Below, piece after piece: positions 1 to 43,952 of a stretch of DNA of 43,952 bases. The stretch lies in NCBI GenBank assembly GCA_022826515.1, contig JAJDUT010000076.1, positions 1 through 43,952 of the forward strand, in the 5' to 3' direction. Position 1 is the first letter of the stretch. Each line of letters begins with the position of its first letter. A program made the translations under genes and the position numbers. The notes under the pieces are model-generated. The model made no database searches and was not told the origin of the DNA. It saw only the letters and a list, made by a program, of their open reading frames with translations. The DNA is from Candidatus Latescibacterota bacterium. Lineage in GTDB: Bacteria > Latescibacterota > UBA2968 > UBA8231.

Positions 1-1
1 C

Positions 2-289
2 CGGTCGCGCCACGTCCTCAATCTGGGTCTCCAAGGGAAGCGCGGGTCCACGAGTGGGCGGGTAAACTTCCAATACCTCAGCCGCTTTGAACGGGTATCC
101 GGCCTGTTTGCCGAGTGCGGGCGCGACTATGTGCCCATTTACTTGCTCGATGTGCAGTTGAGCCACCAGTTAGGCCCCTTGCAGATCAACCTGCGAGTGG
201 ACAATGCGCTGCAGTATTACTATGCGACGATCGAGCGCCAAATACGCCCCTTGCGGCGCATTTCCTTGAGCGTGGATGGTGCGCTCTAA
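2..289 (+). CDS. TonB-dependent receptor, C-terminal fragment
   Basis: The frame is open from the first bases of the window to a TAA at 287-289, so only about 95 C-terminal residues are seen. The residues alternate in a beta-barrel manner and the end matches the last strands of TonB-dependent outer-membrane receptors: a VDNAL-x-YYYAT stretch (typical 'v.Nlfd..Y') followed by RPLRRISLSV near the terminus, where the family usually has 'yP.PGR...gv'. Such receptors import siderophores, vitamins or glycans across the outer membrane using TonB energy. The following kinase gene starts inside its last codons (14-nt overlap), which suggests co-transcription and possibly uptake linked to metabolism of a sugar-like substrate. 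The plug domain lies outside the window. A different outer-membrane beta-barrel protein cannot be excluded. Confidence 0.68.
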   Translation, partial: RSRHVLNLGLQGKRGSTSGRVNFQYLSRFERVSGLFAECGRDYVPIYLLDVQLSHQLGPLQINLRVDNALQYYYATIERQIRPLRRISLSVDGAL

Positions 290-1982
290 CAATCCCTATA
301 CAGCTAGTATAGCCCAGTGGCAGGCCGCCCTTGAGCAGGGCCGCTTCGACGGCGAGTTCGGGCGGATCTACGGGCGGGAGCAGGTGGCGGCTTGGCGGGC
401 CAATTACCTAGAGGCCCTGCGGCACTTTGCTGCTCGTTACGGCAGTGAAGGCTGCGTGGTCGTGGCGCGCTGTCCCGGGCAGATGAACGTCATGGGTATG
501 CACATTGACTACGGAGGCATGCCCTCGGTGCGGCTGGCCGTGCGCGGCGCGGATACATTGGTGGTGGCGCGGGAAGCCTCCAGTCGGCGGGTGCGGCTCG
601 CCAGTTTACTGCACAGCCCGGGTGCGCCCGCAGATCGCTTCAAGCCCGTTGAAATAGACTTGGAGGCTATTCTGCCGAAGGCCCGCGTGGCCGAGCGGCA
701 GGCGCTGATGGACTACGCAGGTCAAGTGTGCCGCCAGCGCCTAGAGCACACGGGTAGCGCCTTGGCCCGAGATTGGTCGGCGCTGGTGGAGGGGCAGCTC
801 GTGTACTTGGAGAGTTATTTCCGCGATCGCTTGGACTTGGGCGGTTTCGATGGGCTGGTGTGGAGCAGTGTCTCGCCCAGCGGGGGCATGAGCTCGTCTT
901 CGGCGCTGGTGGTGGCGACGGCACTGGCGACGATGGGGGTTCACGGATTGGATCCGCGGCGCGATATGCCCGAAGCGGACTTGGTCGATGGGCTGGGTAC
1001 CTCGGAGTGGATGCGGGGTACTCGTGGTGGCACGGCTGACCACGGCGGGATGATCTTGGGCCGGGCGGGCCAGTTGGTCGGCGTCGGCGTCTTTCCGGCC
1101 CGCGTGCAAGGCGAGGCCGCGTTGCCCGACGAGTACGCGGCTATAGTGCTCGACAGCGGCGTTGTGCGCACATACGACGAGGCCGTCAAGGAAGAGACGG
1201 TTATCGCCTACCCGCTCGGCGCGTTTATCGCCCGCGAGTTGATTTTGCCGCAGCTAGGTAAAAATAGCAACGTGCGCGATCGCATCCGCTATATCCGGGA
1301 TATTGCGACAGCGCCACTCGGGTTGTCGCTTGCGGAGCTGTACCGGGTCTTGGGTCAGATGCCTCGGCAGACTAGTCTGGCGGAGTTAGCTGCCGAAGCG
1401 CAAGCAGCCGGAGTCGGGGAGCATTTCGACGCCATGTGCCAGCGGGAGGTCGCTGGCAAGTTTCAGCTTTTATCCGAGGACACGCCGTTGTTTATTCGCC
1501 GACGCTGTGTTTACGGCTTGGCCGAGCAGGACCGGGTGGCCGGTATGCTCGCGTACCTCAATGCGGGCGATATGTCCACGGCCTTGGAACTGATCCGCAT
1601 CTCGCACGACGGCGATCTGGACCGAGAGGTCGAAGACGAAGTTTTGGCGCAGCTTGCAGAGCGAGCCGAGCGCGGGGAAGAGCGAGCGCAACTGCGCTTT
1701 TTGCCGGGGGGCTACGGGCGGATGACGCCGTCCTATGATCGGACTGTGCGGGTGGTCAATCGGTTTCTCGCCGCCGAGGGACCAACAGCGGGGGCCGTGC
1801 AGCGGCTGGGCGCTGGTTGGGGCGGCAATATCGGCGGGCTAGTCCACCGTGCGTTTGTCGATGGAGAACGCCGTGCCGCGTTTGCCGAGATGTTGCGAAC
1901 GGAGCTGGGCCATGAGCCAGAGCTAGCAGTGGCCGTGCCCGGCGAAGGAGCCGGTTTGCTCGCCGCGCCCCAAGGAGATTGA
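276..1982 (+). CDS. Galactokinase-like GHMP family kinase
   Basis: A 568-residue cytoplasmic protein with the three GHMP-kinase motifs. Motif 1 (about residues 69-79, NVMGMHIDYGG) corresponds to the galactokinase signature GEHTDY, with Met replacing the sugar-contacting Glu but His and Asp kept. Motif 2 is the glycine/serine phosphate loop SPSGGMSSSSAL (about 205-216). Motif 3 near the C-terminus is LGAGWGGNIGGLV. The family phosphorylates sugars or small alcohols with ATP. At 568 residues it is clearly longer than typical galactokinases (about 390), with an inserted middle region. The start at 276 overlaps the TonB-receptor stop and has no strong ribosome site, so a slightly later start is possible. 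The downstream CoA transferase begins 1 nt after the stop. The substrate is unknown; the altered motif 1 argues against simple galactokinase. Confidence 0.85.
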   Translation: MVRSNNPYTASIAQWQAALEQGRFDGEFGRIYGREQVAAWRANYLEALRHFAARYGSEGCVVVARCPGQMNVMGMHIDYGGMPSVRLAVRGADTLVVAREASSRRVRLASLLHSPGAPADRFKPVEIDLEAILPKARVAERQALMDYAGQVCRQRLEHTGSALARDWSALVEGQLVYLESYFRDRLDLGGFDGLVWSSVSPSGGMSSSSALVVATALATMGVHGLDPRRDMPEADLVDGLGTSEWMRGTRGGTADHGGMILGRAGQLVGVGVFPARVQGEAALPDEYAAIVLDSGVVRTYDEAVKEETVIAYPLGAFIARELILPQLGKNSNVRDRIRYIRDIATAPLGLSLAELYRVLGQMPRQTSLAELAAEAQAAGVGEHFDAMCQREVAGKFQLLSEDTPLFIRRRCVYGLAEQDRVAGMLAYLNAGDMSTALELIRISHDGDLDREVEDEVLAQLAERAERGEERAQLRFLPGGYGRMTPSYDRTVRVVNRFLAAEGPTAGAVQRLGAGWGGNIGGLVHRAFVDGERRAAFAEMLRTELGHEPELAVAVPGEGAGLLAAPQGD

Positions 1983-1983
1983 G

Positions 1984-3171
1984 ATGGAACCTTTATTGGA
2001 CGGCGTGCGGGTGCTCGACTTGACGCGGGTGTTGGCCGGGCCGTACGCGTCCATGGTGCTGGCCGATTTGGGCGCGGAGGTGATCAAGGTCGAGCTACCG
2101 GGTACGGGCGATGAGGCGCGGGGATTCGGGCCGTTTCAAAACGGCGAGAGCGCGTACTTTGCCAGCGTCAACCGGGGCAAGAAGAGCGCGACGATCGACT
2201 TGCGGCAGGCGCAGGGCCAAGACTTGGCGCGGCGTTTGGCCGGTGAGTGCGACGTGTTGATTGAGAATTTTCGTCCCGGTAGTATGGAGCGATTTGGATT
2301 GGGATACGCGGACCTACACGCGCTGTATCCGCGCTTGGTGTACGCGTCGATTTCGGGTTTTGGCCAGACTGGCCCGTACGCGCAGCGGCCCGCGTACGAT
2401 GTGCTCATTCAGGCGATGGGGGGGCTGGCCAGCATCACCGGGCAGCCCGATGGGCCGCCGGTGCGGGTCGGCTCGTCGATTGCCGATTTGAGTGCGGCGC
2501 TCTTTGGAGCCATTGGCATTCTCGCGGCCTTAGAGCGGGCGCGGCGCACCGGCGAGGGGCAGCAAGTCGATATTTCCATGCTCGACTGTCAGGTGGCGCT
2601 GCTGGAAAACGCCCTCGCCCGCTACGCCGTATCTGGCGAAGTGCCCCAGCCGCTCGGGTCGCGGCATCCGGCCATTACGCCTTTTCAGTTTTTTGCTGCC
2701 AGTGATGGCTATATCGTCATTGCCGCGGGCAATGATAGGCTCTGGCGTCAGTTCTGCGACGCCTTGGGCCTCGGCGCACTGGCCGACGATCCGCGCTTTG
2801 CCAGTAATGCGCTCCGCACCGAGAATCACGCGGCGTTGGAGCCGGTGCTGGAACGGGTGCTGGCCGAGAAAACCGTTGATGAGTGGTGCTCTATACTAGC
2901 TGAAGCCGGCGTGCCGAGCGGGCCGTTGTGCGATGTGGGGCAGGTCTTTAGCGATGAGCAGGTGGCGGCGCGGGATATGATCGTCGAACTGGAGCATCCA
3001 GTCGCGGGCCGACAGACGGTGGCCAATTCGCCGCTGCGTTTTTCCGCGACACCGGTCGAGTTGCGCGGGCCAGCGCCCTTGTTGGGGCAGCACACCGAGG
3101 AGGTCTTAAGTGGCGTTTTGGGGCTGACGGAAGGGGAGATGGAGGGGTTGCGGGATGAGGGGGTTATATGA
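1984..3171 (+). CDS. CoA transferase family III (CaiB/BaiF)
   Basis: A full-length (395 residues) family III acyl-CoA transferase. It has the N-terminal signature GVRVLDLTRVLAGPYASM, the conserved LGAEVIKVE and NRGKKS segments, and the IENFRPG motif. Asp201 in the VDISMLD stretch aligns with the catalytic aspartate of formyl-CoA/oxalate CoA transferase. These enzymes move CoA between carboxylic acids through aspartyl-CoA intermediates in the cytoplasm. A clear ribosome site (AAGGAGATTGAG) precedes the ATG, only 1 nt after the GHMP kinase stop, so the two form an operon. The acid substrate cannot be read from the sequence. The TGA overlaps the start of the next, broken membrane gene (ATGA). 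Confidence 0.95.
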   Translation: MEPLLDGVRVLDLTRVLAGPYASMVLADLGAEVIKVELPGTGDEARGFGPFQNGESAYFASVNRGKKSATIDLRQAQGQDLARRLAGECDVLIENFRPGSMERFGLGYADLHALYPRLVYASISGFGQTGPYAQRPAYDVLIQAMGGLASITGQPDGPPVRVGSSIADLSAALFGAIGILAALERARRTGEGQQVDISMLDCQVALLENALARYAVSGEVPQPLGSRHPAITPFQFFAASDGYIVIAAGNDRLWRQFCDALGLGALADDPRFASNALRTENHAALEPVLERVLAEKTVDEWCSILAEAGVPSGPLCDVGQVFSDEQVAARDMIVELEHPVAGRQTVANSPLRFSATPVELRGPAPLLGQHTEEVLSGVLGLTEGEMEGLRDEGVI

Positions 3172-3449
3172 GAGGCGGGGAACGCGCTCTAAACAGTCCG
3201 GTTGGGACCTCGGATCGCATCGAGAGCTTGGATGTGCTACGCGGCTTTGCCGTGCTCGGTATATTGGTCATGAACATCCAAGCGTTTGCAATGCCTATGG
3301 CTGCGTACTTTAACCCCACGGCATACGGCGATCTCAGCGGTAGCAACTTTTTTACTTGGCTGGTTGGCTACTTGTTCGTCGACCAGAAGTTTTTGTCGAT
3401 GTTCTCGCTTCTTTTTGGTGCCGGCATCTGCTTGTTCCCGAGAGGGTAG
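3168..3449 (+). pseudogene. Truncated DUF418 membrane protein (5' remnant)
   Basis: The 93-residue product begins like DUF418/YeiB-type membrane proteins: RIESLDVLRGFAVLGILVMN (first helix, residues 17-36), then a second hydrophobic segment and KFLSMFSLLFGAGI (about 75-88). Family members run to roughly 380-430 residues with many membrane segments; here the frame stops just after the second conserved motif. No continuation is seen in another frame before the promoter of the next gene at 3530. The ATG overlaps the CoA-transferase stop (ATGA), so this was once the third gene of that operon. I read it as an operon end truncated by insertion or deletion next to the accessory block. A functional short protein is unlikely. 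Confidence 0.7.
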
Positions 3450-3529
3450 AGGGAATTTTATCACCCGCTTTAGGGCCGCTTTTCCACGAAGCGAGTACTG
3501 AGGGGACTGATGCCCGCTAACGAAAAAGG

Positions 3530-3558
3530 TTGACTTGGGTTGGGTGTTCGGCTAGTAT
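3530..3558 (+). promoter_or_regulatory. Sigma70-type promoter for the Uma2 gene
   Basis: TTGACT at 3530-3535, a 17-base spacer and TAGTAT at 3553-3558 fit a vegetative promoter. Transcription would start near 3565, shortly before the ATG at 3590. This also excludes the longer reading frame that opens with the TTG inside the -35 box. Confidence 0.6.
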
Positions 3559-3589
3559 CAGATCTAACTCCAACAGCAAAGTTTCTATT

Positions 3590-4141
3590 ATGACTGAACA
3601 AATGGTTGCCCCGATGACCGCCGCCGAACTGCTGGCGATGCCGCACAATGGCTATCGCTACGAACTTGTACAAGGAGAATTGCGCCAGATGGCACCTGCC
3701 GGCAGACAACACGGACGTATTGCCGCCAATTTTATTGGCAGCCTAATTGCATTTGTCAAAGAACATAATCTGGGGGAAGTGCATTCGTCGGAGACCGGCT
3801 TCATCATTGACACCGCGCCCGATACAGTTCGTGCGCCCGACGTCAGCTTTGTGTCGCGGGAACGCGCTGAGGCGACCGCAGAAGAACGGGGTTTTTTCCC
3901 CGGCGCACCCGACCTCGCCGTTGAGGTCATTTCGCCCAATGATCGCTACAGGGAAGTGGAAGAGAAAGTGTCCGACTGGCTGCGGGCGGGTACGCAGATG
4001 GTCGTTGTGATCGATCCCTACCAACGCACCATAGCGGTGTACCGCGCTCCCGACGATATTTGTATTCTCACCGAAGGGGATGTGCTCGACGGCGGCGATG
4101 TGGTGCCGGGGTGGAAGATGCCGCTGGCAGACGTGTTCTAA
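3590..4141 (+). CDS. Uma2 family (DUF820) putative endonuclease
   Basis: 183 residues of the Uma2/DUF820 family, which has a restriction-endonuclease-like PD-(D/E)XK fold and is very abundant in cyanobacteria and in some uncultured phyla; its cellular role is not established. Visible marks are the N-terminal MTAAELLAM and the NGYRYELVQGEL segment, RAPDVSFVSRER, then PDLAVEVISPND (second catalytic acid region) and EVEEKVSDWLRAGTQMVVVIDP. The start at 3590 is preferred over an upstream TTG because the TTG is part of a good promoter and family members start near this point. It stands alone at the left edge of the accessory block, facing the minus-strand DprA-like gene, and may itself be a mobile or horizontally acquired gene. 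Confidence 0.9.
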   Translation: MTEQMVAPMTAAELLAMPHNGYRYELVQGELRQMAPAGRQHGRIAANFIGSLIAFVKEHNLGEVHSSETGFIIDTAPDTVRAPDVSFVSRERAEATAEERGFFPGAPDLAVEVISPNDRYREVEEKVSDWLRAGTQMVVVIDPYQRTIAVYRAPDDICILTEGDVLDGGDVVPGWKMPLADVF

Positions 4142-4168
4142 AGGCTGGATCAGGATTTGGTGCTGTAG

Positions 4169-5443
4169 TCAGATCGGAAGGGACAACTGTTTATCCTTCG
4201 GACTCGTTTGATCGGACAGTTCAAAACACACCGGCCGCAACTTCTTGATGACCACTTTTTGCTCGATAGCCCTGTTCATCCAAGCGTCGAATTGCGACTT
4301 CTTAAGGCCATAGTGTTTTTCTAACTCTGTTTTTTTGATAGCCCCATTGGCAAGTCGTGTGCGGAGCGATTGAATGAAGTGCCCGTATAGGTCAGAGCTG
4401 TCTGATGGCACCTGCGGGCTGATGTGCGCGGGTTGTTCCGAGACTTTACCGGCACCAGAAGGAGCGGCCTCTACTTCAGTGGCTGCATATAAGGAGTTGT
4501 CCTCTATCTGCTCTGATGAGGCGGCTGGTTGATCCGAGGCACAGAGCCGCTGGATTACCTCCTGCGGGGGACCTTGTGCATGATGGACGCTTAAAAGGGC
4601 CGTATTGCCAGAACCATCACTGTCTTGGCGGACCCAGATTGGCACCCATTGTTTCTTCATGTTCTCAATGGCACCTTCCCAAGTGCCACCTTTTATACCG
4701 GAATGAACAACTAACGCTCTATCGGACAGGCAGTAGATGTACTTGTTCCTTTGCATGGCCCTGCCGACGGTGAAACCTGTCTCGGGGTTAAATGACGATA
4801 TCAGCACCAGATCCTGGGACCGCAGATGGGAGCGGTACATCTTACTTGACGACGCACGTAGCAGGCTGTCCGCAAGAATGCCGACAACAGTGCCTCCCTT
4901 ATCCAGTGCCCCGAACATTGCGGCTTGGTCAATTCCCCTTGCTCCGCCTGATACGACGGAGTAACCGGCAGCAGCCACAGCCTCGCCGAATAACCGAGTC
5001 CAAGAAAGATCGCGATCCGAGGCTTTTCGAGAGCCGACGACCGCGATTCCTCCAGAGCACAGCAGCGTTCGGCGACCGCAGCCGTATAGCACCGCAGGGG
5101 ATGCTCGGCCAAGTCGCTTCTTCAAGCGTTCCGGATAGTCCTCGTCAGCACTCGTCAACCACCATAAGCCAGCTTGCGCCCACCGATCCTTGGCAAGCCC
5201 CAAGGCACTTCCTCGGTCTAGAAGCCTCTTGATCCGCTCCGTAGTTCCTCTAGGGTCGGGTCTGCCTCCCAAGACTTCATCCACATTCTCTAAGAGGTAT
5301 TCTAGGGTTGCATCCCGTTCCTTGAGCCAGTTTGCGAATGCCCACCATTCTTCCGTCGTTAAAGGTTTCGCTCCGTTGTCATCAGAGCCGGAAAGGTGTG
5401 CCGTCAGGAGCAGCACCGCATCGCTGTTACCAGATGTAGCCAT
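4169..5443 (-). CDS. DprA/Smf-like SLOG-fold protein
   Basis: 424 residues. The core resembles the Rossmann/SLOG domain of DNA-processing protein DprA: a YPERLKKRL...PAVLYGCG lead-in (about 102-122), AVVGSRKASDRD (about 132-143), SVVSGGARGIDQAAM (about 163-176) and the GGTVVGILADSLL strand. A MQRNKYIYCLSDRALVVHSG segment follows, matching DprA's 'RNriIa.LS....VvEa'. The C-terminus (about 350-410) looks like a winged-helix or helical DNA-binding domain. Canonical DprA loads RecA on incoming single-stranded DNA. This protein diverges in the ligand loop, has an extended tail and sits beside a large helicase, so a defence or DNA-sensing role is a reasonable inference (DprA-like proteins occur in ShosTA-type systems). 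AGGAGG lies 6 nt before the ATG. A 20-bp element shared with the 11.2-kb region lies just upstream. Confidence 0.85.
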   Translation of the reverse strand: MATSGNSDAVLLLTAHLSGSDDNGAKPLTTEEWWAFANWLKERDATLEYLLENVDEVLGGRPDPRGTTERIKRLLDRGSALGLAKDRWAQAGLWWLTSADEDYPERLKKRLGRASPAVLYGCGRRTLLCSGGIAVVGSRKASDRDLSWTRLFGEAVAAAGYSVVSGGARGIDQAAMFGALDKGGTVVGILADSLLRASSSKMYRSHLRSQDLVLISSFNPETGFTVGRAMQRNKYIYCLSDRALVVHSGIKGGTWEGAIENMKKQWVPIWVRQDSDGSGNTALLSVHHAQGPPQEVIQRLCASDQPAASSEQIEDNSLYAATEVEAAPSGAGKVSEQPAHISPQVPSDSSDLYGHFIQSLRTRLANGAIKKTELEKHYGLKKSQFDAWMNRAIEQKVVIKKLRPVCFELSDQTSPKDKQLSLPI

Positions 5444-5489
5444 TTCAACCTCCTGTGCTTGCTAATGCTAGCTCCCTAACGAGGCGAAT

Positions 5490-5509
5490 AAAACAGCGTC
5501 AAGCTCAAG
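5490..5509. repeat. 20-bp direct repeat, copy 1
   Basis: AAAACAGCGTCAAGCTCAAG is identical at 5490-5509 and 11244-11263, in the same orientation. Both copies lie upstream of a minus-strand gene (47 nt before the DprA-like gene, 134 nt before the AAA/nuclease gene). Read on the minus strand it contains TTGAGC/TTGACG, so it may be a shared promoter or operator; alternatively it marks the ends of an inserted block. Confidence 0.6.
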
Positions 5510-5511
5510 TC

Positions 5512-5558
5512 AAGGGCGGCCATCTCAGCACGTCGAGATGGCCGCCCTTTTTGTTTTC
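5512..5558 (+). terminator. Strong stem-loop with 3' T-tract (plus-facing)
   Basis: A perfect 15-bp stem (5512-5526 with 5535-5549, AAGGGCGGCCATCTC and its complement) with an 8-nt loop is followed by a T-rich run on the plus strand. It is a textbook intrinsic terminator for rightward transcription, yet both flanking genes are on the minus strand. Read leftward there is no T-tract immediately after the stem, so termination of the helicase message would be weak. Confidence 0.6.
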
Positions 5559-5610
5559 ATCGCTGATAAGCAGCTTTGAGGATTTTGGTCGGGGATGTTG
5601 GAACGGTACC

Positions 5611-8600
5611 TCAGAAAGCCTCAGCGTCTTGCGCTGACTGGGCTTCCTTCAGAATACGACCAAAACTAGTAGCTTCGTAACGTACATTTAAATAACTCTC
5701 AGAGGCGGAGGATGCCATTGCGTCTACTGTAATAGAAGAAAGAGGATCATGTCCCTCAAAATAATAAAACTTGACTAATTCACGGTCGCCGTCCGCCAGC
5801 GCCCGCAAAAAGTCGTCGTCGCGATTCCAGTTACTAGAGGACTTTAAGTAGTCAAAAGTCTGGGCGATTCCAGCTCGATTTCCTGATACTGACTCATTTA
5901 CAATATGTCTGAGATTCACCCCGTACTTGCCATCTAGGGACTTAACAACACGGTCAAAGGTACCTCGAACAGCGTTGCCATACTTATCATTCTTGTTGGT
6001 CTTTCCAAACGCAACGATTTTAAGTATTCCTAGCTCATCATGTACAGAGACACTATAAAAGTCAAATAGAGGATGGGGGTTTGGGGGATTATAAACGCTG
6101 TATTCATACAGAATTCCACCTATTACATTCGAGGGATCACCTAAATCTATACCCTGCAAGGGACCCGCCTCAAGCGGCAGTCCAAAAGGAGAGGGTGCAT
6201 TATTCATAATAACTCCGGGTGGGTTAGTAGAGCGTGAGTGCTCTACACCTTTGGAAGGGGAAGAGGGAGAGGGTTCAGAAAGTGGTTTGGAAGGCGACGC
6301 GGGCGGCAAGTAGGTCGGACCACTGGCAATGGGACGTAACTTGTCAAGCTCTCCACCCGGAACAACGCGACCTTGCTGTTTCATCTTGAGCAGAATACTT
6401 CGCAGAAGAGAGCGTGCTGGCAAGCGCTTGTCTAAGTGGGTCAGATTAGCAAGCACCACAAAGTGTTCCTGCGCTCTACTAACCGCGACGCTGATCAGAC
6501 GCGCCCCAACATGGTCGGGCGGCACCCCCTGCACGAACTGTCCGATAGCTCTACGTCCGCCGCTTTCGGGAATTTCCAACAGTACAATTCGACGTTCGTC
6601 ACCTTGAAAACGATGGACTGTTCCGCAATGCACTAAGTTGTCGGGGCTATCTTCTTTGAGCAGCTTTTGGATATGGCGTGCCTGTGCGGCATAAGGTGTG
6701 CAGATGCCGAGGTCGTGGTTGGTTTCTACCACACCGTTCAGTCGAAGATGTCGCACAAAGTTGCTCACGAGCAAGGCATGGAGTTTGTTCAAGCGTGAAA
6801 AGGAAGCATTATGGCTCTCGACCGGCCTAAGATCCGACGTGTCGATGATGGTGAGCGGCTTTTCAAACGGATTTGGTGGCAAACGACCGAGTACCTTTTT
6901 TCGTGCTGGGGAGGTCCTCAGTTTACCTTCGTACATTGGCTCGGAGATAAGTCCACAGATCTCAGGGTGCATCCGGTACTGGGTGGTCAGCATTATCAGG
7001 CCGGGAGCATCGGGTTTTGTCCGTTCTGTTGCGGTGAAGGGATCAAGCCCTAGCTCTTGGAAGATTGCTTCCTGCTCGGTATTCACAATAGGTGGTATCT
7101 GACGAAAATCGCCTGAGATCACCACTCGTTCGCTCGCCAGACCAGCCGAGAACCATACCGCTGGTCGGAAAACCATTGATGCTTCCTCAACGATAACCAA
7201 GTCAAATTGGCCGATTTCCTTAGTGAGGTATGCTTTAGTACAGGTTGCTCCAACGATCCTCGCATCCTGTAGCTCTGTCTTCCCAAGGGCTGAGAACTCT
7301 GCCTCTATTTTGCGTATTTGGGTGCCCAACTCATCGCGTTGCTGTTTGGACTTGTCGACGATGGCCTGTGCATTCGTCTTATCTTCACCGGCCACAGCGG
7401 ATTGGAGATCATCACGCATTTGCTCGGCCTGATCGGAGCGCTGGATAGCCGTCGCACTTTGTTCCTTAAACTCTCTGATGCGCATCTCGATCCGTAGGGA
7501 CTCCAGCGCATCGCGTTGAATGTTATGGGACAATTCCTTCTTTAACGCTTCACCTTTACGGAAGGTTTGGTTGATGTTTTGCATCTCCGTTTTGACACGC
7601 CGCTCTGCTTCGTCGAGAGCTTTAAATTGGGCAAGACATTGTTGCGCGTGCTGAGTCTCGGCGTCAACCCGTGCGATCTTTTTCTTAAGTTGTCGCTTTT
7701 TCTCTTTTAGCTCGGCTGTGTGCCGTCCCATGGTGTCATATTCTCCAAGCGCTGCGATTTCTTTTTCAAGTTGCTTCTTTCTTTGAGGTGTCTTCCCAAG
7801 TGTTGCGATTTCTTTTTCAAGTTGCTTCTTTCTTCGCACTGTCTTCTCAAGTGCTGCGATCTCCGCTTCTGTTTTGCGTAATTCGGTGCCCAACTCATCG
7901 CATTGCTGTTTGAATTTCTGAGTCTCGGCATCCACCTGTGCGATCTTTTTCTCAAGTTGCTCCTTTTTCTCCGCTAGCCCGGCTGAACGCCGTCCGACAA
8001 TCTCATCGATTACTACATATTTGCGATATTCAGACTCCAGTTTGTCATCGGCGATGCGGCCTAAACGAACAACCTTACCTTCCTCCATGGCGGGGTGCTC
8101 ATGGGTAAGTGTTTCGCAAATCTTATAGAGAACTTGATCTACGGCCTTGTTCGTATTGGAGCAGATCAACGTTCGCTTCCCGCTGTTGAACGCCGAGCGC
8201 ACAATCGCACTTAACGTCATGGTTTTGCCGCAACCGGGAGGCCCCCAAATGAACATTAGTGCCTCCCTAAGTGCAGCCTGATAGACTTTACGCTGACTGG
8301 CGTCTAATTCAGAACCGTCACCCGCCCGGATTGGACGAGCGGGCCTTTTGGGCGAGACACCCGGCTGGACTACCGCATCGGCGAGGGTGCGGTTGAGCGT
8401 GATTTCTCCTTTATTGACCGCTTCGATTTTCTCCTTGAGTGCCGCCAACAAACGAGTCGCATCAATCAGCAGCACCGCAGAGCGCACCTCGTTGCCGATG
8501 CCCTTCTTCAGGGCCAAGATCAGATGGCTAGCCCCAATCGACGCAATCGTTCCCTCGACCCGCCGCTGACCGACTTGAATCTCGATCTGAGCTTCCAAAA

Positions 8601-8961
8601 ACAGTTCCACCTCGTCGGTAAAAGGAAAATGGTAGAGAATGTCACCGCCGGCTGTCTCGATACGACGGCCCGCTTTAAGCTCATATCGTCTATAGCCCGT
8701 TCCAGTTGCCTTCATTTCTCGGATTAGCTCTCCGAGAGCCGCAATGAAGCGATCTGGAATATCCGCATCGGCGGATAGGTCCAATGAAACTTCTTGTTTA
8801 AGCGGCCGTTCATATGCATTCGGCAAGCCCGTTGTTCCGGGAGGACGAATCTTGGGACGGGAAGAGGTCTCAGATGGTGGCTTGGGAGGTGGCACGTCAA
8901 ACTTGTCTCTTTTATGATTTGATAGATAGGCTTCCCACCAGCGTCTCTGGCTGACGGTCAC
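5611..8961 (-). CDS. SF1 (UPF1/DNA2-like) helicase with long coiled coil
   Basis: 1116 residues. The N-terminal region (1-225) is uncharacterised. The helicase core has Walker A GPPGCGKT (240-247), a Walker B variant LVIVEEAS (Glu592-Glu593 instead of Asp-Glu), motif III SGDFRQIPP, QYRMHPEI, TVHRFQGDE (motif V) and VAVSRAQEHFVVL (motif VI). These identify an AAA_11/AAA_12-type superfamily 1 helicase. Between Walker A and B lies a long charged coiled coil (about 320-560) built from repeated segments. After a Pro/Ser-rich linker (about 884-910) comes a C-terminal domain of about 190 residues that I do not recognise. The start is a GTG directly preceded by an in-frame TGA, without a clear ribosome site. 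It precedes the DprA-like gene by 167 nt on the same strand; a joint nucleic-acid defence role is inferred, not shown. Confidence 0.9.
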   Translation of the reverse strand: MTVSQRRWWEAYLSNHKRDKFDVPPPKPPSETSSRPKIRPPGTTGLPNAYERPLKQEVSLDLSADADIPDRFIAALGELIREMKATGTGYRRYELKAGRRIETAGGDILYHFPFTDEVELFLEAQIEIQVGQRRVEGTIASIGASHLILALKKGIGNEVRSAVLLIDATRLLAALKEKIEAVNKGEITLNRTLADAVVQPGVSPKRPARPIRAGDGSELDASQRKVYQAALREALMFIWGPPGCGKTMTLSAIVRSAFNSGKRTLICSNTNKAVDQVLYKICETLTHEHPAMEEGKVVRLGRIADDKLESEYRKYVVIDEIVGRRSAGLAEKKEQLEKKIAQVDAETQKFKQQCDELGTELRKTEAEIAALEKTVRRKKQLEKEIATLGKTPQRKKQLEKEIAALGEYDTMGRHTAELKEKKRQLKKKIARVDAETQHAQQCLAQFKALDEAERRVKTEMQNINQTFRKGEALKKELSHNIQRDALESLRIEMRIREFKEQSATAIQRSDQAEQMRDDLQSAVAGEDKTNAQAIVDKSKQQRDELGTQIRKIEAEFSALGKTELQDARIVGATCTKAYLTKEIGQFDLVIVEEASMVFRPAVWFSAGLASERVVISGDFRQIPPIVNTEQEAIFQELGLDPFTATERTKPDAPGLIMLTTQYRMHPEICGLISEPMYEGKLRTSPARKKVLGRLPPNPFEKPLTIIDTSDLRPVESHNASFSRLNKLHALLVSNFVRHLRLNGVVETNHDLGICTPYAAQARHIQKLLKEDSPDNLVHCGTVHRFQGDERRIVLLEIPESGGRRAIGQFVQGVPPDHVGARLISVAVSRAQEHFVVLANLTHLDKRLPARSLLRSILLKMKQQGRVVPGGELDKLRPIASGPTYLPPASPSKPLSEPSPSSPSKGVEHSRSTNPPGVIMNNAPSPFGLPLEAGPLQGIDLGDPSNVIGGILYEYSVYNPPNPHPLFDFYSVSVHDELGILKIVAFGKTNKNDKYGNAVRGTFDRVVKSLDGKYGVNLRHIVNESVSGNRAGIAQTFDYLKSSSNWNRDDDFLRALADGDRELVKFYYFEGHDPLSSITVDAMASSASESYLNVRYEATSFGRILKEAQSAQDAEAF

Positions 8962-9094
8962 TCAAACTCGACTCGAAAGCCGTCGAGAAACAGCGGATTA
9001 ATATAACTTGATGTGAGCGGGCATCCAGTCGCTAGCCGAGCCGACACCTAAAGGCGATGCGATTTTGCAGACCTACACGGTGCCACGGGATCGC

Positions 9095-9149
9095 CTATTC
9101 ATAGTGTGTCCACAGGCAGAGCACCTGTAAAGACCAGCTTCCAACTCAC
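9095..9149 (-). pseudogene. Relic of a YoeB/Txe-type toxin
   Basis: Directly overlapping the antitoxin stop (GTGA at 9146-9149) is a GTG followed by seven codons giving (V)SWKLVFT, the typical YoeB/Txe beginning. The frame then drifts. A few bases on, in another frame, the codons VLCLWTHYE and a TAG stop appear (9124-9095), matching the family's usual C-terminal '(S/L)xWtHYe'. About 70 middle residues, including the catalytic region, are missing. The toxin appears to have been removed by an internal deletion, leaving both tips. Confidence 0.5.
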
Positions 9150-9388
9150 CAGTCGGGTTCCTCGGCGCACCCCTCTATGGGCGTTTTCAGGCCCTCGATG
9201 ACAGATTCACGCATTCCGGGAATGGAAAGCAAGTGCAGCGTCTCCTGAATCGAACGCCAATCGCCCTCGGCAATGAGAATCGCCGATCCTCGCTTGCTAT
9301 GGAGGCGAAGATGTTTTCTGCCTGCGGCTACTTGCTCTAGGAGCTTGTACAGCTCAGGACGTGCTTTGGTTACGTTGATCGTCGTCAA
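9146..9388 (-). CDS. Phd/YefM family antitoxin
   Basis: 80 residues with the YefM/Phd pattern: TTINVTKARPELYKLLEQV at the N-terminus (DNA-binding dimer part), a GSAILIAEGDWRSIQETLHLL central motif region, and a short acidic C-terminal tail that in the family wraps the toxin. Such antitoxins neutralise RelE/YoeB-type mRNA interferases and repress their own operon. The start is a TTG, since an in-frame TAG lies three codons upstream and no ATG is available. The cognate toxin downstream is reduced to a relic, so this is an orphan antitoxin. It sits between the AAA/nuclease gene and the helicase on the same strand. Confidence 0.85.
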   Translation of the reverse strand: MTTINVTKARPELYKLLEQVAAGRKHLRLHSKRGSAILIAEGDWRSIQETLHLLSIPGMRESVIEGLKTPIEGCAEEPDW

Positions 9389-9562
9389 ATCTATGACCTA
9401 TCGGGGCAAAATTTCGGCTAAATGTCCGGCCATGGGGTATAGGTTTCACACACTAGGAGTCAAGCCAGTGGGCGGCATCGCCTTGCGCAAACGGATTGCA
9501 TTTGCTGCGCTTGCAGACGTATTCTGACCTGCCGACGACCTCACCCCAGTTAGCATCCGTTG

Positions 9563-11110
9563 TCACGCCTGCTCCACGTCAAATGCCGCGATATTGCACT
9601 CGTCCTTGCTGAACTCCACGGCGATCAGGTGAATCGGCTGCCCCAAGGCGCGGTACTTATCCGCGTAGCGCCGCTCCTGTAACTGCGCCATCGCCGCACC
9701 CGCTGACGCCAGTTCGACGACCTTGAACTCGAACAGATAGACGTGGTTGTTGAACAGAACCGCCATGTCCAAGCGGCCGTGGCTGCTACTGTCCTCTACC
9801 GTGATGTTCAACCCCAATCCTGCAAAGTAGGAGTAGAACACGCTGGCGTAGTAGCCCTCGTAGCGGGCGATGTCGTTGTTGGTGTACCACTCGTAGGGAA
9901 TGCTAGCGAAAAAGGCGTGAAACAGCGTCTCCAGCCCGGCGAAGTCGTTGGCTTCTAACAGCCGATACAGCCGCACGCTGTTGGCCATCTGCCGCGTCGA
10001 ATCCCGCACGAGATAGCGCAGCAGGCTCTCGTTGAGGCTCTGGCGCACCTCTTGGTTGGGATAGCCTAGGCGATAGAGGGCCTTGCCGCCCAAGTCCTCC
10101 TCGTCGGTTATCGTCAGGTAGCCGGTCTGGAACAGCAGCGCCTCGGTGGCGATGTCATCGACATCGAAGGTCGATAGCAGTTCGTCGCTGCCCTCCATCG
10201 CCCCGAGTTCTAAGGAACTGACGCGGCGCTTGAACAGCGTTTCGACTAGGAATGTCGGCGTCTTGGTCTCGAACCAGTACGCACCAAACTGGCGCTTGTC
10301 GAACAGCAGCAGGATGTCGAAGGGGTTGTACACCTTCTCATCGCCGAGCCAACTATAGCCGTTGTACCGGTCGCGGATCTGGTCCCGGTCCAAGCCCGGC
10401 AACTCCGGCGCGAACACTCGGTCCAAGTCCGCGTCCGTGTAGCCGCAGATAGCCGAATAGCACGGGTCCAAGGTGATGTCGGTGAGATTGTTGAGGCCGG
10501 AAAATAGGCTGCCCTTGAAAAACTTGCTCACCCCGGTGAGGAACGTGAATTGGATGTGCGCGTCGCAGTCCTTGATGCCCGAATACAGGCCGAGCAGAAA
10601 GTCGCGATGGGCACGGGCGACCTCCGGCGTATCTAGCGCATCCAAAATCGGCTTGTCGTATTCGTCGATTAGCACGGCGACCGGCTGCCCGGCTTGGTCG
10701 TGTAGGGCCTCTAGCAGAAAGGCAAAACGGCCGGGTGCCGTGGCGTACTCGGAGACAATCCCCGCCCGGCGTTCGGCCGCGGCGAGTTGCTCCATGAGCG
10801 TGGCCTCTAAGTAATCGGGTTCTTTGAAGTTGCCGCTGCCAAAGCTGAGGCGCAGCACCGGATGGCGAATTGACCAGTCCCAACGGTCGTGAATGTACAG
10901 TCCCTCAAACAGCGGCTCGTTGCCCTCGAACAACTCTTTGAGCGTATCCAAAAACAGACTCTTGCCGAAGCGCCGTGGACGCGACAGGAAGTAGTGAGTG
11001 CCCTCGTCGAGCAGCCGGCCGATGTAGCCGGTCTTATCGACGTAGTAGCAGTCCTCCTCTCGAATTTTATGGAAGGTCTGAATGCCGATGGGCAGTCTGC
11101 GTTTGCTCAT
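9563..11110 (-). CDS. AAA-ATPase-like/PD-(D/E)XK nuclease protein (DUF1703 type)
   Basis: 515 residues from the ATG at 11110, chosen because AAGGAG lies 7 nt upstream; a longer frame to 11146 has none. The N-terminus carries PIGIQTFHKIREEDCYYVDK and the phosphate loop SRPRRFGKS (43-51) of the AAA-ATPase_like family. The middle has VLIDEYDKPILDA (Walker B-like) and FTFLTGVSKFFKGSLFSGLN. The C-terminus has a PD-(D/E)XK nuclease core, HGRLDMAVLF (about 443-452) and YLFEFKV (about 457-463). The family is widespread in Bacteroidetes and host-associated or uncultured bacteria, often in many copies; its function is not settled, with proposals including defence and mobility. It is the first gene of the minus-strand accessory block, and one copy of the 20-bp repeat lies upstream. 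Confidence 0.93.
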   Translation of the reverse strand: MSKRRLPIGIQTFHKIREEDCYYVDKTGYIGRLLDEGTHYFLSRPRRFGKSLFLDTLKELFEGNEPLFEGLYIHDRWDWSIRHPVLRLSFGSGNFKEPDYLEATLMEQLAAAERRAGIVSEYATAPGRFAFLLEALHDQAGQPVAVLIDEYDKPILDALDTPEVARAHRDFLLGLYSGIKDCDAHIQFTFLTGVSKFFKGSLFSGLNNLTDITLDPCYSAICGYTDADLDRVFAPELPGLDRDQIRDRYNGYSWLGDEKVYNPFDILLLFDKRQFGAYWFETKTPTFLVETLFKRRVSSLELGAMEGSDELLSTFDVDDIATEALLFQTGYLTITDEEDLGGKALYRLGYPNQEVRQSLNESLLRYLVRDSTRQMANSVRLYRLLEANDFAGLETLFHAFFASIPYEWYTNNDIARYEGYYASVFYSYFAGLGLNITVEDSSSHGRLDMAVLFNNHVYLFEFKVVELASAGAAMAQLQERRYADKYRALGQPIHLIAVEFSKDECNIAAFDVEQA

Positions 11111-11243
11111 GGCTGTCTCCTTGGCTCTTAATCTGCTTGCGGCCACTTCAGCGCAGAGTTGTGCGATGGCTTTGGTAGGGCTGGCTGGGTCCTCGTATTA
11201 TCTTAATGGTCGGCGTTAGCGTACTCAATATCGACGAGAGTAC

Positions 11244-11263
11244 AAAACAGCGTCAAGCTCAAG
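11244..11263. repeat. 20-bp direct repeat, copy 2
   Basis: Identical to 5490-5509. Here it lies between the divergent AAA/nuclease gene (minus) and the short reading frame at 11278 (plus). The identity ends sharply on both sides. Confidence 0.6.
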
Positions 11264-11277
11264 CAAGAGGAGAGCGG

Positions 11278-11385
11278 ATGGATGATCCACAGATGGACGT
11301 AGAGTGGAAACGAGACGATCCGCCGCTCGAATCGTTCAATCGCGCAGGATTGCTATATGAGCAGTCCGATTGGGCGTCTCGCTAA
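11278..11385 (+). CDS. Possible small ORF (35 aa) ahead of P450
   Basis: ATG at 11278 follows AAGAGGAGAGCGG, a good ribosome site. The frame encodes 35 residues, rich in Asp and Pro (begins MDDPQMDVEWKRDDPP), and overlaps the P450 start by 29 nt. The P450 ATG itself has a weaker site, so translation of this short frame could feed ribosomes to it. No family is recognised; it may be a leader peptide or simply chance. Confidence 0.28.
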   Translation: MDDPQMDVEWKRDDPPLESFNRAGLLYEQSDWASR

Positions 11386-12628
11386 GCTCGCGCGCAAGGC
11401 CGTAGAGCCGATTGCGGTCAAGGCGTTACTGGCGCGGGAGCGGCTCGAATCGGGGGTTTCCTACCATCCCGGCTCAGCCGAGATCCTAGCGGACCCATAT
11501 CCAAAGTACGCCCAGATGCGGCAGCAGGATCCCGTGCATCGGATGCGGCTGTTGGACGGGTGGGCATTGACGCGCTACAAAGACTGCGATGCGGTTTTGC
11601 GGGACCACGCCCGATTCTCCAATGCCATCCCCAGCGTGGTGCGCGAACAGACCGGCCTCATCAGCATGTTGCACCAAGATCCGCCCGAGCACACGCGCCT
11701 GCGGGCGCTCGTCTCGCCGGCGTTCGCGCCACGCGCCATTGAAAAGCTGCGCTTTAGAGTAGAACGGACCGCCGAACAATTGCTCGACGCGGTCGCCGGC
11801 CAGCGCTGCTTCGATCTGATCGCCGCTTTGGCGTACCCGTTGCCGATTACGATCATCGCCGACATGATGGGCGTCCCGCCCAAAGACATGGATCGCTTCA
11901 AGGACTGGTCCAACGACCTTGCGCTCAGCATTGAACCGTTTTTGCCTGAAGACGCAATCGAGCGCGTTAGCCGCGCCGCGGAAGAATTGACCGAATACTT
12001 TGAGGCCATCATCGCCGTGCGGCGACAGGAGCCGAGGGACGACCTAATCAGCGTCCTGCTAGCGGCCGAAGAGGAAGGCAGCAAGTTGACGCACGACGAA
12101 CTCATCAAGACGCTAATGCTGTTGCTGGTTGCCGGGAACGAAACGACTCGGAACCTGATCGGCAACGGCATGTTGGCGCTGCTGTCGAATCCAGATCAAC
12201 TGCAACGCCTGCGGCACAACCCGGACTTGCTGAATTCAGCCGTCAAGGAACTGTTGCGCTACGACCCGCCAGTCCAGCTCGACGGGCGGGTTGTGCGCCA
12301 AGATGTGGAGATTGGCGGCAAGCACATTCGCGCCGGGCAACTGGTCATTTCCTTGATCGGCGCGGCCAACCGCGACCCAGCCGTTTTTGAGCAGCCGGAC
12401 GTGCTGGACATTGGCCGCAAGGGCACCAGCCACCTCTCATTCGGGCGCGGCATCCACTACTGTTTGGGCGCGTCGTTGGCCGAGATGGAGGGTCGCATTG
12501 CGTTCAAGACCATACTGCGGCGGTTTCGGGCGCTGCGCTTGGCGGGCGAGCCGAAGCGCAGGGAGCAAATATCCTTACGCGGGGTCGAGGAACTCTGGGT
12601 CGAGGTGGAAGCGGGATCAGACGGGTGA
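11357..12628 (+). CDS. Cytochrome P450
   Basis: 423 residues, the normal size for a soluble bacterial P450. Landmarks are the I-helix oxygen-activation motif AGNETT (259-264), the K-helix ExxR pair (Glu298, Arg301) and the haem-binding loop FGRGIHYCLG with the axial thiolate at Cys369. HQDPPEHTRLRALVSPAF (about 109-126) is the usual C-helix/substrate segment. It catalyses monooxygenation of an unknown substrate and needs ferredoxin-type partners, which are not encoded nearby. There is no membrane anchor. The next gene starts immediately at the stop. The setting between an accessory block and amidohydrolases gives no substrate hint. Confidence 0.95.
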   Translation: MSSPIGRLAKLARKAVEPIAVKALLARERLESGVSYHPGSAEILADPYPKYAQMRQQDPVHRMRLLDGWALTRYKDCDAVLRDHARFSNAIPSVVREQTGLISMLHQDPPEHTRLRALVSPAFAPRAIEKLRFRVERTAEQLLDAVAGQRCFDLIAALAYPLPITIIADMMGVPPKDMDRFKDWSNDLALSIEPFLPEDAIERVSRAAEELTEYFEAIIAVRRQEPRDDLISVLLAAEEEGSKLTHDELIKTLMLLLVAGNETTRNLIGNGMLALLSNPDQLQRLRHNPDLLNSAVKELLRYDPPVQLDGRVVRQDVEIGGKHIRAGQLVISLIGAANRDPAVFEQPDVLDIGRKGTSHLSFGRGIHYCLGASLAEMEGRIAFKTILRRFRALRLAGEPKRREQISLRGVEELWVEVEAGSDG

Positions 12629-13003
12629 ATGTGCATGTCGGTGCTTACTGCAATGCATAAGGTGTATAGGGCGGTCGTCTGCGCCGTGTTAATCGGGGGC
12701 TGTGCGCTGATCGCCGCGCCGGCTACAACGTCCCCAGAACCCTCGCCCAAAGCCGCGCAGCTTTTGGCTGAGGGTGGCTATGTGGAAGCGCATCTGATGC
12801 GCCGTTTTGCCGAGGGGGGCTTGTTGGTGCGGTTGCCAGACGGGACCGTTTGGTTGCTCGACCCCAAAGAGCATTGTTCTTGGTGTTGGATCTATGTCGG
12901 TAAGAGGGTATGGGTCAAGCTGGGCAAGCTCTCGGCTACGCTGCTCAACCCCAAGGGCGAGACGGCCGAGTGTTGGAACGGCGGGCAGATGAGTAAGTAC
13001 TAA
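12629..13003 (+). CDS. Small secreted or lipoprotein-like hypothetical protein
   Basis: 124 residues at most; the ATG at 12629 abuts the P450 stop, but starts at 12635 or 12653 fit a signal peptide better. The N-terminus (MHKVYRAVVCAVLIGGCAL) is basic then hydrophobic with LIGGC as a possible lipobox, so the protein is probably exported, perhaps as a lipoprotein. The mature part has a short SH3-like-looking stretch (LLVRLPDGTVWLLDP) and a Cys/Trp-rich HCSWCWIYVGKRVWVK segment. No family is recognised. It ends head-to-head with the minus-strand deacylase gene without a gap. Confidence 0.6.
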   Translation: MCMSVLTAMHKVYRAVVCAVLIGGCALIAAPATTSPEPSPKAAQLLAEGGYVEAHLMRRFAEGGLLVRLPDGTVWLLDPKEHCSWCWIYVGKRVWVKLGKLSATLLNPKGETAECWNGGQMSKY

Positions 13004-14572
13004 TCAGGCTTTGAACTTTAAGTAGCGGCCCGGCCAAGTCGGCCCCAAATCTTCGACCGCGCCTCCGTTGCGGACGATGGGAACCCCGTTGACGAGGACG
13101 TGCTCGACGCCGACCGAGTACTGGTGAGGATCGGCGTAAGTGGCTCGATCAGCAACAGTTGTCGCGTCAAAGACAACTAGGTCTGCGTAGAATCCCTCGG
13201 ATATTTGACCCCGTTGTGTCAGCCCAAATCGCGATGCCGGGTGGGCGCTTAACTTGTACACCGCGTCTTCGAGCGAAAAGAGCTTGTGGTCGCGTACGCA
13301 AGGCCCCAACAAGCGGGCGGCCGATCCGTATAAACGCGGGTGAACCGCGCCGTCGGGGAAGTAAATCCCATCGCTGCCCAGCATGTATTTTTCGTGCGAT
13401 AGGAAGGGATGAACCAAGGCGTCGTCGCCGTGGTGGAAGACGAGGAGGACCGCCAAGTTTTCTTCGATCAACAGGTCGCAGAGCGCGTCAGTTGGAGAGG
13501 CACCGGCTTGTTGGACGTATTCGTCTATGGTGCGACCGATAAAGCGGGCGTTGTCTCGTCCGGGCAGCCAAGCAATGGTCATCCGGTCGAGGGGATTGGC
13601 ATAGCGGTCGAGGACGCGGGCGAAGCGGCGACGGATCGCGGGATCGTTGAGTTTGGGCAGCACACCCAACGGGCCGTCTTCCCACACCTCATAGGGCAAC
13701 ATGAAGTTGAGCATGGTCGAGCCGGGCAGGTACGGGTACACGTCGAAGCTGAAGTCCACCTCGTTGACTGCGACTTGATCGACGTACGACAGGAGTTCGT
13801 CGATTTGCTCGGGAGAGGTGCCCTTGAAGTGGGAAATGTGGACCGGGACACCAGCGCGTCGGCCGATTTCGACGGCTTCCTGCACCCCGGCTAGGGTGCC
13901 CTTTTTGTAGCGCACATGGGTGGCGTAGAGACCCTGTTGGGCCGCCATGGCAGTGCAGGCTTCGACGAGTTCGTCGGTGGTGGCAAAGCATTCGGCGATG
14001 TAGTCGAGTCCGGTTGAAATGCCGACTGCGCCTTCGGCCATGCCGCGCTCGACCCCAGCGAGAATCTCTTCCATTTGCACGTCGTCGGGGACGCGGCGGT
14101 CCCAGCCACAGGCCATGGCCCGCAGGTGGGCGTAGGGGAGGTGGGTGATGGTGTTTTGCGCGGTGTGGCCGTCGAGTAGCTGCATGTAATCGGCGAGGCT
14201 CTCCCAGCCTGAGTAGTGGCTTTGCATCAGGCCATTGAGGGCGCGCATATAGTAGAGCCAATGGGCGCGGGTGGTGGCGTCAACTGGGGCGTAGGAGATG
14301 CCATCCGCCATGAGGACTTCGGTGGTGAAGCCCTGGAGGGTCTTGGGGAGGAAGTTGGGCTTTTGTAAGAGCCAGCCGTCGGAGTGGTTGTGGACATCGA
14401 CAAAGCCCGGGGCGACGATTTTGCCTTGGGCGTCGATGCTGTGCTGTGATTCGGTATCGCCGAGGTCGCCGATGGCCGCGATGCGGTCGGCGCGGAGGCC
14501 AATATCCGCGGGATAGCGGTCGGTGCGGGTGCCGTCGATGATGGTGCCGTTGCGAATGATCAAGTCGAACAA
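13004..14572 (-). CDS. N-acyl-D-amino-acid deacylase (D-aminoacylase family)
   Basis: 522 residues from a TTG at 14572, which has CAGGAG 8 nt upstream and matches the family start (MFDLIIRNGTIIDG); the longer frame to 14644 runs into the promoter. It is an amidohydrolase-superfamily metal enzyme: VDVHNHSD with metal ligands His61/His63, YATHVRYK in the region of the metal-bridging residue, VPVHISHFKG, and LGSDGIYFPDGAVHPRLYGS near the C-terminus, typical of D-aminoacylases. The family removes acyl groups from N-acyl-D-amino acids or related D-dipeptides. It is transcribed away from the amidohydrolase operon at 14718. The exact substrate is uncertain; dihydroorotase-like relatives share the fold. 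Confidence 0.9.
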   Translation of the reverse strand: MFDLIIRNGTIIDGTRTDRYPADIGLRADRIAAIGDLGDTESQHSIDAQGKIVAPGFVDVHNHSDGWLLQKPNFLPKTLQGFTTEVLMADGISYAPVDATTRAHWLYYMRALNGLMQSHYSGWESLADYMQLLDGHTAQNTITHLPYAHLRAMACGWDRRVPDDVQMEEILAGVERGMAEGAVGISTGLDYIAECFATTDELVEACTAMAAQQGLYATHVRYKKGTLAGVQEAVEIGRRAGVPVHISHFKGTSPEQIDELLSYVDQVAVNEVDFSFDVYPYLPGSTMLNFMLPYEVWEDGPLGVLPKLNDPAIRRRFARVLDRYANPLDRMTIAWLPGRDNARFIGRTIDEYVQQAGASPTDALCDLLIEENLAVLLVFHHGDDALVHPFLSHEKYMLGSDGIYFPDGAVHPRLYGSAARLLGPCVRDHKLFSLEDAVYKLSAHPASRFGLTQRGQISEGFYADLVVFDATTVADRATYADPHQYSVGVEHVLVNGVPIVRNGGAVEDLGPTWPGRYLKFKA

Positions 14573-14615
14573 GACGAGTCTCCTGTAGGCCGCAGGGTGA
14601 AGAAAGGTGCCGGTC

Positions 14616-14644
14616 AATCTAGGCGGCTGGACGTAGCATCGCAA
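14616..14644 (-). promoter_or_regulatory. Promoter for the D-aminoacylase gene
   Basis: On the minus strand TTGCGA (14644-14639), a 17-base spacer and TAGATT (14621-14616) form a plausible sigma70 promoter. Transcription would begin near 14609, 37 nt before the chosen TTG start. Confidence 0.5.
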
Positions 14645-14717
14645 GCGGTGTCATGCTGGACGCGGGCAGGCCTTTTTTGCATGTTATCGCGCCGACACTT
14701 CTCAGAAAGGATGCCGA

Positions 14718-15542
14718 ATGCGCATTATCGACCCTCACGTACATGTATGGATCAACGATCCGGCCTTTCCCTGGCCAGCGGAAAACCCCAATCCGCCCGC
14801 CGAAGACCACACCGCGGAAGACCTACTGGCGCTGATGGACGCCAACGGGGTAGAAAAGACCGTGCTGGTGCAGGTCATCCACTACCGCTGGGACAACAGC
14901 TACGTCGCCCACGTCATCAAGAAGTATCCCGACCGCTTCATGGCCGTGGGGCGGATCAATCCCGAAGACCCGGCCTCGCCCGACCACATGTCCATGTGGA
15001 CTGAGGAACACGGTCTGCACGGGATGCGGCTCTCGCCGTCGCGGGATGCGGCGGGCGATTGGTTCAAGGGGCCGGGGATGGACCCGATTTTCGCGCGCGC
15101 CCAGGATTTGGGGATCCCGATGTTGATCCTGACCGGCGCGAGCCGGATGCCGGATTTGGCGCGGATACTCGACCGCTACCCGGATGTGGATTGCTGCATC
15201 GACCACATGGCTGACGCCCATCCCGACAACCCGGAGGAGCGGCAATTGTTGATGGATATGGCTCGCTATCCCCGCGTGTACGTCAAAATCAGCCACACGT
15301 GGTCGATTTCCCAGCAGGGCTATCCTTGGGCCGATACGCACGCGATGGTCGAGGAAGTATATCAGGCTTTTGGTCCGCAACGCATTATGTGGGGCACGGA
15401 TTGGCCGGTGTGCCTGTCCAAGGCCCGCTACGATCAGGCCCTGACGGTGGTGCGCGACGAGATGAAGTTCATCGCGCCGGAGGATCTGGAGTGGGTGCTG
15501 GGCAAGACGGTATTGAAGCTGTGGCCGTTCGGGGAGGCATAA
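14718..15542 (+). CDS. Amidohydrolase 2 family metal-dependent hydrolase
   Basis: 274 residues of the amidohydrolase_2 (COG2159/COG3618-like) TIM-barrel family. The N-terminal MRIIDPHVHVW contains the HxH pair (His7, His9). The protein has VLVQVIHYRWDN, the central DHMAD segment, YVKISHTW, and the C-terminal signature RIMWGTDWPV with the catalytic Asp. Members hydrolyse lactones or decarboxylate aromatic and sugar acids (for example fuconolactonase-like enzymes). A ribosome site AAAGGA precedes the ATG. It opens a long plus-strand operon; the next gene starts 1 nt after its stop. Together with Gfo dehydrogenases and a KDG-type kinase downstream, a sugar-lactonase role is a plausible inference. 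Confidence 0.9.
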   Translation: MRIIDPHVHVWINDPAFPWPAENPNPPAEDHTAEDLLALMDANGVEKTVLVQVIHYRWDNSYVAHVIKKYPDRFMAVGRINPEDPASPDHMSMWTEEHGLHGMRLSPSRDAAGDWFKGPGMDPIFARAQDLGIPMLILTGASRMPDLARILDRYPDVDCCIDHMADAHPDNPEERQLLMDMARYPRVYVKISHTWSISQQGYPWADTHAMVEEVYQAFGPQRIMWGTDWPVCLSKARYDQALTVVRDEMKFIAPEDLEWVLGKTVLKLWPFGEA

Positions 15543-15543
15543 G

Positions 15544-16410
15544 ATGCTAAACATCGGCATCGTCGGGGCGGAAAACAGCCACACGGCAGCTATCGCCAAG
15601 GTACTCAACGTCGAAAAAAGAGTGCGAGGGGTGCGGGTGACCCACGTGTGGGGCGAGACTGCCCAATATGCGCAAGCTGCTGCTGCCGCCGGTCAAATCC
15701 CGCATATCGTCAGCACGCCTGAAGAGTTGATCGGCCAAGTCGATGGGGTGGTGGTCGATCACCGCCACGGCAAGGAACACCTGCCTGCGGCCCGACCACT
15801 GCTAGAGGCCAAGATTCCGCTTTTTATCGACAAGCCGTTTTGCTGCCGCCAAGCCGAGGGGAAGCGCTTTTTGGCGCGGGCTGCGGAGTTGGGCGTACCG
15901 GTCTGTTCTTTTTCTACGCTGCCCAAACAGGCTTCGTACCGGGTCTTTGCTAAAAAGATGCGCCAGCTCGGCTCCATTCAGGCCGTGGTCTCCACTGGTT
16001 CTTGCGACATCAAGTCGAAGTGGGGCGGCGTCTTTTTTTACGGCATTCACCAAGTGGATATGGTGCTGCGCCTGCTCGGCACGGACATACGCTGGGCCGA
16101 GATCCATCGCGGGGCGGGTGCTAACCACACGGCTACCCTGACTTACCGCGACGGCTGCGTGGCCACTCTGAATTTGGTGGGGGGTGCTGCGCCCGGTTTC
16201 CATCTGAGCGCTATTGGCGAAAAGGGCCGCATGGACGAGCCGATTACATTCGACGAAAGCTCGTATCTGAGCGGCATCCGCGATTTTTGCACCATGTTCC
16301 GCACGGGCAAAACCGACGAGACCGCGCAGACCATGCTGGGGCCGGTGGCGGTGCTGGAGGCGCTGGAGAAATCTCTGGCGAAAAAGAGCCGAGTGCGAGT
16401 GCAGCTATGA
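15544..16410 (+). CDS. Gfo/Idh/MocA family oxidoreductase
   Basis: 288 residues, shorter than the usual 330-390. The N-terminal Rossmann region is LNIGIVGAENSHTAAIAKVL (the usual GxGxxG replaced by GAENSH). The conserved IPLFIDKPFCCR corresponds to the EKP motif, with Asp in place of Glu. FYGIHQVDMVLRLLG carries the His-Asp pair typical of the C-terminal domain. Family enzymes oxidise or epimerise sugars or inositols with NAD(P). GGGGAGG precedes the ATG. Its stop overlaps the start of the following AAA-ATPase gene (ATGA), an unusual partner for a metabolic enzyme. The substrate is unknown. Confidence 0.9.
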   Translation: MLNIGIVGAENSHTAAIAKVLNVEKRVRGVRVTHVWGETAQYAQAAAAAGQIPHIVSTPEELIGQVDGVVVDHRHGKEHLPAARPLLEAKIPLFIDKPFCCRQAEGKRFLARAAELGVPVCSFSTLPKQASYRVFAKKMRQLGSIQAVVSTGSCDIKSKWGGVFFYGIHQVDMVLRLLGTDIRWAEIHRGAGANHTATLTYRDGCVATLNLVGGAAPGFHLSAIGEKGRMDEPITFDESSYLSGIRDFCTMFRTGKTDETAQTMLGPVAVLEALEKSLAKKSRVRVQL

Positions 16411-17498
16411 CCGAGAAAACCATTCGCAGATTGAAGATCGAAAACTTCAAAAGCATTGACTCTTTAGAAGTAAAGGGGCTTGCTCCGTTTTCGGTATTCG
16501 CGGGAGCGAATGGCTCGGGCAAGAGCAATTTTTTTGATGCGCTAGACTTTGTCAGTCTCTTTGTGCGCGGCGGGGTTGACATCGCGCTACGAGAGCATGG
16601 GGGTTTTGCAAATATCCATTCAAGGAAACGCGAGGGGGAAGATTCCAAAACGTTTAGCTTTGAGATCGAATGCGATCTTTTGGAAAAGCGGGAAATTTAC
16701 CATTTGAGCATTGACGACCTCGATAATGGACCCGGAGTCAGGGAATCATACAAACTCAGTAAGAAACCAACTATTAAGGGAAGAGGGGTTGAAATAACGG
16801 ACAGTATCTATTCAGCTCTATCGCTTTATTATCGAAAGCATCCGCTTACCAAACTCCTGAGAAATTTGAATGTGTACCGAATTGAGCCTACAGGTGCAAA
16901 GGAGCCGGATAGATCCGACCTTGATCCAACAATGCAGTTAGAACGCAAGGGAAACAATCTGGCTAGTGTCTTGCATCGTTTAGAGGGCAATGAAGCGATA
17001 TACGAAGAAATTCAGGACTGGATGGAAATGATTGTCCCGGGGTTCGAGAAGGTCCAGACCGAGCAGCAGCGGCTGGATGGCAGCACCGCTCTGCGATTCA
17101 AGGAGGAAGGGATCGAGAAACTGTTCCCAGCTCATCTAGTTTCAGACGGGACGATGTACGCGCTTTGTTTGCTGGTTGCCGCGCTCGACGAGCCTTCAGG
17201 TTGCGGAATGACGTTGATTGAGGAGCCGGAAAGAGGGCTGCATCCCAAGGCCATCCGCGAGCTGATAGATTTGATGCGGCAGCAGGCTTCGCCTGAAAAT
17301 CCTATATGGTTGACTACTCATAGCGAGTCGGTGGTTCGAGCGCTTAAACTCAGCGAACTCGTTCTCGTGGATAAGGTTGAGGGCTGTACTACAATGAAGT
17401 CGGCCGATTCCGGAAATCTTTCCCAAGAGGACCTTGCTCCGTTGGGTCTCGACGAAGTGTGGCTATCGAATCTGCTGGCCGGGGGGATTCCATGGTGA
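16407..17498 (+). CDS. ABC/OLD-like AAA family ATPase
   Basis: 363 residues from the ATG at 16407 (ATGA overlap with the preceding stop). RLKIENFKSIDSLEVKGL is the typical RecF/OLD N-terminus; Walker A is AGANGSGKS (32-40); the ABC-like signature is SDGT (246-249); Walker B is LIEEPE (about 269-274), followed by the D-loop GLHPKA; the H-loop is TTHSES (about 302-307). It belongs to the AAA_21/AAA_15-type ATPases found in OLD, RloA, AbiL and PARIS-like systems, and lacks a fused TOPRIM domain. The next gene supplies one, so the two resemble a split OLD nuclease. Base composition looks more AT-rich than the flanking metabolic genes, which suggests recent acquisition. Confidence 0.92.
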   Translation: MTEKTIRRLKIENFKSIDSLEVKGLAPFSVFAGANGSGKSNFFDALDFVSLFVRGGVDIALREHGGFANIHSRKREGEDSKTFSFEIECDLLEKREIYHLSIDDLDNGPGVRESYKLSKKPTIKGRGVEITDSIYSALSLYYRKHPLTKLLRNLNVYRIEPTGAKEPDRSDLDPTMQLERKGNNLASVLHRLEGNEAIYEEIQDWMEMIVPGFEKVQTEQQRLDGSTALRFKEEGIEKLFPAHLVSDGTMYALCLLVAALDEPSGCGMTLIEEPERGLHPKAIRELIDLMRQQASPENPIWLTTHSESVVRALKLSELVLVDKVEGCTTMKSADSGNLSQEDLAPLGLDEVWLSNLLAGGIPW

Positions 17499-18082
17499 TG
17501 ACTGTGGGGTTCGTAGTGGAAGGGGCCTCAGACAAGTACTTGGTCGAAAGCGAGTTATTTCGGAAATGGCTACGCGAAGATTGCAACTTGGAAGTGGTTG
17601 ATCGGGCGGTTGATGCCGCTGGGAACGGTAATATGTGCAGCCGTAATATCGGCGACTTCGTCCAGCAGCTTAGGACGGAGAAAAATCCCGACAAGGTGGT
17701 GGTGCTGGCCGACCTCGATCCCGAGATCTGTGCGCCGTGTGTGCAAGAGCGCAAGAAAATTATTGGTTCCCAAGACATTGATTTAGTAGCAATTGCAAGA
17801 AAGGCGATGGAATCTTGGTTTCTCGCTGATACGGAATCGATGCGTCGGTGGTTGGGCGACGACACCTTCTGCGAGGCTAATCCAGAAACGCTAATCGGAA
17901 TGCCTTGGGATCGGTTGAAGGAACTCCGAGACGAAAGGGGCAGAGGACCGGGGAAAAACCGACGAATTTTTGCCAGAAAATTCATTCGCGATCACGGATT
18001 TGACGTCAGACGAGCAGCTCAGCACACCAATTGCCCCAGTGCCCGTTATTTTGTCGAACGGCTCTGTGCGTTGGGCAACTGA
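17492..18082 (+). CDS. DUF4276/RloB-like TOPRIM protein
   Basis: 196 residues; the ATG at 17492 (GGGGGGA just upstream) overlaps the ATPase stop. The N-terminal GFVVEGASDKYLVES holds the TOPRIM-like glutamate, and VVVLADLDPE (about 69-78) holds the DxD acidic pair. The WFLADTESMRRWLG segment is typical for DUF4276. TOPRIM domains of this sort are metal-dependent nucleases in OLD-family proteins. With the coupled ATPase it is probably the effector of a two-gene antiphage or stress module, analogous to but not provably the same as AbiL, RloAB or PARIS. Catalytic function is inferred from motif position only. Confidence 0.82.
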   Translation: MVMTVGFVVEGASDKYLVESELFRKWLREDCNLEVVDRAVDAAGNGNMCSRNIGDFVQQLRTEKNPDKVVVLADLDPEICAPCVQERKKIIGSQDIDLVAIARKAMESWFLADTESMRRWLGDDTFCEANPETLIGMPWDRLKELRDERGRGPGKNRRIFARKFIRDHGFDVRRAAQHTNCPSARYFVERLCALGN

Positions 18083-18117
18083 CCATAACGTCAACAACAC
18101 AAGGAGGAAGAAGGTAC

Positions 18118-19248
18118 ATGAGCATCCAACTTAAATCAGCAGACCAAACCCACTACGACGCCATCGCCCTAGGCGAAGTCCTCATGCGCATCGATCCTGG
18201 CCAAGTGCCCACGGCCCGAGCGCGCACCGCCCGGATCTGGCACGGAGGCGGTGAGACCAATGTCGCCGAGGGGCTGAGCTATTGCTTCGGCTTGCGCGCC
18301 GCTGTCATTACGGCTCTGGTGGACGACGGGATTGGCCGCAACATCGAAAACCAACTGCGCGAAGCCGGACTGGACACCGGGCACATCATCTGGTTTAACA
18401 ACGGCGGCAAAGGCCAATTTAGCACCGACGCCAAGGGGACTTTGCACAACGGGATCAACTTTACTTGGGCCGGTAAGGGTCTCTTGCCTTCGGTGACCGA
18501 ATACTATCGCGCTCATACCCCGGTGCGCGAAATTGGGCCGGGCGATGTGGACTGGGACCATCTCTTCGGCGCACTGGGGACGCGGTGGTTTAGTACCGGC
18601 GGGATTTACACCTTGCTCTCGGAGAAGACGGCTGCCCTAGCGCTAGAGGCCATGCAGAAAGCTGGCGAACACGGCGCAGGCCGCTCCTTTGACCTCAACT
18701 ACCGCTCCAAGGTGGAGCCGGACAAAGAGCGCGCTCGCCAGATCAATCGTTCTATTGTGCCGCACGTCGAGTTCCTCGTCGGCAATCAGGACGACTTTGA
18801 CGACGCGCTGGGCTACGAAACCGAAAAGGTGGCCAAAGACGCCAGCTTTGATCAGTGGTTGGCGATCTACACCAAGATGCTGCACCAAGTCGCCAACGAT
18901 TATCCGAACCTCAAGTACATCGGCACTCAGTTGCGCGGCGCGCTGACCGCGGATCGCATCAACTGGGGCGCAGTGCTCTTCGATGTCGAGGAAGGCGAGA
19001 TATATCAAGCGGCCGTGCGCGAAAACATTGAGATCGCCGATCGCACTGGCGGCGGCGATTCCTTTGCCTCGGGTGTGGTCGCAGCGCTGCTCGATGGCCG
19101 GGGAGCCGCCGACGCAGTGCAGTGGGGCGCTGCCCACGGCATCTTGGTGCAGGAGTGCATCGGCGACACTACTATGGTCACGCGAGACGACGTCGAAAAA
19201 GAAGTCGCCCGCGCCATCAAAGGCGGCGGGGTTTCGGCGCTCAGATGA
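18118..19248 (+). CDS. PfkB family sugar kinase (KDG-kinase-like)
   Basis: 376 residues from the ATG at 18118, set by AAGGAGG upstream; the longer frame back to 18031 overlaps the DUF4276 gene. The N-terminus reads YDAIALGEVLMRIDPG, then HGGGETNVAEGLS, as in ribokinase/2-keto-3-deoxygluconate kinases. The PfkB signature 2 appears as DRTGGGDSF with catalytic Asp314. KDG kinase converts 2-keto-3-deoxygluconate to its 6-phosphate in hexuronate and sugar-acid catabolism. The protein is somewhat longer than typical KdgK (about 310), with insertions around 100-160. It precedes DUF4380 by an ATGA overlap. Other PfkB substrates remain possible. Confidence 0.85.
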   Translation: MSIQLKSADQTHYDAIALGEVLMRIDPGQVPTARARTARIWHGGGETNVAEGLSYCFGLRAAVITALVDDGIGRNIENQLREAGLDTGHIIWFNNGGKGQFSTDAKGTLHNGINFTWAGKGLLPSVTEYYRAHTPVREIGPGDVDWDHLFGALGTRWFSTGGIYTLLSEKTAALALEAMQKAGEHGAGRSFDLNYRSKVEPDKERARQINRSIVPHVEFLVGNQDDFDDALGYETEKVAKDASFDQWLAIYTKMLHQVANDYPNLKYIGTQLRGALTADRINWGAVLFDVEEGEIYQAAVRENIEIADRTGGGDSFASGVVAALLDGRGAADAVQWGAAHGILVQECIGDTTMVTRDDVEKEVARAIKGGGVSALR

Positions 19249-20273
19249 GGAAGCAGAAAATGAAATTATTGCAGTGCGTTATGTTGGCGGCGCTGGCTGT
19301 GCCCGCGATGGCCCAGGTTACAGTCGAGGAAATCGAGTACGAAGGCTGGGCAAGATCGATTGAAATTGCCAATCCCGATGTGCGCCTAGTCGTGGTGCCG
19401 GCCATTGGCCGCATCATGCACTATGGGTTCGTCGGGGGCGAAAACATCCTCTGGTCCGATCCCGAACTACACGGTCAGGTATTACCCGACGGCCAACCTA
19501 ATGTAGATGAGGAAGGCCAGTACGTGTGGACTAATTTTGGCGGCGACAAGGTCTGGCCCAATCAGCAGAGTGAGTTTGTCAAAATCAACGGCCACTCTTG
19601 GCCGCCCGACCACGCTTTCGACGGCGCGGTACACGAGGTGGAGTTGCTGCCCGAGGGGGTGGTGATCTTCAGTCCGGTGAGCGAGTATAATGGGGCGCGT
19701 AGCGTGCGCGAAATCCGCTTGGCGGAACAGGGCACGCGCGTGGAAATTGACCAGCGGATCGAAAAGCTGGCCGATGCCAAGGTCGAGCCGTTGCGCTACA
19801 CCATTTGGAACGTCACCCAGATCCAGCCGCCTGAGCAGACCCTCTATCCGCTTAATCCGCACAGCCACTTCGATCTGCGCTATCATCCCTTTGGCTTTGC
19901 CGAGGGCGCGGCCATGCGCAACTTCACCATCGAGGGCGACATTGGCATTTTTGTGCCCGACCCGGAGGAGGCGCAGAAGACCGGGGCCGACTCGGACCGC
20001 TGGCTAGCTGGCATTGTCGGCGACGTGGTCATGGCCGAGTTCTTTCGCCGCGATGCGACCCAGCGCTACCCGGATGGGGGCCTGAGTGCCGAGGTCTATA
20101 CCTGCCTGGATTACACCGAGCTAGAGCTGTTGAGCCCTTGGGTCTATTTGCAGGTGGGTGAGATCTTGACGCACGAGATCGCTTGGGAATTGCACCGCTT
20201 GCCAGCGGACGCGGACACGCCGCGGGTGCGGCGGCAAGCCGCAGTTGAATGGCTCGCCACGCGGTCGGAATGA
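19245..20273 (+). CDS. Secreted DUF4380 family protein
   Basis: 342 residues from the ATG at 19245, which overlaps the kinase stop. Residues 1-24 (MRKQKMKLLQ..LAVPAMAQ) form a Sec signal peptide ending AMA-Q. The mature protein has RLVVVPAIGRIMHYGFVGGE, then WTNFGGDKVWPNQQSE and GHSWPPDHAFDG, the hallmark segments of DUF4380, a beta-rich family related in look to carbohydrate mutarotase-like folds. The role is unknown; periplasmic carbohydrate binding or processing fits its place among sugar catabolic genes. It has no lipobox and no membrane anchor beyond the signal. Confidence 0.85.
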   Translation: MRKQKMKLLQCVMLAALAVPAMAQVTVEEIEYEGWARSIEIANPDVRLVVVPAIGRIMHYGFVGGENILWSDPELHGQVLPDGQPNVDEEGQYVWTNFGGDKVWPNQQSEFVKINGHSWPPDHAFDGAVHEVELLPEGVVIFSPVSEYNGARSVREIRLAEQGTRVEIDQRIEKLADAKVEPLRYTIWNVTQIQPPEQTLYPLNPHSHFDLRYHPFGFAEGAAMRNFTIEGDIGIFVPDPEEAQKTGADSDRWLAGIVGDVVMAEFFRRDATQRYPDGGLSAEVYTCLDYTELELLSPWVYLQVGEILTHEIAWELHRLPADADTPRVRRQAAVEWLATRSE

Positions 20274-20285
20274 GGAGATAGATAG

Positions 20286-21293
20286 GTGAAACCTAAGGTG
20301 TTGGTGGATCCGCATGGTTATGCACAGTCGGAAGACTTGGCGCGTCTGGGGCAAGTGATCGAGGTAGTCGAGCCGACGGAGCGCCTGTCCGAGCCGGCTT
20401 TTATCGAGGCGTTAGCGGGCTGTGAAGGCGTGATCCGCCTCGGAGGCCGGCTGCCCGAGTTGACGCGGGCTGTGTTTGAGGGGGCTCTCGACTTGCGGAT
20501 TGCTGGCGTCAGCGGGGATCGCTTTGGCACGGGCATCGATTTGGCGGCTGCTCGGGAGCGCGGCGTGCTGGCCGTGGATACCGACAATATCGCCTCGGCT
20601 GCGCCGGTGGCCGAGTGGGATTTAGCCCTGATGCTGTTGTGTTTGCGCAATGGGGCCGGGGTCTATCGGCAGATGATGGCGGGTGAGGAGCAATGGGCGC
20701 GGGCGGGCAACGACGATTTTGTCCACGGCGAATTGACCGGGAAGAAGATAGGGTTGGTCGGATGCGGGCACGTGGGACAGCGGTTGGTCGAATTACTAGA
20801 CCCCTTCCGAGTGGATCTGCGCGTCGCGGACCCGTATTTGCCCGAGGAAGTGGCCGCTGGGTTGGGCATTGTGCGCGGCTCGCTCGACGAGGTGTTGCAA
20901 CACGCCGACATCCTCGTCGTCCAAGTCCCACACACGCCCAAGACCGAAAAAATGATCGGGGCGCGGGAGCTCGATCTGCTGGGCCGCGGTCGCATCTTGA
21001 TCAATTGCTGTCGCGGGCCGGTGGTGGATTACGAGGAACTGACGCAGCGGCTCATACGGGGTGAGCTAATCGCCGGCCTCGATGTCTTCGACCCAGAGCC
21101 GCTGCCCAAAGAAAGCCGTTTGCGCCACTTGCCCAACGCTTTTGTCAGTCCCCATGTAGCTTGGTATGCGCCTGAGACGTTTGGCCGCTATTTCTCGATA
21201 ATGGTCGATGAGTTCGTGCGATTCTTCAGCGGGGAAGCACTGCGGTTTGAACTGACGCAGCGGATGGTGGACATCCGGCACGGGCGGATCTAG
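20286..21293 (+). CDS. D-isomer-specific 2-hydroxyacid dehydrogenase
   Basis: 335 residues starting with GTG, with GGAGATAG upstream. The NAD-binding loop is IGLVGCGHVGQRL (GxGxxG), preceded by AAPVAEWDLALMLL. The catalytic arginine is Arg243 in NCCRGPVVDYEEL, the acid lies in DVFDPEPLP, and the catalytic His290 is in VSPHVAWYAPE. The family reduces 2-keto acids or oxidises D-2-hydroxyacids with NAD(P)(H) (glyoxylate/hydroxypyruvate reductase, phosphoglycerate dehydrogenase). It ends the plus-strand operon and converges on the minus-strand 3-hydroxyacid dehydrogenase gene. The precise substrate is not readable. Confidence 0.93.
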   Translation: MKPKVLVDPHGYAQSEDLARLGQVIEVVEPTERLSEPAFIEALAGCEGVIRLGGRLPELTRAVFEGALDLRIAGVSGDRFGTGIDLAAARERGVLAVDTDNIASAAPVAEWDLALMLLCLRNGAGVYRQMMAGEEQWARAGNDDFVHGELTGKKIGLVGCGHVGQRLVELLDPFRVDLRVADPYLPEEVAAGLGIVRGSLDEVLQHADILVVQVPHTPKTEKMIGARELDLLGRGRILINCCRGPVVDYEELTQRLIRGELIAGLDVFDPEPLPKESRLRHLPNAFVSPHVAWYAPETFGRYFSIMVDEFVRFFSGEALRFELTQRMVDIRHGRI

Positions 21294-21299
21294 CAGGGA

Positions 21300-21329
21300 G
21301 AGGGGCAGGTCTGTGGCGACCTACCCCTC
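21300..21329. terminator. Stem-loop between convergent dehydrogenase genes
   Basis: A 12-bp stem (21300-21311 with 21318-21329, GAGGGGCAGGTC, one mismatch) with a 6-nt loop sits between two converging stops. No marked T-run follows on either strand, so it may act as a bidirectional transcription or decay barrier rather than a classical terminator. Confidence 0.45.
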
Positions 21330-21341
21330 GGAAAATGGTTC

Positions 21342-22232
21342 CTACTTGGAGCCTTTGCGGCCGGGAAAGGTCAGTTCGGCAATGCCCGATTTGTCGAGGT
21401 CGCCGAGACCCAGCGTTTTCATTTTCTCGTATTGATCCTTGGTCGCTTGCGCCAGCGGTAGGCTGAGTCCGGCCTGTTGCGCCAGTTCAAGAGCGATGCC
21501 GGAATCTTTAGCCGCGTGGTCTGCGGAGAAATAGCATTCGTGGTCGCGGATGGTCATGTCCTCGCCGTCGGTCTCCAAGACCCGCGAGTTGGCACCGGTC
21601 TGGGAGAAGACCTTCATCAGCATTGCTAGATCTAGTCCGAGGGCTTGCCCTAGCCCCAATCCTTCGGCTAGCCCGGCGGTGTTGATGTTCATAACCATAT
21701 TGACGAGGGCTTTGACTTGGGCAGCTTGGCCGGCGGTGCCGATGTACAGCAAATCAACGCTCAGGGCGTCGAGGATGGGCTGCACTTGGTCGAAGACGCT
21801 GCGTTTGCCACCACACATCAGGTACAGGGTGCCCTCGCGGGCTTGGGTGATGCTAGAGGCCATGCAGCCTTCGAGCGAGGAGGCACCGACTGCTGCTGTG
21901 CGCTCTTCTACCTCTACGTGGACGGCCGGCGAGATGGTAGCACAGTTGATAAAGATCGTGCCCTCGGCATCGACGAGTAATGAGTCGCCGGAGGTAGTGA
22001 AAATCGAGTGCATTGACGCGTCGTTGGTCACCACGGTGATGACCACGTCCGATTGAGCCGTAACCTCGGCTAGGGTTTGAGCGGCGGCGCAGCTAAGCTC
22101 TTCGGCTAGAGCTTGGGCGGCGTCGGCATTAGCGTCGAATACCGCCGAGATGTTGAAGCCTTTGTCCACGAGGTTGCGGGCCATATTGGAACCCATGCGC
22201 CCGACGCCGACAAAGCCGATTGTTTCTGCCAT
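21342..22232 (-). CDS. Beta-hydroxyacid dehydrogenase (3-HIBADH/6PGDH family)
   Basis: 296 residues. The N-terminal IGFVGVGRMGSNMARNLV is the dinucleotide-binding signature of 3-hydroxyisobutyrate dehydrogenase-like enzymes. EGCMASSITQAREGTLYLMCGG includes the substrate-binding region, and KALVNMVMN carries the catalytic lysine seen as 'gxxgxgxxxKxxxN' in the family. These enzymes oxidise beta-hydroxyacids such as tartronate semialdehyde/glycerate or 3-hydroxyisobutyrate. AATAGGAGGCC precedes the ATG. The gene is divergent from the isomerase operon at 22358 and convergent with the hydroxyacid dehydrogenase, so it may belong to the same carbon-acid pathway. Confidence 0.92.
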   Translation of the reverse strand: MAETIGFVGVGRMGSNMARNLVDKGFNISAVFDANADAAQALAEELSCAAAQTLAEVTAQSDVVITVVTNDASMHSIFTTSGDSLLVDAEGTIFINCATISPAVHVEVEERTAAVGASSLEGCMASSITQAREGTLYLMCGGKRSVFDQVQPILDALSVDLLYIGTAGQAAQVKALVNMVMNINTAGLAEGLGLGQALGLDLAMLMKVFSQTGANSRVLETDGEDMTIRDHECYFSADHAAKDSGIALELAQQAGLSLPLAQATKDQYEKMKTLGLGDLDKSGIAELTFPGRKGSK

Positions 22233-22357
22233 GATGGCCTCCTATTAAGTTGAAGTTAGGAGGACAAACGTAGCGATTTTGCATCCGGACTTCAAACGGG
22301 TGTGGAAGACCAGTGGGCTAAGCTGTAAGTTTCTGTCTAAGAGGAGGTACTATACCA

Positions 22358-23149
22358 ATGAAAATAGGAATCACGCAGATCATTTTGGGGAGCATGTCGC
22401 TGGAGGACACGCTGCGGCTGTGCGAGGACGCTGGCTACCAAGCCGTAGAGCTGGTCTTTGCCGAGGGCAAGGAGCTAGATCCGAACATGAGCGCCAGCGA
22501 GATTGCGCAGGTCGGGCAGCAGTGCGCGGATGCTGGCGTTGAAATCGGCAGCGTCATCGTCTGGTATCAAGAGCGCGGCAATCTGCTCAGCCGCGATGCC
22601 GGCGAGCGCGAGCGGTGCCTCAAGTGCTTGCGGCGCTCGCTCGAAATCGCCGGTGCGCTGTCGGTCAATGGGGTGCTGTTGCACCCGGGTCAACTAGCGG
22701 TCGAGGGCACCTATCAGCAGGCTTGGGATGGGTTGCGGGACGCGCTCATTGCCACGGTCCCCTTGGCCGAGGAAATGGGCGCGGCCATTGGCTTGGAAAA
22801 CGTCTGGAATAAGTTCCTGCTCAGCCCGATCGAAGCCCGGCTTTTCGTCGATGAAATCGGCAGCGAGTGGGTGGGGATCTACCTCGACACGGCCAACATG
22901 ATGGCCTACGGCTATCCAGAGCACTGGATCCGCGAGCTAGGGCCGCGTATCAAGAAGGTGCATTTCAAGGATTTCCGCCGCAGCGAACACAGCTTCGTCA
23001 ACCTGCTTGAAGGGGATACGGACTGGCCGGCGGTCATGGCCGAATTGAGGGCGGTGGGATACGATTCTACGCTGATCCACGAAGTGGGCGGTAGCCGCGA
23101 GGAACTCATCGATTTAGGTGCGCGCATGCGCCAGATCGTCGCTTTGTAA
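22358..23149 (+). CDS. Sugar phosphate isomerase/epimerase (xylose isomerase-like)
   Basis: 263 residues of the AP endonuclease 2/xylose isomerase-like TIM-barrel family. It shows MKIGITQIILGSMSLEDTL, then LLHPGQLAVEG, IGLENVWNKFL with the metal-binding Glu, VGIYLDTANMMAYGYP (metal-binding Asp), KKVHFKDF (His) and LIHEVGG (Glu): the usual E-D-H-E metal site is intact. Members epimerise or isomerise ketoses such as tagatose or psicose, or act on inosose. AGGAGG precedes the ATG at 22358. It opens the second catabolic operon; the bicupin gene follows after 18 nt. Confidence 0.92.
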   Translation: MKIGITQIILGSMSLEDTLRLCEDAGYQAVELVFAEGKELDPNMSASEIAQVGQQCADAGVEIGSVIVWYQERGNLLSRDAGERERCLKCLRRSLEIAGALSVNGVLLHPGQLAVEGTYQQAWDGLRDALIATVPLAEEMGAAIGLENVWNKFLLSPIEARLFVDEIGSEWVGIYLDTANMMAYGYPEHWIRELGPRIKKVHFKDFRRSEHSFVNLLEGDTDWPAVMAELRAVGYDSTLIHEVGGSREELIDLGARMRQIVAL

Positions 23150-23167
23150 ACTTAGGAGGGATAAGAC

Positions 23168-23881
23168 ATGGTGTACATCATCAATTGGCGCGACGTCCAA
23201 CCCAACATAGCCCACCTGAGCGCCGTGCATTGGGGCGGGTTGCGCGACCGCGATGGCGACGACGATCCGCGCAATTGCCTAGAGCGCCTACAGGGCTTTG
23301 CCCGCCACGCGCTCCAGGGCCGCAAGAACTCGGATTACCACAAGCACCAAAACCTCGAACAGGTGTACTACATACTTTCGGGGAGTGGCCACGTGCTCTT
23401 TGATAAGGAGCGGTTTCCCGTACAGGAGGGCGACGCGGTGTACCTGCCGTCGGGTATCCACCACCAGATGTTTAACGACACCAGCGACGATTGGCTTGAA
23501 CACCACGTGATTAGCCAAAAGATCGCGGCCAACAGCGGCGAGTTTGCCATCCGCAACTGGCGCGATGTGCCGGCGATGGGCGACGGTGCGGGCGCGGTGC
23601 GCTGGCACCAGCTAGGTCTGGTCGGCGAGGAGGGAGTGGGCTTTACGCAGGGGTTGCGCTGTATTGATCGGGAGGCTGTACAGCCGCATGGACAGACGGT
23701 CGAGCGTTGCGAAGAGCAAGAACAGGTCTATTACGTGCTGGAAAACAGCGGCGTCTTGGAAGCTGATGGCGACGAGCAGGAAATTCGAGAAGGGGATATG
23801 ATCCACCTGCCACCGGGCACGCGCTACGCGATTCGCAACCCGCACGCCGAGTGGCTTTCCTACCTCATCATGGCGGCTTGA
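23168..23881 (+). CDS. Two-domain cupin (bicupin) protein
   Basis: 237 residues with two cupin barrels. The first has HKHQNLEQVYYILSGSGHVL (metal ligands His-His-Glu) and GDAVYLPSGIHHQMFN (about 97-112). The second has a degenerate first motif, PHGQTVERCEEQEQVYYVLE, and GDMIHLPPGTRYAIRN near the end; the second barrel lacks the usual two histidines, so only the first is likely to bind metal. Cupins of this sort act as sugar isomerases, dioxygenases or ligand sensors. AGGAGG precedes the ATG. It is embedded in a sugar-acid operon, 3 nt before the next small gene. The reaction is unknown. Confidence 0.88.
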   Translation: MVYIINWRDVQPNIAHLSAVHWGGLRDRDGDDDPRNCLERLQGFARHALQGRKNSDYHKHQNLEQVYYILSGSGHVLFDKERFPVQEGDAVYLPSGIHHQMFNDTSDDWLEHHVISQKIAANSGEFAIRNWRDVPAMGDGAGAVRWHQLGLVGEEGVGFTQGLRCIDREAVQPHGQTVERCEEQEQVYYVLENSGVLEADGDEQEIREGDMIHLPPGTRYAIRNPHAEWLSYLIMAA

Positions 23882-23884
23882 GCT

Positions 23885-24109
23885 ATGGCACTAGAACAAG
23901 TACACATTACCCTGCAAGCGCTGATGGCGGCTATCGACAACGGTGAAGGCGAGTCGATTGCCGCGCATCTGCGGCAGCTTGACGAACTTGGTCAAGAGCT
24001 GGGCAAGGAAGCTCCGCCGAAGTTGCGCCACTATTTGGAGAAGCGCAGCTATACCAAGGCCCTGGACCTTTTGGAAGGGCGCGATGAGGCCGCCGCTCCC
24101 AACTGCTAA
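23885..24109 (+). CDS. Small helical hypothetical protein
   Basis: 74 residues, rich in Leu, Ala and charged residues, predicted to be mostly helical, with a central LRQLDELGQELGKEAPPKLRHYLEKRSYTKAL patch (positions about 30-60). It ends EAAAPNC. It lies 3 nt after the bicupin stop, and its 3' end overlaps the alkyltransferase-like gene by 26 nt, so the two are probably translationally linked. I recognise no family. The length and amphipathic character suggest a partner protein or adaptor rather than an enzyme. Confidence 0.65.
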   Translation: MALEQVHITLQALMAAIDNGEGESIAAHLRQLDELGQELGKEAPPKLRHYLEKRSYTKALDLLEGRDEAAAPNC

Positions 24110-24422
24110 GAGCACCATGCGCCGGGCGTTCTATGAGACTATCGCCTGCGTGCCCTACGGCAAGGTGGCCACCTACGGGCAGATCGCCACCTTGGCTGGC
24201 TACCCGGGGCGGGCGCGGCAGGTTGGGTTCGCTTTGGCGGGGATGCCCGGGGAGTCGGATCTGCCTTGGCATCGCATCATCAACGCCCAAGGCAAGGTCT
24301 CGCCGCGCGGCGGCAGCAACCATCTGCTGCAATACGAGCTTTTGGCCAGCGAGGGCGTTGTCTTTACAGCGCAACGCATCGACCTGAAACGGTTTGGCTG
24401 GCGACCTGAGGCGGAGGATTGA
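24084..24422 (+). CDS. Alkyltransferase-like (ATL) protein, MGMT family
   Basis: 112 residues from the ATG at 24084 (GGAAGG 6 nt upstream); a start at 24117 (MRRAFYETI) is also possible. It corresponds to the DNA-binding C-terminal domain of O6-alkylguanine-DNA alkyltransferase: YETIACVPYGKVATYGQIA, then GRARQVGFALAG. The active-site PCHRV is PWHRII, Trp in place of the alkyl-accepting Cys. ATL proteins cannot transfer the alkyl group; they flip and flag O6-alkylguanine for nucleotide excision repair. Its place in a sugar operon, overlapping the small gene before it and the MATE gene after it, is unusual. Confidence 0.88.
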   Translation: MRPPLPTAKSTMRRAFYETIACVPYGKVATYGQIATLAGYPGRARQVGFALAGMPGESDLPWHRIINAQGKVSPRGGSNHLLQYELLASEGVVFTAQRIDLKRFGWRPEAED

Positions 24423-25750
24423 ACGCACTCGACCGCCGGATTTTCAGCCTCGCCGTCCCCAATATCCTCGCAGCCCTATCTGCGCCGCTGATCGGTATCG
24501 CCGACACTGCGATGATCGGCCATTTGCCGGAAGTAGCTTTTATGGGTGCGGTCTCCACGGCGAGTTTGATCTTCAATGGCATATTCTGGTGCTTGGCCTT
24601 TCTGCGGATGGGGACCACGGCTCTGGTGGCCCAGTACAGCGGGGCCGGGGATCGGCAGCAGAGTGCCGGGGTACTCTACCGCTCGCTTATTGTGGCCGTC
24701 TGCCTCGGCCTGGGGATCGTGGCGGCTAGCGGCTGGATCAGCCGGATTGGGTTTGAGTTGGCTGGCGGGTCTCCGCAAGTCCAGCACTGGGGCATACGCT
24801 ACTTCGCCATCCGAGTGTGGGAAGCGCCCTTGGCCCTGAGCATTATGACGCTCAACGGCTTTTTCCTCGGCACCGCCAATGTTATCGCCCCCCTCTGGGT
24901 TATGACCGTTGCCAACTTGGTCAACATCGGCGCGGACTATGTGCTTATCTACGGCAAGTTGGGCGCTCCCAAGCTGGGCGTCGAAGGGGCGGCTTGGGCT
25001 TCGGTGCTGGGCAATGCGGCGGCGCTGGCCGTCGGGGTTTTTTGGTTGCTCTCTCGCTACCGCTCCTATCTGCGAGAGTGGCCTACAAGGCTGTGGGATT
25101 TGCGCGCGATGAAGCGTTTGATGCAGACCAACGCCTTCCTCTTTGGTCGCACCCTCTGTCTGCAATTTGCCGGTTTTTTTACGCTCGGCATGGTCTCGCG
25201 GATGGGCGAAGCACCGCTGGCGGCCAACGCCGTGATTTTGCAGGTCTGGGGGCTGACTAGCTTCGCCGTTGACGGCTTTGCCCACGCGGCCGAGACGCTG
25301 GTTGGCCGCTGCCTAGGGGCGCACCTTTTTGCTGAGGCCCGGCAGTTTGCTTGGCGGATCATCTGCTGGGGCTTGGGTTTGGGTGCGGGGTTTGGCTTGG
25401 CGTACTTTGCGGCCTTGGAGCCTATTGCCGCGCTGTTTACTCCGCATCGGGAAGTTGTACAACAGGTCGGCGCGCTCTATGTACTCATCGCGCTGCTCCA
25501 ACCGCTGAACGCCGTGGTTTTTGTCTTTGACGGAATTTTCATCGGCGCTAGCGATATGGGATATCTGTTCAAGGCTATGGCGCTGGCTACCTTTGGGGTG
25601 TTTTTGCCTGCGGCGTTGGTTTTTATATACTGGTTGGATTGGGAATTGGTCGGTGCTTGGATGGCCTATAGCGGCCTGATGGTCGGTCGCTTTGTTACGC
25701 TGTGGCCGCGCTATCGCGGCGATGCTTGGTTGCGCAGCTTTGTCGAATAG
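24419..25750 (+). CDS. MATE family (DinF-like) efflux transporter
   Basis: 443 residues with about twelve membrane helices in two homologous halves. The N-terminal RRIFSLAVPNILAALSAPLIGIADTAMIGHL is typical of MATE/DinF proteins (about residues 6-36). Such transporters export drugs or metabolites in exchange for H+ or Na+. The start is a TTG (24419) that overlaps the ATL stop; a GGAGGA lies almost directly against it, so spacing is poor, but the family alignment supports this beginning. The pairing of a DNA-damage-recognition protein (ATL) with a DinF-like exporter recalls SOS-linked dinF in other bacteria; this is suggestive only. Confidence 0.92.
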   Translation: MNALDRRIFSLAVPNILAALSAPLIGIADTAMIGHLPEVAFMGAVSTASLIFNGIFWCLAFLRMGTTALVAQYSGAGDRQQSAGVLYRSLIVAVCLGLGIVAASGWISRIGFELAGGSPQVQHWGIRYFAIRVWEAPLALSIMTLNGFFLGTANVIAPLWVMTVANLVNIGADYVLIYGKLGAPKLGVEGAAWASVLGNAAALAVGVFWLLSRYRSYLREWPTRLWDLRAMKRLMQTNAFLFGRTLCLQFAGFFTLGMVSRMGEAPLAANAVILQVWGLTSFAVDGFAHAAETLVGRCLGAHLFAEARQFAWRIICWGLGLGAGFGLAYFAALEPIAALFTPHREVVQQVGALYVLIALLQPLNAVVFVFDGIFIGASDMGYLFKAMALATFGVFLPAALVFIYWLDWELVGAWMAYSGLMVGRFVTLWPRYRGDAWLRSFVE

Positions 25751-25761
25751 GAGAGGAGACT

Positions 25762-26133
25762 ATGCCTTTTATCAACCCCGCAGAACTTGCGGCTGTGGAG
25801 CTTTTTCCCCAAATCAACAGCGGCTTGGTGGCTGGCGAGCGGCTGATGCTTTCGTTTTTGGACATGGAAGAAGGTTGTGAAGTGCCCGAGCACAGCCACC
25901 CGCACGAGCAAGCTGGCTTGGTGCTCGCCGGGCGTTTCCGCTTTCGCATTGGGTCGGAGGAACGCGTCACTGGCCCGGGCGATGCCTTTTTGATTCCGCC
26001 GAACGTGGTCCACTGGGGGATCGTCGAAGAAGGGCCAGCCAAAATCCTCGACATCTTCAGTCCGCCGCGTGAGGATTACATAGAGCACTACAATAAACAC
26101 GCCACAACTTCCACCGAGACCGTTTGGGCCTAG
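25762..26133 (+). CDS. Single-domain cupin protein
   Basis: 123 residues, one cupin barrel. Motif 1 is EHSHPHEQAGLVLAGRFRFRIG (His-His-Glu/Gln ligands, about 42-63; the third ligand appears as Gln) and motif 2 is PGDAFLIPPNVVHWGIV (about 71-87). The ATG at 25762 has AGGAGAGGAGA just upstream; the longer frame back to 25702 overlaps the MATE gene and is rejected. Cupins of this size are metal-dependent lyases or isomerases, or sensors. It belongs to the operon, with the aldolase gene 17 nt downstream. Confidence 0.88.
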   Translation: MPFINPAELAAVELFPQINSGLVAGERLMLSFLDMEEGCEVPEHSHPHEQAGLVLAGRFRFRIGSEERVTGPGDAFLIPPNVVHWGIVEEGPAKILDIFSPPREDYIEHYNKHATTSTETVWA

Positions 26134-26150
26134 CGATAAGGGAGAATACT

Positions 26151-27080
26151 ATGCAGATGTTGCAACAGGAACACTGCCACAACGTGCTGGTTGTGGCGAT
26201 TACCCCCCGCGACGAGGACCGGGGCATTGACTTGGCGGGGATTGGCCGCAATGTGCGCTTCCTCTGTGAGCGGGGCGTCGATTTTATCATGCCAGCGTGC
26301 GGTACAGGGCTGGTGTACGATATGACCTTAGAGGAATACGAGGTTGTCGTGGGGACCTTTGTGGAGGCGGCAGCCGGGGAAGCGTTGGTGGTACCGGGGA
26401 TCGGACCAGGATATGGTCGGGCGCTGGAAATGGGGCGGATTGCCCGCTCTTTGGGCGTCGCTGGAGTGATGATTATGCCCATCGTCGGGCCGGCTTCAGC
26501 CGGAGGAGTTGCCGTCGGCTTGCGCGACATTGCCGAGAAGACTCAGTTGCCCACGGTCCTATATCAACGCCGTCTGGATATTATGCCGGTCGAGCAAGTA
26601 GTGGCGCTGTGTGAGCTAGACGAAGTGGTGGGGCTCAAATACGCCGTTGAAGACTTAGGGGCGTTTCGACAGATCGTCGCCGATGCTGGGGAGGACGCGG
26701 CTATGGTCTGCGGCATGGCCGAGGATCCCTGTATCGACTATATGGCCACTGGCGCGGTTGGATTTAGCTCAGGGATGGCCAACTTCGTTCCCGGCATGAG
26801 CTTGACGCTCCTAGAGCGCTTTGCGGCGGGGGATCGCGTCGGCGCGGAAGAGATTCGGCAGCAGATGGTGCCGTTTGAGGATCTGCGCGGTGAGCGGGCG
26901 GCGCGCTATAGTGGCTCGGCGCTGCACGCGGCTATGGAGCGGTTTGGGCTGGCCGGAGGCCCGGTGGTGCCTTTTGCCGAGGACGTGGTCGCTGAGGACC
27001 TGCCGAGGTTGCACGCACTCGTGGATAAACTGGCCGAGACAGAGAGGCAAATGCAAATGCAGATAAAAGAGGTCGTATGA
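26151..27080 (+). CDS. DapA-like class I aldolase (DHDPS/NAL family)
   Basis: 309 residues with the (beta/alpha)8 architecture of dihydrodipicolinate synthase/N-acetylneuraminate lyase enzymes. The Schiff-base lysine is Lys163 in VGLKYAVED and the catalytic tyrosine is Tyr138 in TVLYQRR. The usual GxTGE loop is changed to PACGTGLVYDMT. The family cleaves or condenses pyruvate with aldehydes; alternatives include 5-dehydro-4-deoxyglucarate dehydratase and KDG aldolase, which would suit a sugar-acid operon. AAGGGAG precedes the ATG. The stop overlaps the next start (ATGA). A housekeeping lysine role is unlikely in this context. Confidence 0.9.
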   Translation: MQMLQQEHCHNVLVVAITPRDEDRGIDLAGIGRNVRFLCERGVDFIMPACGTGLVYDMTLEEYEVVVGTFVEAAAGEALVVPGIGPGYGRALEMGRIARSLGVAGVMIMPIVGPASAGGVAVGLRDIAEKTQLPTVLYQRRLDIMPVEQVVALCELDEVVGLKYAVEDLGAFRQIVADAGEDAAMVCGMAEDPCIDYMATGAVGFSSGMANFVPGMSLTLLERFAAGDRVGAEEIRQQMVPFEDLRGERAARYSGSALHAAMERFGLAGGPVVPFAEDVVAEDLPRLHALVDKLAETERQMQMQIKEVV

Positions 27081-28183
27081 ACCAAGATGCACTGCGCATA
27101 GGACTGGTAGGCACAGGCGGCGTCTGTGCAGGGGTACACTATCCTGGACTGCGGCTAATTCCCGGGGTCGAGATCGCTGGGATCTGCGAGCCAGACGAGG
27201 CGCTGCGGCAAAAGCGGCAAGCAGAGTGGGGCATTGCCGACGCTTTTGACCGGCTGGACGCGCTCTTAGATACGGTGGCCCCAGATGCGGTCTGCATCGC
27301 CGTGCCCAACGTCTATCACTACGAGCTGATCGTCCAAGCCTTAGACGTCGGCTGCCACGTGCTGTGCGAGAAGCCCTTGGGTATGGACTTTGCCCAAACC
27401 CAGGAAATATACGCTCGGGGCAAGGCGTCAGGGCGTCGGCACATGACGGCATTTACCTATCGCTTTGTGCCGGCCATGAACTACATCCGCCATTTGGTGC
27501 AGACTGGGGCTCTCGGGGCGATTCGCCATGCCCGTTTCCAGCGCCTGCAAGACTGGGGAGAACGCGCCATTGGCTGGCGGCAATACAAGCGCTACGCCGG
27601 GTCGGGCGAACTAGGCGATATGGGCATTCACCGCATTGATTTTGCCGAGGATTTGCTAGGGCCGATAGAGGCTGTGTGCGGCGCGGCCAAGCAGTTGGTG
27701 CCAAGAGATCAGACCCGCGAAGGCCAGCCGTGCCCACCGCAGGACGTGGAAGATTGGATCGCGTGGATCGCCGAGTTTGCAAGCGGCACCACGGGTGTCT
27801 TCGAGATGGGCAAGCTGAGCAAGGGGTACGGCCCAAAGGGCGACCACGACTTGGCCGAGTTCAACGGAGATGATGCCTCGGTCGTCTATCGCCTGCACGC
27901 GCCACACGAGGTGCTCTTCGCGCCCCGCGGCCAGCCCTATCAGAGCCAGCCTGTGCCCGCCGAGTTCCTCAAGCGGCCCAATGCGCCGCGCGACTCGTCC
28001 GTCGGCGATCCGGTGCAGACTTTCCGCTATGACCAAGCTTGGGAATTCGTCAGCGCCATCCGCGAGGGGCGCGATTGCGTACCGTCGTTTTACCACGGGA
28101 TGCGGGCGCAGGCCGTGGCCGATTCCATCCTCCAAGCCGCGGCCGAGCGGCGGTGGGTGGATATTCCCGCTTGTCCGGTTTAG
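27077..28183 (+). CDS. Gfo/Idh/MocA family oxidoreductase
   Basis: 368 residues. The Rossmann motif is RIGLVGTGGVCAGVHYPGL, with VEIAGICEPDE next. HVLCEKPLGMDFAQT contains the catalytic EKP lysine (about residues 95-100). The C-terminal half has ELGDMGIHRIDFAEDLLG, the D-x-x-x-H pattern. NAD(P)-dependent oxidation of a sugar, inositol or sugar acid is expected. It follows the aldolase by ATGA overlap and is the last intact gene of the operon. It is a different paralogue from the short one at 15544. Confidence 0.93.
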   Translation: MNQDALRIGLVGTGGVCAGVHYPGLRLIPGVEIAGICEPDEALRQKRQAEWGIADAFDRLDALLDTVAPDAVCIAVPNVYHYELIVQALDVGCHVLCEKPLGMDFAQTQEIYARGKASGRRHMTAFTYRFVPAMNYIRHLVQTGALGAIRHARFQRLQDWGERAIGWRQYKRYAGSGELGDMGIHRIDFAEDLLGPIEAVCGAAKQLVPRDQTREGQPCPPQDVEDWIAWIAEFASGTTGVFEMGKLSKGYGPKGDHDLAEFNGDDASVVYRLHAPHEVLFAPRGQPYQSQPVPAEFLKRPNAPRDSSVGDPVQTFRYDQAWEFVSAIREGRDCVPSFYHGMRAQAVADSILQAAAERRWVDIPACPV

Positions 28184-28191
28184 GAGGGACG

Positions 28192-28362
28192 ATGCTGAGT
28201 GAAAGTCCCAAAACGGCGTATGTGCGGGATGGGTTTTATCGACGACCTGACGCATTGCCCGGTAGCATTCAATCGCGATTCCTGATTCCAATTTTGCGGA
28301 CAGCGATTAGCGAGAGCGCAAGGGCGCAGAGCAGGAGCGGCCAGTCTCCCCAGCGCGTGTAG
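28192..28362 (+). CDS. Short ORF at operon end, possibly a gene remnant
   Basis: Fifty-six residues (begins MLSESPKTAYVRDGFYRRPD) preceded by a good site TAGGAGGGACG, 8 nt after the oxidoreductase stop. Its last 94 nt lie antisense within the lnt 3' end, so only about 25 residues are independent. The Y-x-R-D-G-F beginning resembles the start of several enzyme families but is too short to assign. It may be the stub of a lost operon gene. Confidence 0.28.
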   Translation: MLSESPKTAYVRDGFYRRPDALPGSIQSRFLIPILRTAISESARAQSRSGQSPQRV

Positions 28363-29795
28363 ATCGTCTGTCCACGGTGCAGGGGCACGTCTATGGCAAA
28401 TCTCACGGTGGCAAAAAGCGGCGTGCGATAGGCAATGCGCCCGTTCGGTTTGATTAAGCCGGAAATGCCGGTATTGGCGGCGCGGACTACGGCCCGCCCA
28501 CTTTCTACGGCTCGTAGGACAGCTTGTGCAAAGTGCTGATGAGGGGCCGCGGTGGTGCCAAACCAAGCGTCGTTGGTGGTGTTGACGAGAAAGTCCGGGT
28601 CTTGAGCCATCAGGGTGCGGGTGATTTCTGGAAAGATGGACTCGTAGCAGATAAAGACCCCAAATGAGGTGTCGCTGCGCGGAAGCCGCAGTACTTTGTG
28701 CCTTTCCCCGTGGGCGAAGATGCCACTTTCCGCCGTAAGTCCTCCCAAATACTGAAAGATGGATGGGAAGGGCAGAAACTCGCCAAAAGGCACCAAGTGC
28801 ACTTTGTCGGCGTAATCGACTACTTCTCCTTGAGCGTTGAGTAGGAACGCCCGGTTATAGACCGGAGCCGTGCGGTTTTGCGAATCCCCCTTGAGGCTGC
28901 CTACTAGCATGGGCGTATCTAGCTCCGGTGCCAGAGCTGTTATCGAATCGACATAGGCCGCGTACAAAGGGTCGCCAAAATAGAGCGGCAGAGCCGTCTC
29001 GGGGTAGATGATCAGGGCTGGTTCTTCCGCAGCCGCCAAGTCCCGGGTAAGTGTAGCGTAGTGCCGAGCCGTCCAAGCCAGCCGGTTCTCCTTCCACTTG
29101 CGGTCTTGGGGGATATTGCCTTGAACGACGCCGACCTTCAGGGTGGATGGCGGCGGGTCCGGCTCGTCGTGCAGCCGATAGAAGCCCCATAGATGAACGG
29201 CGACTATAAAGAAAAGGGGCAGGCTCAGATAGGGAATGAAGGCCCGGTGCGTGAGGGCTTGGGCCAACGCGGCGTTGAATAGGACGATGAGGAAACTCAG
29301 GCCATAGACGCCGGTGATGGTAGCCCATTGTAGGAAGGGCAGGTTGAGGTATTGCGAGTCGCCCAAGAGTTGCCAAGGAAAGCCGCTCAACATCCAATTT
29401 TGCACCCACTCTAACAGAACCCAGATGCTAGCCGCCGACCAGGTAAAGAGCGGAGAAGAAAAGTTTAGACGGCGGCACACCGCGACAAAACAGGCCAGAT
29501 ACAAGGCCATGTATAAAATGAGCAGTGCATTCGTTGCCGCAGCGGTTGCCAAGGACAGAGCACCGTACAATTGCAGGGTCTCGGTGATCCAGTAGGTGCG
29601 TCCGGTGGCCCAGGCGAGGCCGGCGACTAGTCCGAGGGCGAAGTGGCTTTGGGCGGGCAGCCAGTTTCGAGCCCAAAAAAGCGGTAGCAGACAAATCCAA
29701 GCGAAGTAATACTGATCGAATTTGGGGATGCTAACTACGAAGAGCAGGCCCGAGAGTAGGGCCGGGGCGAGCAGAGGAAAGAGCCGCTGCGGCAA
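28269..29795 (-). CDS. lnt: Apolipoprotein N-acyltransferase
   Basis: 508 residues: about seven N-terminal membrane helices (1-210) and a periplasmic nitrilase-type domain. The catalytic triad is visible: Glu266 in IYPETALPL, Lys331 in ADKVHLVPFGE and Cys383 in FICYESIFPE. Lnt adds the third acyl chain to the N-terminal cysteine of lipoproteins in the inner membrane, so the organism has a Gram-negative lipoprotein pathway. The last hydrophobic segment is near the C-terminus. It lies 1 nt downstream of the small sigma-like gene on the same strand. Confidence 0.96.
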   Translation of the reverse strand: MPQRLFPLLAPALLSGLLFVVSIPKFDQYYFAWICLLPLFWARNWLPAQSHFALGLVAGLAWATGRTYWITETLQLYGALSLATAAATNALLILYMALYLACFVAVCRRLNFSSPLFTWSAASIWVLLEWVQNWMLSGFPWQLLGDSQYLNLPFLQWATITGVYGLSFLIVLFNAALAQALTHRAFIPYLSLPLFFIVAVHLWGFYRLHDEPDPPPSTLKVGVVQGNIPQDRKWKENRLAWTARHYATLTRDLAAAEEPALIIYPETALPLYFGDPLYAAYVDSITALAPELDTPMLVGSLKGDSQNRTAPVYNRAFLLNAQGEVVDYADKVHLVPFGEFLPFPSIFQYLGGLTAESGIFAHGERHKVLRLPRSDTSFGVFICYESIFPEITRTLMAQDPDFLVNTTNDAWFGTTAAPHQHFAQAVLRAVESGRAVVRAANTGISGLIKPNGRIAYRTPLFATVRFAIDVPLHRGQTIYTRWGDWPLLLCALALSLIAVRKIGIRNRD

Positions 29796-29796
29796 T

Positions 29797-30123
29797 TCAG
29801 ACGCCTCGGTGCCAATCCTCGAGCCCTTGGCGCAATTTTTCTAACCCGCTCTGCTCTAGTGCAGCCATTGCGTCGCGAGAAATGCCTAGGTGCGCTGCGA
29901 CTTGGCCGGGCGATTTCTTGTACTGATAGCGGAGTTGAATAACGCGCATCTCGTCGTCGGAGAGGGCTTGGAGGGCACGGTGGACGAGCTGGCGCAACTC
30001 TTGGGCTTCGAGGCGATCTTGGGCGTCTTCGGCGACGAGCAAGGATACGAAGCGCTCGTCGAGGCGGATGCGCTCGGCCGGAGCAGTGGTGGGATTGTCG
30101 GGAACCTTATTGTAGATAGGCAT
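29797..30123 (-). CDS. Solitary sigma-70 region 4-like protein
   Basis: 108 residues. The C-terminal half reads ALSDDEMRVIQLRYQYKKSP, then GQVAAHLGISRDAMAALEQ, the helix-turn-helix of sigma-70 region 4.2. No region 2 is present, so it cannot be a full sigma factor. It could be an anti-sigma-like modulator, a YlxM-like regulator or an autonomous repressor. The gene begins just beyond the terminator of tRNA-fMet and is followed after 1 nt by lnt, so the two are probably co-transcribed. No clear ribosome site is visible before the ATG. Confidence 0.75.
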   Translation of the reverse strand: MPIYNKVPDNPTTAPAERIRLDERFVSLLVAEDAQDRLEAQELRQLVHRALQALSDDEMRVIQLRYQYKKSPGQVAAHLGISRDAMAALEQSGLEKLRQGLEDWHRGV

Positions 30124-30125
30124 AG

Positions 30126-30157
30126 AAAAAATCAGGGAGCCGCAAGCGACTCCCTGA
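30126..30157 (-). terminator. Intrinsic terminator after tRNA-fMet
   Basis: On the minus strand an 8-bp stem TCAGGGAG/CTCCCTGA (30132-30139 with 30150-30157), extended inward by a CGC/GCG pair of arms, is followed by six T residues (30131-30126). It ends the tRNA transcript just upstream of the sigma-like gene. Confidence 0.85.
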
Positions 30158-30162
30158 AAAGG

Positions 30163-30239
<77 letters not shown>

Positions 30240-30291
30240 ACAAGCTATGTGGCAATTAATCTAAAGGATGGGGCAGGCGGGCGCAACCCTC

Positions 30292-31608
30292 TCAATGGCC
30301 GACGGGTGTCAAGCGCCGGAGTTTGACTTGGGCGATGCGCTGGCCCTCCACTTTGAGAATGTCGAGCTCTAGGTCGTTTACCTTGAAGGCTAAGCCCTCC
30401 ACGGGAATGCTCCCCAAGTGGTCATAGATAAATCCCCCCAAGGTTTCAAAACCCGTCCTCGGCAGATCGGTAGAAAGCAACTTGTTGAGATCGTCTATGT
30501 CGATGCGGGCATTAGCGATGAGTATCTCGCCGGGGACCTCCCACTGGTGCAATGCTTCTTCCTCGTCGTACTCGTCTTGGATTTCCCCAACGATTTCCTC
30601 GACGAGGTCTTCGGTGGTGACCAAGCCCGCCGTGCCGCCGTATTCGTCGAGGACGATGGCGAGGCGAATTTTGTTGGCTCTCAAGTCGTTGAGCAGGATG
30701 TCGATTTTCTTGGTCTCAGGGATGTAATAAGGCTCATGGGTAAAACGCAGGCCGTCCTCTTGCTGGCTGGTCAGTAGTTGATTTATCGGCGTCGATAGAT
30801 CGATTTCGGGACGGGATACCAATATCTGCAGCAGATCTTTGGCGTACACGATCCCTTGGATATGGTCGAGGCTTTCTCGGTAAATGGGCAGACGCGAGTG
30901 CCCCTTGTCCCGGATGAGATCGATCAAGTCTTTCAAGGAGGCCGCTTGGTCGATGGCAACCATATCGACGCGGGGAATCATGACTTCGCGGACGACGCGA
31001 TCGTGGAAACCAAAAACGCCCTCAATCATCTCTCGCTCGCCTTCTTCTAGGACGCCAGACTCGCCTTCTGACTCGACGATGCTGCGCAGCTCTTCTTCCT
31101 TTTCCGCGCGGAAGTCCTCATCGCTGTAATCGGAGCTGCTGAGACGTTCGAGGAGATTGGTCAAGGGAAGGAGCAGAGCGTGTACCGGCACATAGGCTAA
31201 GGCGACGATGGGGACGCGTACTTCGTCGCCTTCTTCGTCAAAGCGAATGCGTCGAGGTGTCGCTACGACCATAAAAAGCCCTAGCGCACCCAATAGGGCT
31301 ACGGCCGCGGAGATATAGCTCGCAAGGGCAAAAGCCTGCGCGAGAAAAAATAGGGAAAGAGCGAGGACGATGATGCCGATGGCTTCACCGAGGCGGGCCA
31401 TCAGGCGCAGGCGCAGGCGCGGCTCGTAGATGCGGAGCATGGCCTGCGTATGGGATACGCCGCTTTCGGCCATTTTCTCCAGCACGGATTTGGAGATAAT
31501 GGCGAAGGTTGTCTCATAGCTGGCTACCACGAAGAGCCAGACGAGACTAATCGTGCCGACCAGTGTGGCGTATGCGACCAAGGATAAGTCAACTTGTGGG
31601 GGTTCCAA
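30292..31608 (-). CDS. CNNM/CorC-type (HlyC) transporter with CBS domains
   Basis: 438 residues: an N-terminal DUF21-like membrane region with three to four helices (about 1-160), a CBS pair (about 205-330, including REVMIPRVDMVAID, SRLPIYRES, IQGIVYAKDLL and LDEYGGTAGLVTTEDLVEEIVGEIQDE), and a C-terminal CorC_HlyC FAD-like domain. Family members are implicated in Mg2+/Co2+ efflux or Na+-driven Mg transport. It is the last gene of the phoH-pgpH-ybeY operon, as in many bacteria. A stem-loop (31626-31647, AAGCGACC arms) lies between ybeY and this gene, perhaps tuning read-through. Confidence 0.93.
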   Translation of the reverse strand: MEPPQVDLSLVAYATLVGTISLVWLFVVASYETTFAIISKSVLEKMAESGVSHTQAMLRIYEPRLRLRLMARLGEAIGIIVLALSLFFLAQAFALASYISAAVALLGALGLFMVVATPRRIRFDEEGDEVRVPIVALAYVPVHALLLPLTNLLERLSSSDYSDEDFRAEKEEELRSIVESEGESGVLEEGEREMIEGVFGFHDRVVREVMIPRVDMVAIDQAASLKDLIDLIRDKGHSRLPIYRESLDHIQGIVYAKDLLQILVSRPEIDLSTPINQLLTSQQEDGLRFTHEPYYIPETKKIDILLNDLRANKIRLAIVLDEYGGTAGLVTTEDLVEEIVGEIQDEYDEEEALHQWEVPGEILIANARIDIDDLNKLLSTDLPRTGFETLGGFIYDHLGSIPVEGLAFKVNDLELDILKVEGQRIAQVKLRRLTPVGH

Positions 31609-31645
31609 AAAGGCTCCTTTCGGTAAAGCGACCGGCCAAGGTCGC

Positions 31646-32098
31646 TTAGGGAGAGAGGGAGACTGTGGTGAGAAAGTGGTCTGTTTCGCGCTCCATAGCG
31701 TCTAGTTGCTCGGATGTGTCGTGTACCCAGCCGGCTAGGTGCAGTAGGCCGTGTACCAACAGGCGGGCTAGCTCCACTAAGAGGGGGACGCTGAGCGCGG
31801 TAGCTTGCCGTTGCGCTTGGGGTAGTGAAATGTACACTTCGCCGCTGCTGTTCTGACCCGGTATAGTTCCTAAGTCGAAAGACAGGACGTCCGTGGTGCC
31901 CTCCTTGCTGCGATAGGTGGTGTTGAGATCGCTCATGTCGTCGTCGTTGATGAGGACGAGCTGGACTGCGTCTGGCAGTGTGTGGGCGTAAGCGACTTGC
32001 ACAGCGATGTGATGTAGGGCTGCAAGCGCGTCTGCAGGCAAAGGGGTTAGGCCCGCGTCTTGGACTATGTGGAGGGAACTCGCTAGACGGTCTGCCAT
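31646..32098 (-). CDS. ybeY: Endoribonuclease YbeY (rRNA maturation factor)
   Basis: 150 residues from the ATG at 32098; the longer frame uses a TTG. The zinc site HGLLHLAGWVH keeps all three histidines of the H-x3-H-x5-H motif, but the usual Asp before the last His is Val. The LVLINDDDMSDLNTTYR and GTTDVLSFDL segments are typical. YbeY processes the 3' end of 16S rRNA and takes part in ribosome quality control. It overlaps the pgpH end by 16 nt, and is flanked by phoH/pgpH and corC, the classical neighbourhood. Confidence 0.95.
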   Translation of the reverse strand: MADRLASSLHIVQDAGLTPLPADALAALHHIAVQVAYAHTLPDAVQLVLINDDDMSDLNTTYRSKEGTTDVLSFDLGTIPGQNSSGEVYISLPQAQRQATALSVPLLVELARLLVHGLLHLAGWVHDTSEQLDAMERETDHFLTTVSLSP

Positions 32099-34323
32099 TT
32101 GCGATTGGCCTTCTGCCAAGGGTATGCCATCCGGCTGTGAAGGACGCCCATCAGCACGCGGATGAAGCTATCCTCTATTTTGAGCAAATCCCGCAGGGTC
32201 AGCGCGCACTCGTCGAGTTCGCCCGCAGTGAATTTCTGCTGGATAATTTTATGCACTAACTGGCGCATCCGGCTGGGCGTGCGCTCGGCGAGGGTGCGGG
32301 CCGCCGCTTCGACCGAGTCGGCCAACATCAGGATGCCGGCCTCTTTGGTCTGGGGCTTGGGGCCATTGTACCTGAAATCTTCCTCGCGCACGCTGCGGTC
32401 GCCCAATTCTACGGCGCGCTCGTAAAAGTACTCAATGACGGTGGTACCGTGGTGTTGGGCGATCAGATCGCAGATAGATTGGGGGAGGCCGTGTTCTTCG
32501 GCCAACTCGAGCCCCTCGCGGACGTGCGAGGCGATGATGAGCATGCTCAGGTAGGGCATCAGACGATCGTGGGGGTTGCGTCCACCTTGCAGTCCCTGAT
32601 TTTCGCTGAAGTACTCTGGCTTGTTCACCTTGCCGATGTCGTGGTAATAGCAGCCGACGCGGGCCAAGAGCGGATTAGCGGCAATGGCCTCGGCGGCGCT
32701 CTCAGAGAGGTTGGCCATAATCAGGCTGTGAGTATAGGTTCCTGGTGCCCGGACAGCCAATTGTCGGAGCAAGGTCCGATTGGGATCCGACAGTTCCAGC
32801 AGGGTGATATCCGTGGTGATGTGGAAGAGACTTTCAAAGATTGGCAGCAGGCCGATGGTGAGGATGGGGGCGGCCGCTCCAATGACGATCCCGGGCAGAA
32901 TATGATCGTATATCTGTTCGACCGGAAAGAAGCGCAATAGATCCGCCGCCGCGATGAGCAATGCGTAAGAGATCGGCAGGAAGATCATGGGCCGATAGAA
33001 CTGATTGCGGTGCCGCACGTGCCGCACCGCATAGACGGCGATGGCCGCCGTTAGGGCGCAGATTATGACTACGTAGAAATCGGCGAAGAGGTTGCTGACA
33101 AAAAGCGCGAGCACAAACGAAAGTACTAAGCCAATTTGTGGTGTTAGCAGGATCGTCGCTAGCATGGCGGCGAGAGGGATCGGCACCCAGTAGGGGGAGA
33201 GGTCGTGCGTTTTGATATAGGAGGCCGCGACGGCTGTGGCAACGGTCAGGATGGCTAAGAGGACGAGTTGGCCGGGATGGTCAAAAACAGCGCGTTCGTG
33301 CGTGGCGAGGAAGTAGCCGAAGACGAAGATCAGGAGTCCGGAAATCGTCGCGGCCGCAGCCAGTTGAATCAGGCGCTTAATCGGATGTTGGGATTGATCT
33401 TGGGCGATGCGGGCGGCCAGTGCGTCGAGTGCATCGACGTGCTCCTCGGTGACGGTGGCATTTTTGTCGATGATGAGGTCGTTTTGGGCATAGATCCGCT
33501 TGATGCTGGCCACGCCGCGCCGCGCCGCGTCCCTGAGGCGGGCAGTCTCCGGCTCGTCAATGGTTAGATTGGGAACCACAAAGAGGCTTAACAACTCGTG
33601 TACGGCTTGGACAGCGTTGCGGTCGGCAATCGTGCGGTACGTTTGGATGTGAGAGATTAATTCGCCTTGTTTGAGTTTTTCTTCGCTATAGAGGGTTTCT
33701 ATGTGCTGTTCCCGATCTTCGAGGCGGACTTGGGTCGAGGGGCTTAGGAGGATCGGTTGTTTGGAGGCGATGATGCCCGCAGTGTAGTAATTGGCCAGAA
33801 TCTGCCGACAGATGGCTTGGAAATCGTGTACATAAGGCTCGCTGGCTGTGGAGAGGACGTCGATGAGGGTCGAAAGCGCATCGAGCGAGAGCGAACCTAC
33901 GACTTGAGGGAGTTCGCGTTGGAGTTCGCGTTGTTTGAAGGAGTCGGCCATCTGGACCCGGATTCTTGGGATCATTACTGCAAAGACCGAATCTAACTGA
34001 GCTAGCTGCTGCTCCTGAATTAGGGGATTGCGGTGCAAAATAGTGGGAATCTCGGCGCTAGCTGCTTGTCGTTCGCGCTCCAATTCGGCATCGCTTTTGG
34101 GCACATTAAAGAGAAAAGGAGCCTCGATGCGCTCTTGAGCGACGCTGCCTACGCGTAGCTGGGCAACGTTGTAGGGACGTTGGTAAGGCGATAGATAGGT
34201 GAGCAGGCCGATGACTAGGCCTGCCAAGACAATGTGGAACACCCGCGAGCTATGCGGGTGCCAAGGTTGGGGCTGATTGCTGCGGCGTTTAGAACCAAAC
34301 CACTTGAGTTTAAGCGCGTTCAT
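32083..34323 (-). CDS. pgpH: 7TM-HD (PgpH-like) cyclic-di-AMP phosphodiesterase family protein
   Basis: 746 residues: an N-terminal helix, an extracytoplasmic 7TMR-HDED region (about 60-280), roughly seven membrane helices (about 300-470) and a cytoplasmic HD domain. The metal site is visible in THSLIMANL, YYHDIGKVNKPEYF, IASHVREGLELA and QHHGTT. In Gram-positives the homologue PgpH degrades cyclic di-AMP; in other phyla the substrate is not proven, so the symbol is by family only. The ATG overlaps the phoH stop (ATGA). Confidence 0.94.
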   Translation of the reverse strand: MNALKLKWFGSKRRSNQPQPWHPHSSRVFHIVLAGLVIGLLTYLSPYQRPYNVAQLRVGSVAQERIEAPFLFNVPKSDAELERERQAASAEIPTILHRNPLIQEQQLAQLDSVFAVMIPRIRVQMADSFKQRELQRELPQVVGSLSLDALSTLIDVLSTASEPYVHDFQAICRQILANYYTAGIIASKQPILLSPSTQVRLEDREQHIETLYSEEKLKQGELISHIQTYRTIADRNAVQAVHELLSLFVVPNLTIDEPETARLRDAARRGVASIKRIYAQNDLIIDKNATVTEEHVDALDALAARIAQDQSQHPIKRLIQLAAAATISGLLIFVFGYFLATHERAVFDHPGQLVLLAILTVATAVAASYIKTHDLSPYWVPIPLAAMLATILLTPQIGLVLSFVLALFVSNLFADFYVVIICALTAAIAVYAVRHVRHRNQFYRPMIFLPISYALLIAAADLLRFFPVEQIYDHILPGIVIGAAAPILTIGLLPIFESLFHITTDITLLELSDPNRTLLRQLAVRAPGTYTHSLIMANLSESAAEAIAANPLLARVGCYYHDIGKVNKPEYFSENQGLQGGRNPHDRLMPYLSMLIIASHVREGLELAEEHGLPQSICDLIAQHHGTTVIEYFYERAVELGDRSVREEDFRYNGPKPQTKEAGILMLADSVEAAARTLAERTPSRMRQLVHKIIQQKFTAGELDECALTLRDLLKIEDSFIRVLMGVLHSRMAYPWQKANRKWQTV

Positions 34324-35276
34324 GGATCGGCCGAGGTGTGGGCATCCTCATAGCTGTCGTAGGCTTTGATGATCTTCTGCACGAGCGGGTTGCGCACCAC
34401 ATCCCGTTCGTTGAGTCGAACAAAGGCCAAGCCAGCGATCCCGGTCAGAATTTTGGGTGCGACGACTAAGCCCGAGGGTTGGTCATCACTGAGGTCTGTC
34501 TGGGTAATATCGCCAGTAACTACGGCCTTTGAGTGACTACCCAATCGAGTGAGAAACATCTTCATCTGCTGGGGCGTAGTATTTTGGGCTTCGTCGAGAA
34601 TAATAAACGAATCGTTGAGAGTGCGGCCGCGCATGTAGGCCAGCGGAACGACTTCGACAATTTTCATATCCTGCATCCGCCGCAGGCGCTCGGGTTCCAT
34701 GAGATCCTGTAGTGCGTCGTAGAGTGGGCGCAAGTAGGGGTCAACCTTATCTTCAAAAGAGCCAGGCAAAAAACCGAGCTTCTCTCCGGCTTCGACAGCG
34801 GGCCGAGCGAGCAGGATGCGAGATATTTGCTTCTGCCGCAGCGCAGCAACGGCCATGGCCACTGCAAGATACGTTTTGCCGGTGCCAGCTGGGCCGATGC
34901 CGAAGACCACGTCGTTGTTGTCGATAGCTGCGAGATATTTCGCTTGGCCTTCGGTGCGGGGATAGATGGCTGTCTTATAGGTGTGAGCTGCGGAGTTTGA
35001 GAGAGTGCTGTGGTCGCTCTTAGGCAGAATCGAGTTGCAGTGAATCAAGCTCTCTAGCTCGGCTGCTTCGATAGGCGGACCGTGGCGCAGGCGTTTTATA
35101 AGGGGACTGAGGAAGCTATCGGCCTCGCGCACCGAGGCATCGGATCCCTTAATCGTCAGCTTGTCGCCGCGGGCGACTAAGCGAATGCCGTATCTCTCTT
35201 CGAGATGAGCCAAGTGTTGATCGTTGCGCCCGAAGAGAGAGCGGCGATCAATGCCGGCGATAGAAATGTCCTTCAT
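34320..35276 (-). CDS. phoH: PhoH-like ATPase
   Basis: 318 residues from the ATG at 35276 (MKDISIAGIDRRSLFG); an upstream start at 35303 lies in the terminator's T-tract and is rejected. An N-terminal KH-like part is followed by Walker A GPAGTGKTYLAV, the GEKLGFLPGSF segment, Walker B FIILDEAQNT and the VVTGDITQTDL motif. PhoH2-like proteins are predicted RNA-linked ATPases/helicases associated with ybeY in ribosome maturation. It heads the phoH-pgpH-ybeY-corC operon. The ribosome site is weak. Confidence 0.95.
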   Translation of the reverse strand: MKDISIAGIDRRSLFGRNDQHLAHLEERYGIRLVARGDKLTIKGSDASVREADSFLSPLIKRLRHGPPIEAAELESLIHCNSILPKSDHSTLSNSAAHTYKTAIYPRTEGQAKYLAAIDNNDVVFGIGPAGTGKTYLAVAMAVAALRQKQISRILLARPAVEAGEKLGFLPGSFEDKVDPYLRPLYDALQDLMEPERLRRMQDMKIVEVVPLAYMRGRTLNDSFIILDEAQNTTPQQMKMFLTRLGSHSKAVVTGDITQTDLSDDQPSGLVVAPKILTGIAGLAFVRLNERDVVRNPLVQKIIKAYDSYEDAHTSADP

Positions 35277-35293
35277 AGTTCTGGTAGCTGGAC

Positions 35294-35352
35294 AAAAATA
35301 CAAAAAGGGGTTTGAAATCCTTTCCTTAAACCCGGAAGGATCAAACCCCTTT
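35294..35352 (-). terminator. Intrinsic terminator of the LysM gene
   Basis: On the minus strand a long imperfect stem (arms 35334-35352 and 35304-35325, with AAAGGGGTTTG and its complement, then ATCCTT/CC pairs with small bulges) ends in a T-rich run (TTTTTGTATTTTT, 35306-35294). It separates the LysM operon from phoH. Confidence 0.8.
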
Positions 35353-35387
35353 AAGTCTTGAAAAGTATTTAAATCAAGTAGTTGTAA

Positions 35388-36218
35388 TTACTTGGGAATT
35401 TCGAGGACTTGAGCAGGAAAAATCATATCTGGCGCGACGATTTGCTGCTTGTTGGCCTCGTAGATTTTATGCCATTTGCCAGCATTGTTGTAAAGCTCGG
35501 CGGCAATTTTGAAGAGGAAATCTCCTCGGGTGACCAAATACTGATTTTCAGCTACCCCGAACGGTACGGCCAAGACTTGTTTGGGATAGATTAAATCCGG
35601 GTCTTTGATTTGGTCCTTATTCTTTCGGTAGATGCGGGGCCACATATACGGGTCGTCGTAGATTTGTTCTTTTTTGGAGATATTCCACAAGTTGTCCCCC
35701 CGCTCGACCTTGTAGTCAATGACCACGGGTTGGGCTACGCGCGCTTTGAGCTCGGCGAGCATCTGGTCAATCGTAGCTAGCTTGTCCATCATTTCGGGCA
35801 AGGCGGCTATGTTGCTCTGCTTGAGCTCGGCGACTCGGGAATCGATAGCGGTGACTTCACCGCGACGCATAATGAGCACTTCTGGAGCTAGTGCCATCAG
35901 CCCTTCGAGTTGGGCGATAATAGCGTCGAGTTCGCGCCCAAAGGCCATGACTTCGGATTCGGAGTGGCCGATTGCTGCGAGGATCTGGTCATTGAGGTCG
36001 GCGTTGGCCCGGTCAAGCTGGGCAATCTGCATATTAAGCGCTTCAAGCTGGGCGTTTAGTTCTTCAATCTGGGTGTTGGCTGCGTTTTCGCGGTTGACAA
36101 GTTCGTTCCCCAGAGCCATGTACTCCTCACAGGTCATCTGCTGCTCTTGAGCAGAGATGTTTCCGCTCGCTAGCACTAGCAATGCTAAAGCCAACCCACC
36201 AACGGACAACTTCTTCAT
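35388..36218 (-). CDS. Secreted LysM-domain protein with coiled coil
   Basis: 276 residues. Signal peptide MKKLSVGGLALALLVLASG..SAQ (1-24); a coiled coil at about 35-150 (heptads such as EELNAQLEALNMQIAQL); then two LysM-like modules, YKVERGDNLWNISKKEQIY (about 175-222) and YLVTRGDFLFKIAAELYNN (about 228-275). The LysM units bind peptidoglycan, so it is probably an envelope protein of the periplasm, perhaps a structural or scaffold protein like the Treponema/Bacteroidetes LysM-coiled-coil type. It is co-transcribed with the lipoprotein 14 nt upstream, which also has a coiled-coil tail. Confidence 0.88.
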   Translation of the reverse strand: MKKLSVGGLALALLVLASGNISAQEQQMTCEEYMALGNELVNRENAANTQIEELNAQLEALNMQIAQLDRANADLNDQILAAIGHSESEVMAFGRELDAIIAQLEGLMALAPEVLIMRRGEVTAIDSRVAELKQSNIAALPEMMDKLATIDQMLAELKARVAQPVVIDYKVERGDNLWNISKKEQIYDDPYMWPRIYRKNKDQIKDPDLIYPKQVLAVPFGVAENQYLVTRGDFLFKIAAELYNNAGKWHKIYEANKQQIVAPDMIFPAQVLEIPK

Positions 36219-36232
36219 AGTCGGACCCTTTC

Positions 36233-36517
36233 TTATTTGCCTTGGTTGGCGAGGTTGCTCTTAGTAGCGGCTAGTTTTTCTTCTAGTGCTTTCTTGGTGG
36301 CTTGCCGCTCGGCGAGTTCGCGCTCAAGCTGTGCTTTTGCGGCCTGTAGCTCGGTTACTTTTACTTCGGCGGCCAGAGTGGCTTGGCGCTGTTGTTCTAG
36401 GTATTCCATATCCTCCTGCGACGGAACACGCGAACAGCTAGCTACCAACGACAGAATCACTACCGCCAAGGCGACGCCTGAGTATCTCAAATTGGATATA
36501 GTGGAAAGACAGCTCAT
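36233..36517 (-). CDS. Small coiled-coil lipoprotein
   Basis: 94 residues from the ATG at 36517, which has GGAGG 9 nt upstream. A signal sequence ends in the lipobox LVASC (lipidated Cys at about 28). The mature part is a single charged helix (EYLEQQRQATLAAEVKVTEL and onward to LAATKSNLANQGK), resembling Lpp-like or YbgF-type coiled coils. Together with the LysM protein it could tether the outer membrane to peptidoglycan. No precise family is assigned. Confidence 0.8.
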   Translation of the reverse strand: MSCLSTISNLRYSGVALAVVILSLVASCSRVPSQEDMEYLEQQRQATLAAEVKVTELQAAKAQLERELAERQATKKALEEKLAATKSNLANQGK

Positions 36518-36587
36518 TAAGTAGTTCCTCCACCTAAGCTTAAGGATCAAACAGCGATCTTACATTAATATACGGGATATGGGCACA

Positions 36588-36615
36588 AATATAGGCGACC
36601 TAGAGTGGATGTCAA
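36588..36615 (-). promoter_or_regulatory. Promoter for the lipoprotein-LysM operon
   Basis: Minus-strand TTGACA (36615-36610), a 16-base spacer and TATATT (36593-36588). Transcription would start near 36581, 64 nt before the lipoprotein ATG. Confidence 0.65.
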
Positions 36616-36653
36616 GCAGAACAAGTGAAAATTTGCCCCACTTGCTGAAGTTT

Positions 36654-38438
36654 TCAGGCAGACCGAATACCCAATTCGCGCAACTGGCCCAAATCGACGG
36701 AAGAAGGGGCGTTTTCCATCAAACCCACGGCCTTATTGGTCTTGGGGAAGGCGATGACTTCGCGGATTGAATCTTCGTTGGCGAGCAAGGCGATTAGCCG
36801 GTCGAAGCCAAAGGCGATACCACCGTGTGGCGGGGCCCCGTAGTCGAGTGCTTCAAGCAGGAAACCGAATTTGGCCGCGGCTTCTTCGGTGCCGATTTCT
36901 AAGAGTTGAAAGAGACGGGCTTGTACTGAGCGCTGGAAAATCCGCATGCTGCCTCCAGCAATTTCATTGCCGTTGAGGACCAAGTCATAGGCTCGTGCCC
37001 TAGCGTCGGCAGGGGCACTATCCAATAGGGCGAAGTCCTCTTCTAGGGGAGCTGTGAAGGGATGGTGCACGGCTGTAAAGCGGTCGGCTTCCTCATCGCG
37101 TTCTAGCAGTGGGAATTGGCTGACCCAAAGGGGCTGCCAAGAATCCTCGGGAACCAATGAGAGGCGCTGAGCCAGCTCCAAGCGCAGTGCTCCGAGTATC
37201 CGGGCGACTTGCTTGGGCTGGTCGGCGACAAAAAGCATCAGGTCGCCAGGGACGGATTTGAGAGCCTCGATCAACTGGGTTTGAGCGGCTTGGGGGAAGA
37301 ATTTGACGATGGAGGATTCAAGGCCAGCGTCGGTGTGTTTGATCCAGCTAAGACCCTTGGCTCCCAGCTCTTGGGCAAAGGCGATTAAATCGTCGATTTG
37401 TCCACGTGAGAAGCCACTACAGCCCTTGACATTTATGCCTTTGACTTGACCACCACTGCCAAGAACGGAATGAAAGACTTGGAATTGGGAAGCGCGCGCT
37501 GCCGCCGCTACATCTTTGATCTCTAGGCCGAAACGCAGGTCGGGTTTATCGGAGCCGAAGCGCTCCATGGCTTCGCGATAAGTGATTCGCGGAAAAGGGT
37601 TAGGTAAATTGATTTGGCGCAACTGAGCAAAAAGGGCGCGGGTCAGATCCTCGGCTATGGCCATGACGTGATCCTCGCGCACGAAGGCCATTTCGATGTC
37701 GATTTGGGTAAATTCGGGCTGGCGATCAGCGCGCAAATCCTCGTCGCGGAAGCACTTGACGATCTGGAAGTAGCGGTCATAGCCGGCGATCATCAAGAGC
37801 TGTTTGTAGGTTTGAGGTGATTGGGGCAGAGCGAAAAAATGCTCAGGATGTACTCGACTGGGGACGAGATAATCTCGGGCTCCTTCGGGGGTGCTCTTGG
37901 TCAGAAACGGAGTTTCAACTTCAATGAAGCCTCGCTGGTCGAGTAGGTGGCGCACGATCTGATAGCCCCGGTGCCTGAGTAGCAAATTGCCTTGGACACG
38001 AGGCCGACGCAGGTCCAGATAGCGATACTTGAGCCGAATTTCCTCTCCAGCGTCGGTTTGGTCTTCAATGAGAAAAGGCGGGGTCCGACAGCGGTTGAGG
38101 AGGCGTAACCGATCGCAGTTTACTTCAATAGCCCCGGTGGGCAACTGCGGGTTGACCATACCTTCAGGGCGGGCCTCGACTTCGCCTTGTACGGCGATGA
38201 CGTACTCGTTGCGCAAGTGGTCGGCCTGCTGGTAGGCGGTGGGATCGCGCTGTGGGTTGAAGACGATTTGGGTAATGCCGTAGCGGTCGCGGAGGTCGAT
38301 AAAAATAACGCCGCCGTGGTCACGGCGGCGCCAGACCCAACCCATTAGCAGGACGCGCTGACCGATGTCTTTATCTGTGAGCGTGCCGCAGTCATGCGTA
38401 CGCTCCCAGTCTCCTAAGTCTGCGCTCGGTTCTTCCAT
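36654..38438 (-). CDS. aspS: Aspartyl-tRNA synthetase
   Basis: 594 residues, normal length for the bacterial type with its GAD insertion. The N-terminal anticodon-binding OB-fold has RVLLMGWVWRRRDHGGVIF; class II motif 2 is CFRDEDLRADRQPEFTQIDIE; motif 3 is GGIAFGFDRLIALLA; FITKSTPEGARDYLVPSR-like residues (FLTKSTPEGARDYLVPSR) lead the active site. It charges tRNA-Asp; whether it also charges tRNA-Asn (non-discriminating) cannot be decided here. A good promoter lies upstream. It is an independent housekeeping gene. Confidence 0.98.
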   Translation of the reverse strand: MEEPSADLGDWERTHDCGTLTDKDIGQRVLLMGWVWRRRDHGGVIFIDLRDRYGITQIVFNPQRDPTAYQQADHLRNEYVIAVQGEVEARPEGMVNPQLPTGAIEVNCDRLRLLNRCRTPPFLIEDQTDAGEEIRLKYRYLDLRRPRVQGNLLLRHRGYQIVRHLLDQRGFIEVETPFLTKSTPEGARDYLVPSRVHPEHFFALPQSPQTYKQLLMIAGYDRYFQIVKCFRDEDLRADRQPEFTQIDIEMAFVREDHVMAIAEDLTRALFAQLRQINLPNPFPRITYREAMERFGSDKPDLRFGLEIKDVAAAARASQFQVFHSVLGSGGQVKGINVKGCSGFSRGQIDDLIAFAQELGAKGLSWIKHTDAGLESSIVKFFPQAAQTQLIEALKSVPGDLMLFVADQPKQVARILGALRLELAQRLSLVPEDSWQPLWVSQFPLLERDEEADRFTAVHHPFTAPLEEDFALLDSAPADARARAYDLVLNGNEIAGGSMRIFQRSVQARLFQLLEIGTEEAAAKFGFLLEALDYGAPPHGGIAFGFDRLIALLANEDSIREVIAFPKTNKAVGLMENAPSSVDLGQLRELGIRSA

Positions 38439-38490
38439 AAGTTACACCTGAATGATAAAATTGGATTTTAAGTGGGAAACAAAATAAAAT

Positions 38491-38519
38491 AAAATAGAAT
38501 GCAGTTTGGAGAGTGTCAA
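38491..38519 (-). promoter_or_regulatory. Promoter for aspS
   Basis: Minus-strand TTGACA (38519-38514), a 17-base spacer and TATTTT (38496-38491). Transcription would start near 38484, 46 nt before the aspS ATG. It is back-to-back with the cysM promoter. Confidence 0.7.
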
Positions 38520-38535
38520 GAAAGGATCGGGTTGG

Positions 38536-38564
38536 TTGACATGGTGGATTTTGGTTCTTTTAAT
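38536..38564 (+). promoter_or_regulatory. Promoter for the cysM-mec-cysO-cysK operon
   Basis: TTGACA at 38536-38541, a 17-base spacer and TTTAAT at 38559-38564 resemble a strong sigma70 promoter. The leader before the GTG at 38582 would be only about ten bases. Confidence 0.65.
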
Positions 38565-38581
38565 CGTAAGGGGAGATTTTT

Positions 38582-39502
38582 GTGATTGGCCTATCGGTCG
38601 TCGAGCAGATTGGTGATACGCCGCTTTTGCGGCTGAGGGATCCGGCGATTCCACCAAAGGTGGAAGTGTATGCCAAGCTGGAGTTTTTCAATCCTGGGGG
38701 GTCGGTCAAGGACCGGCCAGCGCGACGGATGATCGAGGAGGGCGAGCAGGACGGGTCGCTGGGGCCGGGCAAGGTCATTTTGGATTCCACTTCTGGAAAT
38801 ACAGGCATTGCCTACGCTATGATCGGTGCTGCTAAAGGCTATCAGGTAACATTGGCCATGCCGGCTAATGTCAGCCGCGAGCGCAAAGCCATTCTCGCCG
38901 CCTATGGTGCTGAAGTGGTGTACACCGATCCAGGGGAGCTTTCCGACGGAGCTATACGGGAAGGGCGGCGGATATACGAAGCCGACCCCGACCGGTACTT
39001 CAAGCCCGACCAATACAACAATCCCGCGAATTGGTACGCCCATCGCGACACTACGGCACCCGAAATCTGGGAGCAGACCCAAGGCCGTGTCACTCATTTT
39101 GTCGCCACTATCGGCACTAGCGGTACCCTGATGGGCACTGGCCGAGGTCTTAGGAAGTTCAATCCGGCGATCCAGATCATTGCCGCTGAGCCGGCCGAGC
39201 CGTTTCACGGCATTGAGGGCCTTAAGCACATGGAAAGTTCAATTGTCCCTGGTATCTACGACGAGGCGCTCCTCGACTACAAAATACCGATAGATACCGA
39301 TGATGCTTATGATACTGCACTGCGTCTGCCGGTCGAGCAGGGGATTCTCGTCGGCCAGTCTTCGGGTGGAGCTTATTGGGCCGCGCTGGAAGTTGCTCGT
39401 CAGCTAGACACGGGGGTAGTGGTGACGATATTTTGCGATGGCGGCGACAAGTACATGAGTACGCCCATGTGGCGGCTGGCCCTTGAGGGCATTACTAAGT
39501 GA
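38582..39502 (+). CDS. cysM: Cysteine synthase CysM type (CysO-dependent subclass likely)
   Basis: 306 residues from a GTG at 38582 with AGGGGAG upstream. It is a fold-type II PLP enzyme: Lys43 in NPGGSVKDRPA forms the Schiff base, and DSTSGNTGIAYA binds the substrate. GTSGTLMGTGR and CDGGDKYMSTPMW resemble mycobacterial CysM, which uses O-phosphoserine and the thiocarboxylated carrier CysO rather than free sulfide. The following JAMM protease and CysO genes support that reading. A second, CysK-type paralogue lies at the operon end. The division of labour is inferred from sequence motifs and gene order. Confidence 0.92.
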   Translation: MIGLSVVEQIGDTPLLRLRDPAIPPKVEVYAKLEFFNPGGSVKDRPARRMIEEGEQDGSLGPGKVILDSTSGNTGIAYAMIGAAKGYQVTLAMPANVSRERKAILAAYGAEVVYTDPGELSDGAIREGRRIYEADPDRYFKPDQYNNPANWYAHRDTTAPEIWEQTQGRVTHFVATIGTSGTLMGTGRGLRKFNPAIQIIAAEPAEPFHGIEGLKHMESSIVPGIYDEALLDYKIPIDTDDAYDTALRLPVEQGILVGQSSGGAYWAALEVARQLDTGVVVTIFCDGGDKYMSTPMWRLALEGITK

Positions 39503-39514
39503 AGGGATAGCTGA

Positions 39515-40009
39515 ATGCTGCGCATTGCCCGCAGGGACTTTGATCGGATTTGCGCCCAAGCCTTGGCCGAGTACCCACACGAGTGTTGCGGTCTGTTGGT
39601 TGAGGGGGTGCCGAGCGGGGTGTCCGCTGCCCATGCTTGTACCAATGTACAACAGCAGCGGCACGAAGAAAATCCCAACCGCTATTCCCGCGATGCGAGC
39701 ACGGCTTATCTGATTGACGCCGGTGAGCAATTGCACATCGCGGAAGCGGCTGAAAAGGCTGGGGGCCGGGTCTCGGGTTGCTACCATTCCCACATTGATT
39801 GCGCGGCCTATTTCTCGGACGAAGACGAAAGGCGCACTTGGATATTCAACAGCCGAGAGGCAGGAGACGACCCAGACGACCCGGATGCGATGTATCTGGT
39901 GCTTTCAGTCTATGGCGATGAGACGGGTAGCCCGCGGAAAGTGCAAGGCTACAAATGTTTTGCTTGGGACGGCAACCACTACGCCGAAACGGGTGTTGAA
40001 ATAGTTTAG
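39515..40009 (+). CDS. mec: JAMM/MPN+ metalloprotease (Mec-like)
   Basis: 164 residues with an intact JAMM motif: Glu23 in HECCGLLVEG, and YHSHIDCAAYFSDED giving His91, His93, Ser101 and Asp104. In Mycobacterium the Mec enzyme releases cysteine from the CysO-cysteine adduct; related QbsD-type proteases trim residues behind the Gly-Gly of sulfur carriers. It lies 12 nt after cysM (AAGGGA upstream) and before cysO, the arrangement expected for protein-thiocarboxylate cysteine synthesis. The zinc ligands are seen; the substrate is inferred from the neighbours. Confidence 0.9.
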   Translation: MLRIARRDFDRICAQALAEYPHECCGLLVEGVPSGVSAAHACTNVQQQRHEENPNRYSRDASTAYLIDAGEQLHIAEAAEKAGGRVSGCYHSHIDCAAYFSDEDERRTWIFNSREAGDDPDDPDAMYLVLSVYGDETGSPRKVQGYKCFAWDGNHYAETGVEIV

Positions 40010-40063
40010 ACACTAATAGAATGCGGGCGGTGGAGCCGCTCAAATTACCACATGGAGGATGAA

Positions 40064-40342
40064 ATGCCGGTTACTGTTCACATTCCCACGCCGTTGCGGA
40101 AATTGACCCACAATCAGGCCGAGGTCGAGTTGGAGGCAGGGACTATTAGCGAGTTGGTAGATGGTCTCGACGGTTCCTACGAGGGCTTGGCCGGTAAACT
40201 GCTCGACGAGGACGGAGAGGTACGCCGTTACGTCAATATCTTCGTCAACGACGAAGATATTCGCTTCCTCGACGGCAAGGATACGCCCCTTAACGACGGT
40301 GACAGCGTCTCTATCGTCCCGGCCATTGCTGGCGGCAGTTGA
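40064..40342 (+). CDS. cysO: CysO-type sulfur carrier protein (MoaD/ThiS family)
   Basis: 92 residues from the ATG at 40064 (GGAGG 6 nt upstream; the in-frame ATG at 40052 overlaps that site). The beta-grasp fold shows VTVHIPTPLRKLT and YVNIFVNDEDIRFLDG, and SVSIVPAIAGGS at the C-terminus. Carriers of this family end in Gly-Gly, which is adenylated and converted to a thiocarboxylate as the sulfur donor. Here a Ser follows the Gly-Gly, so the tail must probably be trimmed before activation. Mycobacterial CysO ends directly in Gly-Gly. Confidence 0.92.
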   Translation: MPVTVHIPTPLRKLTHNQAEVELEAGTISELVDGLDGSYEGLAGKLLDEDGEVRRYVNIFVNDEDIRFLDGKDTPLNDGDSVSIVPAIAGGS

Positions 40343-40380
40343 GGACTACCACAGGCGGTTGGCGTTAGGTTTGGTACAGG

Positions 40381-41298
40381 ATGAAACGCGCCCACAATGT
40401 GCTGGAGTTAATCGGGGCTACGCCTATGGTCCGTCTCAGCCGAGTCGTCGGGGAGGGGGCGGCCGAGGTGTGGGGCAAGTTGGAGGCGACCAATCCGGGC
40501 GGTAGTGTCAAGGACCGCATCGCTCTGGCGATGATCGAAGCTGCCGAGGAGCAGGGACTGCTGGCCAAGGGCGGCACGATCATTGAGCCCACTAGCGGCA
40601 ATACCGGCATTGGCTTGGCCATGGTGGCTGCCTACAAGGGCTACAAGCTCATCGTCACCATGTTCGACACGGCTAGCCGCGAGCGCCGCTTACAGATGCA
40701 GGCGTACGGTGCCGAAGTTGTGTTGACGCCAGCGGCCGAGGGCATGCGTGGCGCTATCGACAAAGCGCTTGAACTCAAGCGCGAGCATCCAGATTACTTT
40801 TTGCCACAGCAGTTTATGAATGCAGCGAACCCCGAGATACACCGCCACACGACCGGCCGTGAGATTATAGAACAGCTAGATGGCCGAATCGATGCCTTTG
40901 TGGCAGGGGTGGGTACTGGGGGATCGTTGACTGGCGTCGGCGAAGTACTCAAGGAAGCTCTGGCCACAGTGAGGGTCATCGCCGTCGAGCCTGCCGGGTC
41001 GCCCGTACTTTCAGGCGGGAGGGCTGGATTCAGTTATATAGAGGGTATTGGCGCGGGTTTTTTGCCACCAATTCTCAACCGCGAAGTTATCGACGAGGTG
41101 CGGGTAATTACCGACGACGACGCGTATGAGATGGCCCGCCGCTTGGCGCGAGAGGAAGGACTTTTGGTGGGGATTTCAGCAGGGGCCAACGCCTATATCG
41201 CCATCCAAGTTGCTCGCGAAATGGGCGGAAATGCTCGGGTCGTGACAATCCTCTGCGACAGCGGATTGCGCTACTTGAGTACTCGTGCCTTTGAATGA
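40381..41298 (+). CDS. cysK: Cysteine synthase A type (O-acetylserine sulfhydrylase)
   Basis: 305 residues. The PLP lysine is Lys44 in TNPGGSVKDRIALAM; EPTSGNTGIGLAMVAA and VAGVGTGGSLTGVGEVL bind substrate and phosphate; the C-terminal ILCDSGLRYLSTRAFE is standard. The usual GPHKIQGIGAGF is changed to GFSYIEGIGAGF, which moves the serine acetyltransferase-sensing region slightly. It is the fourth gene of the sulfur operon, 38 nt after cysO. The motifs are closer to CysK/OASS than to the first paralogue; cystathionine beta-synthase activity is an alternative. Confidence 0.93.
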   Translation: MKRAHNVLELIGATPMVRLSRVVGEGAAEVWGKLEATNPGGSVKDRIALAMIEAAEEQGLLAKGGTIIEPTSGNTGIGLAMVAAYKGYKLIVTMFDTASRERRLQMQAYGAEVVLTPAAEGMRGAIDKALELKREHPDYFLPQQFMNAANPEIHRHTTGREIIEQLDGRIDAFVAGVGTGGSLTGVGEVLKEALATVRVIAVEPAGSPVLSGGRAGFSYIEGIGAGFLPPILNREVIDEVRVITDDDAYEMARRLAREEGLLVGISAGANAYIAIQVAREMGGNARVVTILCDSGLRYLSTRAFE

Positions 41299-41305
41299 GG
41301 GAGCA

Positions 41306-41560
41306 TCAAGCCATTGTCTGCACGAGATGGCTCAACCGCGACTTGTAGCGGGCGGCGGCATTTTTGTGGATAATGCCCTTGTTGGTGGTCCTGTCGATGA
41401 TCGAGATCGCCGCCTGTAGCGCGATCTCGGCCGAGGCTTTGTCCGGAGCTTGACGGACTTTCTTGAGGGCCGTACGCATCCGCGAGCGGATTGCGCGGTT
41501 GCGTACGTAGGCTTTGGCACTAGTGATTTGGTGCTTCTTGGCAGACTTGAGTTTAGGCAA
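41306..41560 (-). CDS. rpsT: 30S ribosomal protein bS20
   Basis: 84 residues, entirely helical and basic, with the family's MPKLKSAKKHQITSAKAYVRN beginning (cut here at 20 residues in quoting) and NKGIIHKNAAARYKSRL near the end. It binds 16S rRNA during early 30S assembly. The start codon is TTG, preceded by AAGGAG; E. coli rpsT also uses a UUG start. A promoter is seen at 41588-41616. The gene converges on cysK with a 7-nt gap, without an obvious terminator. Confidence 0.95.
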   Translation of the reverse strand: MPKLKSAKKHQITSAKAYVRNRAIRSRMRTALKKVRQAPDKASAEIALQAAISIIDRTTNKGIIHKNAAARYKSRLSHLVQTMA

Positions 41561-41587
41561 TTTTGTGCTCCTTCAATAAAATTATTA

Positions 41588-41616
41588 AATATATAAGAAG
41601 TGGGGAGAAGGGGCAA
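41588..41616 (-). promoter_or_regulatory. Promoter for rpsT
   Basis: Minus-strand TTGCCC (41616-41611), a 17-base spacer and TATATT (41593-41588). Transcription would start near 41581, about 20 nt before the TTG start. Confidence 0.6.
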
Positions 41617-41676
41617 GGCGGGTCTTCAAAAAGAGGCTAGCGAAGGCTAGAATGAACTGGAGCCCCGCATAAAATT

Positions 41677-42168
41677 ATGCCCTGTGGTCTTATCATGGCT
41701 TCTTCTAGTGATCAGATGGGATTTGATTTTGGCGAACGATGCCCCCCTAGCGACAGTGCGCAGATCGCTACGCACTGTGCGCACTGTCGGCTAGAGATTG
41801 AGGTGCCGACTTGGTATGCAGGTCAAGCGCAGTTACACTTTTGCGACGCGTTTTGCCGCCGCGCTTGGACAGAAGCTATGCCTTCGTTAGAGGTTTGCTT
41901 GGGGGAAACTTCCAAACGGCGGGGGGCCAATTGGGAACTCCAAGCATTAAAGGCGCGGACGCGCGATGGCTTCATTTGCCAAGTATGCGGGGTTAGCGAA
42001 GAGGAACTTGGGCGCCAGCTTGACGTACATCACAAGATTCCCTATCGCAGTTTCTCTTCCAACATAGAGGCTAATAAACTGGAACATCTGATTTCGGTTT
42101 GCCCCTCTTGCCACTCTAAGTTGGAGGCCGAGTTGCGCCACGATCTTCCTCTTTTTGCACGATATTGA
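41677..42168 (+). CDS. HNH endonuclease with N-terminal Zn-finger
   Basis: Up to 163 residues; the start may be 41677 or 41695 (MASSSDQMGFDF), neither with a clear ribosome site. The N-terminal part has CAHCRLEI...HFCDAFCRRAW, four cysteines suited to zinc binding. The C-terminal HNH domain reads CQVCGVSEEEL, then LDVHHKIPYRSF (catalytic His pair), NKLEHLISVCPSCHSKLE: the second Cys pair completes the beta-beta-alpha-Me finger. It is a probable DNA nuclease; free-standing HNH proteins are found in restriction, repair and phage contexts. No partner methylase or phage gene is adjacent. Function unknown. Confidence 0.85.
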   Translation: MPCGLIMASSSDQMGFDFGERCPPSDSAQIATHCAHCRLEIEVPTWYAGQAQLHFCDAFCRRAWTEAMPSLEVCLGETSKRRGANWELQALKARTRDGFICQVCGVSEEELGRQLDVHHKIPYRSFSSNIEANKLEHLISVCPSCHSKLEAELRHDLPLFARY

Positions 42169-42333
42169 CCTTTCTGCGTGCTAGGTGCTGATAGACCATA
42201 TAGTTTAGAAACTACCTCTTGCATCCTGGATATTAGATGCGTATTTTGTATTGAGTACGTGAAATGATCTCAGGCTTCTCTACACGCTCTTCAATTAAGC
42301 TATTGTTGTAAGGGCCGCTAAGGGAGAGGAACC

Positions 42334-42414
42334 ATGAGTGCGGTGGTGGAAGGTGGTTGCGGCCTTAGAGCGGCGAGGCGGCGGTCTAGTGCACAAAGTC
42401 GCGCTACAACTTAA
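42334..42414 (+). CDS. Possible 26-aa leader peptide
   Basis: ATG at 42334 follows AAGGGAGAGGAACC, a good ribosome site. The frame encodes 26 residues (begins MSAVVEGGCG, then Arg/Ser-rich) and ends 35 nt before the secreted repeat gene. The 281-nt gap 42169-42449 otherwise holds a weak 9-bp stem (42309-42318 with 42359-42367) and a TTAAA-rich patch near 42411-42428. No family is recognised. Confidence 0.27.
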   Translation: MSAVVEGGCGLRAARRRSSAQSRATT

Positions 42415-42449
42415 ACTTAAAACTTAAATCTCTCATTGGAGGGTCAATT

Positions 42450-43952
42450 ATGAGCGGTTGTGTAGTTAGTAACAAACTCATTTGGAATAGATCGCTGTCC
42501 TGCCTGAGTATGCTTTTTCTGGCGGTCACTTTGATACTGGCTCCGGAGGCTGAAGCGCAGGATGCGCCGAGCTTTGGCGGTGCGACGGTTGCCAATCAAA
42601 TGTACGAGGCCGGAGTGGAGATAGGGGATCTGGTGCTACCTGAGGCTACAGGTGGCAGTGGCGATTTGGCGTATGCTCTGAGTCCCTTGCCGCCGGGATT
42701 GGCATTTGATGCCGCGACTCGGACGCTTTCGGGCACGCCTTCGGATGATGTCACCTTCCCGAAAAAGATTTTTTACTCGATGGTCTACGAAGTGACGGAT
42801 GCCGATGGTGCTACGGCCACATTGACGTTCAATATTTCAGTAGAAGAGGAGGATGTAGCGCCGAGCTTTGAGGGGGTGACGGTTCCTGATCAGATGTTCT
42901 CGGACGAGGTGGCGATAGAGGCTCTGGAGTTGCCTGCAGCTTCGGGAGGTAACGGGGGCTTGACTTATAGCTTGAGTCCCTTGCCGCCGGGATTGGCATT
43001 TGATGCCGCGACTCGGACGCTTTCGGGTACGCCTTCGGAAGTGGCTATTTCCTTGATGACGTACGAAGTGACGGATGCCGACGGCGATACAGCCACGTTG
43101 ACATTCGAGATAGAAGTCGATACGAGGCCGAGCTTTGACGGTGCGACGGTTGCTGATCAGTCGTACCGGACAGGCGATGATATAGGAGTTCTGGTATTGC
43201 CTCCGGCTTCGGTGGGAGAGTATGAGGAACCTCCGAGATATAGCTTGTCATCTATGTCATCTAGCTTGGTCGGGGAGTTGCCGGAGGGTCTGTTGTTTGA
43301 TGCCGAGGCTCGGACGCTTTCGGGTACGCCGACCATAGCCGGGACGTACGAAATGACCTACCGGGTGGAAGATTCCGATACCAATATGGAGGACAGCGAT
43401 GCCGAGGAATTGACCTTTACGATCTATGTAGAGCTGACCTTCGCGGCGGTCGCTGCGCGTCAAACAACCTTTACTGCAGGCGAAGAGATAAAACAGCCTT
43501 GGGAGTTGCCAGTAGGTCGGTCCACCGACGCTCTGACGTATAGTTTGATTGGGGAATTGCCTGACGGTCTGTCGTTTGATCCGGCGACTCGGATGATTTC
43601 GGGTACGCCTCCGGCTGATGTGTTGTATGACGCGTCATATGAGTTCATGTATCGGGCGGAGGATTCCGATGGCGATTCGGCTGAGTTGACCTTCACGATT
43701 GTGATAGCTGCTATGCCCAGCTTCGTCCGGGAGGAGGAAGATCATCTGTACCCGGCGGGTGATGCGGTGAGCTTAGAGTTGCCGGAGGCGGAAGGTGGGA
43801 ATGTAGCGTTAACCTATACGTTGGAAGGGGCGTTGCCTGCGGGTCTTTCGTTTGATGGGGCGGCTCGGACGATTTCCGGTACGCCGCCGACGGATGTGAC
43901 GTATGATGAGTCCTATGGGTTGACGTATCGGGTGACGGATGTGGATGGCGAT
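42450..43952 (+). CDS. Secreted multi-Ig-repeat (He_PIG) protein, 3' end off window
   Basis: An open frame of 501 codons that leaves the window. TTGGAGGG precedes the ATG at 42450. The signal peptide is about 1-38 (hydrophobic LSCLSMLFLAVTLILAP, then EAEAQ). It is followed by tandem units of about 90-100 residues starting near 42564, 42859, 43125, 43431 and 43714. Each has PSF...V.DQ, LPAASGG..LTYSL, LPPGLAFD..TRTLSGTP, and a final YEVTDADGDTATLTF strand, typical of putative Ig (He_PIG/cadherin-like) repeats found in bacterial surface or secreted adhesins. Calcium binding is possible through the DADGD stretches. The C-terminal anchor or sorting signal is not visible. It is likely an extracellular structural or adhesion protein. 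Confidence 0.92.
   Translation, partial: MSGCVVSNKLIWNRSLSCLSMLFLAVTLILAPEAEAQDAPSFGGATVANQMYEAGVEIGDLVLPEATGGSGDLAYALSPLPPGLAFDAATRTLSGTPSDDVTFPKKIFYSMVYEVTDADGATATLTFNISVEEEDVAPSFEGVTVPDQMFSDEVAIEALELPAASGGNGGLTYSLSPLPPGLAFDAATRTLSGTPSEVAISLMTYEVTDADGDTATLTFEIEVDTRPSFDGATVADQSYRTGDDIGVLVLPPASVGEYEEPPRYSLSSMSSSLVGELPEGLLFDAEARTLSGTPTIAGTYEMTYRVEDSDTNMEDSDAEELTFTIYVELTFAAVAARQTTFTAGEEIKQPWELPVGRSTDALTYSLIGELPDGLSFDPATRMISGTPPADVLYDASYEFMYRAEDSDGDSAELTFTIVIAAMPSFVREEEDHLYPAGDAVSLELPEAEGGNVALTYTLEGALPAGLSFDGAARTISGTPPTDVTYDESYGLTYRVTDVDGD

Follow-up and report, generated by a model that had tools for sequence, protein, structure and literature searches.

Two neighbouring genes on the minus strand of a 43,952-nt stretch of DNA from Candidatus Latescibacterota (the window), one for a UPF1-like SF1 helicase and the other for a DprA-like protein, are best explained, with a probability of about 75%, as the remainder of a larger SF1 helicase, PsyrT and PsyrA locus, a derivative of deletion and recombination within a chromosomal defence hotspot. 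The sequence shows that psyrT was lost by deletion, leaving psyrA without its toxin in the window. The original prediction, made from the sequence alone, was a two-gene defence module of the nucleic-acid-sensing type. The membership in defence families, the hotspot and a recurring SF1-PsyrTA link agree with it, but the pair does not appear to be a self-contained new module, since one half is the named antitoxin PsyrA, of which the partner gene psyrT is deleted. Both open reading frames were confirmed at the predicted positions and strands with zero internal stops. All features are listed in Table 1.

Table 1. Features of the window discussed in the text, numbered from its first letter.
Feature	Position	Strand	Description or evidence
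Uma2	3530-4141		Pfam
PsyrA-type DprA-like (SLOG) antitoxin, orphan (psyrT absent)	4169-5443	-	424 aa, ATG start, one C-terminal repeat unit
Recombination block common to window and G001	5433-6490	.	5 differences in 1,058 bp
psyrT 3'-end remnant	5445-5478	-	reads ..ELALASTGG-stop; alignment to G004 psyrT tail
Deletion junction	~5475-5480	-	TAGG common to both sides
Former helicase-psyrT spacer	5475-5610	-	spacer alignment to G005; 15-bp inverted repeat at 5512-5549
UPF1-like SF1 helicase, Mokosh-like core, without PLD	5611-8961	-	1116 aa, GTG start; Pfam, PADLOC, AlphaFold2, Foldseek
C-terminal module CTDA (label coined here)	5614-6207	-	residues 919-1116, about 200 aa
Helical coiled-coil-like insert between Walker A and Walker B	7264-8010	-	residues ~318-566; AlphaFold2; variable length among relatives
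Phd/YefM antitoxin	9146-9388		Pfam
AAA-ATPase_like + PDDEXK_9	9563-11146		Pfam

The DprA-like protein matched PsyrA (PDLC03927) in PADLOC over residues 1-408 with an E-value of 1.6e-131, and Pfam detected DNA_processg_A (residues 89-263) and LDcluster4 (SLOG). Its sequence identifies the protein as PsyrA, which is the antitoxin in the PsyrTA (RqlHI) toxin-antitoxin and defence system. PADLOC bore out that both proteins belong to defence-associated families. One partner matches a named system (PsyrTA), which counts partly against the predicted module. A canonical competence DprA beside an unrelated helicase, to which the DprA domain in Pfam would point, is very improbable: the NCBIfam dprA score was 94.3 bits against a cut-off of 191.15, relatives carry separate canonical-type DprA genes besides the PsyrA type, and in the tree the PsyrA and canonical-type rows fell on opposite sides with split support of 100/99 (midpoint root, with long-branch warnings). 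Grouping with canonical DprA had been named beforehand as a finding that would speak against a defence module; the NCBIfam score and the tree came out against such a grouping. The DprA-like query gave matches in 42 of 60 relative genomes, mostly to the separate canonical-type DprA.

The extended C-terminal tail predicted for the DprA-like protein is present, and it consists of a unit of about 65 aa that occurs in up to five copies in relatives. Among 74 close relatives (P0001-P0074), 0 to 5 copies were detected, one copy in 28 and three in 36, and the copies within one protein were often highly alike; P0075, a more distant relative, carries four units. RqlI, the E. coli ortholog, is described as having a C-terminal helix-turn-helix (PMC4670107, cited here and below from the available part of its text). 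The unit number was rejected as a marker of PsyrT loss: the single-unit P0039 probably shares a contig with P0121, a SF1-PsyrT fusion, because their contigs have the same size.

In the helicase, AAA_11 starts at residue 219 and AAA_12 covers residues 656-839 in Pfam. Walker A occupies residues 240-247, and Walker B, as VEEAS, begins at residue 591. The AlphaFold2 model (mean pLDDT 76.5, pTM 0.60) placed long helices at residues 318-387, 408-480, 485-522 and 528-566 between these two motifs, supporting the predicted insertion of a coiled coil there. PADLOC gave MkoA first (E 2.2e-65) and MkoC next (E 1.6e-33), Foldseek with the model returned Setx, IGHMBP2 and UPF1, and the top matches in the PDB by sequence were IGHMBP2 (SMUBP-2) and UPF1. 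At residues 591-595 (positions 7177-7191) the Walker B reads EEAS where DEAS is usual; EEAS was found in 4 of 127 proteins (the window protein, P0121, P0123 and P0145), two of which are PsyrT fusions, and DEAS in 114, the other nine being missed by the pattern.

Evidence for the loss of psyrT lies in the gap between the two genes. In the relative genome G005, the gene order is SF1 helicase, 141-bp spacer, psyrT and psyrA. The gap in the window is 167 bp, of which 136 bp show 90% identity to the G005 helicase-psyrT spacer in an alignment that extends nearly up to the psyrT start, while the last ~34 bp match the 3' end of psyrT from G004 in 30 of 34 columns, with an alignment score reached by none of 2000 letter shuffles. 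Because the old spacer runs directly into the final 34 bp or so of psyrT, the gap is a deletion scar: psyrT was deleted between helicase and psyrA, with its last codons remaining. By tblastn, no PsyrT match with E<=1 was detected anywhere in the 43,952 nt, although the genome may carry a copy elsewhere. The scar is the same in G001, and psyrT is likewise absent there, the search for PsyrT in this genome giving only helicase-domain matches of 27-41% identity. An AGGAGG sequence, resembling a ribosome site, is located inside the psyrT remnant just ahead of the psyrA start, and the interval 5300-5750 yielded no promoter-like site. The hairpin in the former spacer was rejected as a terminator, the pattern scan finding one such structure against 0.7 expected by chance, with a T-run on the plus side only.

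Besides the deletion, the sequence comparison indicates recombination within the helicase gene. Residues 1-850 show 94-100% identity per 50-residue block to the SF1-PsyrT fusion P0121, with P0123 mostly as close and G001 at 52-92%; from about residue 851 to 1116 the protein departs from the fusions and shows 98-100% identity to G001 and P0128. The block shared almost unchanged with G001 contains both CTDA and the psyrT scar, while nearby 300-bp segments are 73-96% and the wider surroundings about 89-98% identical to G001. The window helicase is thus a chimera of a fusion-type head and a CTDA-allele tail. Import of the deletion haplotype into a fusion-type allele would fit these data, and so would replacement of the head within a scar-bearing allele. 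Whichever the route, the C-terminal module of the helicase was changed through recombination, since the head matches SF1-PsyrT fusions and the tail, together with the scar, matches the CTDA allele.

Different C-terminal modules are also found among the helicase homologues, of which 120 of a total of 157 were classified with profiles built here, those for PLD and RQC-HRDC being made from one sequence each. PLD was found in 59 of the 120, C-terminal CTDA in 35 (14 with an additional N-terminal copy, and some matches partial), a PsyrT fusion in 10 (two with RQC-HRDC in between), RQC-HRDC without PsyrT in one, and no recognised C-terminal module in 15, most of which are shorter than 1,000 aa. One example, a 1885-aa fusion (L024:11172-16829), carries the SF1 core, RQC, HRDC, HTH_40 and PsyrT, and psyrA follows directly. 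P0173 and P0174 resemble this fusion, P0174 containing the start of PsyrT only. In the window helicase, PLD was detected neither among the 25 best Pfam rows nor with the one-sequence PLD profile, and CTDA is present instead.

CTDA was modelled with a pLDDT of 82.8 and a pTM of 0.81. Pfam gave no family above cut-off for the tabulated member (best E 0.019 across all 20), and a sequence search of the PDB gave no match. The fold matches, PsbP, LpqN, DcrB and Mog1, are weak, and a missing or weak match does not amount to a new fold; a Mog1p/PsbP-like fold is one candidate. If the resemblance holds, CTDA would more likely be a binding than a catalytic domain. Elsewhere in the relatives, CTDA occurs as a free-standing gene or at the helicase N-terminus. 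Both forms are present in one locus (L022:7572-11032), where the N-terminal copy is accompanied by a separate 200-aa CTDA gene downstream.

The genomic distribution was examined in relative genomes, of which G001, sharing 28% of sampled 31-mers with the window, was the nearest compared. A total of 10 PsyrA loci were analysed (G001, G003, G004, G005, G021, G030, G031, G034, G040 and G041), and a PsyrT-family open reading frame or piece was located immediately upstream of PsyrA in nine. The six of these nine that were scanned all matched PsyrT in PADLOC with E 9.3e-185 or better, and the remaining three (L058, L061 and L063) matched a custom PsyrT profile made from four of the other loci. Some copies are damaged: in G034 PsyrT is split, in G031 its beginning is missing and in G021 it is reduced to a 3' piece; PsyrA is split in G040 and its match in G021 has an internal stop. 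PsyrA adjoins a SF1 helicase in three of the ten loci (G001, G003 as a PsyrT fusion, and G005) and is without the SF1 family in seven, within the stretches examined. Conversely, three of the six strong SF1 loci (G001, G002, G003 twice, G005 and G009) have PsyrA in the stretch and three do not (L021, L022 and L023, the last being an entire 12-kb contig). Helicase-psyrA adjacency without PsyrT was detected in the window and G001 alone, two loci that have the scar and the recombined block in common. The predicted pairing is not general across genomes, which also counts partly against the predicted module.

A phylum-wide search of 64 genomes found the SF1 family in seven, which belong to a single genus and include two weak cases; the PsyrA family was found in 13, including three weaker cases. 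Nine of the 74 close PsyrA proteins are on a contig of exactly the same size as that of a SF1 homologue, in a comparison covering 63 of the 120 helicase rows, which suggests that these nine pairs lie on one contig each. On contigs of at least 20 kb, 31 of 40 close PsyrA proteins had no SF1 homologue with an equal contig size among the 63 compared rows, counting against a general PsyrA-SF1 link.

On this evidence we can also weigh a functional two-gene system, in which PsyrA restrains the SF1-CTDA helicase as it does PsyrT. Both genes are intact in the window and G001, the SF1-PsyrT fusions (10 of the 120 classified homologues) imply that PsyrA may meet the SF1 core in other alleles, and UPF1-like helicases of CoCoNuT systems are proposed, in the accessible portion of PMC11090510, to act with winged-HTH effector partners. 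The arrangement was, however, produced by deletion, SF1-CTDA occurs without PsyrA (L022 and L023) and PsyrA without SF1 in seven of ten loci, and the partner demonstrated for RqlI is RqlH, not a SF1 helicase (PMC4670107). Such a system is therefore unlikely. A broader proposal carries equally low odds: the UPF1-like core would be an interchangeable chassis, its modules (PLD, PsyrT, RQC-HRDC-PsyrT and CTDA) would be swapped by homologous recombination at one hotspot, PsyrA with its variable HTH-like units would be a regulator shared by the chassis whatever the module, and the window would hold a working SF1-CTDA/PsyrA system.

Under the preferred reading, that of a locus that lost psyrT, the SF1 core would be a nucleic-acid-engaging motor or sensor, and the attached module, be it CTDA, the PLD nuclease or PsyrT including its phosphoribosyltransferase domain, would execute or regulate the response. 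The SF1-CTDA loci without PsyrA suggest that the helicase with this module may retain a defence function by itself. With no cognate target in the window, PsyrA would most likely be an antitoxin that was orphaned recently. Its retention would be due either to chance or to the protection it gives when alleles with PsyrT recombine into the site.

The reading frame of PsyrA is intact in both orphan cases, the window and G001, and dN/dS between them is 0.29, close to the 0.28 between the PsyrT-bearing G005 and G003; the remaining pairs gave 0.16 to 0.32. These values are consistent with continued use and count against a plain remnant. As decisive proof of a functional orphan they were rejected, the scar being located in a recently recombined block, and, with a recent spread of the scar being possible, dN/dS does not establish maintenance. 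A sharper form of the preferred reading, with odds overlapping those of the reading itself, assigns the orphan an anti-addiction role against PsyrT alleles circulating at the hotspot. PsyrT-bearing alleles are indeed found at the same site in the same genus (G003 and G005), recombination is visible there and the PsyrA frame is intact, but a recent loss of psyrT explains the intact frame equally well; we regard this role as possible yet rather doubtful.

The site is bounded by a caiB-like gene (1984-3171) on one side and P450 and 124-aa genes on the other. It is empty in G002, G007 and G010, carries SF1 cargo in G001, G003, G005, G009 and the window, and in G008 is occupied by a type III-B CRISPR-Cas system (L106:6477-13714; Cas10, Cmr3, Cmr4, Cmr6/Cmr1); three of the 11 genus members, with no caiB-like match at the cut-off, are left out of this count. 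The predicted defence island is thereby borne out as a defence hotspot, and Pfam agreed with the predicted neighbours, Uma2, antitoxin and AAA/nuclease. The SF1 cargo of G003 is on two contigs, suggesting that the bin is mixed, and the PLD-type SF1 gene of G002 sits elsewhere, on contig C96. No toxin gene was noted beside the Phd/YefM antitoxin, which is also present in L023, L024 and L066 and could be a second orphan antitoxin. The AAA-ATPase/PDDEXK_9 gene, intact in the window, is in two frames in G001 (L066:6826-8409). The gene at 3168-3449, presumably of DUF418 type, is shortened to 93 aa in the window, while L024 keeps 319 aa and L066 408 aa. In L021:8946-13204, a nucleotidyltransferase and a HEPN protein, forming a MNT-HEPN-like pair, come after a SF1-PLD (Mokosh II-like) helicase.

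What appeared to be a new system has thus become a readable case of defence-locus remodelling, with a scar, an orphaned antitoxin and a block of effector-end exchange. The locus would be a PsyrTA system that has lost its toxin and lies next to a Mokosh-like helicase whose tail is of another kind, and neither the presence of PsyrA nor that of a helicase with DprA can be equated with an intact system. Mokosh-like SF1-PsyrT fusions, at least one of them beside psyrA (L024), connect two named defence systems, and suggest that the SF1 motor may drive or gate PsyrT.

Among the known systems, PsyrTA (RqlHI) is composed of PsyrT, a RecQ-like helicase with phosphoribosyltransferase, and the DprA-like PsyrA. 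The window PsyrA matches at full length, and the order of toxin then antitoxin is kept in relatives; in contrast, psyrT is deleted in the window, and in some relatives a SF1 helicase lies upstream or is fused. In E. coli, RqlH, the PsyrT ortholog, is genotoxic via its PRTase domain and is bound and restrained by RqlI, the PsyrA ortholog, and the rqlH and rqlI genes do not always occur as a pair (PMC4670107). After PsyrA itself, the best PADLOC match of the window protein is ShosA (E 5.2e-24), and the solved ShosA structure 9vzo matches by sequence. Identity with ShosTA was rejected, this match being much weaker than that to PsyrA and no ShosT match being present in the five proteins scanned.

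The SF1 core matches MkoA and then MkoC of Mokosh, of which the domain content is given in PMC10952713 (available part), and the close relative L021 combines helicase and PLD. Different from Mokosh type II, the window helicase has CTDA in place of the fused PLD, and a separate PLD protein like MkoB of type I was not found among the four neighbours scanned (PsyrA, Uma2, Phd antitoxin and AAA-PDDEXK_9). MkoC and PsyrT appear together in a helicase list in the accessible part of PMC12278908. The helicase CnuH of CoCoNuT, as described in the available text of PMC11090510, is likewise a UPF1-like SF1 helicase, with varied effectors around it and an insert after Walker A that bears a coiled coil, and the window helicase shares the insert; the layout is therefore not new. 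The modules here, CTDA and PsyrT, are different, the likeness is one of layout, and no annotation like the McrB/McrC-type partners CnuB and CnuC was found in the five proteins scanned. Titles and abstract openings searched held no description of a SF1-PsyrT fusion, the original PsyrTA and Mokosh reports being outside the coverage, and no paper joined PsyrTA with DprA and helicase or with 'orphan antitoxin' in a search with most subscription papers outside its coverage. Relative to these systems, what is new is the link between SF1 helicase and PsyrT, by adjacency or fusion, together with the swapping of C-terminal modules among the relatives.
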